From NCBI GenBank assembly GCA_003584005.1, contig QXHL01000016.1, positions 1-61,841 of the forward strand: a DNA stretch of 61,841 bases. Reading direction: 5' to 3'. Source of the stretch: Alicyclobacillaceae bacterium I2511 (GTDB taxonomy: Bacteria; Bacillota; Bacilli; Alicyclobacillales; Alicyclobacillaceae). Shown here piece by piece: positions 1-61,841 of this stretch. Numbering within the stretch: position 1 is the first letter of the stretch; each line of letters starts with the position of its first letter. The notes under the pieces are model-generated. The model saw nothing but the letters and a program-made list of their open reading frames with translations. It was not told the origin of the DNA and searched no databases. The position numbers and the translations under genes are program-made.

Positions 1-576
1 CCACCCCGCCTGTCCCACTGCCCAGGCTGCAGCCCCGGTGGTTCGCCACCTGCCTGCCCGCATCCCGTCACCCCGCCCGGCTTGGACGGTCCCGCGAGGA
101 GGCCTCGCTTTAGCGCAGCCGAGGAGTGGACCCGTCCAAGCCCTTAGCGTAGCCGAGGAGTGGATCTATTCAAGCCTTCAACCTAATTTCAAGTATAAGG
201 GATTAAAATTGACTGAGGATGTGAATAGAGATTTATACAAGGAACGATCGTTGATTTATTTTGCACTAATGTGTTGAATTTTTAACGATTGAATGCATAG
301 AACAAAATTGTTTTTGTGATTGCTAATAATATAGTAGCAAGTCATGAGGGATTCATGCTACCTTATGGCTCAGAGGCTGTTATGAGGTTTCGTTGTTTGA
401 AGAACTAATGAAAGTAAAATATTTGGGGGGTCTTGTGGGTTAGGGTCAGGGTTAGAGTGAATGTTTTATGGAGATAAAGGAATTTAGGACTCTCTATGTG
501 GATTGTTAGATACTGTTATTTATAAACAGGACTTAGACGGGGGCTTTATCAGACCTCCCAGAAATGGACGGTTGGT
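1..576. other. Left-edge region without a supported gene
   Basis: The first 180 bases are GC-rich and contain a structured repeat (listed separately). From about 180 onward the DNA turns strongly AT-rich. Reading frames here have no ribosome site and no family resemblance. A short run of TTAGGG-like triplets at 437-455 looks coincidental. The bases just before 577 probably carry the leader of the GtrA-like gene, but I cannot place a convincing promoter. Confidence 0.6.
81..174. repeat. GC-rich direct and inverted repeat cluster
   Basis: Two direct copies of about 31 bp (110-140 and 144-174) share the core AGCCGAGGAGTGGA. The first copy ends in GGACCCGTCCAAG (128-140), which is nearly the reverse complement of CTTGGACGGTCC at 81-92. 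A perfect GCGAGG/CCTCGC stem (94-99 with 103-108) is nested inside. The block could fold as a large cruciform or RNA hairpin. It may be one end of a dispersed repeat family or a terminator for a gene left of the window; the edge prevents a decision. Confidence 0.6.
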
Positions 577-1083
577 ATGGACAAAGCGATGGATAAACCA
601 AGTCTAACGGAGATTCCTCTTTCATTGTGGGGCCTATTTTTTCGTGGCACAAGACGTTATGTGAAATTTCTCGTGGTAGGTGGCATCAACGTCGTACTTG
701 ACGTAGGGATATTCAACTTGTTTTTATGGCTGTTGCCGACGCGAACCGCGTGGGCTTTGACCATCTATAATACAATAGCCGTGGTGATTGCTATTCTCAA
801 TGGCTATGTGTGGAACCGCCGTTGGACCTTTCGGGATTTGTCTACGGGGTCCTCGAGAGAACGGTGGTTGTATCTTATTCAGGCAGGTCTAAATTTAGCG
901 CTCAACGATTTGATTGTGGTGTGGGTTTCAACGTATCTCCGTTTCGCTAAGTCGGTACCTTATTTCATCAGTAGCAATGCAGGGAAGGGTGCCGCCATGC
1001 TCTTGTCTTCTCTCATGAGCTTTGTGATTATTCGGCTGGTTGTTTATAGAAATGTGAAATCTCCCCCACCACATGAGTCATGA
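577..1083 (+). CDS. GtrA-family membrane protein
   Basis: The 168-residue protein has four hydrophobic segments and the GtrA-type signature: FLVVGGINVVLDVGIFN near residues 33-49, an Asn in the second helix, then NGYVWNRRWTF near residues 77-87. GtrA/DPMS-like proteins are small four-helix membrane proteins linked to transfer of lipid-linked sugars or to cell-surface polysaccharide synthesis. The true substrate cannot be read here. No glycosyltransferase gene is adjacent, which is unusual because these proteins often pair with one. The ribosome site is poor for ATG 577 and for the alternative ATG 589. The gene stands alone in AT-rich DNA, consistent with transfer. Confidence 0.85.
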   Translation: MDKAMDKPSLTEIPLSLWGLFFRGTRRYVKFLVVGGINVVLDVGIFNLFLWLLPTRTAWALTIYNTIAVVIAILNGYVWNRRWTFRDLSTGSSRERWLYLIQAGLNLALNDLIVVWVSTYLRFAKSVPYFISSNAGKGAAMLLSSLMSFVIIRLVVYRNVKSPPPHES

Positions 1084-2160
1084 GTCATGTAGACTGATAT
1101 CTTGTAGTAAGTGTTCGAAATTTCATGGCCTAACGGCCCCACCAAAGACGAAAATAAGTAACCTCCATTTATACGTCAGACCTTCTATGCCATAAACAAA
1201 TGGATTAGAGTCCGGAACTAATTGGCTGCAGATTTCGACAAAACTTTCATGGTAATATGCATTAGCGGGATTTCACTTTTGCCTGGGTTACCGTGGGAGG
1301 GGGTACAGGAAGTCGCGGAAATAAGTACTACAATCGCACCTTTTCTGCCTTTTCGACCCGCTTTCAGGTCCCATAAGGCCTACTTTGAGACTGTCGATAC
1401 ACTAACCTTTGTATAATATTAACATTTTATTTAGGAATTTTTCCTGCGAATTATACCCATATATGGGATTTTCTTAGGAACTGAATCGACAGTCACGGTT
1501 TGGACGGTATTATGGTACGTATTCCACCTTTTAGCAGTAATAAGCTTCAGACTGATGTTTAACCTTGCGGGTCGGGCAACTGACGATGGGAAACCAGTTG
1601 GTAGGACCGAATACGAGTCCTCCTAAATGAAATCAGTTTTCAGATTTTGGGATTCTCAATTCTCTATCGAAAAAAAGAAAAAAACAGTGGCATGGGGGCT
1701 CTTGTTACCGATTTTCACTTTTTTATTCAAATTCTATTGGAAAGGGCCCTGGTGTGCCCTTATTTCCGTGAAAACTAATTCAGCAAGGCCCAAAGGGAAC
1801 TTACAATCCCATAATATTCCTTAAACTCGCTTTCGCGCAATTACTTCGAACGAACAACTCACACACCAACTATAGAACCTAACAAGGAAATTAATACAAT
1901 TAATATTTTGATGAACTGGTTACTTTCAGTTAGATGCATTGGTATCCGTTTCGGTCATGCAATGCCAGGAAAGCTTTGGTGGTGGCAACCAGGCTATCTA
2001 GTTTCGATGGAAATGACCTCGTAGTCCCGCTGCAAAATGATACAATTGAGAGGGGGTAGCAAACCAGCCTATTTCGGGAGCACCTGTCGCAGAACAACAA
2101 CCATGCGGTATCCAATAGATTTACAGATAGCATAGAGCGCTATAGGGAAGAGGGTTTCAC
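1084..2160. other. 1.08 kb AT-rich region without a supported gene
   Basis: No frame combines a start, ribosome site and protein-like composition. Short frames at 1222-1416, 1627-1824 and 1930-2133 (minus) show no recognisable family and look like chance openings. A perfect 12-bp palindrome CCCATATATGGG lies at 1456-1467, and ATGAGTC is tandemly repeated at 1074-1087. The stretch could be a decayed gene or an insertion scar. Only the last 20 bases, with AGGGAAGAGGG before TTG 2161, have a clear role. Confidence 0.6.
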
Positions 2161-3171
2161 TTGACTAGCCTTGTTGAAGTGACGCGGGGAAACGTGGTTG
2201 AAAGTGTCCACCATGGCAGCGTTGCGGTGGTTTCAACTACGGGGCAACAGATAGCACATGTAGGGAACACTGACTTAGTGACGTTTGCGCGTAGTTCTGC
2301 AAAACCGGTGCAAGCCATTCCCGTGGTCGAGTCGGGGGCATTGACGGCCTTTGCTCTTGAGGAGGCAGATCTGGCTCTGTTTTGCGCCTCTCACAGCAGT
2401 GAGCTACAGCACACAGACCGTGTGACAAGAATTCTTGAGATGATTGGTTTAGATGAGTCCTATCTACAGTGCGGAGGGCACATTCCACACAGTATGGAAA
2501 CTTATGACCGTTTGGTGGTGGCGGGTTCTCATCCAACTTCCCTATACAGTAACTGTTCGGGCAAGCACACAGGTATGTTGACCTATTGCAAGCACACTGC
2601 TGCGGACGTGCACACCTACCACAATCCAGAACACCCGTTGCAACGTCGCATTCTGTCCATTCTTGCCGAACTCTCGGAAATACAGGAAGAGGACATTCAG
2701 CTAGCCACAGATGGCTGCGGAGTCCCTACCTTCGCCTTGCCTTTGCATAACTGGGCACTGGTGATTGCAAAATTTACAAATTCCGGTGTGGGTACCCACA
2801 CACTGGCGATGAATCAAATTTCTGCGGCCATGCGACATTATCCAGAACTTGTGGCGGGAACAGGGCGATTTGACACCCAGTTAATGCGAATTACGGATGG
2901 GCGCGTGCTTATTAAAAGTGGTGCCGAGGGTTTCGCATTAGTGGCAGATACGGAACAACGGCTGGGCCTGGCCATTAAGGTTAGGGATGGGGCTGGCCGG
3001 GCCGTCCCCCCTGTGGTCATGGAGACACTTCGCCAGTTACATCTGTTACAGGACGAGGAATTGGCAGAACTCAAAAATTTTTGGCAACCGCCGGTATTCA
3101 ATACCCGTGAAGAACATGTGGGAGATATTTTTCCTAGGTTTAAGTTAATTAGGGACTCAGTTTTAAGTTAA
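2161..3171 (+). CDS. Asparaginase-II family protein
   Basis: At 336 residues this has the usual length of the Asparaginase_II family (PF06089, related to the Rhizobium L-asparaginase), predicted to hydrolyse L-asparagine to aspartate and ammonia in the cytosol. Family landmarks include VEVTRGNVVESVHHG at the N-terminus, the FARSSAKPVQAIP segment, CASHSSE, CGGH.P, SNCSGKHTGML and the ATDGCGVPTFALPL block. TTG 2161 is chosen because AGGGAAGAGGG precedes it at good distance. The last residues (FKLIRDSVLS) are encoded inside a 23-bp tandem duplication, so the natural C-terminus has probably been altered. The gene has no evident operon partner. Confidence 0.88.
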   Translation: MTSLVEVTRGNVVESVHHGSVAVVSTTGQQIAHVGNTDLVTFARSSAKPVQAIPVVESGALTAFALEEADLALFCASHSSELQHTDRVTRILEMIGLDESYLQCGGHIPHSMETYDRLVVAGSHPTSLYSNCSGKHTGMLTYCKHTAADVHTYHNPEHPLQRRILSILAELSEIQEEDIQLATDGCGVPTFALPLHNWALVIAKFTNSGVGTHTLAMNQISAAMRHYPELVAGTGRFDTQLMRITDGRVLIKSGAEGFALVADTEQRLGLAIKVRDGAGRAVPPVVMETLRQLHLLQDEELAELKNFWQPPVFNTREEHVGDIFPRFKLIRDSVLS

Positions 3172-3184
3172 TTAGGGACATCAG
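3141..3184. repeat. 23-bp tandem duplication at the asparaginase 3' end
   Basis: TAAGTTAATTAGGGACTCAG (3141-3160) is repeated as TAAGTTAATTAGGGACATCAG (3164-3184) with a period of 23 bases. The first copy is in the coding sequence, and the second supplies the TAA stop and spills into the intergenic region. Confidence 0.85.
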
Positions 3185-3324
3185 TTTGCAGAGAAACACC
3201 ACAGTGGCAGATATTTCTCGCTATTCATCACCATTGTCGCAAGGAATTTAACCTCTGAAGGCGAATCTACCGTAGAGACACTTGGAATGATAAACAAGCT
3301 GGCTGAATCACGCCTAGCTACTTG

Positions 3325-3344
3325 GGTTAGATACAGGTCTAACC
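3325..3344. promoter_or_regulatory. Inverted repeat upstream of nfeD, possible operator
   Basis: GGTTAGA (3325-3331) and TCTAACC (3338-3344) form a perfect inverted repeat with a 6-base centre. It is flanked by near-direct repeats CCTAGCTACTTGGG and CCTAGCTTGGG. It lies about 120 bases upstream of the likely nfeD start and could be an operator or an RNA hairpin. No good -35/-10 pair is visible. The 3172-3466 gap shows nothing else I can support. Confidence 0.35.
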
Positions 3345-3466
3345 TAGCTTGGGACAAAGTATTCGTTCTGCAGAAAGCGCTGGCAAGACAGGAGAAATTC
3401 GAGTCGGTGGTGTCGTTGCTGCAGGAGAATATTGACGTAGAAAGTCCTCGTGAGGAGGCGGGTCGC

Positions 3467-3922
3467 GTGATCTGGTGGGTGTGGTTTTTCATTGCCCTGT
3501 TGATTGGAACTTTGGAGGTGATGTCGGTCACCTTTGTTTTGTTGTGGATTGCGATAGGGGCCTTGTTGACAGCTGTGTTTGCCGTATTTTTCCGAGACAT
3601 CTGGTTGCAGTTGGTGATGTTTACCTTCTTCAGTGCAGGGCTGTTAGTGGTCACCCGTCCACTGGCCCGCCGCTGGCGGGGTCAGAAAACTTTTCCTGAC
3701 CGTCACGATGCTCTACTGGGGCAGACGGGAGTGGTGGTGAGGTCTGGACAGGCAAGTGACCTGGGCACCGTGCGCATTCATGGAGAACTCTGGAGCGCCG
3801 TTGCAAATGAACCCTTGCACAGTGGGCAGACTGTACGCGTGGTGTCTGCTACGGCAACGGTTCTCACAGTGGCATCGGTGGAGGAACCGGGACCACAGGC
3901 CCCACCACCTGAATGGAGCTAA
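3467..3922 (+). CDS. Short NfeD-family membrane protein
   Basis: A 151-residue protein with two or three N-terminal membrane helices (WWVWFFIALLIGTLEVMS and following) and a C-terminal OB-fold (about 80-145, from LLGQTGVVVRSG to TVRVVSATATVLTV). This is the short NfeD type that lacks the ClpP-like protease domain and pairs with SPFH/stomatin proteins in membrane microdomains. The open frame extends up to 3287, but GTG 3467 is chosen because GAGGAGG sits 8 bases upstream and the family starts right before the first helix. The stomatin-like gene follows 74 bases downstream, the classic NfeD-slipin pairing. Confidence 0.88.
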   Translation: MIWWVWFFIALLIGTLEVMSVTFVLLWIAIGALLTAVFAVFFRDIWLQLVMFTFFSAGLLVVTRPLARRWRGQKTFPDRHDALLGQTGVVVRSGQASDLGTVRIHGELWSAVANEPLHSGQTVRVVSATATVLTVASVEEPGPQAPPPEWS

Positions 3923-3996
3923 GAACGTTAACAGATAGGCACCGAATTTTAACATGAGCGCGGGTGGAGTTACCTCGCAAGGGAGTGTGATGTGCA

Positions 3997-4959
3997 ATGA
4001 CAGCTACCCTCGTCGTTGTAGTTTTAGTGGTGCTGGTGGTTTTCACTATTCTCCGTGGAATTCGCATTATTCCACAACAACGGGTGGCCATTGTGGAACG
4101 CATGGGTAAGTACCAGGCCACGTTAAGTGCCGGGGTAAACTTGATTATTCCCTTTGTCGATCGCGTTGCACGCTTATTAGACCTGCGGACACAGCAGGTG
4201 GTAGTGCCGCCCCAGATGGTCATTACTAGAGATAATGTGCAAATCCAGATTGACACCGTATTTTTTTACACCATCGCGGAACCGAAAATGGCCACTTACA
4301 ACATTGCTAACGTGGTACAGGGGATTCAAAACATCACCGCTGCAAACATCCGGCAAGTGGCGGGCCACATGGAACTTGACGAGACTTTGGCAGGACGCGA
4401 CAAAATTAGTCTGGCTTTGCGTACAGCCTTGGACGAGGTAACAGAGTCTTGGGGTGTTCGAATTGACCGAGTGGAAATCGTCGATATCAAACCTCCAAAA
4501 GAAATTCAGGATGCCATGGAAAAGCAGATGAAAGCGGAACGTGAAAAACGAGCCAACATTTTGCAAGCTGAGGGCATGCGCCAGTCTGCTATTCTAAAGG
4601 CTGAGGGTGAAAAACAAAGTGCCATTTTGCAAGCCGAGGGGCTGAAAGAGGCAAAAATTCGTGAAGCTGAGGGCATGCGTCAAGCCCAGCAATTGGAGGC
4701 GGATGGGCGAGCACAAGCCATTCGGTTGGTGGCAGAGGCAGAACGGACACGGATTGAGTTGTTGCGTGCAGCAAAGTTAGATGTCAACGTACTTACTTAT
4801 CAATCTTTTGAGGCGCTTCAGGGAATTGCCAATGGCCAAGCAACGACTCTGTTTGTGCCGACGGAAGCTGTTGGCGTCCTCTCCGCGTTGGGGGCCTTAA
4901 AAGATATAGCAAAGATGCCGTCTTCCGGCGCGAGTGAATTGGGTAGCACATTGGCATAA
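3997..4959 (+). CDS. Stomatin/slipin-type SPFH membrane protein
   Basis: The protein is 320 residues long. One N-terminal membrane helix (TATLVVVVLVVLVVFTI) is followed by an SPFH/band-7 domain (IIPQQRVAIVERMGKY to about residue 170). A charged helical tail follows, with repeated QAEGMRQSAILKAEGEKQ-like units (about 185-250), typical of paraslipin/QmcA-type proteins that oligomerise in membrane microdomains. It is distinct from FloT-type flotillins, which have longer EA-repeat tails. Linkage to the upstream NfeD protein supports a joint role in membrane organisation or quality control. ATG 3997 fits the family N-terminus. Confidence 0.92.
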   Translation: MTATLVVVVLVVLVVFTILRGIRIIPQQRVAIVERMGKYQATLSAGVNLIIPFVDRVARLLDLRTQQVVVPPQMVITRDNVQIQIDTVFFYTIAEPKMATYNIANVVQGIQNITAANIRQVAGHMELDETLAGRDKISLALRTALDEVTESWGVRIDRVEIVDIKPPKEIQDAMEKQMKAEREKRANILQAEGMRQSAILKAEGEKQSAILQAEGLKEAKIREAEGMRQAQQLEADGRAQAIRLVAEAERTRIELLRAAKLDVNVLTYQSFEALQGIANGQATTLFVPTEAVGVLSALGALKDIAKMPSSGASELGSTLA

Positions 4960-4964
4960 GGGGC

Positions 4965-5642
4965 TTGAGTTGCGCAGTGCAGATTTATTTGTTGATTTCC
5001 GAGGTGGCCCTCACCAAAACTCTCACCGAGTATTTGAGCAGTTGGGGAGAACAACTGAACTTTCAATCCTACCAATGCGTGGACGACATTGTCGCTTCGC
5101 TCGCAGATGCAGAGTGTTTATTGACAGACCCCTCCCTGCGTGTGGTTTTGGTGGATTCCTATGGGGCTTGGCTACAGCACGCTGAGTCCCTGCTCCATGC
5201 CTGCACACGGGCGGGAGTTCGGTTGGGTATCTTTTTGCCTACCTTTTGTAACCAAGAAACCTTGATACGTGCGCTGCAGTTAGGGGCAGATGCCTACCTG
5301 TTGCGTACTGCTTCAGCGGACGTCCTATTTGAAGCTTTGACGGTGCTTAAACATGGGAGCGCCTTTTTGCAAACAGATGTTACGCCAGTGATTTTGGCGC
5401 AGTTGCGACATGTCCCACATGCTCCGGTAGACCACACCCGGGTCAAATTGGATGACAGAGAACGAATGCTGCTGCAGTTAGCAGCTGACGGGTTAAGTAC
5501 GCAGGAAGTCGCCCAAGTCTTCAACGTGAGTGAGAAAACAGTGCGCAATCGCTGGTCTGCCTTATTCCAAAAGGTCGGTATTACAGATCGAACACAGGCG
5601 GTCCTGTGGGCTTTGCGTAGTGGGCAGGCGGAACTGCGATGA
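4965..5642 (+). CDS. LuxR-type regulator with degenerate receiver domain
   Basis: A 225-residue protein with a receiver-like N-terminal half and a C-terminal LuxR/GerE helix-turn-helix (about 160-215; STQEVAQVFNVSEKTVRNRW is the recognition unit). The receiver keeps a plausible phospho-acceptor Asp in RVVLVDSYGAW. It lacks the acidic pair after strand 1 (LLISEV) and has Arg instead of the conserved Lys (GADAYLLRTAS), so phosphorylation is doubtful. No histidine kinase is adjacent. The start is uncertain: TTG 4965 is very close to AAGGGG, and GTG 4977 is 13 bases from it. It follows the stomatin-like gene by 5 bases and is probably co-transcribed. A terminator follows. Confidence 0.8.
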   Translation: MSCAVQIYLLISEVALTKTLTEYLSSWGEQLNFQSYQCVDDIVASLADAECLLTDPSLRVVLVDSYGAWLQHAESLLHACTRAGVRLGIFLPTFCNQETLIRALQLGADAYLLRTASADVLFEALTVLKHGSAFLQTDVTPVILAQLRHVPHAPVDHTRVKLDDRERMLLQLAADGLSTQEVAQVFNVSEKTVRNRWSALFQKVGITDRTQAVLWALRSGQAELR

Positions 5643-5678
5643 CTCAAAATTTCCGACTAGTGTATCCGGGAATTTGCA

Positions 5679-5711
5679 GACAGGATTTTGCTCCTTCCTG
5701 TCGAAATTTTT
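5679..5711 (+). terminator. Rho-independent terminator after the LuxR-type gene
   Basis: GACAGGA (5679-5685) pairs with TCCTGTC (5696-5702), and the stem is followed by GAAATTTTT. It lies between the stop at 5642 and ftsE, separating the nfeD-stomatin-regulator unit from the division genes. Confidence 0.75.
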
Positions 5712-5765
5712 ATATTGGATCAGATCTTTAGGACTCGCACTTTGCGATTGGTTAGGAGTGCCGAT

Positions 5766-6446
5766 ATGATTGAAATGCAAAATGTGTGGAAGGACTACCC
5801 CAATGGTACCAGTGCACTACAGGGGATTTCCGTGCACATTGGGAAGGCTGAATTTGTTTATGTCGTCGGACCTAGCGGTGCGGGCAAGTCCACGTTTATA
5901 AAGTTGATGTATCGCGAAGAAAATCCGACAAAGGGTGAAATTTTTGTCAATGGGTTCAACATCGGCCGGTTGAAATCTCGTAAAATCCCATTGTTGCGGC
6001 GCAGCATTGGGGTAGTTTTTCAAGATTTTAAGTTGCTGCCGCGACTCACTGCCTATGAAAATGTGGCCTTTGCATTGGAAGTCATTGGAGCACATCGGCA
6101 GATCAAACGTCGTACCATAGAGGCGCTCAATTGGGTTGGATTGGCGGATAGAGCAGACGCACTGCCTGAGCAATTATCCGGCGGCGAGCAGCAGCGAATT
6201 GCCGTAGCACGGGCTTTGGTGAATAATCCCACAGTCATCATTGCGGATGAACCTACGGGCAACTTAGATCCGGACACCTCGTGGGGCATCATGAAGCTGT
6301 TTTCGCGCATCAATGACCGGGGAACGACAGTGGTGATGGCGACACACAACAAGGAAATTGTCAACAGCCTGCGCAAACGCGTCATTGCCATCGAAAACGG
6401 CCGGATTGTACGCGATGTGACGAAGGGGACTTACGATGAGGATTAA
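5766..6446 (+). CDS. ftsE: Cell-division ABC ATPase FtsE
   Basis: A 226-residue ABC ATPase with Walker A GPSGAGKST, Q-loop VVFQDFKLLP, signature LSGGEQQR, Walker B VIIADEPTGNLD and a switch His in MATHNKE. The FDFKLLP-type Q-loop, short length and MIEMQNVWKDYPNG start identify FtsE. In Bacilli, FtsEX activates cell-wall hydrolases across the membrane rather than importing a substrate. ATG 5766 is chosen over an in-frame upstream start because TAGGAG lies 7-8 bases before it and the family begins here. It overlaps ftsX by 11 bases, so translation is probably coupled. Confidence 0.96.
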   Translation: MIEMQNVWKDYPNGTSALQGISVHIGKAEFVYVVGPSGAGKSTFIKLMYREENPTKGEIFVNGFNIGRLKSRKIPLLRRSIGVVFQDFKLLPRLTAYENVAFALEVIGAHRQIKRRTIEALNWVGLADRADALPEQLSGGEQQRIAVARALVNNPTVIIADEPTGNLDPDTSWGIMKLFSRINDRGTTVVMATHNKEIVNSLRKRVIAIENGRIVRDVTKGTYDED

Positions 6447-7332
6447 CATGGTGGAAAGACACCTACGGGAAGGGGTTAAAAACCTCATCCGCAATAGCTG
6501 GATGTCCGTGGCTTCAGTGGGCGCTGTGGCCATTACTCTGCTGATTCTCGGCGCCACTCTGTTGATTGCCTTCAATGCACAGCAGATGTCGCAATATGTT
6601 GCAGGACAGTTGCAGGTCAATGTGTATCTCAAACAACAGATTACAACCCCTGAAGTGCAACAAATTGTTGGCGAAGTACAAAACATGCCAGGCATTCGTT
6701 CAGTCCAGTATGTTTCCAAGGAGCAGGGATTTAAGCAACTGGAGCAGATGATTGGCAATCAATATCAACAGGTGTTAGGGGGATTGTCGCAAGCAAATAC
6801 GCTACCGGACAAGCTTATTGTCAAGGCTGCTAATCCACAAGACACAGTGATGGTGGCTAAGGAAATTCAAGTTGTTCCCGGAGTGGACAAAGTGGATTCC
6901 GGGCAACAGGTGGTCAGCCGGTTGTTGGCATTTTTAGCAGTCCTGCGCAATATAGGATTGGCTTTTGTGCTTGGCCTGTTGGTCACAGCAATGTTTTTGA
7001 TATCTAACACTATCAAAATAACCATCTTTTCTCGGAGACGAGAAATAGAGATTATGAAACTGGTGGGTGCCACTGATTGGTTTATTCGCTGGCCCTTTTT
7101 GACCGAAGCCATGTTGATTGGGTTTGTGGGTGCAGCCATTCCATTTACTCTCTTGACCTTGGGTTATCGTTCTGTATTTGTGCGTTTAGGGGGCGTATTT
7201 CCAATTCTCACCTTTCCATTGCTACCTGTTTCTGCAGTGGCAACCAAACTGTTTGGGGTTATGTTATTGATTGGATTGTTTGTTGGTATCTGGGGCGGGA
7301 TTATGTCGATTCGCAAGTTTTTGAAAGTTTGA
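6436..7332 (+). CDS. ftsX: Cell-division protein FtsX
   Basis: A 298-residue membrane partner of FtsE. It has the N-terminal RHLREGVKNLIRN motif, a first membrane helix (about 24-47), an extracellular domain (about 48-165) and three further helices ending at residue 297, the standard four-helix FtsX topology. The loop LKDIMKL-like motif appears as RRREIEIMKLVGATDWFIRWPF, typical of FtsX and MacB-type permeases. ATG 6436 gives the normal MRI...RHLREG start; ATG 6448 is an in-frame alternative. With FtsE it would relay ATP-driven changes to a peptidoglycan hydrolase, which is not encoded here. Confidence 0.96.
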   Translation: MRINMVERHLREGVKNLIRNSWMSVASVGAVAITLLILGATLLIAFNAQQMSQYVAGQLQVNVYLKQQITTPEVQQIVGEVQNMPGIRSVQYVSKEQGFKQLEQMIGNQYQQVLGGLSQANTLPDKLIVKAANPQDTVMVAKEIQVVPGVDKVDSGQQVVSRLLAFLAVLRNIGLAFVLGLLVTAMFLISNTIKITIFSRRREIEIMKLVGATDWFIRWPFLTEAMLIGFVGAAIPFTLLTLGYRSVFVRLGGVFPILTFPLLPVSAVATKLFGVMLLIGLFVGIWGGIMSIRKFLKV

Positions 7333-7372
7333 TGGGAGACCACCTCTCGATGTCGAAAGGACGGGGAACTCA

Positions 7373-8797
7373 GTGACAGTTGTCGCATGGGGACAAGTTC
7401 TACGCGGCACAGGGGTTGGATTGGTGTGGCTGCTGGGCAACCCTTTATTGTATCTGGGGATTTTCTTAGCTGCCTGGGAGTTGCGGCGACAGAGTCGATT
7501 GGAGAAACGCTTTTTTGGAATCCGTCTAACCCGTGTCTGGCCCACCTTGGCTAAGCGTGAGGCGGTGGCTGTGGTGCTGGGGGGTAGCCTTACCGTTGTT
7601 TTGTTTGTTCTCGGTGTGGTACTTCCTTGGTGGCAAATTGCTGTTTTCACGGCACTGTCACTGCTCGCTGCAATTGGGGGTTGGCGTTGGCTATCCCCTG
7701 CTTATTCGATAGCATTGCTTGTTCTTTTCGCTGGGGTAGCCGCGGCTTTTCCAGCCGCGGTGGGGCACACCTTGCTCGCCGTCAGTTTTAATCAATTGCG
7801 GTTGGTGAATGCTGCTGCCTGGAGCACTTTAGTGGGAGTGAACTGGCTGGCGGAGGCGCTGCTGCTTTGGTACTATCGGCACCAGGAAGCGCCTGCCCTG
7901 GTGCGCAGTCGACGGGGCAAAGCAGTGGGGGCTGTCGTCGTGCAGCTGAGCTTCATTACACCGGTGCTCGTGTTGCAACCAGGTGCGGGGCACTGGTTAT
8001 CTGGCTTGACTCCTTTGTGGCCCTGGCTGGGGACCAGCGTGGGGGCCAGTGGTAGCCCTGGTGGGTTGGCATGGCTGGGTGTTCCACTTTTGTTAGGATT
8101 CAGTGGCTTGACACTTTCTCAACCTGGGATACGTTTGGTGAGGCGGATGGCTCTCACAAATGGGGTTGCTGGAGGACTGGTCCTGGCGGGAGGGATTGCG
8201 CAGGCCTACTTTCATGGCTGGTATGGTGGATTGGGACTGCTATTGGCCATCCTGATGCGTACTGCAGTTTTAATTGGGCAGTGGCACCAGGACTTGCAAT
8301 CGGACCCCCTACTGGGAGGGCATCCCCAAGGGGTGCGAGTACTGGCAGTTCACCCGGGTTCCTTGGCAGAGCAACTGGGGTTGCAGGTGGGCGCTGTCAT
8401 TACCCATGTCAATCAGTTACCAGTGCACAGTTTGTACGATTTGCACTTTGCCTTGGAACAAAATTCAGCTTATGCAAAACTGCAGGTAAATCGAATAGAT
8501 GGGGAACCCCTTTTAGTTGGAGGGTCCATCTTTACAGGGGAACGCAATCAATTAGGCTTGGTGATATTACCAGACCAGGATGGAATACCTAGTTATGTGG
8601 GACGAATGGGCGGCCTGTTTGCCACTCTGCAAATGCCCGTTGTTTTGGTTCGTGTGAGGGATGGCCAGGGCCTTGACAAGCGGGAAGACGGGACGTCCCA
8701 CAGAACGGTGGTGGACGATTTAACACCTGATCTTCCGGTGCGGCCTCCTAGGGGAAGACATCGCCGCCAACAGAGTCACGAAACTACACCGTTGTAA
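7373..8797 (+). CDS. minJ: MinJ-like PDZ membrane protein
   Basis: A 474-residue protein with about eight membrane helices in the first 300 residues and a PDZ domain near 320-390 (RVLAVHPGSLAEQLGLQVG then VITHVNQLPVHSLYDL). It ends in a basic, Arg-rich tail (RPPRGRHRRQQ). This architecture and its place after ftsEX match MinJ (YvjD), the Bacillus topological factor that bridges DivIVA and MinD at the septum. The start is GTG 7373, after GGGGA. In B. subtilis the protease ctpB lies between ftsX and minJ; it is missing here. Assignment rests on architecture and synteny, so another PDZ membrane protein is possible. Confidence 0.8.
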   Translation: MTVVAWGQVLRGTGVGLVWLLGNPLLYLGIFLAAWELRRQSRLEKRFFGIRLTRVWPTLAKREAVAVVLGGSLTVVLFVLGVVLPWWQIAVFTALSLLAAIGGWRWLSPAYSIALLVLFAGVAAAFPAAVGHTLLAVSFNQLRLVNAAAWSTLVGVNWLAEALLLWYYRHQEAPALVRSRRGKAVGAVVVQLSFITPVLVLQPGAGHWLSGLTPLWPWLGTSVGASGSPGGLAWLGVPLLLGFSGLTLSQPGIRLVRRMALTNGVAGGLVLAGGIAQAYFHGWYGGLGLLLAILMRTAVLIGQWHQDLQSDPLLGGHPQGVRVLAVHPGSLAEQLGLQVGAVITHVNQLPVHSLYDLHFALEQNSAYAKLQVNRIDGEPLLVGGSIFTGERNQLGLVILPDQDGIPSYVGRMGGLFATLQMPVVLVRVRDGQGLDKREDGTSHRTVVDDLTPDLPVRPPRGRHRRQQSHETTPL

Positions 8798-8815
8798 AAG
8801 AGTTTTCTGCAAAAG

Positions 8816-8863
8816 CTGGGTGCAAATAATACTGGGCGCAAATATTACAATGTGCAAGTAATA
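8816..8863. repeat. Three tandem 16-bp units between minJ and motA
   Basis: Contiguous units CTGGGTGCAAATAATA (8816-8831), CTGGGCGCAAATATTA (8832-8847) and the more diverged CAATGTGCAAGTAATA (8848-8863) make a 16-bp tandem array in the minJ-motA gap. The gap probably holds the motAB promoter, but I could not identify a confident sigma-A or sigma-D element. Confidence 0.75.
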
Positions 8864-8970
8864 ATCGTTCAGGGTATAGCGTGAATAAGAAAACTTTGAA
8901 ACGGATGATCAATAGTTGCCGTCGTTAGTTTTTGTTGGTAGTTAGCTGTAAGAGGGCGGGGGGTGTGGGA

Positions 8971-9777
8971 ATGGACCTAGCAACCATGGGCGGGGTTGTT
9001 TTGGCCGTTGTCGCTTTGTTACTGGGATTTACCTTGGATGGGGGCAGTATGGCAGCTTTGGCGAACTTGGCGGCCTTTATTCTGGTCATTGGGGGAACCC
9101 TGGGGGCAACACTGACTTCCGTTTCTTTCTTTCAGTTTATCAAGGCATTTAAGGCTCTCCGCGTCGCTTTAGTGCACCGTTCCCCAGAACCATTGGCTGT
9201 CGTAGAGAACTTAGTGGCTTTGGCCGCTGTGGCCCGCAGAGAAGGGCTGTTGGCCTTAGAAGAGCGATTGGAAGGAATGGATGACGACTTTTTGCGCAGG
9301 GGTGTCCAATGGGTGGTGGATGGTGTGGACCCGGAACTGGTGCGGGGCATGATGGAAACGGACCTGTCCTACATCGAAGAACGTCATCACAAGGTGGCGC
9401 ACGTGTTTGAAACGGCGGGTGGTTTTGCGCCCACCATGGGGATCATTGGCACGGTGATGGGGCTTGTCCATGTATTGGGTAACCTCAGTGACATCAATCG
9501 CTTGGGTCCTGAAATTGCCACGGCCTTCACTGCCACACTGTATGGGGTGGCTTCGGCAAACGTGGTGTGGTTGCCCTTAGCCAATAAGCTGAAAAGTGTG
9601 AACGAGCAAGAAATGCTTTTGCGGGAGGTCATAATGGAGGGAGTTCTATCCATCCAGGCTGGGGAGAATCCCAACATTCTGGGTGAAAAGCTACGCACCT
9701 TCCTGGCGCCAGGGGACCGCCACCGCAAGTCCGAGTCTGAGGCGGGTGAGGTCAGTGCGCAGACCGCGGGGGACTGA
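8971..9777 (+). CDS. motA: Flagellar stator protein MotA
   Basis: A 268-residue protein with four membrane helices in the 2+2 arrangement of MotA: two in the first 55 residues, a cytoplasmic loop with the conserved charged motor-interface residues, then FAPTMGIIGTVMGLVHVLGNL and ATAFTATLYGVASANVVWLPLANKL. It forms the ion-conducting stator with MotB and drives flagellar rotation. ATG 8971 is chosen over the upstream TTG 8932 because the protein then begins MDLATMGGVVLAVVALLLG like the family. It overlaps motB by 23 bases. No other flagellar gene is present nearby. Proton or sodium specificity cannot be decided from sequence alone. Confidence 0.94.
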   Translation: MDLATMGGVVLAVVALLLGFTLDGGSMAALANLAAFILVIGGTLGATLTSVSFFQFIKAFKALRVALVHRSPEPLAVVENLVALAAVARREGLLALEERLEGMDDDFLRRGVQWVVDGVDPELVRGMMETDLSYIEERHHKVAHVFETAGGFAPTMGIIGTVMGLVHVLGNLSDINRLGPEIATAFTATLYGVASANVVWLPLANKLKSVNEQEMLLREVIMEGVLSIQAGENPNILGEKLRTFLAPGDRHRKSESEAGEVSAQTAGD

Positions 9778-10627
9778 GCGACGCAGGAGGGTGGCCGGCA
9801 AACAGTCCGAGAATATGGACCGCTGGCTGATTACATACTCTGATTTAATTACCTTGTTATTAATCTTTTTTGTAATCATGTATGCCATGTCCAAAGTGGA
9901 TGTAGCAAAGTTTGAAACTCTGACAGAGTCGCTTGCCGCAGCCTTGCACAGTTCGAATCAGGTGCAGATGCATAACCTTGGGACCACCGGGTTAGTCGTT
10001 CCAGCCAACCCCACAAACCAAGGAGACAAAACAAAAACAGGGATGGCTACCCCTACGGATCCAGCCCTAGATCAACTCTACAACGAGGTGCGCACCTATA
10101 TCGAAACACACCACTTGCAGAACAACATCAGTATTGAGAACCAACCGCGTGGGGTGCAAATCACGCTCCGCGATGTGGCCTTGTTTGACACGGGTCAAGC
10201 TGTGGTGCGCCCGGATGCTCGGATGTTGCTAAACGGGCTGGTGCCATTTTTGCAGAGCCTGTCCAACCCTATCTTAGTAGAGGGTTACACCGACAATGTT
10301 CCCATTGATACTCCCCAGTTTCCTTCAAATTGGGAACTGTCGGCAGCACGGGCGATTGATGTGGTTCACTTTTTTGCCAATGCGGGGCTTGCCCCAGAGC
10401 GATTGGCTGGTGTTGGTTATGGTCAGTATCATCCAGTGGTGCCCAACACGACGCCAGCCAATCGACAACTGAATCGACGCGTGAACATTGTGATTCTCCG
10501 CGATTCTACGGACCTACCCTTGACTTCTGGCCCGGCAAATAGTTCCCAAGTGGCTACCACGCCAGCAAATAGTCCGCAAGTGGGTACTACACAGGCAAAT
10601 AGTGTGCAAATAGGGATCACACAGTAA
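9755..10627 (+). CDS. motB: Flagellar stator protein MotB
   Basis: About 290 residues: a basic N-terminus (RRPRGTERRRR), then DRWLITYSDLITLLLIFFV with the ion-binding Asp at about residue 30 in a single membrane helix. A plug region and a C-terminal OmpA-like peptidoglycan-binding domain follow (VEGYTDNVPIDTPQFPSNWE, SAARAIDVV, RRVNIVIL). The C-terminal tail has repeated PANSPQVGTTQANS-like units. The start is uncertain: GTG 9755 or 9746 gives the usual basic leader, while GTG 9791 abuts AGGAGG and is too close. It is translationally coupled to motA. Confidence 0.92.
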   Translation: MRRPRGTERRRRVAGKQSENMDRWLITYSDLITLLLIFFVIMYAMSKVDVAKFETLTESLAAALHSSNQVQMHNLGTTGLVVPANPTNQGDKTKTGMATPTDPALDQLYNEVRTYIETHHLQNNISIENQPRGVQITLRDVALFDTGQAVVRPDARMLLNGLVPFLQSLSNPILVEGYTDNVPIDTPQFPSNWELSAARAIDVVHFFANAGLAPERLAGVGYGQYHPVVPNTTPANRQLNRRVNIVILRDSTDLPLTSGPANSSQVATTPANSPQVGTTQANSVQIGITQ

Positions 10628-10722
10628 GGGGAAAGACGCGAAAATTGGGACGGATTTTGACACAGTGGGACACCCTGACAGTGGGACACCGTGGATGAAT
10701 TAAAAAGTCGATTTGGGGGCGA

Positions 10723-10759
10723 CGAACATATGCTCCCTTTTTGCGTTATGTGGTAACAT
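10723..10759 (+). promoter_or_regulatory. LexA (SOS) box and extended -10 of uvrB
   Basis: CGAACATATGCTCC (10723-10736) matches the B. subtilis LexA site CGAACATATGTTCG at 12 of 14 positions. An extended -10, TGGTAACAT (10751-10759), lies 15 bases downstream, so LexA would cover the -35 region. Just before it, ACAGTGGGACACC is repeated at 10662-10674 and 10678-10690. Confidence 0.8.
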
Positions 10760-10781
10760 AATGGAGAAGGGGTGATGGCGT

Positions 10782-12773
10782 TTGGCGGACAGCAAATCTG
10801 GAGCATTTCAACTTGTCTCAGATTACCAGCCGCAGGGCGATCAGCCAGAAGCGATTGAGCAATTGGTGCGGGGTGTACAGTCAGACTTGCGCTTTCAAAC
10901 ACTCCTTGGCGTGACAGGCTCTGGAAAAACTTTTACGATGGCCAATGTGATTGCACAAGTGAACAGACCCACCCTGGTTATTGCACATAATAAAACTCTG
11001 GCGGCACAGTTGACGGCTGAGTTTAAAGAGTTTTTTCCTAATAATGCGGTTGAGTATTTCGTGAGTTATTATGATTATTACCAGCCAGAGGCTTACATCC
11101 CGTCGACAGATACTTTTATTGAAAAAGATGCCCAGATTAACGATGAGATTGACAAGCTTCGTCATTCTGCCACGGCCTCTTTATTGGAGCGCAATGATGT
11201 GCTGGTAGTGGCTTCAGTGTCGGCCATTTTTGGATTGGGGAGTCCGGAAGAGTACCGGGGACACGTGCTGTCTTTGCGTGCCGGGATGGAGCGTGGCAGG
11301 GACGAAATTTTGCACCGTTTGGTTAACATGCAGTATGAACGCAACGACATCAACTTTACGCGCGGCACTTTTCGCGTGCGTGGGGATGTCATTGAGATTT
11401 TTCCAGCTTCCAGAGGCGAACAGGCAATCCGTGTAGAATTATTTGGAGACGAAATTGAACGAATTACGGAGATTGATGTGCTTACGGGTGAGGTTCTAGG
11501 GGTGCGCGAGCACGTGGGCATCTACCCAGCTTCCCACTATGTCACCTCCAAGGAACGTTTGCTGGCGGCGGTGGAGCGTATTCAAGCGGAGTTGGCAGAA
11601 CGTCTCACTGAACTGAAAAATGAAAATAAGTTGCTGGAGGTGCAACGTCTCGAGCAACGCACACTGTATGATATTGAAATGATGCAAGAAATGGGCTTTT
11701 GTTCTGGAATTGAGAACTATTCCCGTCATTTAGAGGGAAGGGCTGCCGGGGAAACCCCCAACTGCCTTTTGGATTATTTCCCGGAAGGCTTTCTCACGTT
11801 CATTGACGAATCACACGTCACCGTTCCTCAAGTTAGAGGCATGTATGGGGGCGACCACTCCCGCAAGGCCACGTTGATTGAGCACGGGTTTCGGCTACCT
11901 TCTGCAGCAGACAATCGCCCCTTAACCTTTGCGGAGTTTGAACGGCACACATACCAGGTTATTTTCGTTTCCGCTACCCCTGGACCGTACGAGTTGGAGC
12001 ACCAGATGCAGCAGGTAGAACAAGTACTACGTCCCACTGGATTGCTCGATCCGGAAATTTTCGTTCGTCCTATTCATGGCCAGATTGACGATTTGGTGGG
12101 CGAAATTCAGCAGCGTATTCGCCGCGAGGAACGGGTTTTAGTGACCACACTGACAAAAAAAATGGCGGAGGATTTGACAGATTATCTCAAGCAATACGGC
12201 ATCAAGGTTCGCTACTTACACTCGGACATCAAGACGATTGACCGGATGGTAATTTTGCGTGACCTGCGGTTGGGAGCTTTTGACGTGTTGGTGGGAATCA
12301 ACTTACTGCGCGAAGGTTTGGACCTTCCTGAGGTGTCACTGGTGGCTATTCTGGACGCGGACAAAGAAGGCTTTTTGCGATCCGCACGGTCGCTGATTCA
12401 AACTATTGGTCGGGCAGCTCGCAATGCAAATGGGCAGGTTATCTTGTACGCCGATGTAATGACAGACTCTATGCGCTTGGCCATCGACGAAACACAGCGA
12501 CGCCGAAATAAGCAACGTGCTTTTAACGAGATGCATGGAATTACGCCCACTACTATTCAAAAAGCGGTGCGCGATGTGATTGAGGCCACTAAGGCTGCAG
12601 AACAAAAGGCAGATTACGTGCAAGTGGCCCGCAGTGCACAGCAAATGTCCGCTAAAGACCGGCGTGGGTTGATTGCCAAGTTGCAACAAGAGATGAAAGA
12701 AGCGGCCAAAGATCTGCAATTTGAGCGAGCGGCCGAACTGAGAGACATGATTGTTGAGTTGTCGGCGTCGTAA
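10782..12773 (+). CDS. uvrB: Excinuclease ABC subunit B
   Basis: A 663-residue UvrB with Walker A GVTGSGKT (43-50) and the beta-hairpin region [16 protein letters not shown], which clamps damaged DNA. It also has helicase motifs ([46 protein letters not shown]) and the C-terminal UVR motif (about 625-660) that binds UvrC or UvrA. It verifies lesions in nucleotide excision repair. TTG 10782 is chosen because AAGGGG lies 8-9 bases upstream; ATG 10774 is out of frame. A LexA box and promoter precede it, so SOS induction is likely. uvrA follows after 105 bases with no terminator between. Confidence 0.97.
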
Positions 12774-12878
12774 AACCGTATTGATAGCTTTTAGCGTCTA
12801 TACGCAAAGGGATCTAGCAAATAGGGGCTGCCGAGGAATGGAAATGTTCACAGCGGGGAAGGAGCTAGTTGAAAAGGT

Positions 12879-15785
12879 ATGGCGCACGACCGAATTGTTG
12901 TAAAAGGTGCCCGGGCACACAATTTAAAGGGTGTGGATGTGGTCATTCCCAGGGATAAGTTTGTCGTGATTACCGGTCTCAGTGGGTCTGGCAAGTCTTC
13001 TCTGGCGTTTGACACAATTTATGCGGAAGGGCAACGGCGCTATGTGGAATCTTTATCTGCGTATGCCAGACAGTTTCTCGGACAAATGGAAAAGCCGGAT
13101 GTGGAGTCTATTGATGGCTTGTCCCCGGCTATTTCTATAGACCAAAAGACCACCAGTCGTAATCCGCGATCCACGGTGGGAACGGTGACAGAAGTCTACG
13201 ATTATTTGCGTTTATTATATGCCCGGGTGGGACACCCCTACTGCCCCAAGTGCCACATTCCGATTGCTTCGCAGACGGTAGAGCAGATGGTAGATCGACT
13301 GATGGAGTACCCAGAAGGAACCCGTTTACAGGTGTTGGCCCCGCTTGTGCGCGGACGCAAAGGGGAACATCAGAAACTGTTTGAGGATATCAAGAAAGCT
13401 GGTTACGTGCGAGTTCGAGTGGATGGGAACATTCAAGAGGTCGCGGAACCCATTGCACTGGAAAAAAACAAGAAACATTCCATTGAAGTGGTGGTGGACC
13501 GACTCATCATTCGAAACAACCTAGGTTCCCGGTTGGCTGATTCTTTGGAGACTGCGCTTGGTTTGGGCGCGGGTCTAGTGGAGATTGACGTGATGGGCCA
13601 GGAAGAACTTTTGTTCAGTCAGAACCTGGCTTGTCCCAAGTGTGGCTTCAGTGTTGGCGAATTGGCGCCACGGATGTTCTCATTTAACAGCCCTTTCGGA
13701 GCATGTCCGGATTGTTTTGGGTTGGGTGTAAATATGGAGGTAGACGAAGAAATGGTCCTTCCCAATCCAGCCCTGAGCATTGATGAGGGCGCGATTGTGC
13801 CTTGGATAGGTTCCACTTCCACTTACTATCCGGAACTGTTACGGGCGGCCTGTCGCCACTTTGAAGTGTCCACAGAGGTGCCGGTTTCCCGTATTCCAGC
13901 CGCAAAACTGCACCAGGTATTATATGGGACAGGGGAGCGAATTCACTTTCGCTTTGAAAATGAGTTTGGTCAGGTTAAGACTACAGATATCCCATATGAA
14001 GGGGTAATCCCCAACCTGCAGCGGAGATTTCGCGAGACGGCTTCAGAATCCATCCGGGAAATGATTGAAGGGTATATGAGCAAGAAACCATGTCCAACCT
14101 GTCAGGGCAAGCGACTTAAGCCAGAAAGTCTAGCTGTGCAGGTTGGGGATTTAAATATTGCTGATTTGACCAACCTGTCTGTTAAAGAATCTATCGTCTA
14201 CTTTGAGAAACTAGAATTAACATCCAAAGAACAAAATATTGCTCGCCTCATCCTAAAGGAGTTATCGGCTCGTCTGGGTTTCTTGCGCGACGTGGGCTTG
14301 GATTACCTGACCCTGTCACGCTCGGCGGGTACCCTTTCAGGGGGAGAGGCGCAGCGGATTCGCCTCGCGACGCAACTAGGATCCAGCCTTATGGGTGTAC
14401 TGTATATCTTGGATGAGCCGAGCATCGGCTTGCACCAGCGAGACAACGAACGTCTCATTCACACACTCCAACACATGCGAGATTTGGGAAACACGCTGAT
14501 TGTCGTGGAACATGACGAGGAAACCATGCTGGCGGCAGACTATCTAATAGATATGGGGCCAGGAGCTGGTGAGAACGGGGGTCAGGTGGTGGCCGTGGGT
14601 GCGCCACAAGAAGTCATGGATAATCCAGCGTCGTTGACAGGCGATTATTTGTCAGGGCGCAAGTTTATTCCCGTGCCAACGGTGCGTCGCAAGTCGGACG
14701 GCCGTTACCTTTCGGTAGTAGGTGCCAAGGAGAACAATTTGAAAAATGTTTCCGTGAATATCCCCGTGGGTTTGTTTACCTGTGTCACAGGGGTGTCTGG
14801 TTCCGGCAAATCCACTTTGGTCAACGAGGTGATTCACAAGGCCTTGGCGAGGGATTTGAACCGGGCTCACGTTCGTCCAGGTCAATATGAAACCATTCGC
14901 GGTCTAGAGTTTTTGGACAAGGTGGTGGATGTGGACCAGTCTCCAATTGGCCGTACGCCGCGGTCAAATCCAGCCACATACACAGGGGTGTTTGATGATA
15001 TTAGGGACCTGTTTGCCACCACCACGGAGGCCAAGGTGAGGGGTTACCGCAAGGGTCGTTTCAGCTTTAACATTCGCGGCGGACGTTGCGAGGCCTGTCG
15101 GGGGGACGGAATTATCAAGATTGAAATGCATTTTTTGCCTGATGTGTATGTCCAATGTGAGGTGTGCAAGGGACAACGGTACAACCGGGAGACTTTGGAG
15201 GTGCGCTACAAGGGGAAAAACATTGCCCAGGTTCTGGATTTAACGATTGCCGACGCAACGGAGTTTTTCGCTAGTGTCCCGCGCATTTTTCGCAAGTTGC
15301 AGACGCTTGTGGACGTCGGCCTCGGTTACATGAAATTAGGTCAACCGGCCACCACCCTGTCCGGGGGTGAAGCACAACGGGTCAAACTGGCTGCGGAATT
15401 ACACCGTCGTACCAACGGTCGTACCCTGTACATTTTAGATGAACCTACCACAGGGTTGCATGTCGCAGACATTGAACACTTATTAGCCGTGTTGCAGAGA
15501 CTGGTGGACGGGGGAGACACGGTCCTGGTTATTGAACATAACCTGGATGTGATTAAGACAGCCGATTATCTGGTGGATTTGGGGCCAGAGGGGGGCGACG
15601 GTGGCGGCCGTCTGATGGTTACTGGCACACCGGAACAGGTGGCGGCGTTAGACGTGTCTTATACAGGCCAGTTTTTGCGCCCCATCTTGGAACGGGACAA
15701 GGCTCGTACCGAAAAAGCACGAATCGAAGCGGCTGGGCAAGAGCAATTGCTGGCCGCCACGGGGACTGAGGATGGCCTGTCGTGA
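12879..15785 (+). CDS. uvrA: Excinuclease ABC subunit A
   Basis: A 968-residue UvrA with two ABC ATPase modules: Walker [10 protein letters not shown] and GVSGSGKST, and signatures [13 protein letters not shown] and [13 protein letters not shown]. It carries zinc-binding cysteine sets, including [11 protein letters not shown]...CPDC near 250-285 and CEACRGDG...CEVCKGQRY near 740-770. It finds distorted DNA and loads UvrB. It is about 10-25 residues longer than usual because of a charged C-terminal tail. ATG 12879 follows AAAAGG. The stop overlaps the start of the next gene by 4 bases (GTGA), so that regulator is translated from the SOS operon message. Confidence 0.97.
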
Positions 15786-16936
15786 GCCGCGAGTGGTGGC
15801 ATCAACCCCTGCATTACTGGAGCCAGGCTTTAGGCTTTCACTACCGCATTCAGCATGTTTCAGCTGCTATTGACCCTCTTTTTACTACCGTAGGGGGGTG
15901 GTGGCAACAGGGGGACCACTGGTGTATTACATTGGATGCCCATTATATCGCCTGTCTTAGTGGCTTTGCAGAGGACGGTCAATTGCTGCGTGACGCCTTG
16001 TCCTATACCTTACACCTGGCCGCCGGGCAGGCAGCGGGAAAGGCTACGGAAAAGGGGAGTGATTTGTGGGCCTATTGGGTCTGCGAACGCTGTGGGCAGT
16101 GGGGACAGCAGCCGACTGCTGACTTGGTGCCGTTGTTGTCCAACGCGGACGAACTGAGGGCCGCCTGGCAAGGGCAAGGGGAAGGGCCAAAGCAAGGGCC
16201 AATCGCTAGTTTATTCACACCAGCGCGCCCGCAGGGCCACTTTGTCTGGTTACATTGGGCCCGTCGCGAAGGGGAAGGTGTGGCCCTGGCAGTTCCCGAT
16301 GGGGCCTTGCGCACGGTGGTGGAAGCGTATCAACCCAATACCTGGCTGGGTCCGGTTGTAGCGCCCAGCGGGTATCAATCCGCTTTATTGTGGTGGCCGC
16401 TGGTGGCTGATTTAGCGGAATTGCCGCAACAACTGGACGAACTGTTGGGCGTTTTGGAGGCAGATGCCATGGTATTTGCGCAGGCGACTTTCGGAAAGGC
16501 TGTCGTCCAGGGGGCCGAGTGGGCACAGGCGTTGCTGACAACGGTCCTGGCCTGGCAACAGCGCGTTTGGCTGGACACACCACCCCGGGTTTGGGGCTTT
16601 GGCCAACGCCCTGGGCTGCAGCTTTTGCAGGCGCTACCGAAGTCGGTGCTTGAGTCTTTTTTGGAGGGTGCGTTAGAGGACAGTCAAACGACAGGCTGCG
16701 GCGATTGGCCGGAAGAGTGGCGTACCACCCTAACAGGTCTCCTGGCGGCCAATCTTAACGTCAGCGAAGCGGCCCGCTTGCTGTACTTGCACCGGAACAC
16801 GCTGATGAATCGGATTGAGCGGATTCGCGAGCGCACGGGCTATGATATCCGCCACTTTGAGGATGCCGCCATGCTCTGGTTGGTTAGTGCCATTACAAGA
16901 CAGTTGGGTGTGGACAGGGAGCGGGCCAAACCCTGA
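15782..16936 (+). CDS. PucR/CdaR-type transcription regulator
   Basis: This 384-residue protein has a C-terminal PucR-type helix-turn-helix (about 310-370; [24 protein letters not shown] is split over the two helices), found in sugar-diacid and purine regulators. The first 300 residues are Trp- and Gln-rich with no recognised sensor domain and include a Cys pair (CERCG) near 100. It starts at GTG 15782, overlapping uvrA, and is followed by the MsmX/UgpC-type ATPase and hprK. That context hints at carbon-source control, but the ligand is unknown. A strong hairpin starts at its stop codon. Confidence 0.75.
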
Positions 16937-16997
16937 GACACCCCGCACAGATTTGTGGAGTGTCTCGTCGTGCGACTTGCCCAATTTCTGTGGGCAA
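16935..16997 (+). promoter_or_regulatory. Hairpin and inverted repeat upstream of the ABC ATPase gene
   Basis: GAGACAC (16935-16941) pairs with GTGTCTC (16960-16966), with CACA/TGTG nested inside. The stem has no T run, so it is more likely a processing or attenuation hairpin than a classic terminator. A perfect inverted repeat TTGCCC-9-GGGCAA (16977-16982, 16992-16997) follows and could be an operator. A further GGGCAA lies a short distance downstream. Confidence 0.5.
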
Positions 16998-17096
16998 AAC
17001 CGGGCAACCTGCCTGTCAATCGGAAGACCGCAGAGCGTTATACTGGACACAGCAGGACAGGTGAAACAAGTCTCGCAGGATAAGGGAGGGCGCATA

Positions 17097-18236
17097 ATGG
17101 CAAGAGTGCAGTTGGTGAATATCGCAAAGCGTTACAGCGGAGATGTACTTGCAGTAAACGACTTTAACCTAGACGTCGCGGATAAGGAGTTTGTGGTATT
17201 TGTCGGACCTTCTGGTTGCGGCAAGACAACAACCCTGCGCATGATTGCAGGTTTGGAAGATATCACAGATGGGGATTTGTTTATTGGGGACCGCAGGGTC
17301 AATGATGTAGCACCGAAAGACAGAGATATTGCGATGGTGTTTCAGAACTATGCCCTCTATCCACATATGACGGTGTACCAAAACATGGCTTTTGGCCTCA
17401 AACTGCGCAAGATGCCTAAAACAGATATCGACAAACGCGTGCGCGATGCGGCACAAATCCTCGATATTGTGCATCTGTTGGACCGCAAACCAAAGGCCTT
17501 GTCTGGGGGCCAACGTCAACGTGTCGCGTTGGGTCGGGCCATTGTGCGCGAGCCCAAAGTGTTCTTGATGGACGAACCCCTATCTAACTTGGATGCAAAA
17601 TTGCGGGTGCAGATGCGGGCTGAGATTCGCAAGTTGCATCAACGCATTCAGACTACGGTGATTTACGTGACACACGATCAGACAGAGGCCATGACGATGG
17701 GCGACCGCATAGTGGTGATGAAAGATGGACTCATTCAACAGGTGGCCACACCTCAGGAAGTCTACACTAACCCGACCAATCTATTTGTGGCAGGATTCAT
17801 CGGTTCGCCAGCGATGAATTTCCTGCGTGGGGAATTGGTGGAAGAAGCCGCCGTACTCCGCTTTCGAGCAGCGGATGTCGACATCCGCATACCCGAGGGG
17901 CGGTATCCTGCCCTGCGGCAAGCGGGTGTGGTGGGCAAGGCTGTTGTGCTTGGGGTGAGGCCAGAGGACCTGCACAATGACGAGTTGTTTCTTTCCACAT
18001 ATCCGGAGGCGGAGATTGAATTGTCCGTGGAGGTTGTGGAGAACATGGGTCCTGAGATCTACGTTCACAGTTCAGTGGGTGGACAAAATATGGTGGCAAG
18101 AGTTCCGGCCCGCTATGATTTGCGCCCGGGCAGCCGTGCTAAACTGGCTTTGGATATGAACAAGGTACACATCTTTGATGGAGAGACCGAGGCGGCCATC
18201 CCCCATCACATTGCGGAGGCGATTGCAAGTCGATGA
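17097..18236 (+). CDS. MsmX/UgpC-type sugar ABC transporter ATPase
   Basis: A 379-residue ATPase with Walker [11 protein letters not shown]-loop [14 protein letters not shown], signature [14 protein letters not shown], Walker [17 protein letters not shown] and switch His in [12 protein letters not shown]-terminal TOBE-like regulatory domain spans about 240-370. Such MalK/MsmX proteins power several carbohydrate importers whose permeases are encoded elsewhere; no permease or binding protein is present here. The start is ATG 17097, with AAGGGAGGG 6 bases upstream, not the longer open frame from 16815. It overlaps hprK by 4 bases (ATGA), linking sugar uptake energy supply to catabolite control. 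Confidence 0.9.
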
Positions 18237-19171
18237 GTAAGTTGCGAGCCGTGCTGGTTCAGGAACTAATTGACGCCCTGAATATGACCGTGTTCACCCC
18301 TGATGCTGACATGCAACGGCGCATCACAACAGTGGACATCAACCGTCCAGGGCTGGCTTTGGCAGGGTATCTGCGCTATCACGCAGCGGAGCGGGTGCAG
18401 TTACTGGGCCGCACGGAGTTATCTTTTTTACAGGGAATGGAAGCGCGCGAGCAAGCCTTGCGCGTCTTTGCGTTTTGCTCCTATGAGCAAACCCCTTGTG
18501 TAATTCTTGCCCGTGGACTGACCCCACCAGATGCCTTGGTCCGAGAGGCTTCGGCCCGTGGATTAGCGATGCTTGGAACCCACATGGTAACAACACGGGC
18601 GGCAGCCATTCTCTCCACCTTTCTTGAGGAACGTCTGGCGCCAGAGACTTTGGTGCACGGAGTGTTGGTGGACGTATACGGAATTGGGATTCTTATCACC
18701 GGGTCCAGCGGGATTGGCAAAAGTGAGACGGCGCTTGAACTGGTGAAACGGGGACATCGACTGGTTGCCGATGACGCGGTAGTGATTCGGCAAATCTCGG
18801 ACAACACTTTGGTGGGCAGTCCACCGCCCTTGTTACAATACTTACTTGAAATTCGCGGGGTAGGTGTACTCAACGCAATGACTTTGTTTGGAGCGGGTGC
18901 CGTGCGTACCTATAAAAAAGTAGTTGTGGTGATACATCTGGAGGCCTGGCGGGACGACATGCCGTATGATAGGCTCGGCATTGACGAACAGACAGTGCGT
19001 ATTCTAGACACAGAAATTCCGTCTCTCACCATCCCCGTTCGGCCGGGCCGAAATTTGGCGGTTATTATTGAGGTGGCTGCAATGAACCACCGATTGAAGC
19101 AAATTGGTTACAATGCTGCCCAAGTTTTTGCAGACCAATTATCGCAGGCCATTAACGAACAGGACGATTAA
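18233..19171 (+). CDS. hprK: HPr kinase/phosphorylase
   Basis: A 312-residue protein with an N-terminal regulatory domain and a C-terminal kinase domain with P-loop GSSGIGKS (157-164). The family signature [21 protein letters not shown] is present (about 203-223). It phosphorylates and dephosphorylates Ser-46 of HPr and Crh according to glycolytic state, feeding CcpA-dependent repression. In this window its likely substrate Crh lies at 29.8 kb, and a cre site is found at 38.86 kb. Unlike B. subtilis, lgt does not follow; hprK ends the operon and converges with argS. Confidence 0.97.
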
Positions 19172-19213
19172 GCTCGCCCTGTTCTGTTTATATTGCCACG
19201 CTTCGGTTAAGCA

Positions 19214-19239
19214 CTTGAAGCCTGTTCTTGAAGCCTGTT
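19214..19239. repeat. 13-bp tandem duplication between hprK and argS
   Basis: CTTGAAGCCTGTT is exactly repeated at 19214-19226 and 19227-19239, and a partial third copy (TTTGAA) follows. It sits in the 86-base convergent gap. No clear terminator hairpin is visible there. Confidence 0.8.
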
Positions 19240-19257
19240 TTTGAATGGCCAAGTCGA

Positions 19258-20958
19258 CTACATGGCATCCGGAGCTTTTATTCCCAATAGGTAAAGACCG
19301 AATGCGAGCACTCCCCGGGTGGACTGAGTGAGCGCCAAACGCCATGGCTGGCTTTCTACACTGGCATTGAGGATGGGCATGCTGTGATAAAAACGGTTAA
19401 AGCTGTGACACAAATCCAGCAAATAGCGTGCTAACAAGGATGGGTCCAGTTCATCGACGGCCCGCTCTAACCACTCTGGCCCGCGGCCGAGTGTCACTGT
19501 GAGTTGCCACTCTTCCTCGCTGGGGTCCGGGGGGACTGTGATGCCCGACTTGAAACCTGCTGCAGCCGCTTTGCGTAGCACACTGGATGCTCGAGCGTGG
19601 GTGTACTGAACATAGGGTCCCGTTTCTCCATCAAAATTGAGGACTTCCTCGTAGCGAAAATCCACGTCGTGTGTACGGTAAGTTTTGAGGTCGTTGAAGG
19701 CCACCGCTCCAATTCCTACCGCCTCGGCCACAGACTGTTTATCGGCCAGCTGTGGATTTTTGTTTTCAATGATGCGATAGGCCTCTTCCACCGCTTTATC
19801 TAACACATCTTCCAAGTAAACCACTTTGCCACGGCGGGTGGACAGCCGCTCGCCCTGATATTTCATCATGCCGAAGGAAATGTGCTGGCAGTTTTGAGCC
19901 CATTCCCTTTCCATCAGTTCCAGAACCTTAAATACTTGAGCAAAGTGCAGTGCCTGTTCAGAGCCCACCACGTAAAGCAACCGGTTTGCATGCAACTGGT
20001 CATGGCGATAGAGTGCGGCTGCAAGGTCACGGGTCGCATAGATGGTGGCTCCATCTGATTTGCGAATGATGCAGGGGGGCATATTCCATTCTGACAGGTC
20101 TACGACATCCGCCCCATCGCTAGTGGACAACAATCCTCGCTGCTGCAATTCATCAATGACAGGTTGCATTTTATCGTTGTAAAAACTCTCTCCTAAAACG
20201 TACTCAAAGTGGACACCCAGGCGGTCATAGGTGCGTTGAAAGACTGCTAGACTTTCGTCTATGAACCACCGCCAGAGATGGGTAGCTTGCGGATCACCAT
20301 TTTCCAATTTTTTGAACCAGGCGCGGGCCACATCTTCTAACTCCGGCTGGCTTTCAGCCTCTTTATGAAACCGAACATATAGTTGAAACAACTCACGCAC
20401 TGGGTTTTGACGCACCGTCTCCTCATCGCCCCAGCGCAAGTAAGCGGCGATGTTTTTACCAAACTGTGTTCCCCAGTCACCCAGGTGGTTAACACCTAAA
20501 ACCTGCCAACCATCCGCTGTCAACAGGCGGCCTATAGATTGGCCAATCAGCGTTGAACGCAAATGCCCAACACCAAAAGGTTTAGCGATATTGGGGGAGG
20601 AAAAGTCGACGGCCACTCGCTGTCCTTGACCCCGTCGCTGGGACAGCCAAGCGTCCACCCCCTTGTCAAGTCCCGCCATTACCGCCTGTGCATACACTTG
20701 GCGGAGTAAATGTATGTTGACATAACCGCCAGTGGCCACGGCCTGGTCAAACTTTTGGCTCGCCCCTAGCATAGTTGCCAATTCTGCGGCAATTGTCTGT
20801 GGACTCTTGCGCAGTGTCTTGGCAAAGCGAAAACACGGCAGGGCCAAATCTCCCAGCTTGGGGTCTGGAGGATATTCCAGCAATCCTGCCACCTCGGCTT
20901 CGGTGTGCCCAACTACCGGGGCTACCAGACGGGCTACTTGCATCTTTTGTGACTTCAT
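19258..20958 (-). CDS. argS: Arginyl-tRNA synthetase
   Basis: A 566-residue class I synthetase with the HIGH-type motif FGVGHLRSTLIG after FSSPNIAKP. The DFRYEEVLNFDGETGPYVQY segment is present, as is the C-terminal anticodon-binding DALR domain ending YLLGIKAPDAM (HSFNRFYHSMPIL near the core). The KMSKS loop is replaced by GERLSTRRGK, as in Bacillus-type ArgS. ATG 20958 is preferred over GTG 20967, because GGAGGT lies 7 bases before the ATG and the GTG overlaps it. It is the only long minus-strand gene in this half of the window and converges on hprK. Confidence 0.97.
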   Translation of the reverse strand: MKSQKMQVARLVAPVVGHTEAEVAGLLEYPPDPKLGDLALPCFRFAKTLRKSPQTIAAELATMLGASQKFDQAVATGGYVNIHLLRQVYAQAVMAGLDKGVDAWLSQRRGQGQRVAVDFSSPNIAKPFGVGHLRSTLIGQSIGRLLTADGWQVLGVNHLGDWGTQFGKNIAAYLRWGDEETVRQNPVRELFQLYVRFHKEAESQPELEDVARAWFKKLENGDPQATHLWRWFIDESLAVFQRTYDRLGVHFEYVLGESFYNDKMQPVIDELQQRGLLSTSDGADVVDLSEWNMPPCIIRKSDGATIYATRDLAAALYRHDQLHANRLLYVVGSEQALHFAQVFKVLELMEREWAQNCQHISFGMMKYQGERLSTRRGKVVYLEDVLDKAVEEAYRIIENKNPQLADKQSVAEAVGIGAVAFNDLKTYRTHDVDFRYEEVLNFDGETGPYVQYTHARASSVLRKAAAAGFKSGITVPPDPSEEEWQLTVTLGRGPEWLERAVDELDPSLLARYLLDLCHSFNRFYHSMPILNASVESQPWRLALTQSTRGVLAFGLYLLGIKAPDAM

Positions 20959-20984
20959 CGAACGCACCTCCGACTTATCTTTCC

Positions 20985-21013
20985 ATAATAGAGGTTGTCT
21001 TACTTTGGTTCAA
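20985..21013 (-). promoter_or_regulatory. Promoter of argS
   Basis: Read on the minus strand, TTGAAC (21008-21013) and TATTAT (20985-20990) are separated by exactly 17 bases, a good sigma-A pair about 27 bases upstream of the argS start. No T-box elements are visible in the short leader. Confidence 0.65.
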
Positions 21014-21072
21014 GGCGAGATTCGACACAAACGGTTTGACTGCCAAAAAGTGAGATTTAATGACCGAAAGGC

Positions 21073-21101
21073 TTCAGTCTCCCATGTTCCTGTGTTATAC
21101 T
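21073..21101 (+). promoter_or_regulatory. Extended -10 promoter of the TPR gene
   Basis: TTCAGT (21073-21078), a 17-base spacer and TGTTATACT with TATACT at 21096-21101 form an extended -10 promoter. The resulting leader before GTG 21223 is about 115 bases. Confidence 0.55.
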
Positions 21102-21222
21102 GGCACTAATGTGTAGTTCACATAACGGTCTCTGATGTGGGCTGGTGTGACAAGGGCTTTTGAAAAATTTATTACGTTAAACGAAAGACCGCTCCAATAG
21201 GGAGTTGTTTTAAAACCCGGGG

Positions 21223-22965
21223 GTGTGCAAGGTGGATCAAAAGAAAGTGACTGAGTCAGCGTACGGGGGGGGAGTACAGGCAAACGTGATTCCCATCACC
21301 CTGGATGCCGCCTTCTTTCTTGAGCGTGCCATGAAATACTTGCAAAGAAATCAGCTGCGCAAGGCCATGCAGGCTTTTCGCAAAACAGTCGAGTATGAAC
21401 CTGCAAACCCGGCGAATTACTGCAATTTGGCTGGGGTTTTGTCAGAATTGGGTGACTTTGAAGCTTCCAACGAACTCCTGCTGCACGTGCTGTCCGAGGT
21501 GGACCCGGATATGGCGGAGTGCCGTTTTTATTTAGCCAATAACTACGCTAATATGGGGGACTTTGAGACCGCAGAAAAGTTTGTTCTAGAGTATTTGGAT
21601 GCCGATCCCGATGGTGAGTATGTGGGTGATGCTGAGGAAATGCTGACGGTCTTGATTGATGAGTTTGGCGGTGGGGATGCCTACGATCGCTGGGAGGAAG
21701 AACGACGCCGCCAGGAAGTGGAGGAGTCCACCAAAAACGGTCGTAAGATGTTGGAGGATGGCCAGTTTGAGGCAGCCGTAGAGTCGTTGGAAAAGATTTT
21801 GCAGGAACAACCGGACAACATTCCGGCCTGGAACAACTTATCGCTTGCCTATTACTATACAGGTCGCCATGAAGAGGCATTAAAGTTGGCCCACCAGGTC
21901 CTCCAGGAACACCCGGATAACCTGCATGCTTTGTGTAACCTGGCCGTTTACAAGTATCAATTAGGGCCGCGTGAGGAGTTTGAGATTTACGCGGCCAAGC
22001 TGCAAAAAGTATTTCCTATGAATTATGACCATGCCATGAAAGTGGGGACCACTTTGGGGCTGGTGGGGCAACACAAAGGAGCACTGGAGGTGTTCCAGTC
22101 CCTGATTCGCTTGGTTACCCCACCGGAGCCTGTGCTCATCCACTCGTTGGCGGCGGCAGCGGCAAACTGCGGCATGTACGCTGTAGCCAAGCGGTGGTGG
22201 AAGGTTCTCAGTCAGGGTGACGAGTGTGTCGAAGTGGGTCAGTATTACCTGCAAGCGTTGCAAAAGGCTGAGCAACTCAAATATCGACGGTTGCCCACCA
22301 GTTACCAGTGCGAGTTGCCCCTGCAAATCCGATTTGATCACATGCGCCGTCGCATGCGCCAGAATGACCCTAGTGCTTGGCGCAGTGATCCCCTGTTGCG
22401 GGCTGCAATGTATTGGGGGCTTCGCAATGGCAGTGAGGAAACTCAGCGAGCGGTCGTCCGTATCCTGTCGCTGATTGCCGATGGAGATGCGGAAAAAACT
22501 TTGCGTGCCTTTTTGCGCCGAGCCGATGTCAGCCAACCTTTGCAGGCGGCCACTTTGTATGCTTTGCAGCGGATGGGTGCACGGGGAAGTGTGGACTTGT
22601 TCAAGGATGGCAGCGTGGTGACACTGAGTATGAGTGACGTGCCACAGGACATTATTTTGGACGTAGACTCCAGTTGGCGCTGGGTATTTGATGAAGTGGA
22701 GAACTGGCTAAGACAACACCAGAAGGATAATTATATCAGTGGTGCGAGACGTGCCTGGACTTCCTTTCTAAAACATACCTTTCAGAAGAGCGAAAGGGGA
22801 ATTGGCAAACCGGAAATTTGGGCAGCGGCTCTGCTGTACGCGGTGATGAAACAACACAATGACCTGATTCGACAAAAGGATGCGGCTGAGTGGTTCAACG
22901 TGTCTTCTTCTTCGGTCAGCAAAGCAGCCAGTCGGCTGAATGGATTTTTTGTGCGGATGCCTTAG
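21223..22965 (+). CDS. TPR-repeat protein, YvcD-like
   Basis: A 580-residue cytosolic protein. Tetratricopeptide repeats fill about 20-130 (NQLRKAMQAFRKTVEYEPAN and following) and 170-300 (GQFEAAVESLEKILQEQPDN, GRHEEALKLAHQVLQEHPDN). A helical C-terminal region follows, ending in a helix-turn-helix-like segment (KDAAEWFNVSSSSVSKAASR). The arrangement resembles B. subtilis YvcD, also near the yvc/hprK region, whose function is not established. The start is GTG 21223 or GTG 21232; the second has GGGGGTG 7 bases upstream. selB follows after 16 bases and is probably co-transcribed. Confidence 0.8.
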   Translation: MCKVDQKKVTESAYGGGVQANVIPITLDAAFFLERAMKYLQRNQLRKAMQAFRKTVEYEPANPANYCNLAGVLSELGDFEASNELLLHVLSEVDPDMAECRFYLANNYANMGDFETAEKFVLEYLDADPDGEYVGDAEEMLTVLIDEFGGGDAYDRWEEERRRQEVEESTKNGRKMLEDGQFEAAVESLEKILQEQPDNIPAWNNLSLAYYYTGRHEEALKLAHQVLQEHPDNLHALCNLAVYKYQLGPREEFEIYAAKLQKVFPMNYDHAMKVGTTLGLVGQHKGALEVFQSLIRLVTPPEPVLIHSLAAAAANCGMYAVAKRWWKVLSQGDECVEVGQYYLQALQKAEQLKYRRLPTSYQCELPLQIRFDHMRRRMRQNDPSAWRSDPLLRAAMYWGLRNGSEETQRAVVRILSLIADGDAEKTLRAFLRRADVSQPLQAATLYALQRMGARGSVDLFKDGSVVTLSMSDVPQDIILDVDSSWRWVFDEVENWLRQHQKDNYISGARRAWTSFLKHTFQKSERGIGKPEIWAAALLYAVMKQHNDLIRQKDAAEWFNVSSSSVSKAASRLNGFFVRMP

Positions 22966-22981
22966 CAAGGGAGACAAGGAT

Positions 22982-24907
22982 GTGACACAGCAAACCTTGG
23001 CTAAGTATGTAGTGGTGGGCACGGCCGGGCACATCGATCACGGAAAAACCGCGTTGGTGAAGGCTCTTACAGGGCGCAATACGGATCGTTTAAAGGAGGA
23101 ACAGGAGCGCGGTATTTCCATCGATATCAACTTTGCCCCGCTAAGCTTTGCCGATGGGTCCCTCATTGGTATGGTGGACGTCCCAGGCCACGAGCGCTTT
23201 ATCCATAATATGGTGGCTGGGGCAGCGGGAATTGACGGGGCATTGCTTGCAATTGATGTAAATGAAGGAATGATGCCGCAAACAGTGGAACACATAGAAA
23301 TTCTTCGCCTGTTGGGGGTACAACGAGGCGTGGTTGCTTTAACCAAGTGTGACACTGTGGATGCGGAGTGGCTGGAGATGTGCGCGGCCATCGTACAGGA
23401 GGCACTTGCAAGCACCCCCTTTGCCAGCTCGCCAGTGATTGCAACCAGTGCAAAAACAGGAATGGGCTTGGCAGAACTGAAAACTGCACTTCATGATCTG
23501 GCATTGGCCGTACCTGCTCGTGATGTGGCGGGTGCTTTTCGCTTACCTGTGGACAAGGTATTCACCATTCCAGGATTTGGGACAGTGGTCAGTGGGACCG
23601 TTTGGCGTGGGCAGGTACAGGCTGGGGACGTGCTTGAGTGTCTGCCTGGTCGTAAACGGGCACGTGTGCGGGGTCTGCAGGGTCACGGACAGGCTATCCA
23701 CAGGGTCCAGGCAGGCCGTCGGGCGGCGCTTAATCTCAGCGGCATAGACCATCAGGAGGTGCACCGCGGGTTCGTTTGTGCCGCACCGGGGACTCTCTTT
23801 GAGACCAAACTTTTGGATGCCAGGATACAGGTCTCAGGCACCTATGTGAAACCCTTGCGCCATCGCGAGCGGGTTCATGTCTACCTGGGAACGGCTGCGG
23901 GAATTGGTCGGGTACTGCTCCTGGAAGCGGATGTGCTTGCACCTGGAAAGACGGGGTTGGCTCAAGTTTTGTTGGAGAAGGCTATTGTCTGTGAACCGTT
24001 TGATCGGTTCGTACTCCGCACCTATTCGCCGCTTGTGACGTTGGGGGGGGGACAGGTCATTAATCCGACGCCAACTAGATTGTTACGCCGTAAACGGGTT
24101 GAGGTTATTGAACGCCTGTCCCGTCAGGCTGAGGGTACACCCCAGGACCGTTTCTTAGCATGGGTTGTGCAAACGGGTGGGGCTTCCCTGCAACAGGCCA
24201 TGGCCCAATTGGGCAGCACTGAGGCAGAGGCACGGAATGCGCTTGATATAGGCGTCAAACGAGGAATTTTACAGGAATTGCCGAGCGCCTGGTATCCTGT
24301 AGACGCTCTCCGGATTGTCCTCGATGCCATGGCCACCACGTTGATGGCGGAGCATGTGAGGCAGCGATTTTCATTGACATTGCCCCACAACGCCTTGACG
24401 CAATCTGCTGCTGGTCAGTTTTCTGCTCGCGATTTGGACTGGTTGGTGCAGGAAGGACAACGTCTAGGACGGTGGGAAGTGAATGGCTCTGGTGTACGCA
24501 GCACCCAGTGGCAAGGGGGACTGAGTCAAACGGAGCAGCCCCTGTATGAGCAATTGCTGAATCGCTTGCAGGTAGCGGGGACCCAAGGAATGTCTTTCAC
24601 GGATCTGGCCGGGTTGTACCCCCGTCAAGAAAAGCTGGTGGCGGGGTTGCTGCAGTGGGGCAAGGCACAGGGTAGCTTGGTAGAGGTACATGGTGTGGGC
24701 TATGTCCATCGCCAAGTGTTTGATGAAATGGCTGCGCAACTTCGCAATCTATTCAGTGAACTGGGACCTTTTACGGTGGCACAGGCTAGAGATAAACTGC
24801 AGGCAGGACGAAAGTGGACGGTGGCCTTGCTGGAGACTCTAGATGCTCTGGGTGCGACGAGACGGCAGGGGGATGTACGTCGGTGGATGGCCCCTCCGAA
24901 ACTGTAA
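22982..24907 (+). CDS. selB: Selenocysteine-specific elongation factor SelB
   Basis: A 641-residue translational GTPase. G1 is GTAGHIDHGKT (13-23), G3 DVPGHERF and G4 ALTKCD. EF-Tu-like domains II and III follow, then four winged-helix domains; the last (GPFTVAQARDKLQAGRKW to RRQGDVRRW) is the SECIS-binding SelB-WHD. SelB delivers Sec-tRNA to in-frame UGA codons. The start GTG 22982 is chosen over the longer frame from 22940 because the mature family N-terminus begins here after AAGGA. No selA, selD or tRNA-Sec gene is visible in the window, and I saw no obvious in-frame UGA gene. Confidence 0.95.
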   Translation: MTQQTLAKYVVVGTAGHIDHGKTALVKALTGRNTDRLKEEQERGISIDINFAPLSFADGSLIGMVDVPGHERFIHNMVAGAAGIDGALLAIDVNEGMMPQTVEHIEILRLLGVQRGVVALTKCDTVDAEWLEMCAAIVQEALASTPFASSPVIATSAKTGMGLAELKTALHDLALAVPARDVAGAFRLPVDKVFTIPGFGTVVSGTVWRGQVQAGDVLECLPGRKRARVRGLQGHGQAIHRVQAGRRAALNLSGIDHQEVHRGFVCAAPGTLFETKLLDARIQVSGTYVKPLRHRERVHVYLGTAAGIGRVLLLEADVLAPGKTGLAQVLLEKAIVCEPFDRFVLRTYSPLVTLGGGQVINPTPTRLLRRKRVEVIERLSRQAEGTPQDRFLAWVVQTGGASLQQAMAQLGSTEAEARNALDIGVKRGILQELPSAWYPVDALRIVLDAMATTLMAEHVRQRFSLTLPHNALTQSAAGQFSARDLDWLVQEGQRLGRWEVNGSGVRSTQWQGGLSQTEQPLYEQLLNRLQVAGTQGMSFTDLAGLYPRQEKLVAGLLQWGKAQGSLVEVHGVGYVHRQVFDEMAAQLRNLFSELGPFTVAQARDKLQAGRKWTVALLETLDALGATRRQGDVRRWMAPPKL

Positions 24908-25112
24908 CAGGGTGCCTCGCATTAAAGTACAGCAGTTTAGAATGACAGCACGAAGGCCATTTCACATTTGATTGTCCATGCGAAGCTCTTACACTGCCAA
25001 ACTATTATGTGGTGTTACAGATTCTTAAAGCAAATGTAACACAAATGCAATATGGATAGTTTATGCTCTATTTGTATCACATTTGACCCCCTTTTTCATA
25101 TAAAACTTTGAC

Positions 25113-25139
25113 GGCGCCAATATGGCGCCAACTTTTTTT
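25113..25139 (+). terminator. Terminator after selB
   Basis: GGCGCC (25113-25118), loop AATAT, GGCGCC (25124-25129), then AAC and seven Ts (25133-25139). It ends the TPR-selB unit and lies just before the Nudix gene. No other feature is evident in the 24908-25112 gap. Confidence 0.8.
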
Positions 25140-25184
25140 GTGCTTGGCACCGTGATATGCTACCGTTGTGCAGGGGTGACTCCA

Positions 25185-25712
25185 ATGCAAATCATCGTGA
25201 ATTGTCTGACCCGTTTGGAGTCGGAGATTGTAATGTTGCAAAAACCGCGCTATGGATGGTTCGTGCTTCCCGGGGGTAAGGTGGAGCCTGGGGAGTTGTG
25301 GCCTGATGCTGCCCGACGTGAGGTTTATGAAGAGACTGGGCTGACGGTCAGCGGTTTGCGCTTGCACGGGGTACATTTATTGGAGCAGATACACTCGGAC
25401 GGCAGCTGTGTGCGCCAGATTTTGGCCCAGTTTTCCGCGCAGGCTGTGGAGGGCGTATTGTTAAGGACGAGCAAAGAGGGTCGGCTTGTGCGGGTGTCGG
25501 AACAAGACCTGAACCGGTTGCCGATGGACGAAGGAGATCGCCGCATTTTGAAGTGTACTTTATGGAGTCTGGATATGCCGGATGCTCCTGTGTGTTATGG
25601 CAAGTTTACATACGCGACAGGTCAGGTGTTGCGGGAATGGCAAGTCCAACCCACAGAGTTTAGGCAGGCAATATTTGGACTTGAGCAAAGAGAGGAGTAT
25701 CCGCAACGGTGA
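25185..25712 (+). CDS. Nudix hydrolase, YvcI-like
   Basis: A 175-residue protein with a complete Nudix box beginning GGKVEPGELWPDAARREVYE and ending ETGL (about residues 34-57). The N-terminus (MQIIVNCLTRLESEIVMLQKPRYGWFVLPGG is one continuous stretch, split here) resembles B. subtilis YvcI, the first gene of the yvcI-rapZ-yvcK-whiA-crh cluster. The substrate is probably a nucleoside diphosphate derivative but is not known. ATG 25185 follows AGGGGTG; the longer frame from 25122 starts inside the selB terminator and is rejected. The stop overlaps the next start (GTGA). Confidence 0.88.
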   Translation: MQIIVNCLTRLESEIVMLQKPRYGWFVLPGGKVEPGELWPDAARREVYEETGLTVSGLRLHGVHLLEQIHSDGSCVRQILAQFSAQAVEGVLLRTSKEGRLVRVSEQDLNRLPMDEGDRRILKCTLWSLDMPDAPVCYGKFTYATGQVLREWQVQPTEFRQAIFGLEQREEYPQR

Positions 25713-26650
25713 CGGTATTTTTCGCGGTGGACGTTGGCGGGACGAGTACGAAGACTGCTTTAATTGACGATAAAGGGACAATATTGGATAAACAAAGTTT
25801 CAAAACGTGGCGACACATCCCGCTGGAAGACTTCAATCAGGGTATGGTCCAGGCGCTGTTGGATGGAATGAATGCTGTCGGCTTGCAGAGGCGTGATATT
25901 CGCGGTGCGGGGATTGGAATCGCTGGCTTTTTGGACCTCAACCGGGGAACTGTGGTGGAAGCCATCAACGTGGGATGGAATGACGTTCCTTTTATTGCTT
26001 TGGCGCAAGCTGCGCTGGCAATGCCAGTGACCATTGACAATGATGCGAATGTGGCCGCCCTTGGGGAAGCTTGGATTGGCGCCGGCAGTGGGGCGCGGAC
26101 TGCATTATGTGTCACCGTGGGCACGGGGATTGGCGGTGGCATCGTTATGGACGGTCAATTGTATCGGGGTGTCAACGGGATGGCTGGAGAAATCGGGCAT
26201 CTTGTGGTGCAACGGGAAAACGGATTTTTGTGCAACTGCGGCATGCACGGTTGCCTGGAGACGCTTGCCTCTGCCACGGCCATGGTGCGCTTGGCTCGGG
26301 CTGTGCAGCAACGAGGAGAAATTCCCTTGGACATTGTGATTGATGGGGCTAAGGTTGTTGTGGAATTGGCACAACAAGGCAATCTGGCTGCCCAAGGGGT
26401 GGTTCGAGAGGTTGCTCACTGGCTGGGCTATGGCTTATCATTGGCTGCAAATACTCTGAATCCGGATGTGATTGTCATTGGTGGGGGTGTCTCGACAGCG
26501 GGTGAGATATTTTTAGGTCCGGTACGAACTGCCTTTTTGGAAACTGCCTTAGGGCGGGTGGCTGAGGCGGTGGAAATCCGAGCCGCGGCCCTAGGAAATG
26601 ATGCGGGCGTGGTAGGTGCCGCTGCATTAGCAGCGCAACGTCTGGAATAA
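25709..26650 (+). CDS. ROK-family sugar kinase, glucokinase type
   Basis: A 313-residue ROK protein. It has the N-terminal ATP-binding loop FAVDVGGTSTKTALID, catalytic Asp in TIDNDANVAALGEAW, VTVGTGIGGGIV, and the zinc-binding GEIGH...CNCGMHGCLE motif (about 155-185). There is no DNA-binding domain, so it is a kinase, most likely glucokinase, although N-acetylhexosamine or other sugars are possible. It is inserted between the Nudix and rapZ genes, a position empty in B. subtilis, and overlaps the Nudix gene by 4 bases. Confidence 0.9.
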   Translation: MTVFFAVDVGGTSTKTALIDDKGTILDKQSFKTWRHIPLEDFNQGMVQALLDGMNAVGLQRRDIRGAGIGIAGFLDLNRGTVVEAINVGWNDVPFIALAQAALAMPVTIDNDANVAALGEAWIGAGSGARTALCVTVGTGIGGGIVMDGQLYRGVNGMAGEIGHLVVQRENGFLCNCGMHGCLETLASATAMVRLARAVQQRGEIPLDIVIDGAKVVVELAQQGNLAAQGVVREVAHWLGYGLSLAANTLNPDVIVIGGGVSTAGEIFLGPVRTAFLETALGRVAEAVEIRAAALGNDAGVVGAAALAAQRLE

Positions 26651-26684
26651 TAAAATTTTACTTTTGAAAAAGGGGGCAGCAGGC

Positions 26685-27551
26685 GTGTCCGGTCGCATCG
26701 AGGTGCTGATTGTGACAGGCATGTCAGGTGCAGGAAAGTCCGTAGCCATGCAGTCCTTAGAGGACCTTGGCTATTATTGCGTTGATAACCTGCCGCCCGC
26801 ATTGATTCCTAAGTTCGTTGAACTGGTGAGTCAGTCCAGTGGGCAACTGCATCGCCTCGCTTTGGCGTGTGACCTGCGAGGGGGGGATTTATTTCAACCC
26901 TTGGTGGATACGGTTCACCAGCTGCGCAGCCATTCCGGACTACAGTTGCAGGTGGCTTTTTTGGACGCGGACGACGAAGCCCTGGTGCGTCGCTATAAGG
27001 AAACACGCCGTAGACATCCTTTTGAGGATGGCGCCCGTCTGTTAGACAGTATTCAGGCGGAACGGCAAGCCCTGCAAAAAGTACGGGAAGAGTCGGATGT
27101 CATCATGGATACCAGTCAGTGGCGTCCATCCCGCCTGAAGCAGGAACTGGCTCAGCGTTTTGCTCCACAACAGCGGTTGTTGCCTGTTCATATTGTATCT
27201 TTTGGATTCAAGTACGGTATACCCATTGATGCAGATATGGTTTTTGATGTGCGCTTTTTACCCAATCCTCACTACATTGAACAGCTTCGCCCCTTGTCTG
27301 GTGAAGACGAACCGGTTTACGATTACGTGCTACAGTGGCCAGCTACACGGGAGTTCTTGCAGCGAGCGGAAGGACTGATTGATTTCTTAATTCCGCAGTT
27401 TATAGAAGAAGGCAAGAGTCACCTGGTCATCGCGGTAGGTTGCACGGGTGGCCGACACCGTTCTGTGGCGGTCAGTCGTCACTTTCTCGATCACATTCGA
27501 GAAAAGGCAGATGCGCACCTGATTCACCGCGACAGCGAGCGGGGGGGATGA
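26685..27551 (+). CDS. rapZ: RapZ/YvcJ nucleotide-binding protein
   Basis: A 288-residue protein with P-loop GMSGAGKS (12-19), the LEDLGYYCVDNLPP motif and the family C-terminus (FGFKYGIPIDADMVFDVRFLPNP is split over conserved strands; GCTGGRHRSV binds a ligand). RapZ binds small RNAs or UDP-GlcNAc-related metabolites in Enterobacteria; in Bacilli (YvcJ) it binds nucleotides and affects competence. GTG 26685 has AAGGGGG 9 bases upstream and is preferred over TTG 26664. It overlaps yvcK by 4 bases. Confidence 0.95.
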   Translation: MSGRIEVLIVTGMSGAGKSVAMQSLEDLGYYCVDNLPPALIPKFVELVSQSSGQLHRLALACDLRGGDLFQPLVDTVHQLRSHSGLQLQVAFLDADDEALVRRYKETRRRHPFEDGARLLDSIQAERQALQKVREESDVIMDTSQWRPSRLKQELAQRFAPQQRLLPVHIVSFGFKYGIPIDADMVFDVRFLPNPHYIEQLRPLSGEDEPVYDYVLQWPATREFLQRAEGLIDFLIPQFIEEGKSHLVIAVGCTGGRHRSVAVSRHFLDHIREKADAHLIHRDSERGG

Positions 27552-28753
27552 CGGTGCGCCGATGGTGGTTGTGGGCGTGGACCATTGCATGTTTTGGTGC
27601 AGGCATCTTGGGTGGTGCGTTGGGGGCACAACGTTGGCAAATTTCGAGTTTGACGGCGGGCTTTGGGGTTGTTCTAGCGGCCATATTTATGCTTGGATTC
27701 GGTTGGTGGCGAGAATTTCACTTGGCCAGGCAACGGACTAGGCAAGTGGAACGTCGCCCGCGCATTGTGGCAATGGGGGGCGGAACTGGGCTATCCGTGG
27801 TGTTGCGGGGGCTAAAAGAGTTTAACGTCGACCTGACGGCCATCGTCACCGTTGCGGACGATGGCGGCAGTTCAGGCCGTTTGCGGGCAGATTTTGCAAT
27901 GCCTCCACCGGGGGACATTCGCAATTGTCTGGTGGCCATGGCAGATACGGAGCCGCTACTGGAGCGATTGCTGCAGTTTCGTTTCCCAGCGGGTGAGGGA
28001 TTGGCAGGACATAGTTTTGGAAACCTTTTTTTGGCGGCGATGACTTATATCATGGGTGATTTTGAGTCGGCCATTCGGGAAACTAGTCGTGTTTTGGCAG
28101 TACGTGGCAGGGTTTTGCCGGCGGTAAGGGAAGATGTAATATTGCGGGCTGTACTGACAGATGGCCGGGTTGTTGAAGGAGAATCTAATATTCCTTTGGC
28201 GGGGCAACCCGTAGATCGGGTGGAACTAGTTCCGAAAGACCTCCATCCTTTGCCTGAGGTTTTGCGCGCCATCGCCGAAGCAGATGCCATCGTGGTTGGG
28301 CCTGGGAGCCTGTATACGAGTGTTTTACCAAATTTGTTGGTCCCAGAAATTGCTGCAGCCGTGGCGGACAGTCCCGCCAAAAAAATTTATGTTAGTAATG
28401 TGATGACACAGCCTGGGGAAACCGACTCTCTAACCGCATCCCAGCATGTGCAGGCTATTTATCGCCATGTGGACCGCCATTTGTTTGATTACATTTTGGT
28501 GAATGCCGCCAGCTTGCCTGTGGAAGCTGTGTCTCAGTACAGGGCGCAGGGGGCTTTTCCGGTGCGCATCGATATGGAGGCTTTGAACAATTTGGGGTTG
28601 CGCGTGATTGCTCGGGATTTTGTCCACTATGCAACCTATGCCCGTCATGATAGTCGTCGAATTGCTGAGCAAATTGTCAGTCTCATCGGCTATGAACGGC
28701 AAAACCCGGCAGGACGGACGCACCGCCGCGGTGGAGACCTCCTGGGGGAATGA
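27548..28753 (+). CDS. yvcK: YvcK/GlmR protein with N-terminal membrane helices
   Basis: A 401-residue protein. The conserved YvcK core begins at about residue 72 (RIVAMGGGTGLSVVLRGLK), with ADDGGSSGRLR, PPPGDIRNCL, GHSFGNLFL and VGPGSLYTSVLPNL motifs. B. subtilis YvcK/GlmR, a UDP-GlcNAc-binding regulator of peptidoglycan precursor supply, is about 317 residues and soluble. Here about 70 extra residues carry two predicted membrane helices (about 7-25 and 37-54). ATG 27548 overlaps rapZ (ATGA) after a G-rich ribosome site. A membrane-bound form occurs in other Bacillota lineages. Confidence 0.94.
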   Translation: MTVRRWWLWAWTIACFGAGILGGALGAQRWQISSLTAGFGVVLAAIFMLGFGWWREFHLARQRTRQVERRPRIVAMGGGTGLSVVLRGLKEFNVDLTAIVTVADDGGSSGRLRADFAMPPPGDIRNCLVAMADTEPLLERLLQFRFPAGEGLAGHSFGNLFLAAMTYIMGDFESAIRETSRVLAVRGRVLPAVREDVILRAVLTDGRVVEGESNIPLAGQPVDRVELVPKDLHPLPEVLRAIAEADAIVVGPGSLYTSVLPNLLVPEIAAAVADSPAKKIYVSNVMTQPGETDSLTASQHVQAIYRHVDRHLFDYILVNAASLPVEAVSQYRAQGAFPVRIDMEALNNLGLRVIARDFVHYATYARHDSRRIAEQIVSLIGYERQNPAGRTHRRGGDLLGE

Positions 28754-28756
28754 GCT

Positions 28757-29713
28757 GTGTCTTTCGCTGCTGAAACCAAAAAAGAACTTACGATGGTGCC
28801 GACTCCAGCATGCTGCCGATTGGCTGAATTATCTGGAATCATCAGTCTCAATGCCCGGTTGTGGAATAGCGAAACCCACCGGATACTGGATATTGAGACA
28901 GAGAATGTGGCAATCGCCCGGCGAATTTATACTCAGTTCAGAGAGGAGTTTGCCATTCGCCCAGAGGTTGTTGTGCGTAAAAAAATGCGTTTGAAGAAGA
29001 ACCGCGTTTACGCTGTGCGAATCTTTTCTCCACCTGATGTGTGGCTGGAGCGTTTGGGATGGCATCAAGACCCGCAGACGCTGTTGTGGATGCCTGGGAT
29101 ATCAAAATTTACTAAAGAATGCTGCCGACGTTCATTTTTGCGGGGAATTTTTTTGGCTGCAGGCTCGATTAATGATCCGGGTAGTAATTCGTACCACTTG
29201 GAACTGAGCACAGTGGATGAGGAACAAGCACAGGCCGTGCGCAGGCGTATGAATCAGTATGGCCTACACGCGCGTCTGATTGCCCGCAAGCGAAACTACG
29301 TGGTGTACCTCAAAGAAGGTGAGAGAATTGTGGAATTTCTCAGCTTGATTGGGGCCCATCAAGCACTTTTAAAATTCGAGGACGTACGTATTCTCAAGGG
29401 AATGCGCAATCAAGTGAATCGACTTGTCAACTGTGAAACAGCCAATATGAATAAAACCATCGGTGCAGCGGTTCGTCAGCTCGAGGTGATTCGCGTGATT
29501 GAGAACCGCATGGGTCTGCAGCAGTTGTCGGACCGTTTGCGGGAGGCAGCAGAAATTCGTTTGCGACACCCAGAGGCAAACTTGCAGGAATTATGCGAGC
29601 ACATGGGGAATACAGTCAGCAAATCTGGGCTCAATCATCGGTTTCACAAGTTGGAGGAGATTGCTAAAAAATTGCAGGGACCGTCCACTTCAATGGGGCC
29701 GGAAAATGGCTGA
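28757..29713 (+). CDS. whiA: WhiA DNA-binding protein
   Basis: A 318-residue protein with N-terminal degenerate LAGLIDADG homing-endonuclease-like domains (SFAAETKKELTMVP, then RRSFLRGIFLAAGSINDP) and a C-terminal helix-turn-helix. The C-terminal portion (LQQLSDRLREAAEIRLRHP to KSGLNHRFHKLEEIA) matches the WhiA C-terminal family. In Bacilli WhiA influences chromosome segregation, division and membrane composition; in actinomycetes it controls sporulation. GTG 28757 lies 3 bases after yvcK. The gene ends the Nudix-ROK-rapZ-yvcK-whiA chain; crh has its own promoter. Confidence 0.96.
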   Translation: MSFAAETKKELTMVPTPACCRLAELSGIISLNARLWNSETHRILDIETENVAIARRIYTQFREEFAIRPEVVVRKKMRLKKNRVYAVRIFSPPDVWLERLGWHQDPQTLLWMPGISKFTKECCRRSFLRGIFLAAGSINDPGSNSYHLELSTVDEEQAQAVRRRMNQYGLHARLIARKRNYVVYLKEGERIVEFLSLIGAHQALLKFEDVRILKGMRNQVNRLVNCETANMNKTIGAAVRQLEVIRVIENRMGLQQLSDRLREAAEIRLRHPEANLQELCEHMGNTVSKSGLNHRFHKLEEIAKKLQGPSTSMGPENG

Positions 29714-29738
29714 CCCAGTGACCAGTGCATGCTATACT
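29710..29738 (+). promoter_or_regulatory. Promoter of crh
   Basis: CTGACC (29710-29715), a 17-base spacer and an extended -10 TGCTATACT (TATACT at 29733-29738). The pair starts at the end of whiA and would give crh independent expression with a leader of about 80 bases. Confidence 0.6.
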
Positions 29739-29823
29739 TAAAAAGATGGAGTTGCCGGTTACCGCTTGGGTGTCATCTGCTCTGTGATGCAGGCGGTTTC
29801 ACGGAGGACGAGGAGGCACGGTC

Positions 29824-30081
29824 ATGTTAGAAAACACAGTGGTTGTCAATTTGCGTTCAGGATTGCTGGCGCGGCCAGCAGCGTTGTTCGTGCAAGAAGC
29901 AAACCGCTTTTCTTGCGAGATTTTTGTTGAGAAAGACGGAAAAACGGTGAATGCCAAAAGCATTATGGGAATTATGTCACTGGCCATTGCCCATGGGCAG
30001 GAAGTCAAGGTCCGGGCTGAGGGTTCAGATGCCCAACAGGCGGTGGAAACACTCATCGAGATGATTAGCAAAGAAGCCTGA
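29824..30081 (+). CDS. crh: Crh, HPr-like catabolite regulator
   Basis: An 85-residue HPr-fold protein. The HPr active-site His-15 is Leu here (SGLLARPA), so it cannot take part in PTS phosphotransfer. Ser-46 is kept in NAKSIMGIMSLA, the HprK target site. This is the Crh pattern, although B. subtilis Crh has Gln at position 15. P-Ser-Crh acts as a corepressor for CcpA. The resemblance to Crh rather than HPr is also clear in ALFVQEANRF and EKDGKTVNAKS. HprK is encoded 10 kb upstream. Confidence 0.93.
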   Translation: MLENTVVVNLRSGLLARPAALFVQEANRFSCEIFVEKDGKTVNAKSIMGIMSLAIAHGQEVKVRAEGSDAQQAVETLIEMISKEA

Positions 30082-30168
30082 GCCCGTTCTTTGGAAAACA
30101 CCACTAGTTTCAGTGGGAGTTCTGTGGGCTGGGTTTTCCGCATAGGTTGGAAACATCGTCCACCGTCA

Positions 30169-30206
30169 CAAGCTAGGAAGCATCCTCAGGGACGCCTCCT
30201 AGCTTG
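30169..30206. other. Strong hairpin between crh and a small membrane protein
   Basis: CAAGCTAGGA (30169-30178) pairs perfectly with TCCTAGCTTG (30197-30206), and the loop can pair further (GCATCC with GGGACGC). No T run follows on either strand, so it is a possible terminator-like or processing hairpin after crh rather than a certain terminator. Confidence 0.55.
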
Positions 30207-30247
30207 TTCCATCTGGTGGATAACCTCGCTAAGGAGGGGGATGTCCC

Positions 30248-30883
30248 ATGCCGAAGCGGTTTGTGTTTCTGTCTAGCAAGCGTCGATTCGACAGGCTTCG
30301 ATGGGTGGCAATCAGCTTGCTGATAGGAGGGGTTGTTCTCTTTGAAGTCTACCGCTGGTGGGTGCCCTATGCGTCGTGGAACCCACTATGGAATCAGGTG
30401 ACCGTGGGCCAAAGTGTGATTGGTCCCTGGAATTACGGGGGCTTGAATGAACAGGGTTATTTGCGCTTTTACAGCGGGTTTCAGGTGGTCCTGTTACCGC
30501 CTACGGCGAAGTTGTTTGACGCCAATGGACACTTTGTCATTTTAGAAGGCCACACTCCCGGTTCTCTGACCTATGCCCGCCCAATTGCGGACATTCCGCC
30601 CGGCTGGCTGTTGCTGGGACTGTGCGGTGTAGGGATGGGGGGATTTTTATGGGTGACGCGATCTCGGCGCAGACACAGTGGGGGGTTTCAAGTCGTAGGA
30701 AACAAGTCTACACTCCATAAAGTTCAGTTTCGAAAGGACTTTCCACCCAGTGCTGGGGTGTCAGAAGAGAGCCCGCAAGCATCGACACAGTCGCTGGGGT
30801 GGCCGGGAAGAAGGCGTCGATTTCGGGCAGTAAGGAACCCCCAGCCAGGACATAAAGAAGCTTCCAACCGATTTCGGGAATGA
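30248..30883 (+). CDS. Uncharacterised two-helix membrane protein
   Basis: I do not recognise this 211-residue protein. A basic N-terminus leads into a membrane helix (about 18-36). A Trp-rich extracytoplasmic domain of about 80 residues follows (NPLWNQVTVGQSVIGPWNYG region), then a second helix (about 119-137). The tail of 75 residues is basic and low in complexity (GRRRRFRAVRNPQPGHK). ATG 30248 has AAGGAGGGGG 8 bases upstream, so translation is well supported. It follows crh and a hairpin but has no obvious functional neighbour. Confidence 0.7.
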   Translation: MPKRFVFLSSKRRFDRLRWVAISLLIGGVVLFEVYRWWVPYASWNPLWNQVTVGQSVIGPWNYGGLNEQGYLRFYSGFQVVLLPPTAKLFDANGHFVILEGHTPGSLTYARPIADIPPGWLLLGLCGVGMGGFLWVTRSRRRHSGGFQVVGNKSTLHKVQFRKDFPPSAGVSEESPQASTQSLGWPGRRRRFRAVRNPQPGHKEASNRFRE

Positions 30884-30901
30884 GTTTCTGGCGCCGTAGT
30901 T

Positions 30902-30991
30902 TTGGTTTCTTTTTTTGTATGTGGTAACCTTATTTCAGACACACACGCTAACAATGCGTGTCTGAAAGGGGGGCTTTAAAGATTCCCCCTT
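30902..30991 (+). promoter_or_regulatory. Promoter and two-hairpin leader of the DUF402 gene
   Basis: TTGGTT (30902-30907) and extended -10 TGGTAACCT (TAACCT 30925-30930) are 17 bases apart. Transcription would begin next to hairpin 1, TTTCAGACAC paired with GTGTCTGAAA (ending 30967). Hairpin 2 follows immediately: AAGGGGG (about 30966-30972) with CCCCCTT (30985-30991). There is no T run, so regulation, if any, would be at translation or RNA stability. Confidence 0.45.
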
Positions 30992-31043
30992 CGGTTATCC
31001 TCTTAAAGGAAACCCGCTACTGAGGGGAGACGACAGAGCCCGC

Positions 31044-31559
31044 ATGGCGCTTCGACCTGGCCGAGTTCAACAAATTCACAAACGGGAAAACAGGGGTGTA
31101 GACCGTAGCAGTGAGCCTTTTCGGATTGAAAAGCTGACACGCAGGCCCGGTCTGGTTACTTTATTGAGACCAGCTTTTGAGCCGGGATATACGGATCATA
31201 TGCGGGAAATCTATCCTCAGTGGGGGATTGGGGTCAGCACTTGCATCGACAGTGGCAAGCCGGTTAAACATCCTCGATTGCGGTTTGACCACTATGTGGA
31301 CCTGGTAAAGGTATGGGAAGATCATGATTTTATCTATGTCGAAGATATGTATGTGGATGTACTGCTTTATGAACGGGCGTATTATCATGTGATTGATTTA
31401 GAAGAGTTTGGTGAGGCATTGGCACAACGGGAAGTGAGTACTGCAGAGGCAAAACGGGTTTTGGAAAACACGCAACACTTTGTGGACGCAATGAAACGTA
31501 GTCGTTTGTCCTATGTTGTGTGGAAACAAAAGTATGGAATTCAGCACCGTCTGCAGTAG
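31044..31559 (+). CDS. DUF402 domain protein
   Basis: A 171-residue protein. Its second half fits DUF402 (HYVDLVKVWEDHDFIYVEDM, YVDVLLYERAYYHVIDLEEF, then a helical end with STAEAKRVLENTQHFVDAM). DUF402 includes nucleoside phosphatases (Ntdp) and FomD-like enzymes, so phosphatase activity on a nucleotide is possible but unproven. The N-terminal 45 residues are basic and unlike the other DUF402 protein in this window (40977-41585). ATG 31044 lacks a close ribosome site. A strong terminator follows. Confidence 0.75.
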   Translation: MALRPGRVQQIHKRENRGVDRSSEPFRIEKLTRRPGLVTLLRPAFEPGYTDHMREIYPQWGIGVSTCIDSGKPVKHPRLRFDHYVDLVKVWEDHDFIYVEDMYVDVLLYERAYYHVIDLEEFGEALAQREVSTAEAKRVLENTQHFVDAMKRSRLSYVVWKQKYGIQHRLQ

Positions 31560-31588
31560 ATTCACCAGATCAAAAAAACCAGATCCCA

Positions 31589-31618
31589 AAACGACAGGGG
31601 CAAAAGCCCCTGTCGTTT
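31589..31618. terminator. Bidirectional terminator between convergent genes
   Basis: A perfect 13-bp stem, AAACGACAGGGGC (31589-31601) and GCCCCTGTCGTTT (31606-31618), with an AAAA loop. The T-rich side serves the DUF402 gene. On the minus strand it continues into TTTTGGG and a further T run, serving the small gene at 31719-31934. Confidence 0.85.
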
Positions 31619-31718
31619 AAACGGTGGTGCAAGGCATGGTTTGCCCAGCCTAATGTCTGACTTACATTTCCAAGCGGTGGGAATCTCACTGTTTGAAAAT
31701 GTGTGCTGATTTTTTCTC

Positions 31719-31934
31719 TCAGTCATCGAGCTGTTCTAACATCTCATTGATTCCTTGCTCTGGTTTAGCAATAGTGGTTGCCAGATTAAATCGGCTACGC
31801 CGTATGGCTTCCCAAGCGGCAATGCCCACACTTGCCCCAACGAGCACGGCGGTCATGGTATTGACACCGTTACGGCGTCTAGGCATCACGCGACCGCGAA
31901 CATTGTTCGCCATGCCATTCATGATTTCCCACAT
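31719..31934 (-). CDS. Small membrane protein, YrzQ/DUF3918-like
   Basis: A 71-residue protein: MWEIMNGMANNVRGRVMPRR, then a single hydrophobic helix (NTMTAVLVGASVGIAAWEAI) and a charged tail ending EMLEQLDD. The pattern of a short basic leader plus one Ala/Gly-rich helix resembles small YrzQ-type proteins of spore formers, whose role is unknown. ATG 31934 is chosen because GGGAGGTG lies 6-7 bases upstream; the longer frame to 31982 lacks such a site. It is the only minus-strand gene in this part and is divergent from the T-box leader. Confidence 0.7.
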   Translation of the reverse strand: MWEIMNGMANNVRGRVMPRRRNGVNTMTAVLVGASVGIAAWEAIRRSRFNLATTIAKPEQGINEMLEQLDD

Positions 31935-32137
31935 GGCCAGCACCTCCCGTGACAGTATTGTAACCAGTGTGTGCCTTTGCAAACCCTTTGCGGATAAGAA
32001 AATGTTGGAGATTGCTCGCCATGAAACCCCACACGTGCGTCACGAAACCACACTCGTGGAAGCCGTTCACTATTGGTTGATTATAGGCTAAATGGTGAAA
32101 TCACATAAGTTTACATAAAAAAATCTGTGTGTAGCAC
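31935..32137. other. Divergent gap before the T-box promoter
   Basis: No gene is supported here. A 21-bp imperfect tandem pair (CATGAAACCCCACACGTGCG at 32020 onward and CACGAAACCACACTCGTGGA at 32041 onward) is visible. The promoter of the small minus-strand gene should lie here, but I cannot place it. Confidence 0.5.
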
Positions 32138-32166
32138 TAGACGTCTCTAAAAATGTGTGGTAATAT
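32138..32166 (+). promoter_or_regulatory. Promoter of the aroF T-box leader
   Basis: TAGACG (32138-32143), a 17-base spacer and extended -10 TGGTAATAT (TAATAT 32161-32166). Transcription would start near 32173, about 25 bases before Stem I of the T-box. Confidence 0.6.
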
Positions 32167-32192
32167 ATCGACAATTCTATATTCAACGCCAT

Positions 32193-32431
32193 GAAGGAGA
32201 GAGTAAGCTGCAGGTACGGCCCAGAGATCCGACGGTAGGTGGGAGTCGGAGCGCACAAGCAGCCGAAGTTCACTCTAGAGCGGCCGGGTGAAGGTCTGTG
32301 CAACCTGTTCAGACTTGTAGCTTGCGCCGGTGACGCTGCAACGTCGCCGTTATCTCAACGAAGTCGAGGCAAATCTGCCTTCGATTAGGGTGGCACCGCG
32401 AGTCAACTCGTCCCTATGGGATGGGTTTTTT
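32193..32431 (+). promoter_or_regulatory. Phenylalanine T-box riboswitch, first platform
   Basis: A canonical T-box leader. Stem I holds AGAGAGTAAGC (AGTA element), distal CAGAGATCCGAC...GGTGGGAGTCGG, and specifier context GAA-G-UUC-A followed by CTCTAGAG. This places the specifier codon UUC (Phe) at 32269-32271, by alignment with the glyQS pattern GAA-A-GGC-A. The T-box sequence AGGGTGGCACCGCG is at 32387-32400. The terminator CTCGTCCC/GGGATGGG (32407-32414, 32418-32425) is followed by six Ts. Uncharged tRNA-Phe should favour read-through into aroF. The base expected to pair with the tRNA discriminator is C (UGGC), not the U that fits A73 of tRNA-Phe. Confidence 0.88.
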
Positions 32432-32486
32432 GTTTTCTCGTGTCAATATAGGGTGTCCTTTGATGAGAAGGATTGGCCTACGAATT

Positions 32487-32536
32487 AAGGGTGGTACCGC
32501 GGAGTCAACTCCGCCCCTAAGTGGGGCGGTTTTTTT
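32487..32536 (+). promoter_or_regulatory. Second T-box antiterminator/terminator platform
   Basis: AAGGGTGGTACCGCGG (32487-32502) followed by a terminator CCGCCCC (32511-32517) / GGGGCGG (32523-32529) with seven Ts. Only 55 bases separate it from the first terminator, so it has no Stem I or specifier of its own. Its UGGU bulge would match ACCA of tRNA-Phe. RNA that passes the first terminator must pass this one to reach aroF. Confidence 0.88.
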
Positions 32537-32640
32537 GTACTCTCTTGGCGGGGCTCCTGGTTAGCTTTAGCGATTCATGCGCATAAAAGCACAGCACAGA
32601 CGCGTATTGCGAGACAAACACCTGACAGACTTAAAGAGGT

Positions 32641-32678
32641 TGTCCGGAAAGGGGTCTGGTCAGACCCCTTTCCGGACA
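32641..32678. repeat. Perfect 18-bp palindromic arms before aroF
   Basis: TGTCCGGAAAGGGGTCTG (32641-32658) and CAGACCCCTTTCCGGACA (32661-32678) are exact reverse complements with a 2-base centre. Flanking bases TTAAAG and ACTTAAA add weak symmetry. No T run follows, so it is not a standard terminator. It could be a palindromic repeat element, an RNase III-type processing stem, or part of the aroF leader fold. The aroF ribosome site begins 20 bases downstream. Confidence 0.85.
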
Positions 32679-32714
32679 CAGACTTAAAACAATTTTTGGA
32701 GGGGGAGAGGCATC

Positions 32715-33740
32715 ATGAAAGTGATTCTCAAAGAAACAGCCGCACGTGGGTTGGCCCAAACGATTGTCAAAGGGGTGGAACAGGGAGGCGGGTCCGGCTA
32801 CATCCGTAAAGAGGGTAGGCACCTGATTATTGGCCTTGCAGGTCCACGCCACGCCGTTAATATTGAGCAAATCAAGGCGTTCGAGGGCGTAGAGGCGGTG
32901 GTTTCTTTGCATCATGCTTTTAAACTGGCAAGTCGGGAGTTCTGTGCGGATTCGACCGTGGTACAAGTGGGTAATGTGCGTGTCGGCGACGGCAATCCGG
33001 TGGTGATTGCCGGTCCTTGTTCAGTGGAAAGTCGTGCACAAATTCTCGAGGTTGCCCGTAAAGTGAAGGCGAGTGGGGCCCATATGCTTCGGGGTGGCGC
33101 ATTCAAGCCGCGGAGTTCTCCTTATAGCTTTCAAGGGCTGGCTGAAGTAGGATTAAAACTTTTGGTCGAAGCGCGTGAGGCAACAGGTTTGCCAGTAGTA
33201 TCCGAGGTAATGGACCCAATCACGTTACCCATGGTGGCGGAGTACGTGGATGTGCTGCAAATTGGAGCCCGTAATATGCAAAACTATCATTTGTTAAAAC
33301 AAGTGGGTAAAACCAACAAACCTGTGTTGCTGAAACGGGGTTTGTCTGCCACCATTGAGGAGTGGCTGATGGCTGCTGAATATATTTTAAGTGCAGGGAA
33401 CCCAAATGTTATTTTATGCGAACGCGGAATCCGCACTTTTGAAACTTACACGCGCAACACGTTGGATTTAAATGCAGTGCCTGTGGTCAAGGACCTCAGT
33501 CATCTGCCTGTCTTAGTGGATCCCAGCCATGGCGTGGGTATCGCCAAGTACGTTCCTGCAATGAGTATGGCCGCCATAGCGGCAGGTGCAGATGGATTAA
33601 TCATTGAAGTTCATTCAGACCCTGCCAGTGCCCTCTCGGACGGATCTCAGTCCTTGACCCCAGAGGTCTTTGCAAGGTTGATGCAGAGGTTGGCGTATTC
33701 AATGTTGGCGAGAGAAGAATCTGCCGTGGTCAATTCTTGA
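32715..33740 (+). CDS. aroF: DAHP synthase (3-deoxy-7-phosphoheptulonate synthase)
   Basis: A 341-residue type I-beta DAHP synthase. An N-terminal ferredoxin-like regulatory domain (about 1-70) precedes the TIM-barrel core with [47 protein letters not shown] and VDPSHGVG. It condenses erythrose-4-phosphate and PEP, the first step of aromatic amino acid synthesis. GGAGGGGGAGAGG precedes ATG 32715. The chorismate mutase gene follows 54 bases downstream. Control by the Phe T-box and two terminators upstream ties output to charged tRNA-Phe. Confidence 0.96.
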
Positions 33741-33794
33741 AATTTGGCTTAAACGAAAAAAGGGATGCAGTTCCATTTTCTTTTAGGAGGGATT

Positions 33795-34082
33795 ATGGTG
33801 GATTCTGACTGGCAACAACAATTGGACCACTTGCGCCAGCAAATTGACGAGTTGGACGAACACCTGTTAGCAATCTTGCGTGAACGGATGCAAATAGCCC
33901 TAGAGATTGCCCACATTAAGCAAGGTCTTGGTTTGTCTGTCCGCCAGCACGTCCGTGCTGAAGAGGTACGACGGCGCTACGCGGAACGTGGCCAGGGGAT
34001 GTTGTCGGAGGAGTTTTTACACAACTTGTATGCTTTGATCCACGAGGAAACTTGTCACCGGGAGGAAGAACAATCATCTTGA
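33795..34082 (+). CDS. Chorismate mutase, AroQ type
   Basis: A 95-residue all-helical AroQ protein: LDHLRQQIDELDEHLLAILRE (N-terminal helix, split here), the Arg/Lys pattern RMQIALEIAHIKQ, then VRAEEVRRRYAE and LHNLYALIHEE. It converts chorismate to prephenate, the branch leading to Phe and Tyr. In B. subtilis this domain is fused to DAHP synthase; here the two are separate genes in the same operon. ATG 33795 has AGGAGGG 4-5 bases upstream, preferred to the frame from 33765. The stop overlaps mutY. Confidence 0.92.
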   Translation: MVDSDWQQQLDHLRQQIDELDEHLLAILRERMQIALEIAHIKQGLGLSVRQHVRAEEVRRRYAERGQGMLSEEFLHNLYALIHEETCHREEEQSS

Positions 34083-35329
34083 AGTCCGCACAAGCAGCAC
34101 AAGCAGTAGATGGGGCGGTATCTGTGCCTAGTTCCCAATCTGTGGTTGAGGCTTTGGTGGGATGGTACGTCGCCAACGCCAGGCAGTTACCCTGGCGGCA
34201 AACTGGGGACCCATATGCCATCTGGATTAGCGAGACTATGTTACAACAGACCCGAGTAGAAACGGTTATTCCTTATTACAATGCCTTTTTGAAGCGGTTT
34301 CCAACGGTGTTTGATTTGGCCACTGCGACTGTGGAGGAGGTGCTACGCGCGTGGCAGGGGTTGGGCTATTATTCGCGGGCTCGCAATCTTCAGCGGGCGG
34401 CCATACAGGTAGTGGCACAATATGCCGGTAAAATTCCGGATCAGGCGGTGGCACTGCGCTCCCTGCCTGGAATTGGGGCCTATACCTGTGGGGCTATACG
34501 AAGCATCGCCTTCGGGCAGGTGGAGGCGGCAGTAGACGGGAATGTGGCTAGGGTAATGGCCCGCATCCTGGGCATTCGGGAGTCTCTTAACCAAACAGGC
34601 GTTGGCCGTCGCATTGCCCAAACTATGATGCAGTGGCAAAGCCAAGCAGAAGCAGGAACGGTGACGCAGGCTCTGATGGAGTTGGGGGCTACGGTTTGTG
34701 TTCCACGTGGACCTGAGTGTTCCTGCTGTCCTTTGGATTTCATTTGCGTGGCTCGCAAAGAACAAGCGGTGACCGAGATCCCAGCGTTAAAAAAAAGACC
34801 GCAACCACAGCCGATAGATGTATTTGCGCTGTGGCTAGTGGAGGAAAACCGGATTTGGTTGCAAAAGAGACCAGATACCGGACTGTTGGCTGGGCAGTGG
34901 CAATTTCCAGCACTGGAAATCGCGGCAGTGTCGGAAAAACCAGACGGGTACGATGGGGGAATATCCACAATTCGCCACAGTCAGCCAATAGAGTCGCGGA
35001 ATTCTAAACCTGTCACAGCAGCGGTCCGCTTACAAACCGCCTTCGGGCATATTTTGTGGCCGGAAAATCCACAAGACGGGGTTCCTGTGGTAAGAGAACG
35101 TCTAGCCGCAGTGTCTCCTAGGAACAGTTTTGTGGAGGTGCTGCATGTACAGCACTTGTTTACACATTTGCGCTGGCGAGTCCAGGTTGTGCGCCCCTTG
35201 TCTGCCCATATTTGTACGGATTTGGCTTTGCGTGCTGGCTGGGTGTCTGTACCCCTGGACAGTTGTGCAGAGTTGGGTCTTGCTACAGTGTACAGGCGAA
35301 TCCTAGCGCGTCTGTACACTAGCCGGTGA
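34079..35329 (+). CDS. mutY: Adenine DNA glycosylase MutY
   Basis: A 416-residue MutY. The HhH-GPD core has WISETMLQQTRVETV (catalytic Glu), LPGIGAYTCGAIRSIAF and AVDGNVARV (catalytic Asp). A [4Fe-4S] cluster is formed by Cys in CVPRGPECSCCPLDFIC (6-2-5 spacing). A Nudix-like C-terminal domain that recognises 8-oxoguanine follows (about 240-410). It removes A opposite 8-oxoG. TTG 34079 overlaps the chorismate mutase stop (TTGA) with GGAGG 13 bases upstream; GTG 34123 is an alternative. It is oddly placed in the aromatic operon. A 9-bp hairpin lies in its last codons. Confidence 0.94.
   Translation: MKSAQAAQAVDGAVSVPSSQSVVEALVGWYVANARQLPWRQTGDPYAIWISETMLQQTRVETVIPYYNAFLKRFPTVFDLATATVEEVLRAWQGLGYYSRARNLQRAAIQVVAQYAGKIPDQAVALRSLPGIGAYTCGAIRSIAFGQVEAAVDGNVARVMARILGIRESLNQTGVGRRIAQTMMQWQSQAEAGTVTQALMELGATVCVPRGPECSCCPLDFICVARKEQAVTEIPALKKRPQPQPIDVFALWLVEENRIWLQKRPDTGLLAGQWQFPALEIAAVSEKPDGYDGGISTIRHSQPIESRNSKPVTAAVRLQTAFGHILWPENPQDGVPVVRERLAAVSPRNSFVEVLHVQHLFTHLRWRVQVVRPLSAHICTDLALRAGWVSVPLDSCAELGLATVYRRILARLYTSR
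35287..35320 (+). other. Hairpin in the 3' end of mutY
   Basis: AGTGTACAG (35287-35295) and CTGTACACT (35312-35320) are perfect inverted repeats, ending just before the mutY stop. There is no T run. It may protect or end the mutY message before the leuS promoter. Confidence 0.4.
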
Positions 35330-35370
35330 TTTGCACTCGTAGGACAGTCCACGCGTATTTGTCAGATTCC

Positions 35371-35399
35371 TTGATCTACTTGTTGCAACGGCCTATACT
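35371..35399 (+). promoter_or_regulatory. Promoter of leuS
   Basis: TTGATC (35371-35376), exactly 17 bases, TATACT (35394-35399). Transcription would start near 35406, leaving only about 70 bases before the T-box sequence. Confidence 0.7.
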
Positions 35400-35474
35400 A
35401 TTGCAAAACCGTGTCGACTCGAGGCAGTCGAGGAAGAGGTCCGTAGCGGCGTGAGTTTCTGTAGACAGTCGGCG

Positions 35475-35527
35475 TTAGGTGGTACTGCGGGAATTCACCT
35501 CTCGCCCTTATGGGTGAGGGGATTTTT
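35475..35527 (+). promoter_or_regulatory. T-box platform of leuS lacking a normal Stem I
   Basis: TTAGGTGGTACTGCGG (35475-35490) matches the T-box consensus with UGGU to pair with ACCA of tRNA-Leu. The terminator CCTCTCGCCC (35498-35507) / GGGTGAGGGG (35512-35521) ends in five Ts. From the mapped promoter, at most about 70 bases precede it: too little for a canonical Stem I. They contain only a small CGACT/AGTCG hairpin with CTC near its loop. The leader is therefore a truncated or minimal T-box. Confidence 0.75.
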
Positions 35528-35568
35528 GTGTATTTTGTTCATATTCAAATTGGCTAGGAGTGGAGCGC

Positions 35569-38016
35569 ATGACGATGGAAACAGAAAATGTCGTGTACAA
35601 CCCGCAAGCATTGGAGAAAAAGTGGCGCACGCGGTGGGTAGAAGAATCTACTCACAGGGTCCAAGAGGACAGCGGCAAGCCCAAGTACTACGCGTTGGAC
35701 ATGTTTCCATATCCATCAGGAAGTGGATTGCATGTGGGCCATTGGCGTGGGTATACGATTTCTGATGTGTGGAGTCGGTATAAAAAATTGCAAGGTTACG
35801 AGGTACTGCACCCTATGGGATGGGATGCATTTGGTCTGCCAGCTGAAAATGCCGCGATTAAACTGGGGATACATCCAGCTGTTTCAACGGCTAGCAACAT
35901 TGCAAACTTTAAACGTCAGTTAGAACAGATTGGTTCGGTATATGACTGGAGTCGGGAACTCAATACCAGTAGCCCAGAGTTTTATCAATGGACGCAATTT
36001 TTCTTTGTGAAAATGTTTGAACGGGGCCTTGCTTATCGCAAAAAGATGCCTATTAACTGGTGTCCCAGTTGTAAAACCGGGTTAGCTAATGAAGAGGTTG
36101 TGGAAGGTCGGTGTGAGCGGTGTGGCACCGAGGTGACCAAAAAGGAAATGACGCAGTGGATGCTCAAAATTACCGCCTATGCAGACAGGTTGTTGTATGA
36201 CCTGGACAAACTGGATTGGCCAGACAAGGTAAAACGCATGCAGGCCGCTTGGATTGGCCGTAGTGAGGGGGCCCGGATTCGTTTTTCCATCCAGAATTAC
36301 GAGGATGAGAGCATTGAGGTCTTTACGACTCGGCCAGACACCTTGTATGGAGCCACTTATATGGTATTAGCTCCAGAACATCCATTGGTTCAACACATTA
36401 CACCGGCAAATCGAAGATCCGATGTGGATACTTATGTGCGTGAAACGCTAAAAAAATCTGCCATTGCTAGGCAGGTTGTGGACAAGACGAAAACCGGGGT
36501 GTTTACGGGGGCCTATGCAATTCATCCTTTAACAGGGCACCTGTTGCCCATCTGGATTGCAGATTATGTGTTAATGGAGTATGGCACAGGAGCAATTATG
36601 GCAGTTCCGGCACATGATTTGCGAGACTATGAATTTGCCCAGACATTCGGTTTACAAATTGTTGAAGTGATATCCCCTACGGGGGAAATACTCACTGCAC
36701 CTGGGGCCACACCCAACCTGTTCACTGAAGCGGGGAAACTAGTGAATTCCGGTGCTTTCGACGGACTGGACAGTCAACAAGGGCAGAAAGCCATTGTTGA
36801 GGAACTGGTTCGTCATGGCATGGGTGAAGCGACAGTTACGTATCGGATGCGGGATTGGGTATTCGCTCGCCAACGTTATTGGGGTGAGCCCATTCCAATT
36901 GTTTATTGTGATGTTTGTGGAGCGGTTTCCGTTCCCGTGGAACAATTACCAGTATCTTTGCCAGCTGTGGAGAGATACGAACCTACCGGTACCGGGGAGT
37001 CTCCCTTGGCAGCCATTGCAGAGTTTGTGAACACTCGCTGCCCCAAGTGTGGGGGCCCAGCAAAGCGAGAAACGGACACAATGCCACAGTGGGCCGGTTC
37101 AAGCTGGTACTTTTTGCGTTATCCTGATCCACATAATAGCCAGCAACCCTTTTCTAAAGAGAGTGCAAATAAGTGGTTGCCAGTGGACATGTATATTGGC
37201 GGGGTTGAACATGCGGTTTTACATTTGTTGTACGCGCGCTTTTTTACCAAAGTCATTCATGACCTGGATTTGATTGACTTCGACGAACCCTTCCAGCGCC
37301 TGTTTAATCAAGGCATGCTGACATTGCAGGGGGTGAAAATGAGCAAGTCCAAAGGAAACGTTGTCAATCCTGATGACATCATAGCCAAACATGGGGTGGA
37401 TGCCCTGCGCATGTATGAATTGTTTGTGGGCCCCCCTGAGGACGACGCCGAGTGGAACACCAATGGTCTGGAGGGGGTGAGTCGGTTTCTTGCCCGCATG
37501 TATCGATTTTTTATTAGTCATTTGGGGGATAATGCCTCTTCTCGGCCAGAATTAGAACGCCTACGCCATCGCTTCGTGGCCAACCTGACGGAGCGTTTGA
37601 CGTCCTTTCGCTTGAACACGGCGGTCAGTAGTTTCATGGAGTACTTAAATGCATTGCAAGACGTGACTGCTGGTATCGATGAAGCCACACTGACGACCCT
37701 GGCGATTACAATTTCCCCCTTTGCTCCACACATGGGGGAGGAATTGTGGGCTCAACTAGGACACGAAACATCTGTTTTTACGGCCACATGGCCCACCTAT
37801 GAAGAGCGCTGGTTAGCAGATGAAGAGATGGAAATTGCGATTCAGGTGAACGGGCGAATTCGTGCACGATTGACAGTCGCGGCAGACATCAGCGAAGACA
37901 GTGCTGTGGCGGCTGCGCAAGCACACGCTGAGCTGGCACCCTGGTTGAATGGAAAGACACTCGTGAAATCGGTGTATGTCCCTGGTCGTTTAATCAATCT
38001 TGTGGTGAAGGATTAA
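35569..38016 (+). CDS. leuS: Leucyl-tRNA synthetase
   Basis: An 815-residue bacterial LeuS. HIGH motif appears as HVGH (55-58) after MFPYPSGSGL. A zinc-type Cys set is present (WCPSCKTGLANEEV...CERCG). The CP1 editing domain carries TTRPDTLYGATYMVLAPEHP, and KMSKS is present as KMSKSKGNVVNPDD. The C-terminal anticodon-binding domain ends in VNGRIRARLTV and a final YVPGRLINLVV. ATG 35569 is chosen with AGGAG 8 bases upstream, over GTG 35560. It charges tRNA-Leu and proofreads norvaline or isoleucine. A GntR-type regulator gene follows after 5 bases. Confidence 0.97.
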   Translation: MTMETENVVYNPQALEKKWRTRWVEESTHRVQEDSGKPKYYALDMFPYPSGSGLHVGHWRGYTISDVWSRYKKLQGYEVLHPMGWDAFGLPAENAAIKLGIHPAVSTASNIANFKRQLEQIGSVYDWSRELNTSSPEFYQWTQFFFVKMFERGLAYRKKMPINWCPSCKTGLANEEVVEGRCERCGTEVTKKEMTQWMLKITAYADRLLYDLDKLDWPDKVKRMQAAWIGRSEGARIRFSIQNYEDESIEVFTTRPDTLYGATYMVLAPEHPLVQHITPANRRSDVDTYVRETLKKSAIARQVVDKTKTGVFTGAYAIHPLTGHLLPIWIADYVLMEYGTGAIMAVPAHDLRDYEFAQTFGLQIVEVISPTGEILTAPGATPNLFTEAGKLVNSGAFDGLDSQQGQKAIVEELVRHGMGEATVTYRMRDWVFARQRYWGEPIPIVYCDVCGAVSVPVEQLPVSLPAVERYEPTGTGESPLAAIAEFVNTRCPKCGGPAKRETDTMPQWAGSSWYFLRYPDPHNSQQPFSKESANKWLPVDMYIGGVEHAVLHLLYARFFTKVIHDLDLIDFDEPFQRLFNQGMLTLQGVKMSKSKGNVVNPDDIIAKHGVDALRMYELFVGPPEDDAEWNTNGLEGVSRFLARMYRFFISHLGDNASSRPELERLRHRFVANLTERLTSFRLNTAVSSFMEYLNALQDVTAGIDEATLTTLAITISPFAPHMGEELWAQLGHETSVFTATWPTYEERWLADEEMEIAIQVNGRIRARLTVAADISEDSAVAAAQAHAELAPWLNGKTLVKSVYVPGRLINLVVKD

Positions 38017-38021
38017 TTATC

Positions 38022-38744
38022 GTGACTAAAGCTGAAACTGGAGTCCGACGCAAACTGCCTTTGCAGGTGGCACTACTGATTCGCAATTTGGTGGAACAAG
38101 GGGTCTATGGGCCGGGAGACCGTCTCCCTACCCTGGTTGCCTTGGCGGAAAGGTTTCGTTGCAGTCGTCCCACAGTGCGCGAGGCCTTAAGTATTTTGCA
38201 AGGACAGGGCTTGGTGGAGTTGCATCATGGGGACGGTACTTACATCCGTACAGCAACTATGGAAACATGGATGCAGCCATTGGATGCGGCCCTGTTGCTG
38301 GCAGTGGAACAATTGGAGCATGTGGTGGGGCTGGTTTTGGCCGTGTTGGCCAGCGCCGCCGGACATCTGGCACAAAATTGCGATGCCGACAGGCTGTCTT
38401 CTCTCAACCAGCGCTTGTTTCAAATGGAGTGTTTTGGGGGTCAAGGGGAGGAATCGGTCAGCGCGGAGTTGGCTTTTCACTTGGCGGTTGCGGAGGCGTC
38501 TGGCAACACTCTCACCACAAATGTGGTGAGAGTAATGGAAGAGGCATTTCGAAGTTGTCTGCGACTCACCCATCAGGACGGTTACCTTGGTCTTGAAACT
38601 TGCCGAGCTGTGGTGGATGCTATCGCAAAAGGACGTTCTGGGGTGGCAAGGGAAGCACTATTTACATATGGTGATAATATGGTTCGCTTGCTGGTCTGGT
38701 TGCGGGAGTCTGCTCAAAGTCGAGCAGATGGCGGACGGGATTAG
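38022..38744 (+). CDS. GntR-family regulator, FadR-like
   Basis: A 240-residue protein. The N-terminal winged helix-turn-helix is of GntR type (IRNLVEQGVYGPGDRLPTLVA, then FRCSRPTVREALSILQGQGLVEL, split by position). A C-terminal all-helical FCD-type domain (about 85-230; FHLAVAEASGN and following) would bind a small acid ligand with a metal. Some metal-binding His are visible, but the set is not certain. The target and ligand are unknown. GTG 38022 lies 5 bases after leuS and may be co-transcribed with it, an unusual partner for a synthetase. Confidence 0.85.
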   Translation: MTKAETGVRRKLPLQVALLIRNLVEQGVYGPGDRLPTLVALAERFRCSRPTVREALSILQGQGLVELHHGDGTYIRTATMETWMQPLDAALLLAVEQLEHVVGLVLAVLASAAGHLAQNCDADRLSSLNQRLFQMECFGGQGEESVSAELAFHLAVAEASGNTLTTNVVRVMEEAFRSCLRLTHQDGYLGLETCRAVVDAIAKGRSGVAREALFTYGDNMVRLLVWLRESAQSRADGGRD

Positions 38745-38818
38745 TGAAAAGTGAATTGACAGAGTGTCTTTGCGGCAGTTTAGCTTTCCACAAATAAGCT
38801 TTAGTTTTCCTTTGAAGT

Positions 38819-38869
38819 TTCACATAACGGTCGTAGAGGTGTATAATAAGACTTGTGAAAGCGTTATCA
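38819..38869 (+). promoter_or_regulatory. Promoter with consensus cre site
   Basis: TTCACA (38819-38824), 17 bases, TATAAT (38842-38847), a near-perfect sigma-A promoter. TGAAAGCGTTATCA (38856-38869) matches the cre consensus TGWNANCGNTNWCA at every fixed position and covers the start point, the position where CcpA binding represses transcription. Confidence 0.8.
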
Positions 38870-38894
38870 TTATGTGCGAGGTGACCCTTAGGTC

Positions 38895-39344
38895 ATGCTC
38901 AAGTTACTGGTTGTGAGTTTTGACGAAAGCGGTTTGAATTATGTGGAACAGGCAAGTCAAAAAGGTTGTAAGGTGCGCGTACTCGATTGTTCGGAGTCTC
39001 ACCATAATCGCTTGGAATCTTGGTATGGTACATTGTTGTTGCATGCGGAGGGTCATCGAAATAGTGTGCGTGACGTGGTAGCCCAAGAGGGGTTTACAGA
39101 TGCCTTGGTTGAGGAGAGCGAAGACTTTGTCTACACCGCGTTAATTATCCAGTCTTTACGGGAAGCGGGTGTCAGGAATATTACTGTCGTGACCACGTCG
39201 TCTTTGCGTCGCGGCATCTACCAACGCTTTGGAGCTTTGCGAGTGTGGGTGGTCCGGTCTATGCGGGAGGGACCGCATAAATTCGCAGATCTGCTGTGCT
39301 CGAATACTGGGGAAACTACGGAATTCACTTTGGCCACTGTGTGA
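38895..39344 (+). CDS. RCK_N/TrkA-N-like single-domain protein
   Basis: A 149-residue protein with the order of a TrkA/RCK N-domain. A Rossmann-like first strand (KLLVVSFDESGLNYVEQA) leads to CKVRVLDCSES (acidic end of strand 2), then HAEGHRNSVRDVVAQEGF, ALVEESEDFVYTALIIQSLR and NITVVTTSSLRRGIYQRFGA. The dinucleotide-binding Gly-rich loop is not intact (SFDESG), and there is no RCK_C domain or channel subunit, so nucleotide binding is doubtful. Function is unknown. ATG 38895 follows GAGGTGA. The cre site at its promoter suggests CcpA repression. Confidence 0.65.
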   Translation: MLKLLVVSFDESGLNYVEQASQKGCKVRVLDCSESHHNRLESWYGTLLLHAEGHRNSVRDVVAQEGFTDALVEESEDFVYTALIIQSLREAGVRNITVVTTSSLRRGIYQRFGALRVWVVRSMREGPHKFADLLCSNTGETTEFTLATV

Positions 39345-39381
39345 AACCCTCCCATCATGAGAAATGTAGATTTTTTAAAAT

Positions 39382-39420
39382 TAGCTCCGTCCTTTCGTTA
39401 GGGAACGGAGCTATCGTTTT
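39382..39420 (+). terminator. Terminator after the RCK-like gene
   Basis: TAGCTCCGT (39382-39390) pairs with ACGGAGCTA (39405-39413), with CCT/AGG extending the loop side, followed by TCGTTTT. It isolates the cre-controlled gene as a single-gene unit. Confidence 0.8.
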
Positions 39421-39515
39421 ATATACTTTTTCTGTGCTATGATGGATGAGCAGGTTTAAGTCGTTGAAGTCACCGTATCAGCCCATGAAAATATGGGGGG
39501 ATTGGAGAGCTGAAG

Positions 39516-39695
39516 GTGTCGCAGAGAGCGAAGTTTACATATTTTTTGGCAGCCTTAGTTGCCATGATTTCGTTAGCAGCTGCAAGCACGGAGATGGCAG
39601 TTGGGCGCAATGGGCTTGCAGTCGTACTGTTTATTTTGGCTTTTGTCATTATTGGTGTTGCCTTTATGGTGAAGCGCCGCGTCATGAAAAAGTAG
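39516..39695 (+). CDS. Small two-helix membrane protein, YlaF/DUF5325-like
   Basis: A 59-residue protein: MSQRAKFTYFLAALVAMISL, an extracytoplasmic turn with STEMAVGRNG, and a second helix VVLFILAFVIIGVAF before a basic end VKRRVMKK. The helix-NG-turn-helix-basic plan resembles YlaF-type DUF5325 proteins of spore formers, whose function is unknown. GTG 39516 has GGAGAG 6 bases upstream. A longer frame across the same bases is discounted because it lacks these properties. The YtvI-type gene follows after a 17-bp tandem repeat. Confidence 0.75.
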   Translation: MSQRAKFTYFLAALVAMISLAAASTEMAVGRNGLAVVLFILAFVIIGVAFMVKRRVMKK

Positions 39696-39703
39696 GGTTC
39701 ACA

Positions 39704-39754
39704 GCGTTAATTTTGTTGCAGCGTTGAATTTGTTGCAGCGTTGAATTTGTTGAG
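39704..39754. repeat. Three tandem 17-bp units before the YtvI-like gene
   Basis: GCGTTAATTTTGTTGCA (39704-39720), GCGTTGAATTTGTTGCA (39721-39737) and GCGTTGAATTTGTTGAG (39738-39754), contiguous with a 17-base period, end 20 bases before the start at 39775. Confidence 0.85.
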
Positions 39755-39774
39755 TGGAAAGGCAGGTAAACCGG

Positions 39775-40974
39775 ATGACGGACGTCGCCCGGAAAAACAG
39801 TATTCGCCGTTACTTATGGCGCTTGGCGGAGGCAGGCGTGCTGTTGGTTCTGGTAGTTATTCTTTGTGTGATTTTTGTACTTACTTTGCGCTATACCCTG
39901 CCGTTTGTTTTAGGGGCCTTTTTTGCTGTTTTACTGATGCCCTTAGTACGGGGGCTGGAAAGTCTGGGTGTACCTAGGCTAGTGGCAGCAGTGGTGGTCT
40001 TGGTGGTGGCTTTGGTGGCAATTTTGTTGGCCGCCGGGTTTGTCATTGTTTCGGTCACTCGAGAGGCCATGCTCTGGTCGGCGGAATTAACTCGGGATTT
40101 TCATTTGCTGCAGATTTGGGTGGCCAACCAAATTACAGCGGGGCAACTGTTTTATGGGCAGCTTCCCCCTGAAGTGGCCGTTCAAATGCAATCTGCTGCC
40201 GTACATGTCGTCGGACAGGTCAACCATTACTTTCAATATTTTGTAAGGTCGGTTATCCATGCCATCACACGTCTACCGGACACCCTTTTTGTTGTCGTCA
40301 TTTCGGTGCTTACGACCTTCTCTGTATTGGTGAACCGGGAACGCATGTATATTCATTTTTTGCGGGCACTGCCCCCCGGGTGGTCCCACAAAGTTAATGT
40401 GGTGTTTAAGGATATTATGAAGGCCTTCCTTGGGACGCTGCGTGTGCAGGCTTTGCTGATGCTGTTGTCCGCTGTGTTGGGCGTTGCTGGAATGTGGGTC
40501 TTGCACATTGACTATTTTGTGATTCTCGGCCTCCTGTTTGGGTTGACAGGGTTGATTCCAGTGGTGGGTTCCTACATCATGACGCTACCGTGGGCAATGG
40601 CTGCTTTTGTTCTTGGCGATACCCATTTGGGGATTAAAATCTTGATATTGCAGTTGGTGGCTTCGCTGATTCGCCATATGGTAGAGCCCAAAATGCTTGC
40701 CGACAATGTGGGCCTGGATATGTTGTCCACACTGTTTGGTTTATACGCGGGTATGAAAGTTTTGGGTGTCTTGGGTCTATTCATTGGGCCCATCCTTGTG
40801 ATTGGACTGAAGTCTTTGCTACGCATTCGCTTATTTGTGGACTTCTTACCCCTAGATGCGCAATCAGATGTGGCGAAAGGCGTACAGAATGATTCGGAAC
40901 CTGGGCCTGCGGGCCCGTCATTGTCCACTGATTTGGGGACGGACAGACACCAGCCCGGACCAGGAGGAAAGTAG
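39775..40974 (+). CDS. AI-2E-family membrane protein, YtvI-like
   Basis: A 399-residue protein with about seven membrane helices in the PF01594 pattern. Paired N-terminal helices include RYTLPFVLGAFFAVLLMPLV. A middle amphipathic region (about 110-180) follows, then DYFVILGLLFGLTGLIPVVGSYI and a final VLGVLGLFIGPILVIGLKSL. Members include the AI-2 exporter TqsA, sodium/proton antiporters and sporulation protein YtvI. The substrate cannot be inferred here. A disordered Pro/Asp tail ends it. ATG 39775 is preferred to the frame from 39754. The next gene starts 2 bases after its stop. Confidence 0.85.
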   Translation: MTDVARKNSIRRYLWRLAEAGVLLVLVVILCVIFVLTLRYTLPFVLGAFFAVLLMPLVRGLESLGVPRLVAAVVVLVVALVAILLAAGFVIVSVTREAMLWSAELTRDFHLLQIWVANQITAGQLFYGQLPPEVAVQMQSAAVHVVGQVNHYFQYFVRSVIHAITRLPDTLFVVVISVLTTFSVLVNRERMYIHFLRALPPGWSHKVNVVFKDIMKAFLGTLRVQALLMLLSAVLGVAGMWVLHIDYFVILGLLFGLTGLIPVVGSYIMTLPWAMAAFVLGDTHLGIKILILQLVASLIRHMVEPKMLADNVGLDMLSTLFGLYAGMKVLGVLGLFIGPILVIGLKSLLRIRLFVDFLPLDAQSDVAKGVQNDSEPGPAGPSLSTDLGTDRHQPGPGGK

Positions 40975-40976
40975 AA

Positions 40977-41585
40977 GTGAAAATTGTCAGTTTGCACGGG
41001 GACGGTTCTCCACACCGGATTTGGCCTGTTGTGGAACAGACGCCGGACCCATGGTGTTTCATCATTCCAGCTGGCGGGTCAGTGGTGGAGGCGAACGGAC
41101 GAGCGTGGTCGAGTGATTACCCGGTGGTGGCGGTATTTTGGCCTGAACGCTATTATCAGGTATTTATCTTGCTAAAACAGGGTCATACCGAATATTATTG
41201 TAACGTCATTTCACCTCCCACTTGGTTTTATGCTACCTCCCCTTTACCCATGCGGGCAGAGTTCAGCGATGGCCTGTCGACGCCTGTGCCAGGGGTCTGG
41301 TTTCATGACCTGGATTTGGATGTGTACGTCGATGCCGAAGGAATTCGGGTGCTGGATGAAGACGAGTTTTCATCCCGTCAAACTAACTATTCGCCACAGT
41401 GGGTGGCAGCGGCTCAATCTGCGGTAGAAGAATTGCGGCGACTTGCAACAGCACACAAGGGGCCCTTTGCACCGAACACCGCACAATTTTGGCGGTGGTG
41501 GGTTGGTCAAGGAAAATACCCCGAACTAAAAAGCGCTCTGAACCAAGCGGAAAACACCCTGAATCCACCAGGTGTTTTCCGCTAA
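40977..41585 (+). CDS. Ntdp-type DUF402 nucleoside phosphatase
   Basis: A 202-residue DUF402 protein close to B. subtilis Ntdp, a nucleoside tri- and diphosphatase. Shared features are an N-terminal HRIW, GRAWSSDYPVVAVFWPERYY, YYCNVISPP, DLDLDVYVDAEGIRVLDEDE (metal-binding acids), the Q.NYSPQW segment and KGPFAP near the end. It lies in an operon with the YtvI-type gene. GTG 40977 has AGGAGG 9 bases upstream. A 13-bp hairpin overlaps its last codons. It differs from the second DUF402 protein at 31044, so the window carries two family members. Confidence 0.87.
   Translation: MKIVSLHGDGSPHRIWPVVEQTPDPWCFIIPAGGSVVEANGRAWSSDYPVVAVFWPERYYQVFILLKQGHTEYYCNVISPPTWFYATSPLPMRAEFSDGLSTPVPGVWFHDLDLDVYVDAEGIRVLDEDEFSSRQTNYSPQWVAAAQSAVEELRRLATAHKGPFAPNTAQFWRWWVGQGKYPELKSALNQAENTLNPPGVFR
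41546..41583. terminator. Convergent hairpin over the Ntdp-like 3' end
   Basis: AGCGGAAAACACC (41546-41558) and GGTGTTTTCCGCT (41571-41583) are perfect 13-bp arms that include the Ntdp-like stop region. It lies between convergent genes and may end both messages, but no clear T run follows on either strand. Confidence 0.55.
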
Positions 41586-41619
41586 TTTGAGAACTTTGTC
41601 TGTGGGGATGCCGCGGATC

Positions 41620-42189
41620 TCATTCAGTCTCAAGCTTTGCTATATCACCGCTGAGCAGGCGACGGGCCCGCTCCATGATAGCGAACAAGGTATGGGAATC
41701 GGCCACCAGTTGTTCAGGGGTTAAGGGGGCATCAATTGGGTGATGTGTGGGCGATTGTTGCATATTCAACTGTTCAATTTTTTCAAGTAGACTATTCCGT
41801 TCTAGCTGGATTTGGGTTAGTTCTTCTTTTAGGCGTTGAAAGTGTTCATCATAAACTTGTAAGAAATGAATGACGTCTTGCATGGGTTCAGAACTGCCCA
41901 CAGCTGTCGATGATTGAATCCCCGCACCCAGCGGATTGCGATTCCTGCTAAAGGTTTTGCGTTCCTGTTTTGCGTTTTCAATTTCTGTCTGCTTTTGTTT
42001 GCGTAAGACGCCGTTCCAGCGGTAGCCGCAAGCTGCGGCCGTGCGCCCCAGTTCTGCCGCGGCTGCATCGAAGGCCCGCAATTGTGTGCTGCCACGGCGA
42101 ATGTGTTGCAAAACTAAACTGGTTAGACGCTCGTCGTCCGCCGGGGTCCAAGCGTCAGAACGATTTACCCACTTTTCAGCCGATTGCAC
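41620..42189 (-). CDS. rsfA: RsfA-family sporulation regulator
   Basis: A 189-residue protein with an N-terminal Myb/SANT-like domain: SDAWTPADDERLTSLVLQHI, RGSTQLRAFDAAAAELGRTA and ACGYRWNGVLRKQ (split over the domain). This is the hallmark of RsfA, the prespore-specific regulator of sigma-F genes. A coiled coil (about 105-150; EELTQIQLERNSLLEKIEQL) and an acidic helical end follow. GTG 42189 has GGGAGG 8 bases upstream. It converges with the Ntdp-like gene. Confidence 0.9.
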   Translation of the reverse strand: MQSAEKWVNRSDAWTPADDERLTSLVLQHIRRGSTQLRAFDAAAAELGRTAAACGYRWNGVLRKQKQTEIENAKQERKTFSRNRNPLGAGIQSSTAVGSSEPMQDVIHFLQVYDEHFQRLKEELTQIQLERNSLLEKIEQLNMQQSPTHHPIDAPLTPEQLVADSHTLFAIMERARRLLSGDIAKLETE

Positions 42190-42387
42190 AACTAGTTCCT
42201 CCCTCAGGTCCGTACTATACTTTATCTCCAGCTGGTGCGAGATTCATACGATGGAGTCATTCATATCTCTGTATCATGCTATGTTTGAAGAGGAAAAACG
42301 TGACCAAAAATCATACGAAAATCGTAGAATCTGTAGGGAGGTGAACGCAACACGGTGTGCAAGACTTGCGTAATCATTGACTCTCGA

Positions 42388-42419
42388 CTAACCTTAGATT
42401 AGTGCTAACCACAGATTAG
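42388..42419. repeat. 17-bp-period palindromic tandem at the YktB-like ribosome site
   Basis: CTAACCTTAGATTAG (42388-42402) and CTAACCACAGATTAG (42405-42419), each with CTAA/TTAG symmetric ends, are tandem with a 17-base period. The second merges into the AGGAGGTG ribosome site. A TTGACT -35-like hexamer lies at 42377, but no matching -10 is clear. The 42190-42387 gap shows nothing else firm. Confidence 0.65.
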
Positions 42420-42432
42420 GAGGTGTGGCCGC

Positions 42433-43077
42433 GTGCAATTTGCAGGGTGGACGGATGCGGACTTTGACGTATTCTCCATACCGGGGTTGGAACCGCGAAT
42501 GGATGCCTTAAAACGCCAGGTGCGCCCCAAGCTGGAGCAGCTTGGTGTCGATTTGTCCCCATATCTCACGAAGGTTTTGGGTCGCCCCATATACCCCCAC
42601 GTGGCAAAACACGCTCGCCGTAAGGTAAATCCGCCAGTGGACAGTTGGGTCGCTTTTGCCGCAGACAAACGTGGGTACAAGAAGCACCCTCACTTTGAAG
42701 TAGGACTTTGGTCTACGCAACTGTTTGCCCAATTTTGTGTCATTGCGGAATGCCCAGTAAGACCTCAAATTGGCCAGGCCTGGTTATCAAATCTGGCAAC
42801 GGTGCAGACAAAGGTCCCAGCAGATTTTTTTTGGCGGGTGGACCACACGCAACGTCAAGGTGTGAAAACGGGGGACTTGTCCCGTGAGAATTTGGTTGAA
42901 TTTATTGAAAAGATGGCAAACTCTCGTTCTGGAGAGCTGTTGGTGGGTCTGCAAATAGACCGTCAGGACATTCTCTTGCAGCCACCCGCTAGGACACTGA
43001 AAGACATTGAAGGCTGTATTGCGGCCCTGGCGCCGCTGTACACTATGGCATTACAAGTGGAAGGGGTGGAACCTTGA
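42433..43077 (+). CDS. DUF1054/YktB (UPF0637) protein
   Basis: A 214-residue protein matching the YktB/UPF0637 family: FAGWTDADFDVFSIPGLEPRM at the start, YPHVAKHARRKVNPPVDSWV, the SGVGLWS-like HFEVGLWSTQLF motif, and a C-terminal helical region ending in PLYTMALQV. The function is unknown. GTG 42433 is strongly supported by AGGAGGTG. It overlaps the HD-domain gene (TTGA), so the two are translated together. A palindromic tandem repeat covers its ribosome site. Confidence 0.88.
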   Translation: MQFAGWTDADFDVFSIPGLEPRMDALKRQVRPKLEQLGVDLSPYLTKVLGRPIYPHVAKHARRKVNPPVDSWVAFAADKRGYKKHPHFEVGLWSTQLFAQFCVIAECPVRPQIGQAWLSNLATVQTKVPADFFWRVDHTQRQGVKTGDLSRENLVEFIEKMANSRSGELLVGLQIDRQDILLQPPARTLKDIEGCIAALAPLYTMALQVEGVEP

Positions 43078-43658
43078 ATACACGTGCGCAAGCTCTGAAC
43101 TTACTGCAGGAATACACGCAAAGTGAATCTTTGCTGCGTCATGCCTATGCTGTTGAGGCAGCCATGCGGGCCTATGCACGACAGTTTGGCGAGGACGAAG
43201 AAAAGTGGGGGATTACTGGGTTGTTGCACGACTTTGATTATGAGCGCTATCCAACACCGACTGAGCACACCCTTGTGGGCGCAAAAATCCTGATGCAAAA
43301 AGGATATCCGGAGGATGTGATTCAAGCCATTCAAGCGCATGCGGATTACAATGGGTTGCCGAGGGATACACCGATGGCGAGGACCTTATATGCCTGTGAT
43401 GAGTTGTCCGGTTTTGTGATGGCGGTGGCCATGGTTCGGCCATCTCGCAATATTGCCGATGTAGAAGTCAAAAGTGTCAAGAAAAAGCTAAAAGACAAGG
43501 CTTTTGCAAAGGGAATCTCACGGCAGGATGTCCTCAAAGGGGCCGAGGAGATGAACCTGCCTTTGGAACAGCATATTGCTACCGTTGTAGCGGCACTTGT
43601 ACCCATTGCTGGACAGCTTGGGTTAGCTGGCGACGGGGAACAGGCCGACAACAAATAA
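43074..43658 (+). CDS. HD-domain phosphohydrolase
   Basis: A 194-residue protein with an HD fold. The metal ligands are visible as H in LLRHAYAV, HD in GLLHDFDYERY, H in PTEHTLVGAKIL and AHADYNG, with a late D in CDELSGF. These enzymes cleave phosphate esters of nucleotides or related molecules; the substrate is unknown. TTG 43074 overlaps the DUF1054 gene and follows AAGGGGTGG. The C-terminal 60 residues are Lys-rich then helical. Confidence 0.85.
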   Translation: MNTRAQALNLLQEYTQSESLLRHAYAVEAAMRAYARQFGEDEEKWGITGLLHDFDYERYPTPTEHTLVGAKILMQKGYPEDVIQAIQAHADYNGLPRDTPMARTLYACDELSGFVMAVAMVRPSRNIADVEVKSVKKKLKDKAFAKGISRQDVLKGAEEMNLPLEQHIATVVAALVPIAGQLGLAGDGEQADNK

Positions 43659-43742
43659 AGCGAATTGTAGGGTTCCCCCAGCCTGTGGTGACTGGGAGGG
43701 CAAAACCAAAGGGGGAAGCTTATACAGGACCTTCCGACTGTT

Positions 43743-43751
43743 TGGTATAAT
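43743..43751 (+). promoter_or_regulatory. Extended -10 of the acyl-CoA ligase operon
   Basis: TGGTATAAT (43743-43751) is a consensus extended -10. No good -35 is visible at 17 bases, which extended promoters do not require. The remainder of the 43659-43824 gap holds a weak CCCAG/CTGGG stem. Confidence 0.55.
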
Positions 43752-43824
43752 TAGTGAAGGATTTATTCTAGCCTAGCTATTTATTTCAGGGAGTAAATTG
43801 ATAATTGAAGGAGGCCATATTGTC

Positions 43825-45411
43825 ATGATACTAAAAGGACCTTCGCTGGACATTCCACACATTTCTCTGCTCCAAATGTTGGCAAATAGTGTGCAGCGGC
43901 AGCCCCAACGCGTGGCAGTGCGATTCGCCGAAACGGAATTGACTTATGAGCAATTGTACGCGTCCGTGCACGTCGCCATGGCTGCCCTTCAGGGTGCAGG
44001 GATTCAAGCAGGGGACCGCGTGGGTATCATGTTGCCCAACTGTCCCCAATATGTGATTGCTTACTATGCCATCAGTGGTCTAGGGGCCATGGTTGTACAA
44101 ATCAACCCCATGAGTCGGGCACCAGAGTTACAGGAATTAGTACAGGACGCGGGGGCGCGGATGGTGATTGCCTATGGTCCTGTGCTGCCTTTGGTCCAGA
44201 GAATTCGCGCTGCGGTGGGATTGGAGAAAATCGTCGGGGTTTCATTGCAGCCTGTGGAGGAACAAACAGCTAGTCCTGATGTGTGGTTTGACGAGTGGCT
44301 GGCCGAGACGGTGAAAGCTGGATACAATCCAGAAAGGATAGTTATTCCAAGCTTTGATCCCGATTCTACCGTGGCGGTTTTACAATATACAGGAGGTACC
44401 ACTGGTCAACCGAAGGGAGCCATGTTGACACACAGCAATTTGGTGGCAAACGCCTATCAAACACAGGCTCTCATTCCACCGAGTGATGGGAAAGACGATA
44501 TCATGCTTGCCGCTTTGCCCCTGTTTCATGTATTTGCCATGACGGTATGTATGAATTATCCCATTGTTGCGGGTATGACCATCCGTATGGTGGCCCGCTT
44601 TGAAGCGCATGCTATGCTGTCCATTTGTGAATCTGAGCGCCCCACGATGTTCCCCGGTGTGCCCACCATGTACTTGGCCCTTACGCAAGCGTTGCCCACT
44701 GGCTCGGACGCTTTGCAAAGCTTACGCGTGTGTATCAGCGGCGGTGCGCCGATGCCAGAGCAGGTTTTGCGTAACTTTGAAAACGCTTCAGAAGCGGTTG
44801 TTTTGGAGGGCTATGGACTTACGGAAAGCTCACCCGTGACCCACGTCAATCCCGGAGCCGAACGGCGCCGGGTGGGGAGCATTGGCTTGGTGGCGCATAA
44901 CACAGAAGCGCGAGTGGTTAGTTTGTACAATCCAAATCAGACCTTACCTGTGGGGGAGCGGGGTGAGTTAGCGGTGCGTGGGCCGCAGGTGATGAAAGGA
45001 TATTGGCAACGGCCTCAGGAAACAGCGGATGTGCTGATGAACGGGTGGTTGTTGACAGGAGATATTGCTACACTAGATGCAGACGGATATTTTTACATTG
45101 TGGATCGTAAAAAAGATATGATTATTGCCAGTGGATTTAACGTGTACCCGCGCGAGGTAGAAGAAACGCTATATCAGCACCCGGACATTCTCGAGGCGGC
45201 GGTGGTCGGGGTGCCCGATGAATACCGGGGTGAGACGGTCAAAGCATTTGTGGTGCGCAGAGCGGGCCATGAGGACTTATCGGCAGAGCAATTAGAAGTC
45301 TGGTGCCGGGAACGATTGGCGGCCTATAAAATACCCCGGGTGATTGAGTTTCGAGATGAACTTCCGAAAAGTTCTGTGGGAAAGGTGTTGCGCAGGGAAC
45401 TACGGGCCTGA
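43825..45411 (+). CDS. Acyl-CoA ligase (AMP-binding, class I)
   Basis: A 528-residue adenylate-forming enzyme. Motifs are YTGGTTGQPKGAMLTHSN (ATP/AMP signature), GYGLTES, LTGDIATLDADGYFYIVDRK, and the catalytic Lys near the end in PKSSVGKVLRREL. The best fit is a medium- or long-chain fatty acyl-CoA synthetase (FadD/LcfA/YngI type). Substrate length cannot be read. ATG 43825 follows AAGGAGG by 10 bases. The YunD-type phosphoesterase follows. Confidence 0.9.
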   Translation: MILKGPSLDIPHISLLQMLANSVQRQPQRVAVRFAETELTYEQLYASVHVAMAALQGAGIQAGDRVGIMLPNCPQYVIAYYAISGLGAMVVQINPMSRAPELQELVQDAGARMVIAYGPVLPLVQRIRAAVGLEKIVGVSLQPVEEQTASPDVWFDEWLAETVKAGYNPERIVIPSFDPDSTVAVLQYTGGTTGQPKGAMLTHSNLVANAYQTQALIPPSDGKDDIMLAALPLFHVFAMTVCMNYPIVAGMTIRMVARFEAHAMLSICESERPTMFPGVPTMYLALTQALPTGSDALQSLRVCISGGAPMPEQVLRNFENASEAVVLEGYGLTESSPVTHVNPGAERRRVGSIGLVAHNTEARVVSLYNPNQTLPVGERGELAVRGPQVMKGYWQRPQETADVLMNGWLLTGDIATLDADGYFYIVDRKKDMIIASGFNVYPREVEETLYQHPDILEAAVVGVPDEYRGETVKAFVVRRAGHEDLSAEQLEVWCRERLAAYKIPRVIEFRDELPKSSVGKVLRRELRA

Positions 45412-45491
45412 GGGGGATGAATTTGGATTATATCCCCAGGCGTTGTTTCGAAGTCTGTAATTTGACAGCCTTGGGAGAGGGAATTCACACA

Positions 45492-46958
45492 GTGCTCAAT
45501 CTTCACTTGTTTCATACCAATGATGTTCACAGTCAACTGGAAAACTACATGCGTTTGGGGGCCCTCTTGAGAACCTACAGAAATCAAGTGGTTCAGCGTG
45601 GGGAATGCGCTTTGACCTTTGATATTGGGGACTTGGTGGACCGGGAACGACCGGAGACGGAAGCCACTGATGGACGCATCAATGCCGCGCTGCTAGCCAC
45701 ACTGGGCTACGATGGATGGGTATATGGCAATAACGAGGGACTTACCCTCCCCAAACAGGGTTGGCCAGATTTGGTGGCCACAGCAAAAACGCGCGTGTTT
45801 GTGAGCAATCTGCGGAACAAGGACGGGGGCCGCCTGCCGGGATTTTGCGATTGGCACATATACAAATGTGCACAGCTGAAGGTGGGCGTATTTGGTTTGA
45901 CACCAAAGTACGATGAGCCCTATGCCAACCTGGGTGTAAAGCTGCTCCCCCCCTTTTCCGTTGCCGAGGAAGTCGTGCAGACCTTGCAGCAGCAAGGGTG
46001 TCAGATTATTGTCGCCCTGTCACATTTGGGGCTGGCGGTAGATCGAAAATTGGCCCAGGCTGTACCTGGGATTGACGTTATTTTGGGGGGTCACACCCAT
46101 CAGTTCATGGAGTCGGCTGAATGGGTGGGGCACACTGCAGTATTTCAGCCTGGCAAGCATGCCCTAGCCTTTGGCCATACGGTGGTTTATTATGACTTGC
46201 ATCAGGGCAGGGTCAGCGGGGTTGTGGGAGAACCAATTCGAGTCCCTTTGGGGGGACCCATGGATGTGGGCATGCTCACAGCCTATCAGAAAGCTTTACC
46301 AGAAGCCAATGTAGTGATGCACCGGCCCCTGGTCCATCTGAACTCTCCCCAGCCAGTCATTTATGACGGAGAATCTCGTTTTGCTAATTTAATGGTTGAC
46401 TCGCTCCTTTTCGCTTATCCAGCGGACATAGGTCTGATGATGTCCGGGGCGTTGACGGCGAGTCTGTTGGCAGGGGATGTGGTGAGAGAACACTTGCATG
46501 CAGCCTGTACCACACCCACGCGCCCTTTGCGGATGGACCTTGCAGGGAGCGATTTATGGAGTGTTGTCGAACAAGGGGCACAGCCGGAAGCTTATTTTCG
46601 CCCAGGGTTTGGCTTTGGATTTCGTGGATCGGTGGTGGGTTGGCTGGCCTTGGCGGGTGCTGTAGCCCATTTTGTTTCGGTTTCAGGGGGGCAGGATAGT
46701 GCTGACGCTGTGCAGCACTGGCGCTTGCAGCAACTTTGGATTCAGGGCCAGCCTGTAGAATTGAATCGTATGTACCGGGTGGTGACCTGTGAATATTTAT
46801 GGCTTGCCCCTATTTTCCTTGCTTTTCGCAACGGACAAAACATTGAAGTGGAGCCACCCTTGGTACGAGAAGTACTGGCGGATGGATTACAAAACCAGGC
46901 CATCCGAACAAGTGCTGCGGTGTCACGCTATGAATTTACCAGAGAGGATTCGCTGTGA
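45492..46958 (+). CDS. 5'-nucleotidase-like metallophosphoesterase, YunD type
   Basis: A 488-residue protein. Metal-binding motifs of the calcineurin-like domain are HLFHTNDVHSQ, DIGDLVDRERP, YGNNEGLTLP, VALSHLGLAVD and GGHTHQF. A 5'-nucleotidase C-terminal domain (about 280-480) follows. There is no signal peptide, so it is cytoplasmic, like B. subtilis YunD, rather than secreted. The open frame continues up to ATG 45417, but AGGGGG abuts that start; GTG 45492 with GGGAGAGG upstream gives the family N-terminus. The stop overlaps nth (GTGA). Confidence 0.85.
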   Translation: MLNLHLFHTNDVHSQLENYMRLGALLRTYRNQVVQRGECALTFDIGDLVDRERPETEATDGRINAALLATLGYDGWVYGNNEGLTLPKQGWPDLVATAKTRVFVSNLRNKDGGRLPGFCDWHIYKCAQLKVGVFGLTPKYDEPYANLGVKLLPPFSVAEEVVQTLQQQGCQIIVALSHLGLAVDRKLAQAVPGIDVILGGHTHQFMESAEWVGHTAVFQPGKHALAFGHTVVYYDLHQGRVSGVVGEPIRVPLGGPMDVGMLTAYQKALPEANVVMHRPLVHLNSPQPVIYDGESRFANLMVDSLLFAYPADIGLMMSGALTASLLAGDVVREHLHAACTTPTRPLRMDLAGSDLWSVVEQGAQPEAYFRPGFGFGFRGSVVGWLALAGAVAHFVSVSGGQDSADAVQHWRLQQLWIQGQPVELNRMYRVVTCEYLWLAPIFLAFRNGQNIEVEPPLVREVLADGLQNQAIRTSAAVSRYEFTREDSL

Positions 46959-47620
46959 AGGTGAAAAGGATGTCCCAGAGCCGAGTTATGCAGTTGTTCG
47001 CCAAGTTGGCTGAGGCCTATCCAGAGGCCCACTGTGCACTGCAACACACCACACCCTTTGAGTTGCTGATTGCGACAATGCTGTCCGCGCAATGTACGGA
47101 TGCGCGGGTGAACCTGGTGACTGCGACACTGTTTCAAAAGTATCGGATGCCCGAGGATTTTGCTGTTCTCAGTCCACAGACGTTGCAAGAGGATATCAAG
47201 CAACTGGGGCTGTTTCGGTCTAAATCTGAAAACATTGTGGCAACCAGCAGAATGCTGCTAGAACAGTTTCAGGGTCAGATTCCACAAACTTTGGAAGCGT
47301 TGATACAGTTACCTGGCGTCGGTCGCAAGACGGCCAACGTGGTGCTCAGTAATGCCTTTGCTATTCCAGCCTTAGCGGTGGATACCCATGTGCGGCGTGT
47401 CGCCAATCGCTTGGGGTTGGCGGACAGTCCCAACCCAGAAGTTGTGGAGCAGCAAATTTGTGCTAGAATCCCCTCTTCCATGTGGTCACAGGCACACCAC
47501 TGGTTGATTTTCCACGGCAGGCAGGTGTGTACCGCACGCAAACCCGCTTGTTCAATTTGCCCGGTTTCTGAGTTCTGCAAGTTCTATCAAACAAAGACCT
47601 CTGCTATTCTGACAGGCTAA
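46955..47620 (+). CDS. nth: Endonuclease III
   Basis: A 221-residue HhH-GPD base-excision glycosylase/lyase. LLSAQ-type ATMLSAQCTDARVN, hairpin LPGVGRKTANVVLSNAF (catalytic Lys), AVDTHVRRVANRL (catalytic Asp), and a [4Fe-4S] cluster with Cys at 6-2-5 spacing in CTARKPACSICPVSEFC. It removes oxidised pyrimidines. GTG 46955 overlaps the previous stop; ATG 46970 with GAAGGTG 6 bases upstream is an equally good start. The 3' end lies in a 28-bp direct repeat. Together with mutY this puts two oxidative-damage glycosylases in the window. Confidence 0.95.
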   Translation: MKVKRMSQSRVMQLFAKLAEAYPEAHCALQHTTPFELLIATMLSAQCTDARVNLVTATLFQKYRMPEDFAVLSPQTLQEDIKQLGLFRSKSENIVATSRMLLEQFQGQIPQTLEALIQLPGVGRKTANVVLSNAFAIPALAVDTHVRRVANRLGLADSPNPEVVEQQICARIPSSMWSQAHHWLIFHGRQVCTARKPACSICPVSEFCKFYQTKTSAILTG

Positions 47621-47663
47621 ACCAAGGACAGAGAGCTCTGCTATTTTGACAGCCTAAACCAAG
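47599..47663. repeat. 28-bp direct repeat at the nth 3' end
   Basis: The segment beginning CTCTGCTATTCTGACAGG (47599-47626) is repeated at 47636-47663 with two mismatches and a 37-base period. The first copy encodes the last residues and stop of nth; the second lies in the gap before ypmS. Confidence 0.88.
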
Positions 47664-47692
47664 CAGAAAGCAGTCCCGGGAAGGAATCAGGT

Positions 47693-48325
47693 GTGCGAGT
47701 TCGGAAGGAGTGGGTGCACCGAGTGTGGAAAAAGTCGTTTGTGACCTTGTTGTCCTTAAACATTCTTGTGTTTGTGATGGCGGTGCTGTTTTGGGGGTCT
47801 CTGCCAAAAAAACAACAGGTGCAACAGCAGGTGCAACAGGGCTCTGCAAGCCATCAGACGGCTACGGTGCAGTTGGCGGTGGGCGATGCGGCACTCAATA
47901 CCTTCATGGAATACGCTTTGTCCGGTCAGAAAGATTTGAACCCTGTACTGTCCTACATGCGGCTGACGTTCTCAAACCAGTGGCAGCTTCAGGTGGGGTT
48001 GAACATTGCCAGCCGTGTTTTGCCGTTAGAGTTTGTGTTGATTCCACAGGTGCAGCCCACTGGCAACTTAGCCCTGAATGTGGTCAGTGCCAATATGGAT
48101 GGAATTAGCGCACCCGTGGACGTGGTGTTTTTTATCTTTGAACACCTGTCTTTACCCACTTGGATTCGGATTAATGCGCCGTCACACATCATTGACCTGA
48201 ATTTTACCAATCGTCCACAGCAACCCTATGGAATACACATTGTCTCCTATAATCCAACAACCCATCTGCTGACCTTGCGTATCTCCATGGTACCAAAGTC
48301 TCTGTTGCAGACCCATACCCCTTAA
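47693..48325 (+). CDS. ypmS: YpmS-family (DUF2140) membrane-anchored protein
   Basis: A 210-residue protein with a short basic N-terminus and one membrane helix (about 15-35; FVTLLSLNILVFVMAVLFW). A Gln-rich linker and an extracellular beta-rich domain follow (about 55-205), with the YpmS pattern ALNTFMEYAL, PLEFVLIPQVQPTGNLALNV and LPTWIRINAPSHIIDLNF. The function is unknown. GTG 47693 has GGAAGGA 7 bases upstream. Confidence 0.82.
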   Translation: MRVRKEWVHRVWKKSFVTLLSLNILVFVMAVLFWGSLPKKQQVQQQVQQGSASHQTATVQLAVGDAALNTFMEYALSGQKDLNPVLSYMRLTFSNQWQLQVGLNIASRVLPLEFVLIPQVQPTGNLALNVVSANMDGISAPVDVVFFIFEHLSLPTWIRINAPSHIIDLNFTNRPQQPYGIHIVSYNPTTHLLTLRISMVPKSLLQTHTP

Positions 48326-48430
48326 AATTGGTTCCCCAGTGCGCATGTTGGGCTAACTTTCTTGGCACTGCGGGCATAGTTCTGGACAATCTGTCGCAGG
48401 CTACACGCAGAGTGGGAAAGGAAGATTTGC

Positions 48431-50383
48431 GTGAACTTGCCAACGTGGCTACAAAGAATGTTTACCATTGACGACTCTGTGCTAGATTCCCAATTTTCTT
48501 TGTTAACTGATTCGGTCCGCTCCACAAAAGCTGCCAGTCCTCCGAAAAACGATGATTCCAAAATGCCCAATGGTTCTACAGGGAATGGTTCTACAGGGAA
48601 TGGTTCTACAAGGAATGGTTCTACAGGGAATGGTTCTACAAGGAATGGTTCTACAGAGAACAGTACTATAGGGAACGTTTCTAATGGGGATGGAGATACA
48701 CCCAGTGAAGGTCGTCAGAGCGGGGAGAAGGAGATCCCTGTGCGCCCCATCCCTATCCACGAGTATGTTTTGCAGTCGGAGGTCAAAGGCGTATCCCCGG
48801 AAAGCAGCGAATCCTCGCCTGCAGATTCGATTCCTGCGGGGTTAGTAGCAGTCCGCCAGCGCTTGGAGCAGGCGTTTCACTTACCGCAGAACAAGGACAT
48901 TGTGTTGCGGGAATTTCACCTTGGCAGCATGGGTCCTCAGAACGGCCTGATTGTGTTTGTGGATGGCATGGTGGACAAGATGTTGATTAACACTCATATT
49001 TTACAGCCCTTGATGCTGTTAGCCCACTTCACACATACGGATGTTCACGGCCGTATGGAAACGGTCCTGGAGGCTCTTTTGCCGGGCAATCAGGTTACGG
49101 AAACCAACCGCTGGCCGGAGGTGTTGCCCGGAATTCTGTCCGGGTCCACGGCTGTTTTTATCGACGGTGGCAAGGTTGCCTTAATTGTAGAAAGTAAAGG
49201 TTGGGAACACCGCAGTGTGGGTCTGTCACAGACGGAAAACGTGGTCAAGGGACCACACGATGCTTTCACCGAAAGTTTCCGTAGTAATACAGGCCTTGTC
49301 AGGGCACAATTGCGCTCCCCGGATTTGGTGACAGAGATTCTGACCGTGGGGAAACTGGCGGGCACAGATGTGGCCGTTATGTACATCCATGGATTGACCA
49401 ATACGCGGCTTGTGGACGAAGTGAAACGGCGCATTCAGCTGGTGGATGTGGATTACCTGGCTGACGTCGGAACCATGGAACAGTTTCTTGAGGACAATCC
49501 ACGGGTATGGATTCCGCAGACCTTGTCCACCGAACGCCCAGATAGGGTGGCACACATGCTGACAGAGGGGCATGTGGCTATTTTTGTCGGCAACAGTCCC
49601 TATGCTCTAACGGTTCCAGTGGTTTTGTGGACGCTTGTGCATACGCCGGAAGATGCCTACTTGCGTTTCCCCTTTGGAAGTTTTTTGCGTATCTTGCGTT
49701 TGTTTGCCATGATGGTGGCCCTACTGCTACCGGGATTGTATGTAGCCATCACCAATTTTCACCCGGAGATGATTCCGACGGACTTGTTGCTGGCCATTGC
49801 TGGCAATCGTGAGCAGGTGCCCTTTGCGGCCATTGTGGAAATTTTGATGATGGAGTTTGCGATTGAACTCATTCGCGAGGCGGGAATTCGTATTCCTTCC
49901 ATAATTGGCCCGACCATTGGCATTGTGGGGGCGTTGATTATTGGGCAGGCTGCAGTACAGGCGGGGGTGGTCAGCCCACTGTTGGTCATTGTTGTTGCCA
50001 TCACCGCATTGGCTTCTTTTTCAATGCCAAATTACAACCTGGCCTTTGGGATCCGCATCATGCGTTTTGTCTTCTTATTCGTAGCGGCTGCCTTTGGATT
50101 TTACGGCTTGACCCTGTTGTTCATGGCCATGTTGGCTAAACTGTCGGTGCAAAAGTCATTCGGGGTACCCCTGTTGGCTCCCGTTGCGCCCAGTATGGAC
50201 ACCTCTGAGGACGTGTTGTTGCGGGGCCCTGCCTATGTGATGAATGAGCGGCCAGGATTTTTACAGGTGCAAAAAGCCTGGCGACAGCGGCCCTACACGA
50301 GGTCTTGGAGCTCAACTACCAATGAGTCTATCAAGCCTAAAGAGGCGCAGGGGGGGAATGACGGTGGCCAACCCACAAAGTAA
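48431..50383 (+). CDS. Spore germination receptor A subunit (GerA family)
   Basis: A 650-residue GerA protein. The large N-terminal cytoplasmic domain (about 1-410) contains a low-complexity Asn-Gly-Ser-Thr repeat near 46-80. The membrane domain (about 410-580) has five helices, including FLRILRLFAMMVALLLPGLY, PFAAIVEILMMEFAIELIRE and GIRIPSIIGPTIGIVGALII. The core runs from REFHLGSMG to PERPGF. With the B subunit it forms a germinant receptor/ion channel in the spore inner membrane; the germinant is unknown. GTG 48431 follows AAAGGAAGA. The end overlaps the B gene by 26 bases. Confidence 0.95.
   Translation: MNLPTWLQRMFTIDDSVLDSQFSLLTDSVRSTKAASPPKNDDSKMPNGSTGNGSTGNGSTRNGSTGNGSTRNGSTENSTIGNVSNGDGDTPSEGRQSGEKEIPVRPIPIHEYVLQSEVKGVSPESSESSPADSIPAGLVAVRQRLEQAFHLPQNKDIVLREFHLGSMGPQNGLIVFVDGMVDKMLINTHILQPLMLLAHFTHTDVHGRMETVLEALLPGNQVTETNRWPEVLPGILSGSTAVFIDGGKVALIVESKGWEHRSVGLSQTENVVKGPHDAFTESFRSNTGLVRAQLRSPDLVTEILTVGKLAGTDVAVMYIHGLTNTRLVDEVKRRIQLVDVDYLADVGTMEQFLEDNPRVWIPQTLSTERPDRVAHMLTEGHVAIFVGNSPYALTVPVVLWTLVHTPEDAYLRFPFGSFLRILRLFAMMVALLLPGLYVAITNFHPEMIPTDLLLAIAGNREQVPFAAIVEILMMEFAIELIREAGIRIPSIIGPTIGIVGALIIGQAAVQAGVVSPLLVIVVAITALASFSMPNYNLAFGIRIMRFVFLFVAAAFGFYGLTLLFMAMLAKLSVQKSFGVPLLAPVAPSMDTSEDVLLRGPAYVMNERPGFLQVQKAWRQRPYTRSWSSTTNESIKPKEAQGGNDGGQPTK
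48569..48688 (+). repeat. 15-bp coding minisatellite in the GerA gene
   Basis: Six units of AATGGTTCTACAGGG type (48569-48658; variants AAGG and GAG at the end) encode N-G-S-T-G/R repeats. Two degenerate units reach 48688. All units keep the reading frame. Confidence 0.92.
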
Positions 50384-51485
50384 GTCTAAAATTGGTAGTA
50401 GGGAATTAACTGCTATTCTCGTGCTAATGACCACCACTGACATCTTTTTAAACTACGCCAACGGGATGACTCGGCAGGCGGATGAAGCAGCTTGGATGGA
50501 ACCTTTGCTGGCAGGCAGTCTCTGCTTGTTGGTGTTTTTACTGGCGGAATGGCTGTTACGTCGCTACCTGCCAGGTCAGGACATTGTGGAAGCTGGCATC
50601 ACCGCGTTTGGACACGTGGGTGGAGTTTTGGTAACCCTGATATTTTCAGCTTATTTTTTGTTTGTGACTGCGATGGTGATGCGGGAATTTGAGGAGACGG
50701 TTATCACCACCGTGTTACCTACCACGCCGATTGTGGTGGTGGGGGTGCTATTTGTGCTGACGGTGTGGTATGTGGCATACAACGGATTGGAAGCGATTGC
50801 CCGCTTGTCCTATTTGGGGCTTTTTGTACTGATTGCAGGTATTTTGATTCTCAGCCTGCTTACGGCTAATTGGTGGCATCCCAACTTGCTGTTTCCTCTC
50901 TTGGGACGTGGCCCCACGGCTGTGCTCAGAGGAATTTTACCGGCATCTACAGCCTTCTTCAACGTTTTAATTTTGGTAACTATCTATACCTATACCTATA
51001 ATCCTGCTTCTCTGCGTCGCGTTGGTGTTACCAGCATTCTCATCAGCGTGTTTTTGATGTGTGTCTTCTTATTGGCTTACGAGATGGTATTTTCTATTCC
51101 TCAGGCGCAGGAGGCGACCAGCCCCTTGTATACCTTGGCCCGTCAAATTCGCTTAGGCCGGTTTCTGCAAAGGTTTGAAAGTATTTTTATTTTCATGTGG
51201 GTCATGGCGGCAGTTCTAAAAATGTCGATGACCTTGTGGCTCTCCTCCTTTTTGCTGGCTAAAGCATTTGGTTGGCCCCTGCTGCGACCAATTTTACCGG
51301 CCATGGCGATGGCCAGTTGGGCCATCAGCCTCTTACCTGCAGATTTGGCTTCGGTCTTAAACGTGAGTGATCGCGTCCGTTCAGATTGGGGGTGGGCAGT
51401 GATTTTTGTGTTGCCCTTGTTGGTGCTGTCTGTTGCGGCTTGGCGAACTCGGCGCAGGCGCAAAGGAGGGGTGCAAGGTGCTTAA
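50358..51485 (+). CDS. Spore germination receptor B subunit (GerAB family)
   Basis: A 375-residue integral membrane protein with about ten helices in the amino-acid/polyamine/organocation transporter fold, characteristic of GerAB/GerKB germinant-sensing subunits. Landmarks are SRELTAILVLMTTTDIFLN at the start, the YNGLEAIARLSYLGLFVLI segment and PILPAMAMASWAISLLPADL. ATG 50358 lies inside the A gene after GCAGGGGGGG; an in-frame upstream extension is rejected. It overlaps the next small gene by 8 bases. No GerAC lipoprotein gene follows. Confidence 0.93.
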   Translation: MTVANPQSKSKIGSRELTAILVLMTTTDIFLNYANGMTRQADEAAWMEPLLAGSLCLLVFLLAEWLLRRYLPGQDIVEAGITAFGHVGGVLVTLIFSAYFLFVTAMVMREFEETVITTVLPTTPIVVVGVLFVLTVWYVAYNGLEAIARLSYLGLFVLIAGILILSLLTANWWHPNLLFPLLGRGPTAVLRGILPASTAFFNVLILVTIYTYTYNPASLRRVGVTSILISVFLMCVFLLAYEMVFSIPQAQEATSPLYTLARQIRLGRFLQRFESIFIFMWVMAAVLKMSMTLWLSSFLLAKAFGWPLLRPILPAMAMASWAISLLPADLASVLNVSDRVRSDWGWAVIFVLPLLVLSVAAWRTRRRRKGGVQGA

Positions 51486-51654
51486 TTTTGCATTTTCTTT
51501 ATTGCTCCCACTCTACATTTTTCTGTATTCATTGCAGTTTGTTCGATGGCTGCATAACCAGGGATATAAAGGCGGCTCCGTGGCTGCGGGTGCTACGTCA
51601 GTGCTAAGTTTTAGCGTGACAGGATATGTCTTATGGCGGATGTTTGTGGTTTAA
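51478..51654 (+). CDS. Two-helix small protein, candidate germination D subunit
   Basis: A 58-residue protein with two membrane helices: LNFAFSLLLPLYIFLYSLQF (about 2-22) and TSVLSFSVTGYVLWRMFVV (about 40-58), joined by a polar RWLHNQGYKGG loop. GTG 51478 has AGGAGG 8 bases upstream and overlaps the B gene. Small two-helix D subunits that tune receptor function are known in some Bacillus germinant-receptor operons; this size and position fit, while the C subunit is absent. The assignment is by context and topology only. Confidence 0.72.
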   Translation: MLNFAFSLLLPLYIFLYSLQFVRWLHNQGYKGGSVAAGATSVLSFSVTGYVLWRMFVV

Positions 51655-51775
51655 TGTGGATTCTGTAGTTGTACCAAGGTATGATACATTGGACAAATGG
51701 TGTCCAACACGGCGGTAGGCGCAAGTGGGGGAGGGGTGAAGAATTGTGGGACCTGGCGAAACAACTGGGGGGACG

Positions 51776-52207
51776 ATGAAACAGGTGGTTATTTACACAG
51801 ATGGGGCCTGCTCGGGGAATCCGGGACCTGGTGGGTGGGCGGCAATTTTAGCGTATGCAGAAAAACAAAAGGAGATATTTGGTGGGGAAAAATGGACCAC
51901 CAATCAGCGGATGGAGATTCGTGCGGCATATGAGGCACTACATGCCTTGAAAATTCCGTGTGTGGTTACACTGTACAGTGATTCGGCCTATGTCATCAAT
52001 TGTTTTCGCCAGCAGTGGTATGTTAACTGGCAGAAAAATGGGTGGCGAAATAGCAAGGGGGAAGCGGTGCAAAACAAAGATTTGTGGGAGTTGTTGTTGC
52101 AAGAAACACAGCGACACCAGGTGCAGTTTGCTAAGGTCAAAGGCCACGCGGGAATTGCCTACAACGAACGCTGTGACCAGTTGGCCCGGGAGGCCATTCC
52201 AAAATGA
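51776..52207 (+). CDS. rnhA: Ribonuclease HI
   Basis: A 143-residue RNase H1. The DEDD active site is visible: YTDGACSGNPGPGGWAA, NQRMEIRAAYEAL, YSDSAYVINC and the C-terminal HAGIAYNERCDQLAREA. There is a basic handle loop (WQKNGWRNSKGEAVQNKDLW) as in the E. coli enzyme. It cleaves RNA in RNA/DNA hybrids. ATG 51776 follows GGGGGG. The stop overlaps queG by 4 bases (ATGA). Confidence 0.95.
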   Translation: MKQVVIYTDGACSGNPGPGGWAAILAYAEKQKEIFGGEKWTTNQRMEIRAAYEALHALKIPCVVTLYSDSAYVINCFRQQWYVNWQKNGWRNSKGEAVQNKDLWELLLQETQRHQVQFAKVKGHAGIAYNERCDQLAREAIPK

Positions 52208-53394
52208 AATCGGGTGTACAGGGACCTCCGGAGCCTTTTGAACTGTCCCTGTCTAGCTTGGAAGTGTTGGCCCAGAGCGTCGGGCTGGACGCGGTGGGTG
52301 CCACCACTGCAGAGTCTTTTCCCGAGCTGATTCCCCTACTTAGGGATTACGCGAAGCGGGGGCTTACGGGGTTCGAAAGCGCGAATATTGAGGACCGCAT
52401 CCAGCCAAAGCGTTGGTGGGCACCAGTGCAATCGTTGATTGCAGTGGCTTTGGCTTATTTGACTCCAGAGGGACACTCCGTGGTCCATAGCCACCCGCAG
52501 AGGCGGGAACTTTGGGGGCAAGTCAGTGTCTATGCCTATGGGCAAGACTACCACCGGGTGTTACAACAGCGCATGGAGCAGTTGGCTTTGGCCATCCAAA
52601 TCCGCCTGGGAAGACCGGTACAGTACCGGATTGCTGTGGACACTTCACCATTGGTAGACCGTCGAGTGGCTGAACGAGCTGGAATAGGTTGGATAGGAAA
52701 AAACTGTATGCTGTTCACGCCAAGTCAGGGTTCCTTTGTCTTTCTCGGCACGTTGCTGACAGATGTGAGGGTGGAGCCTGTCACACACACAGTGCCCGCA
52801 CCGTGTGGTGCCTGCACCCTGTGTTTGGATGCCTGTCCGACGGGGGCCCTCTTGGCACCAGGGGTGATGGACGCCACTGCCTGCCTATCTTTCATCACCC
52901 AGTGCAAGGGCAACATCCCTCGTGTCTATCGTGCGGCGATGGGTAGGCGCATTTGGGGTTGTGATACCTGTCAGTGGGCCTGCCCCGAAAATCGTGGTGT
53001 GACTTCATCCAGCAATTTGGTGTTTAATCCCGTCGGTGAATTGGCCTACCCACAGTTGTTAGAGGTCTTGCAGTGGAGTAACCGTGAATTTATGCGCCGA
53101 CTGGGGAATACGGCCGCCGCTTGGCGGGGCCTGCGCACCTGGCAGAGAAACGCGTTGATTGCTTTGGGAAATACCAGAAATTCACAGGCCGTTGCGCACT
53201 TAATCCCGTATCTCGGGCATGATCGCGATGAATTTCGGACTAGTTCTGCTTGGGCGCTCGGACGTATTGGCGGGGACTTGGCCAGGCAAGCGGTCTGTGG
53301 GCGATGGCAAGTTGAGCCAGTGGCATGGGTCAAGGAAGACATCGGGTGGACGATTGAGGAGTATTTTCACAGCACTACACTTGCAGATGGGTAG
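52204..53394 (+). CDS. queG: Epoxyqueuosine reductase QueG
   Basis: A 396-residue protein. A cobalamin-binding N-terminal domain includes RVAERAGIGWIGKNCMLFTP and SFVFLGTLLTDV. Two [4Fe-4S] motifs follow (CGACTLCLDACPTGAL, then CDTCQWACPEN, with an extra Cys in CLSFITQCKG). A C-terminal HEAT-like region completes it (about 310-385; RNALIALGNTRNSQAVAHLI). It performs the last step of queuosine synthesis in tRNA. Being coupled to rnhA has no clear functional meaning. It ends convergently with the CotS-like gene 54 bases away. Confidence 0.95.
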   Translation: MKSGVQGPPEPFELSLSSLEVLAQSVGLDAVGATTAESFPELIPLLRDYAKRGLTGFESANIEDRIQPKRWWAPVQSLIAVALAYLTPEGHSVVHSHPQRRELWGQVSVYAYGQDYHRVLQQRMEQLALAIQIRLGRPVQYRIAVDTSPLVDRRVAERAGIGWIGKNCMLFTPSQGSFVFLGTLLTDVRVEPVTHTVPAPCGACTLCLDACPTGALLAPGVMDATACLSFITQCKGNIPRVYRAAMGRRIWGCDTCQWACPENRGVTSSSNLVFNPVGELAYPQLLEVLQWSNREFMRRLGNTAAAWRGLRTWQRNALIALGNTRNSQAVAHLIPYLGHDRDEFRTSSAWALGRIGGDLARQAVCGRWQVEPVAWVKEDIGWTIEEYFHSTTLADG

Positions 53395-53447
53395 CAGTTT
53401 TACACAACGTGTCTAACCATGACGTTAGGACGGTGCATGCACGCTGC

Positions 53448-54944
53448 TCAATGTTGAATTTGGTTTGCTAAGGCCTGCAGAAATATTTTACGTCGCTCTG
53501 CCTCACGCGCAAATTCCCGCAATTCTTCTAACTGGCTGGGTTCTTTCCACATGCGATAACGGGTGTGGGCTGTGCGCCATGCCCGGTAAGGAAAGGTTAG
53601 CAGGGACTGTACCCAAATGTATTCCGGAGTTGTAAACGGACGCACTTCGTTGTATTGCAAGAAACACTCATAGGCCACAGACTCGCTCCAGTTTTGTCGT
53701 TGCAGGCTGCGGCGCAACAGGTGGGACACATCTAGTACGCGGGGTGCGAAGGTCGCCAGGTCAAAATCCAACGCATAGACGCGTTCCGCACTGCGCAAAA
53801 TGAAGTTTTCAGGAATGACATCTAGGTGGCACACGCCGCATTTTTCCTCGTCTGCAGTGAGAAAACTTTGAGCTCCTACATCGTCGCTCCACTGAACACT
53901 GCGGTCCGCGTCTTCCCGCAAAGCGGGTGCAATGTCTCGCAATAAGCGGTCAAACTCATCCGGTTGTGTAGCCACTTCAGCCCTCATCAACAGGGCATGC
54001 AGGTCCTGACTGCGACGCCGCAGCATACCTGCGAGATCAAATTCTGCCGGGGGATTGTACCCTTGTGCTTCAAACCCGCGGGACAGTTCATGAAATTGGG
54101 CAAGGGTTTGGGCCGTCCATCCCACCTCCTTGGCGGAGGAGAAGGTTACCTGTCGGCCTTGCAACCACTGTGTGGCGTAAAATACATGGTCCCCACGAGA
54201 TAGACTGTATTTGTTGCGTTTCGTGGGTTGGAACGGTGCGAAACGGGTGAATCCCTGGCTCTCCACATAGGTCAGCAGTTGTTGTAAAAACGCTACGCGG
54301 GCCATCGGTATGTGTGTTTTTTTAAGGGTGTAACTGGCCTTCTGTGTCATCACCCGCACGGCTCCCCCCAGGTCTACCGCCCGGGTCACGTTCCAGCCGT
54401 AGGCTGTGGGGAGTCCAACTGGAATTCCATGCATGTGCAACACAGCTTGCCAGGACCGTTCGTTTTCCGGCGCTGCGGTAGTTTGGGGAGAAGCTGTGGG
54501 CAAGCCCGTTTGCTTCGCGGCCAGTTGTGAGTCCTGGTTTGTGGTGGCGGCGGTCCCCATTTCTGTAACTCCGCCAATTTCACTGTGGCTGTTCCCGGGT
54601 CTGGCAGGTTTCACGCTTGGTCCATAGACGGGTTTAGCGCCTAATCCGTAAACGGATTGAGGGGCTGTGTCATAGACGGATTGGGCGGACTTATGGGCTG
54701 CCTTAACCTGTTCCGGGCGCGGCGAAAGGGTTGCCGAGGACGGCTGGCTTGGAGCCGACACGGGAGATTCAGAACCCTTTTCAGGCGATTGACTCGGTTC
54801 TGCCTGGGTTGTCTTTTTTTCCGTGGAGGACTGCTGTTTTCCCTGAAGATTACTCCAAGAAAATTGCAAAAAATATGGCGGCTTCGTAAATTCTCTTAGC
54901 AATTCCTGTACCCACTCGGGAGATTTCCCTGGCCTGCGCAGCAC
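53448..54944 (-). CDS. CotS-like spore coat kinase with long low-complexity N-terminus
   Basis: A 498-residue protein. The C-terminal ~300 residues form an aminoglycoside-phosphotransferase/CotS-type kinase fold: HLDVIPENFIL (HxDxxxxN), then ALDFDLATFAPRVLDVSHL (metal-binding DFD). The first ~180 residues are Ser/Pro/Gln/Thr-rich and carry SVYDTAPQSVYGLGAKPVYG and PVYGPSVKP-like repeats, unusual in CotS/YutH. Such proteins assemble in the spore coat; kinase activity is unproven. GTG 54944 has AAGGAGGG 6 bases upstream and is preferred to the frame from 54974. Confidence 0.82.
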   Translation of the reverse strand: MLRRPGKSPEWVQELLREFTKPPYFLQFSWSNLQGKQQSSTEKKTTQAEPSQSPEKGSESPVSAPSQPSSATLSPRPEQVKAAHKSAQSVYDTAPQSVYGLGAKPVYGPSVKPARPGNSHSEIGGVTEMGTAATTNQDSQLAAKQTGLPTASPQTTAAPENERSWQAVLHMHGIPVGLPTAYGWNVTRAVDLGGAVRVMTQKASYTLKKTHIPMARVAFLQQLLTYVESQGFTRFAPFQPTKRNKYSLSRGDHVFYATQWLQGRQVTFSSAKEVGWTAQTLAQFHELSRGFEAQGYNPPAEFDLAGMLRRRSQDLHALLMRAEVATQPDEFDRLLRDIAPALREDADRSVQWSDDVGAQSFLTADEEKCGVCHLDVIPENFILRSAERVYALDFDLATFAPRVLDVSHLLRRSLQRQNWSESVAYECFLQYNEVRPFTTPEYIWVQSLLTFPYRAWRTAHTRYRMWKEPSQLEELREFAREAERRKIFLQALANQIQH

Positions 54945-55117
54945 CCCGCTTCCCTCCTTCATATACGTCTTCACGATAGCCTATGCCAGGAGTCTCGCGG
55001 GGGCAACCTTAGTGCAGGCGGACAACCTATTTATCCGAAACTCATCGTTCCCGGATTTTTGGACTATTTTTATCTCTTTGGTGCCGCTCCACCATGGACG
55101 TTTCAAATAGTCACATA

Positions 55118-55864
55118 TCAATGGGTAATGTGTTGCATGATGTGCTTTGCAGAACTCAACAACAGTGGCAGGCAGGTCTCCATTTTGTCACAGGAGAAGC
55201 GGGAAGCGGGGCCTGAAATGGACAACGCGGCAATCACTCCATTGCGGTCGAAAACTGGCACAGCCAAAGCGGCTGCCGCGGGGTCACGCTCTTGGATACT
55301 GGTTGCATAACCCTGGACGCGGACTTTTAGCAGTTCGTTGCGGAGCGCAGACTGGTCGGCGGTGCCAGCAGGTTCTATCGTACTTATCACCTCATCGGTC
55401 AGTGATGGTTCAGAAAAGGCCAACAGCACCTTCCCGGAGGCTCCCACATACAGTGGATAGGTCTTTCCAACAATGGCCACATTGCGAATGGACTGGGTGC
55501 TTTCTACTGCTTGTATGCGAATTCTCTCATTGCCTGAACGAATATACAAACTGACCGTTTCTCCAATTTCATCTCGTAAGTGGGTCATCTCCGGTAATGT
55601 GACGGCCGATAGCTGGTCGGACTGGTAGAGACTTCCTATTAATTCTAAAACACTCCAACCCAGAGAATAGCGTTCGGAGTCTGGATGTTTGCGTAGAAAT
55701 CCTTTTTCCAATAGAGATGCCAGCAAACGATGTGTGGTGCTTTTATGTAGTCCTGCAAGTCGTGCTAATTCACTGAGACTCAGGTCGCCCTCGGTTTTTG
55801 CAAAACATAATAGGATGTTCAATGCCCGGTCTACAGCACGGACCGTACCGCTATTTGTTGTCAT
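55118..55864 (-). CDS. IclR-family regulator
   Basis: A 248-residue protein. The N-terminal winged helix-turn-helix (about 8-65) has VRAVDRALNILLCFAKTEGD, LSLSELARLAGLHKSTTHRL and LLEKGFLRK. The C-terminal effector domain (about 75-245) includes YPLYVGASGKVLLAF and ALAVPVFDRNGVIAALSISG. The target and ligand are unknown. The start is ATG 55864 after GGAAGGA; the longer frame to 55960 runs through the promoter. The divergent neighbour is a spore-type amidase. Confidence 0.9.
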   Translation of the reverse strand: MTTNSGTVRAVDRALNILLCFAKTEGDLSLSELARLAGLHKSTTHRLLASLLEKGFLRKHPDSERYSLGWSVLELIGSLYQSDQLSAVTLPEMTHLRDEIGETVSLYIRSGNERIRIQAVESTQSIRNVAIVGKTYPLYVGASGKVLLAFSEPSLTDEVISTIEPAGTADQSALRNELLKVRVQGYATSIQERDPAAAALAVPVFDRNGVIAALSISGPASRFSCDKMETCLPLLLSSAKHIMQHITH

Positions 55865-55915
55865 TCCCTCAGGTCCTTCCGTTGTCTCACTGAGCAAAAC
55901 TATGTCCCGACAGGT

Positions 55916-55944
55916 AGTATAGCGAACCTTCGGGCTAATGTCAC
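55916..55944 (-). promoter_or_regulatory. Promoter of the IclR-family gene
   Basis: Read on the minus strand, GTGACA (55939-55944) and TATACT (55916-55921) are 17 bases apart. The divergent amidase gene begins about 85 bases away, so a repressor here could affect both. Confidence 0.65.
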
Positions 55945-56028
55945 GAAATGAAGTTCTCACATAGGTTGAATGTCAGGAAACTAGGGTATCTCAACGGTGG
56001 ATTGACCATGGGGAAGGAGAGAGGCGCG

Positions 56029-57030
56029 GTGGAGGGGTGGTTGCAGTCCTTAAAACTTTATTTTGAAATGAGGAACCTCTTATGGGTCGAAGGTTCTCTT
56101 TATCCATCGGTGCCTGCAGTGGCGGAAAAGCTGCGCCTTGTAGATCAGGGAGTGTTGCAGGCTGCACAGCGCAAGGCGTACGAGGGGACCAGCCGAGAAG
56201 TGAGAATACTGCGCGCACATTCTCATATCTGGGTGTTGCCAGAGGAGGACGATGGGATTGGTGGGAAACGTCATAGTGTGCGGGTGATGGAGCAAATTCG
56301 TTGGGTGTACGAAGAGGCTGGGCAGTATCGCGTTGAGGTTCGCATAATAGAGCATCAACAGGTGTGGGAGCAGACCGCTGCTGGTTGGCAGCTGTCTTTT
56401 CAACACACCTCAGATGAGCTGAATCCCTTGCATCCACATCCAGCATCAAACACGCCGGATGTGGAGTCTGTGTATGCGAAAAGTGAAAAAAAATCCAGGA
56501 TGAGACAGACGACAGCAACGACAGTTCACTATGATCGCGTGTACAGTTTGCGCTATGCGGAGTTGTGGTGGAATCACAGTCATCCCCGTTTTGCTTATCT
56601 GCGGGACGATTGTACCAACTTTATTTCTCAGTGTTTGTGGGCGGGTGGGTTGCCCATGCAAGTTCATCATTCCCGGGCTAGGGGCTGGTGGTACCAGTGG
56701 GACCAACCTGTGGCGGCAGAAGCCTGGAGTTACAGTTGGACTACCTCGGATGCTCTGTTGCGCTACCTCTTGCAAATCCATGGGACAAAACAGGTGGTTT
56801 CCGCCAAAGATTTACGAATAGGAGACATAATTTTTTACGACTGGGACGGTACAGGGCACTACCACCATACGACCATTGTGGTAGATTTTGATGCCCTGGG
56901 AGACCCTTTGGTCAACGCCCATACGGACGCCAGTTATCACCGTCACTACCGCTATTTAGATAGTCGCGCCTGGAGTCCCCAAACGCGCTACGCTTTCCTG
57001 CAAATTCCCACAGTAGTGCCCCCCCTATAA
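56029..57030 (+). CDS. Amidase_6-domain protein
   Basis: A 333-residue protein. The C-terminal ~150 residues carry the putative amidase domain PF12671: RYAELWWNHSHPRFAYLRDD, DCTNFISQCLWAGGLPM (catalytic Cys in CTNF), GDIIFYDWDGTGHYHHTTIV (His) and VNAHTDASYHRHYRYLD. The N-terminal part (about 1-150) is a helical/beta domain seen in YhbB-like proteins of spore formers. The function is probably cell-wall or spore hydrolysis, inferred only. GTG 56029 with AAGGAGAGAGG upstream is chosen; ATG 56008 or 55948 would extend it. Confidence 0.84.
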   Translation: MEGWLQSLKLYFEMRNLLWVEGSLYPSVPAVAEKLRLVDQGVLQAAQRKAYEGTSREVRILRAHSHIWVLPEEDDGIGGKRHSVRVMEQIRWVYEEAGQYRVEVRIIEHQQVWEQTAAGWQLSFQHTSDELNPLHPHPASNTPDVESVYAKSEKKSRMRQTTATTVHYDRVYSLRYAELWWNHSHPRFAYLRDDCTNFISQCLWAGGLPMQVHHSRARGWWYQWDQPVAAEAWSYSWTTSDALLRYLLQIHGTKQVVSAKDLRIGDIIFYDWDGTGHYHHTTIVVDFDALGDPLVNAHTDASYHRHYRYLDSRAWSPQTRYAFLQIPTVVPPL

Positions 57031-57137
57031 AGGAGACTGTCCACTTTCCACACAGGGGAGGTGCGAAACGGCAACGCAAAGGGGGGTGTGATACACTGGA
57101 GGTACCGAAAAAAATCATCGAATGGGAGACTACTGAT

Positions 57138-57599
57138 TTGCTGCATCTTGTCCTTGTGGAACCGGAGATTCCCGCGAATACTGGGAATGTGGCCCGCACC
57201 TGTGCAGTTACTGGCTGTGCCTTGCATCTCGTTCATCCCTTGGGTTTTTCCGTAGATGATAAGCATCTAAAACGTGCGGGCCTGGATTATTGGCACATGT
57301 TGCAGGTGTATCACCACAACAGTATTGAAAGTCTGTGGGAGGACAACCCGTTGGCTCGGTTTTGGTATGTGGAGACCAGTGGTCAGCGGTACTATGCCAA
57401 TGTGGACTATCAAGATGGGGATTTTTTAGTTTTTGGTAAGGAGACGACAGGATTGCGCCCCGAAATTCTAACACGGTGTGTTGAAAGCGTGATTCGAATT
57501 CCCATCTTGCCCCAAGCACGGTCCCTGAATCTATCCAATGCAGTCGCCCTTGTGACTTTTGAGGCTTTGCGACAACTGAATTTCCCGGGCATGGCCTGA
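57138..57599 (+). CDS. trmL: tRNA (cytidine/uridine-2'-O)-methyltransferase TrmL
   Basis: A 153-residue SPOUT methyltransferase with VLVEPEIPANTGNVARTCAV, the HPLGFSVDDKHLKRAGLDYW segment, GKETTGLRPEIL and the C-terminal knot RSLNLSNAVALVTFEALRQ. It methylates the ribose at the wobble position 34 of certain tRNAs. TTG 57138 has GGGAG 9 bases upstream. The upstream gap (57031-57137) includes a GATACACT element but no firm promoter. Confidence 0.94.
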   Translation: MLHLVLVEPEIPANTGNVARTCAVTGCALHLVHPLGFSVDDKHLKRAGLDYWHMLQVYHHNSIESLWEDNPLARFWYVETSGQRYYANVDYQDGDFLVFGKETTGLRPEILTRCVESVIRIPILPQARSLNLSNAVALVTFEALRQLNFPGMA

Positions 57600-57715
57600 C
57601 AGCTTACAGCAGGCTCTGCAAGGTGAAACGTCGCTTCAATACAGAAAACAGGGTGAATTTCAGATCTGGAGTGAATACGGAAACGCAGGTTAAATACAGT
57701 GAAGAGGGTGAAGAA

Positions 57716-58447
57716 TTGTTACGAGCACTGTTATTTGATTTAGACGGGACCCTGTTGCCGCTGAACCAGGAGGAGTTTATGCGCAATTATTTTCGTGCCT
57801 TAGTCCCAGCGGTTGCACCGTTTGTGGACAAGGATGTGGCGATTGCACAGATTATGGCTTGTACCGAAAAAATGATTCACAATGAGGAACCGCAGTGGAC
57901 TAATGAACAGGTGTTTTGGGAGTCTTTTAGTGCTGTGAGTGCGGCTCCCCTGGCCCCTTTGAAACAGGCTACAGATGAATTTTATCGAACTCGTTTTGCA
58001 CATTTGCAGTCTGCATCGCAGCGTACGCCCCAGGCGCGGGAAGTCTGTAATCTAGCCAACGAAAAAGGCTATGTCCTGGTATTGGCAACAAACCCTGTCT
58101 TCCCCGAAATTGCTATCCGCCATCGCATGGCTTGGGCTGGCATCGAAGATGTTCCCTTTACTTTGGTCACAACCATGGAGAATATGCACTATTGCAAACC
58201 CAGTCCCAAATACTTTATGGAGATTGCAGAAAAAATCGGCGTTTCTCCAGAGGAGTGCATGATGATTGGCAATGACGTGCAAGAAGATGGTGTGGCTGGA
58301 AAGTCGGGGATGGAGACATTCTTGGTGACAGATAACCTATTGGACCGGGGGGAACCAGTGCGAGAATTTACCCACCAGGGCAACTTGACCGAGTTGCTCG
58401 AGTTTGTGCAGGGGATTCCAGCTTTGACCTCCACACAGCGGGGATGA
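57716..58447 (+). CDS. HAD-superfamily phosphatase
   Basis: A 243-residue HAD protein: motif I LLFDLDGTLLPL, motif II LVLATNPVF, motif III Lys in KPSPKYF and motif IV MMIGNDVQEDGVAG. A helical C1 cap lies at about 20-90. The substrate is unknown. TTG 57716 gives the family start L-L-R-A-L-L-F-D-L-D, with GAAGAGGG 7 bases upstream, so the longer frame from 57623 is rejected. Confidence 0.86.
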   Translation: MLRALLFDLDGTLLPLNQEEFMRNYFRALVPAVAPFVDKDVAIAQIMACTEKMIHNEEPQWTNEQVFWESFSAVSAAPLAPLKQATDEFYRTRFAHLQSASQRTPQAREVCNLANEKGYVLVLATNPVFPEIAIRHRMAWAGIEDVPFTLVTTMENMHYCKPSPKYFMEIAEKIGVSPEECMMIGNDVQEDGVAGKSGMETFLVTDNLLDRGEPVREFTHQGNLTELLEFVQGIPALTSTQRG

Positions 58448-58563
58448 CTGCGAAGGGGTAGGCGCAATTGGTTTCACATATCCGCCTGTCTCAATCAGAT
58501 CTGTTACTGCTACACAAAAATAAAGATACAGTGTTCCTACAGATTCATTTTGGGGGGATAAGT

Positions 58564-59310
58564 GTGGATCTTTCGCACTATACACAACGAGTGATGGAAA
58601 GCCACGAGTTATACAGTGCCCATTTACGAGAAACGCGAACCCTCAAGGTGTACCTACCCAATGGGGTGCGGCGAAAGCCAGGTCAACCCGTGCTTTACTG
58701 CCATGACGGGTTGGAATTTTTCACGCACGGGCGGATTGCTACTTTGAACAACCAACTCATGGCGGAAGAAGGAACCGCAGCCCTTGTGATTGTTGGAATT
58801 GCTGTCAACAAAGCACATAGAACAGACGATTATGCCCCTGATGGCATTCGGCATGAGTCGTATAACCGATTTGTCACTGAGGAGTGTATTCCTTTCATAG
58901 AAAATCGCTATGGCTTTCATACAAGCCTTGATTCCCGTTTTATGGCCGGAATTTCCCTGGGAGGTGCAGCCAGTCTGGACCTTTACCTGCAATACCCTCA
59001 GTGGTTCCATAAATTGTTGCTGTTTTCCGGCGCTTTTAATGGTTCAGCTTTGGAGACTGCACAAAATAAGCTTGATTTGTCAGACCTTGCGGCCTTTATG
59101 TTGGTGGGACAAGAGGAAACAGCCGTGGCCACGAAGCGGGGGCCGCTTGATATTCTGACCGCAAATCGAACCATGAAACACCTGCTTCAGACGAGAGGCG
59201 CATCGCTTTACTATGTCGAGGCCACAGGCACACACCTTTGGGGGTTTTGGCAGAGCCACATTCCGGAGGCCTTGCGCTGGTTAAATAGACAATTGACGAT
59301 GAATGTGTGA
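58564..59310 (+). CDS. Esterase of the PF00756 family
   Basis: A 248-residue alpha/beta hydrolase. VYLPNGVRRKPGQPVLYCHD is the first strand region, the nucleophile lies in FMAGISLGGAASLD (GxSxGG), and the catalytic His is in EATGTHLWGFWQ. It resembles the esterase D/IroE-type enzymes that act on acyl esters or on siderophores. There is no signal peptide. GTG 58564 has GGGGGG 6 bases upstream; the longer frame from 58468 is not supported. Confidence 0.85.
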   Translation: MDLSHYTQRVMESHELYSAHLRETRTLKVYLPNGVRRKPGQPVLYCHDGLEFFTHGRIATLNNQLMAEEGTAALVIVGIAVNKAHRTDDYAPDGIRHESYNRFVTEECIPFIENRYGFHTSLDSRFMAGISLGGAASLDLYLQYPQWFHKLLLFSGAFNGSALETAQNKLDLSDLAAFMLVGQEETAVATKRGPLDILTANRTMKHLLQTRGASLYYVEATGTHLWGFWQSHIPEALRWLNRQLTMNV

Positions 59311-59678
59311 GCAGTTTTTTGCGGGTGTGAGACACTCCCGTAACTTGCTGCATATGTTGGGAGTACTCCCGGATTTATTCCGGTGCATATAAAAACCACA
59401 GCATTGGCGGGGTGTGGTACATCTCTGTCGACGGATGTGGCCAGGCCCCCGACCGATGCCGTGGTACCGCAGTGTAAAGGGCATGTTTACTCAGACAATC
59501 GGTTGTAGAACGGAATTTGGCCAAGAGGGTAACGAATATAGTGATAGTAAACCAATCATCCGCACGCTTTTTGAGGGTCGTGAGCGTCGTAAGGGGCAAA
59601 GTTGGCCAGTGAGACCTGGAGATTCTCGAGGCGCAGGCATAGACGGGACGGAAACCCGGACCGGAGGGGGTTGTGTAA
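59311..59678. other. Leader region of prkA, no gene
   Basis: No protein is supported here. A perfect 12-bp palindrome GGGAGTACTCCC (59359-59370) merges into CCGGA-TTTAT-TCCGG. The region ends in GGAGGGGG before ATG 59679. In B. subtilis prkA is a sigma-E gene, but I could not find a convincing sigma-E -35/-10 pair. CGTGGTACCGCAGT at 59459-59472 superficially resembles a T-box but lacks the rest. Confidence 0.55.
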
Positions 59679-61577
59679 ATGGACTTTCTCAATCGTCTAG
59701 GCGCTTTTCGGGCGGAAGAAGAAGGGCTGCGCTGGGAAGGGACGTTCGCGGACTACTTGGAGATTGTCACAGACAACCCGCAAGTGGCCAAGACGGCTCA
59801 TGCGCGAGTATACGACATGATTGCTGCTGCCGGTGTAGATTCGGATGCTGAGGGACGGCATCACTACAAGTTTTTCGAAAACGAAATTTTTGGCTTAGAT
59901 GCTGCTTTGGAACGCTTAGTGGAAGAATACTTTCACGCCTCAGCGCGGCGACTGGAAGTGCGTAAACGTATCCTGTTGTTGATGGGGCCCGTGAGCGGGG
60001 GGAAATCCACCTTAGTGACCATGCTTAAGCGAGGCTTAGAGCATTACTCCCGGACATCGGCAGGCAGGCTTTATGGAATTAAGGGATGCCCGATGCACGA
60101 AGACCCGTTACATCTGATACCCCAAGCACTGCGAAATGATTTTGAACAGGAATTTGGGATAAAAGTGGAGGGGAACCTCTGCCCAGCTTGTCGCAGGGTG
60201 GTGGATGGTGAGTACGGAGGACACATTGAGCAAATTCCCGTAGAACGCGTTGTACTCTCTGAGGAACATCGGGTGGGGATTGGTACTTTCAGCCCGTCTG
60301 ACCCTAAGTCCCAAGACATCGCTGATTTGACCGGCAGCATCGATTTTTCCACCATTACGGAATACGGATCAGAATCAGACCCACGGGCATATCGGTTTGA
60401 TGGTGAATTAAATAAAGCCAACCGGGGTTTGATGGAATTTCAAGAAATGTTGAAGTGCGACGAAAAGTTTTTGTGGAACTTGCTGAGCCTCACACAGGAA
60501 GGAAACTTCAAGGCTGGCCGCTTCGCTCTCATTTCTGCGGATGAGATGATTATTGCACACACGAATGAAGCAGAGTACCGCTCTTTTATTGCCAACAAGA
60601 AAAATGAGGCCTTGCAATCACGGATGATTGTGATGCCTGTGCCCTACAACTTGCGTGTGGACGACGAAGTCAAAATATACGAAAAGTTAATTAAGCAAAG
60701 TGACTTACAGCACATTCACATTGCTCCACACGCACTCAAGACAGCGGCTATTTTTTCGATTCTGAGTCGTTTGAAGGAGCCGAAAAAGCAGGGGGTTAGC
60801 CTGCTTAAAAAGTTGTCCGTGTACAATGGGGATGATGTGGAGGGCATGAAAGAAACAGATATTAAGGAGTTGCGTCAAGAGTTTCCTGATGAGGGCATGT
60901 CAGGCCTAGACCCCAGGTATGTCATCAATCGTATCTCTACGGCACTGATTCGTCGAGACACCACCTGTATCAATGCATTAGATGTTCTGCGGGCGCTCAA
61001 AGATGGTTTGGACCAACACGCGTCCATTTCTAAAGAAGATAAGGAGCGGTTGTTAAACCATATTGCTCTGGCTCGCAAAGAGTACGACGAGAGGGCCAAA
61101 ACAGAGGTACAAAAGGCGTTTGTCTATTCTTTCGAAGAGTCTGCGAAAACCCTGTTGGAGAACTATCTGGACAATGTGGAGGCGTTTTGCAACTGGCAAA
61201 AACTAAAAGACCCCCTGACCGGTGAAGAAGTCGATCCGGATGAAAAACTGATGCGTTCCATTGAAGAGCAAATTGGCATTTCTGAAAATGCCAAAAAAGC
61301 TTTTCGAGAAGAACTGTTGATTCGCATCTCCACTTACGCTCGACGGGGGAGGCGGTTTGATTACAATTCACACGAGCGGTTACGGGAGGCCATTGAAAAA
61401 AAGTTGTTCAACGATTTGAAGGATGTCGTAAAAATAACCACATCCACTAAAACACCAGATGAGCAGCACCTGAAGAAAATTAATGAGGTGATGGCGCGTT
61501 TGATGGATGACCATGGATACTGTCCTGTTTGCGCCAACGAGTTGTTGCGCTACACGGGCAGTTTGCTCAATCGTTAG
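59679..61577 (+). CDS. prkA: PrkA/YeaG AAA+ protein
   Basis: A 632-residue PrkA. An AAA+ domain has Walker A GPVSGGKST near residue 103 and includes CPACRRVVDGEYG, FSPSDPKSQDIADLTGSID and the ELNKANRGLMEFQEMLK segment. A C-terminal PrkA domain (about 400-630) ends in CPVCANELLRYTGSLLNR. First described as a serine kinase, B. subtilis PrkA was later reported as an AAA+ protease/regulator of sporulation. ATG 59679 follows GGAGGGGG by 8 bases. yhbH follows after 67 bases with an intercistronic hairpin, the standard prkA-yhbH pair. Confidence 0.97.
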   Translation: MDFLNRLGAFRAEEEGLRWEGTFADYLEIVTDNPQVAKTAHARVYDMIAAAGVDSDAEGRHHYKFFENEIFGLDAALERLVEEYFHASARRLEVRKRILLLMGPVSGGKSTLVTMLKRGLEHYSRTSAGRLYGIKGCPMHEDPLHLIPQALRNDFEQEFGIKVEGNLCPACRRVVDGEYGGHIEQIPVERVVLSEEHRVGIGTFSPSDPKSQDIADLTGSIDFSTITEYGSESDPRAYRFDGELNKANRGLMEFQEMLKCDEKFLWNLLSLTQEGNFKAGRFALISADEMIIAHTNEAEYRSFIANKKNEALQSRMIVMPVPYNLRVDDEVKIYEKLIKQSDLQHIHIAPHALKTAAIFSILSRLKEPKKQGVSLLKKLSVYNGDDVEGMKETDIKELRQEFPDEGMSGLDPRYVINRISTALIRRDTTCINALDVLRALKDGLDQHASISKEDKERLLNHIALARKEYDERAKTEVQKAFVYSFEESAKTLLENYLDNVEAFCNWQKLKDPLTGEEVDPDEKLMRSIEEQIGISENAKKAFREELLIRISTYARRGRRFDYNSHERLREAIEKKLFNDLKDVVKITTSTKTPDEQHLKKINEVMARLMDDHGYCPVCANELLRYTGSLLNR

Positions 61578-61587
61578 TAGTTCTCTG

Positions 61588-61615
61588 CCGCGCAGGCCTA
61601 CTTAGGGCTGCGCGG
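61588..61615 (+). other. Intercistronic hairpin between prkA and yhbH
   Basis: CCGCGCAG (61588-61595) pairs with CTGCGCGG (61608-61615), and the inner CCTA/TAGG extends the stem. There is no T run. It may stabilise the prkA message or set the ratio of the two proteins. Confidence 0.5.
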
Positions 61616-61644
61616 GGAGTGTATCCACAGAGGAGGAGGACAGA

Positions 61645-61841
61645 ATGACACACCAGTTTACGTTGGAAAAGGAAGATTGGTCCCTCCACCGCAAAGGGGA
61701 ACAAGACCAGCAACGGCATCAACAAAAAGTCAACAAGGCCATTAAGGAAAACTTGGGAGACTTAATCAGTGATGAGTCGGTCATCATGAGTGATGGGCAC
61801 CAGATTTTGAAAATTCCTGTGCGTTCCCTGGAGGAATACAG
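61645..61841 (+). CDS. yhbH: YhbH/YeaH protein, partial at the window edge
   Basis: The frame is open to the window end, giving 65 residues. It starts [20 protein letters not shown] and has the family's basic, Gln-rich opening, then [16 protein letters not shown]. YhbH is the partner of PrkA, often followed by spoVR, in sporulating Bacilli; its biochemical role is unclear. ATG 61645 follows GAGGAGGAGGA. The C-terminal part lies outside the window. Confidence 0.9.

Follow-up and report, generated by a model that had tools for sequence, protein, structure and literature searches.

How can a T-box platform without a Stem I of its own read a tRNA, and why should the first of two platforms carry an acceptor bulge that does not fit the tRNA named by the specifier? 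Both questions are raised by a leader in the window, i.e., the whole stretch of 61,841 nucleotides of Alicyclobacillaceae bacterium I2511 (contig QXHL01000016.1) analyzed here. The leader matched the T-box model RF00230 at positions 32182-32418 of the forward strand with 103.2 bits (E 3.5e-23), exceeding the curated gathering score of 93. In the Rfam alignment, the specifier loop reads GAA-G-UUC-A, giving UUC (Phe) at positions 32269-32271 as the single specifier, as originally predicted, rather than a different triplet. This amino acid agrees with the genes presumably controlled downstream, aroF and chorismate mutase (Table 1).

Table 1. Features of the two-platform leader and of the genes that follow it, in window coordinates
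Feature	Position	Strand	Details
Stem I/Stem II part of the T-box leader	32182..32360	+	RF00230 match
S5, purine string and single 5' strand of Stem III, AAGUCGAGGCA	32361..32371	+	
S3a, first 3' strand of Stem III, UGCCUUCGAUU	32376..32386	+	pairing with S5
T-box sequence 1, AGGGUGGCACCGCG (platform 1)	32387-32400	+	bulge UGGC at 32391-32394
Terminator 1	32407..32431	+	8 bp including two G-U, then U6; -10.5 kcal/mol
Segment V, between the gates	32432..32487	+	predicted pairing with S5 to platform 1, transcription at 32488
S3b, second 3' strand for the same Stem III, GGCCUACGAAUU	32475..32486	+	
T-box sequence 2, AGGGUGGUACCGCG (platform 2)	32488-32501	+	bulge UGGU at 32492-32495
Terminator 2	32511..32536	+	7 G-C pairs, then U7
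aroF, DAHP synthase	32715..33740	+	PF00793, 2.5e-85
Chorismate mutase type II	33765..34082	+	PF01817, 7e-19

The double T-box pattern has a single occurrence in the window and none in 100 shuffles, and a terminator-like hairpin with a U run follows each T-box sequence (3 sites, including two overlapping forms of terminator 2, against a shuffle mean of 0.6). The two 13-mers are separated by 88 nt, which is too short for a Stem I, and platform 2 thus lacks one, as predicted. The range given for platform 1 in the original prediction (32387-32431) was exact; a second platform does lie at 32487-32536, but that start is one base 5' of its T-box sequence. Both platforms can fold in two mutually exclusive ways, with -8.7 kcal/mol for antiterminator AT1 and -10.5 kcal/mol for terminator T1, and with -13.7 and about -16 kcal/mol for AT2 and T2, respectively. 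S5 and S3a form seven Watson-Crick pairs around one bulged base, and the last Stem III pair is 2 nt away from the AGGG of platform 1 and 4 nt from that of platform 2. One UUC Stem I, one S5, the strands S3a and S3b, two T-box/terminator platforms and a tRNA-Phe with A73 are apparent from the sequence, and we predict that the leader controls aroF and chorismate mutase as a Phe T-box that is transcriptional and partially tandem. Partially tandem T-boxes are taken here to have one specifier with more than one antiterminator/terminator. They were reportedly described by Vitreschak in 2008 and Gutierrez-Preciado in 2009. As stated in the original prediction, such partial duplications are known, and a review calls their mode of action unknown (PMC7583486).

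The genome of this bacterium (3.48 Mb in 232 contigs, completeness 98.36, contamination 0.32) harbors 53 tRNA genes, two of which are tRNA-Phe(GAA), one encoding CCA and the other only C74. This tRNA-Phe, the only species found, was matched in 39 of 41 family genomes, the match being weak in two of the 39 (G005 and G021). The UGGN of a T-box pairs with the NCCA of the tRNA, as stated in PMC7583486 and PMC7778990. Because both tRNA-Phe genes have A73 and neither has G73, the UGGC of platform 1 sets a C against A73, while the UGGU of platform 2 fits, as had been anticipated. In the TBDB, the N position is Watson-Crick paired in the majority of leaders, and G-U pairs occur in 46 % of Trp leaders (PMC7778990); the C-A at bulge 1 is neither.

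Two bulges sensing two different tRNAs, one with A73 and one with G73, had been considered in the original prediction, UGGC being able to pair with G73. The single specifier and the two A73 genes speak against this, as do the G73 tRNAs of the genome, which are those for Ser, Asn, Asp, Gln, Trp, and two for Arg, all with other anticodons. Furthermore, a pheS-like T-box of the same genome (L004) has a UUC specifier too but a UGGU bulge, so that we find this explanation barely credible. Among the six other T-boxes of this genome, whose genes were named by guessing from the specifier and the first residues of the reading frame, the bulge base is U in the ileS-like L002 and L003, in the pheS-like L004, and in L005, and A in the thrS-like L006, where it fits the U73 of tRNA-Thr. 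A Val-like T-box on the minus strand (L007, G000:C155:29754-29994) has the core AGGGGUACCGCGG without a normal UGGN and appears to be a decayed or variant T-box.

We searched 41 family genomes for AroF and 60 relatives for the leader. This family is probably Alicyclobacillaceae, as Alicyclobacillus contigs contain identical segments. The stretches read (platforms at most 230 nt apart) contained 26 distinct two-platform leaders, with UUC as the specifier in 19 and UAC in 7; the Stem I motif AG(A/T)GA was absent between the platforms in all 26. Since 25 related leaders share this layout, the second platform cannot stem from an assembly error. Their bulge bases are U,U in 25 of the 26, and C,U is private to the copy in the window. 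We used 24 of these leaders, from 21 genomes, further, leaving out those of G021 and G026. The next gene, named by eye, was AroF-like in 17 and chorismate-mutase-like in 4; G014, G027, and G030 gave no clear next gene, although G014 and G027 have AroF matches a short distance downstream. The only other genome of the genus (G001, 82 % complete) has a single AroF match, with 62 % identity. By eye, no recombination source for the C platform was found among the UGGC T-boxes of the family. In several leaders (L041/L244, L042, L224, L229, L232, and L235), a one-platform T-box stands upstream, and no more than about 310 nt after it comes a second specifier (UUC or UAC) with two platforms, so that a single aroF is preceded by three gates.

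We scanned 84,980 species genomes for pairs of T-box cores with a spacing of 70-100 nt and obtained at least 119 stretches, some of the listed ones being repeats in GC-rich genomes and not T-boxes. Among the matches listed, the first platform is followed by a U run in 102 platform pairs, of which 8 are copies of family members. The bulges are alike in 97 of these 102 and unlike in 5, namely, C,U in L095, L117, and L184 and U,C in L145 and L174; the switched base is thus as unusual as originally supposed. L164 is also C,U but falls outside the 102 pairs, being too near the locus end. RF00230 scored L095, L117, and L184 at 87.6, 93.4, and 91.1 bits (gathering 93) and aligned CUC (Leu) to their specifier, and ilvD/ilvB-like genes, named by eye, follow all three. 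L095 and L117 come from Chloroflexi metagenome-assembled genomes (MAGs), both with a tRNA-Leu(GAG) that has A73; in the genome of L184 the one tRNA-Leu seen, tRNA-Leu(CAA), has A73 as well. With C,U and A73 both in Chloroflexi Leu leaders and in the window, a first gate that mismatches A73 followed by a second that fits it has therefore arisen at least twice. This recurrence in two Chloroflexi loci and in L184 also bears on a base-call error at the C of bulge 1, which a draft in 232 contigs would permit; the high completeness and low contamination of the assembly argue against it as well, making such an error very unlikely.

In the family leaders, platform 2 is preceded by a second copy of the 3' strand of Stem III and not by a full Stem III. 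This had been overlooked in the original prediction: platform 2 comes without a separate Stem III, and a strand of the first one could serve it again. When the RNA was folded from S5 to the base before platform 2, S5 paired with S3b, not S3a, in 24/24 leaders, with a mean of 13.7 expected S5:S3b pairs compared to 2.2 with segment V shuffled (in this figure, segment V of G008, G020, and G027 included half a terminator). In the window, S3b is predicted to pair with S5 (32476-32479 and 32481-32483 with 32364-32370), with 11.7 expected pairs compared to 0.7 in shuffles, and 0 of 60 shuffles were as high. There, the UCGAGGC of S5 faces GCCUuCGA in S3a and GCCUaCGA in S3b, many relatives having GAAAGGC and GCCUUUU; S5, S3a, and S3b of the window have thus changed together. 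The S5:S3b pairs vary by compensating changes, with A-U, G-C, C-G, and U-A at several S5 columns, in helices that were picked per sequence and are therefore biased towards pairing. In the 24 leaders, S3b often pairs into the loop of Stem III too, a pairing beyond the reach of a simple duplicate of S3a. S3b could in part be a leftover of the duplication. S5:S3b outscored S5:S3a in 21/24 leaders, a rough comparison because the S3a windows were cut short.

The preference for S5:S3b was kept in 18/24 leaders folded to the end of the antiterminator, in 22/24 with the AGGG of platform 2 forced to pair, and in 16/24 folded to the end of terminator 2, with energies that leave out the tRNA, Stem I, and kinetics. 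The two leaders failing even with the AGGG forced to pair are that of the window and that of G006. Pairing of segment V with the T-box sequence of platform 1 was barely above shuffles, and in an alignment of 22 of the 24 leaders (without G023 and G002b) the S3b strands were not in register, so that this alignment supports no claim. In multi-platform leaders of Bacilli (Paenibacillus, Lysinibacillus, Priestia, plus L196 and L204), 9 of 14 later 3' strands fit S5 within 5 % of shuffles; in L112 and L194, with three platforms each, 0 of 4 later strands did.

These folds suggest a model in which a strand exchange in Stem III lets one bound tRNA be read twice, and for this two-gate model as a whole we put the probability at about one half. 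An uncharged tRNA-Phe on Stem I would be read first at platform 1, which would be put in place by the Stem III made of S5 and S3a. Once transcription has passed terminator 1, segment V would emerge and S3b would displace S3a on S5, and a long hairpin tipped by terminator 1 would sequester platform 1. Platform 2 would then stand beside the same Stem I and purine string, and the same tRNA would be reread before terminator 2. Such a serial double check could give a tighter and steeper switch than a single one.

We compared segment V with dinucleotide shuffles after removing the 8 copies of family members. The mean z was -2.62 in the 24 family leaders (17 below -2), -1.57 in the 85 others among the matches listed (33 below -2), and -0.36 in 38 single-platform controls (7 below -2), with Mann-Whitney p values of 4e-7 for the family and 2.5e-4 for the others among the matches listed, each against the controls. 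Similarly, the cognate head-V energy was -9.57 kcal/mol compared to -5.97 (sd 0.32) in GC-stratified swaps, and 0 of 5000 were as low; this test used 77 leaders, from among the matches listed and the family, unselected by class, thinned for similarity and with a V of at most 80 nt. The cognate ranked in the best 5 % in 26 of these 77 by row and in 33 by column. Two less suitable tests gave less. Wide-window duplexes, with windows too wide and little power, had a mean z of -0.48 over 102 rows among the matches listed (12 at or under 5 %) and were replaced by the later folds. Automatic Stem III finding succeeded in 102 of 117 leaders among the matches listed, with the wrong helix in the window's copy (percentile 0.41); 25 of the 102 reached 5 %, and 16 of 57 did so without the family and near relatives. 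Among single-platform UGGC leaders, L304, L306, L317, and L318 have a post-terminator sequence that pairs strongly with Stem III/platform 1 (z -2.0 to -4.1), and they may have second platforms with a diverged core.

To sort the leaders by simple cuts, we defined class A (shared Stem III) as at least 4 expected S5:S3b pairs and fewer than 2 within segment V, and class B as an own second Stem III. Among 109 multi-platform leaders, with the others from among the matches listed, 67 were class A, 26 class B, and 16 neither, so that strand exchange is not universal; the class means of z (-2.65 and -0.35) are descriptive only, because the class cut uses the same folds as z. In class A, platform 2 has only a second 3' strand. 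Besides transporter-like leaders with two to four platforms (Paenibacillus, Lysinibacillus, Priestia, L196, and L204), this class includes asnS-like Clostridium leaders with C,C bulges, Chloroflexi ilv-like, Pyramidobacter lysA-like, and the chorismate-mutase/aroF-like leaders L171 and L202, these genes being named by eye, as well as the aroF-like UUC leader L143 from Syntrophomonas. Eight aroF-like UUC leaders belong to class B; where named, they come from Syntrophomonas, Syntrophomonadaceae, or an unplaced Bacillota bin. The gates could then be independent of each other, platform 2 meeting the Stem I-bound tRNA through free space or in trans with no exchange at all. The complete second Stem III of class B, including Syntrophomonas aroF-like UUC leaders, would be in line with this, but the class A folds show no Stem III within V before platform 2, and segment V is fitted there to S5/platform 1. 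We thus regard independent gates as improbable for the layout seen here.

Eleven two-platform UUC leaders (L110, L114, L120, L123, L137, L170, L180, L191, L193, L199, and L203) have a second Stem III that seems complete; L110, L193, and L203 are in neither class and the other 8 in class B, and an aroF-like gene lies downstream where read. They may represent an independent route to the same layout. One Stem I with three or four platforms before a transporter-like gene was observed in L093 and L156 (Paenibacillus), L149 (Lysinibacillus), L160 (Priestia), L196, and L204.

The copy in the window is itself a weak case of the proposed exchange. By energy, its segment V is no better than shuffles (z -1.43 and -0.51), its cognate ranks at 0.42 and 0.20, and with 6.9 expected S5:S3b pairs and 2.3 within segment V it belongs neither to class A nor to class B. 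When the fold extends to the end of platform 2, S5:S3a is preferred again (-69.1 versus -64.7 kcal/mol), and S5:S3b is kept neither at the antiterminator end, nor with the AGGG forced, nor at terminator 2. In these models, the exchange is weakest in the window's own copy and is not predicted once platform 2 is transcribed. Its terminator 1 is also the weakest first terminator of the 24 leaders. Together with UGGC, this suggests a first gate that is loosened in this species, by the C·A73 mismatch and by the weak terminator; for the same reasons, platform 2, with its UGGU and strong terminator, is likely the deciding gate. The weak first gate of the original prediction could thus be right.

A stronger version would have the first gate decaying or fixed half-open, platform 1 being only a leaky attenuator and platform 2 alone sensing tRNA-Phe. 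The mismatch, the weak terminator 1, the lack of a predicted exchange once platform 2 is made, and the confinement of C,U to one of 26 family leaders would all agree with this. Nevertheless, platform 1 is intact in all conserved T-box positions, in helices A1/A2, and in its U run, and the concerted change of the three Stem III strands as well as the recurrence of C then U in Chloroflexi argue against it, making this version rather unlikely.

The two-gate model offers a lead for why a C occurs at bulge 1. In the fold before platform 2, the N base of bulge 1 pairs with segment V, as C-G in the window (0.76) and in L095, L117, and L184 (1.00). In 23 family U leaders, the bulge 1 base pairs with an A or G of segment V at 0.7 or above in 13, and this pairing is weak or absent in 10; the C-G pair is also found in several C,C leaders. 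It is possible, as far as these folds can tell, that the C was chosen to fit segment V.

The window leader resembles a typical T-box (RF00230) in its Stem I with specifier, Stem III, UGGN bulge, antiterminator/terminator, and position before amino acid genes, and differs in that two platforms follow one Stem I and the first bulge does not match the discriminator base. Its layout is that of the partially tandem T-boxes named in PMC7583486, to which it adds the unlike bulges and the proposed Stem III exchange. Fully tandem T-boxes (thrS and trp) also place two serial gates for one amino acid, but each gate has a complete sensor (PMC12452182). Strand-exchange riboswitches likewise use a switching strand with two mutually exclusive partners; there, the exchange is the ON/OFF decision (PMC10907184), whereas here it would shift the sensor to the next platform. 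A review sorts riboswitches by the numbers of aptamers and expression platforms (PMC9481103); compared with those, the ligand of the window leader is a tRNA.

The unit that senses aminoacylation consists of Stem III with its purines and the antiterminator (PMC7583486, PMC7778990). A second platform that would share the 5' strand of Stem III through a second 3' strand appears to be new; we found no description of such an exchange between T-box platforms in the accessible text of the openly licensed literature. It would be a concrete way for a gate without Stem I to use the sensor of the preceding gate, and a naturally occurring example of several expression platforms that share one sensor successively; the layout is seen in genomes of Bacillota, Chloroflexi, and Pyramidobacter. 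Tentatively, and with somewhat less than even confidence, we propose that multi-platform T-boxes, with up to four gates per leader among the matches listed, perform serial proofreading: one Stem I-bound tRNA would be passed from gate to gate, because every segment between platforms supplies a fresh 3' strand for Stem III, which replaces the previous strand and packs away the gate already used. If this is true, the first bulge base may be free to drift or to fit the retiring segment, as in the window and the Chloroflexi Leu leaders, which could explain why the bulge bases of early gates do not follow the discriminator rule by which T-box databases predict the tRNA partner.

Finally, the 5' UTR of aroF contains a palindrome with perfect 18-nt arms, TGTCCGGAAAGGGGTCTG and CAGACCCCTTTCCGGACA (window positions 32640-32680). 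The genome contains 29 copies of a 15-nt piece of the arm, which form a facing pair in five places, and the palindrome is an interspersed palindromic repeat.
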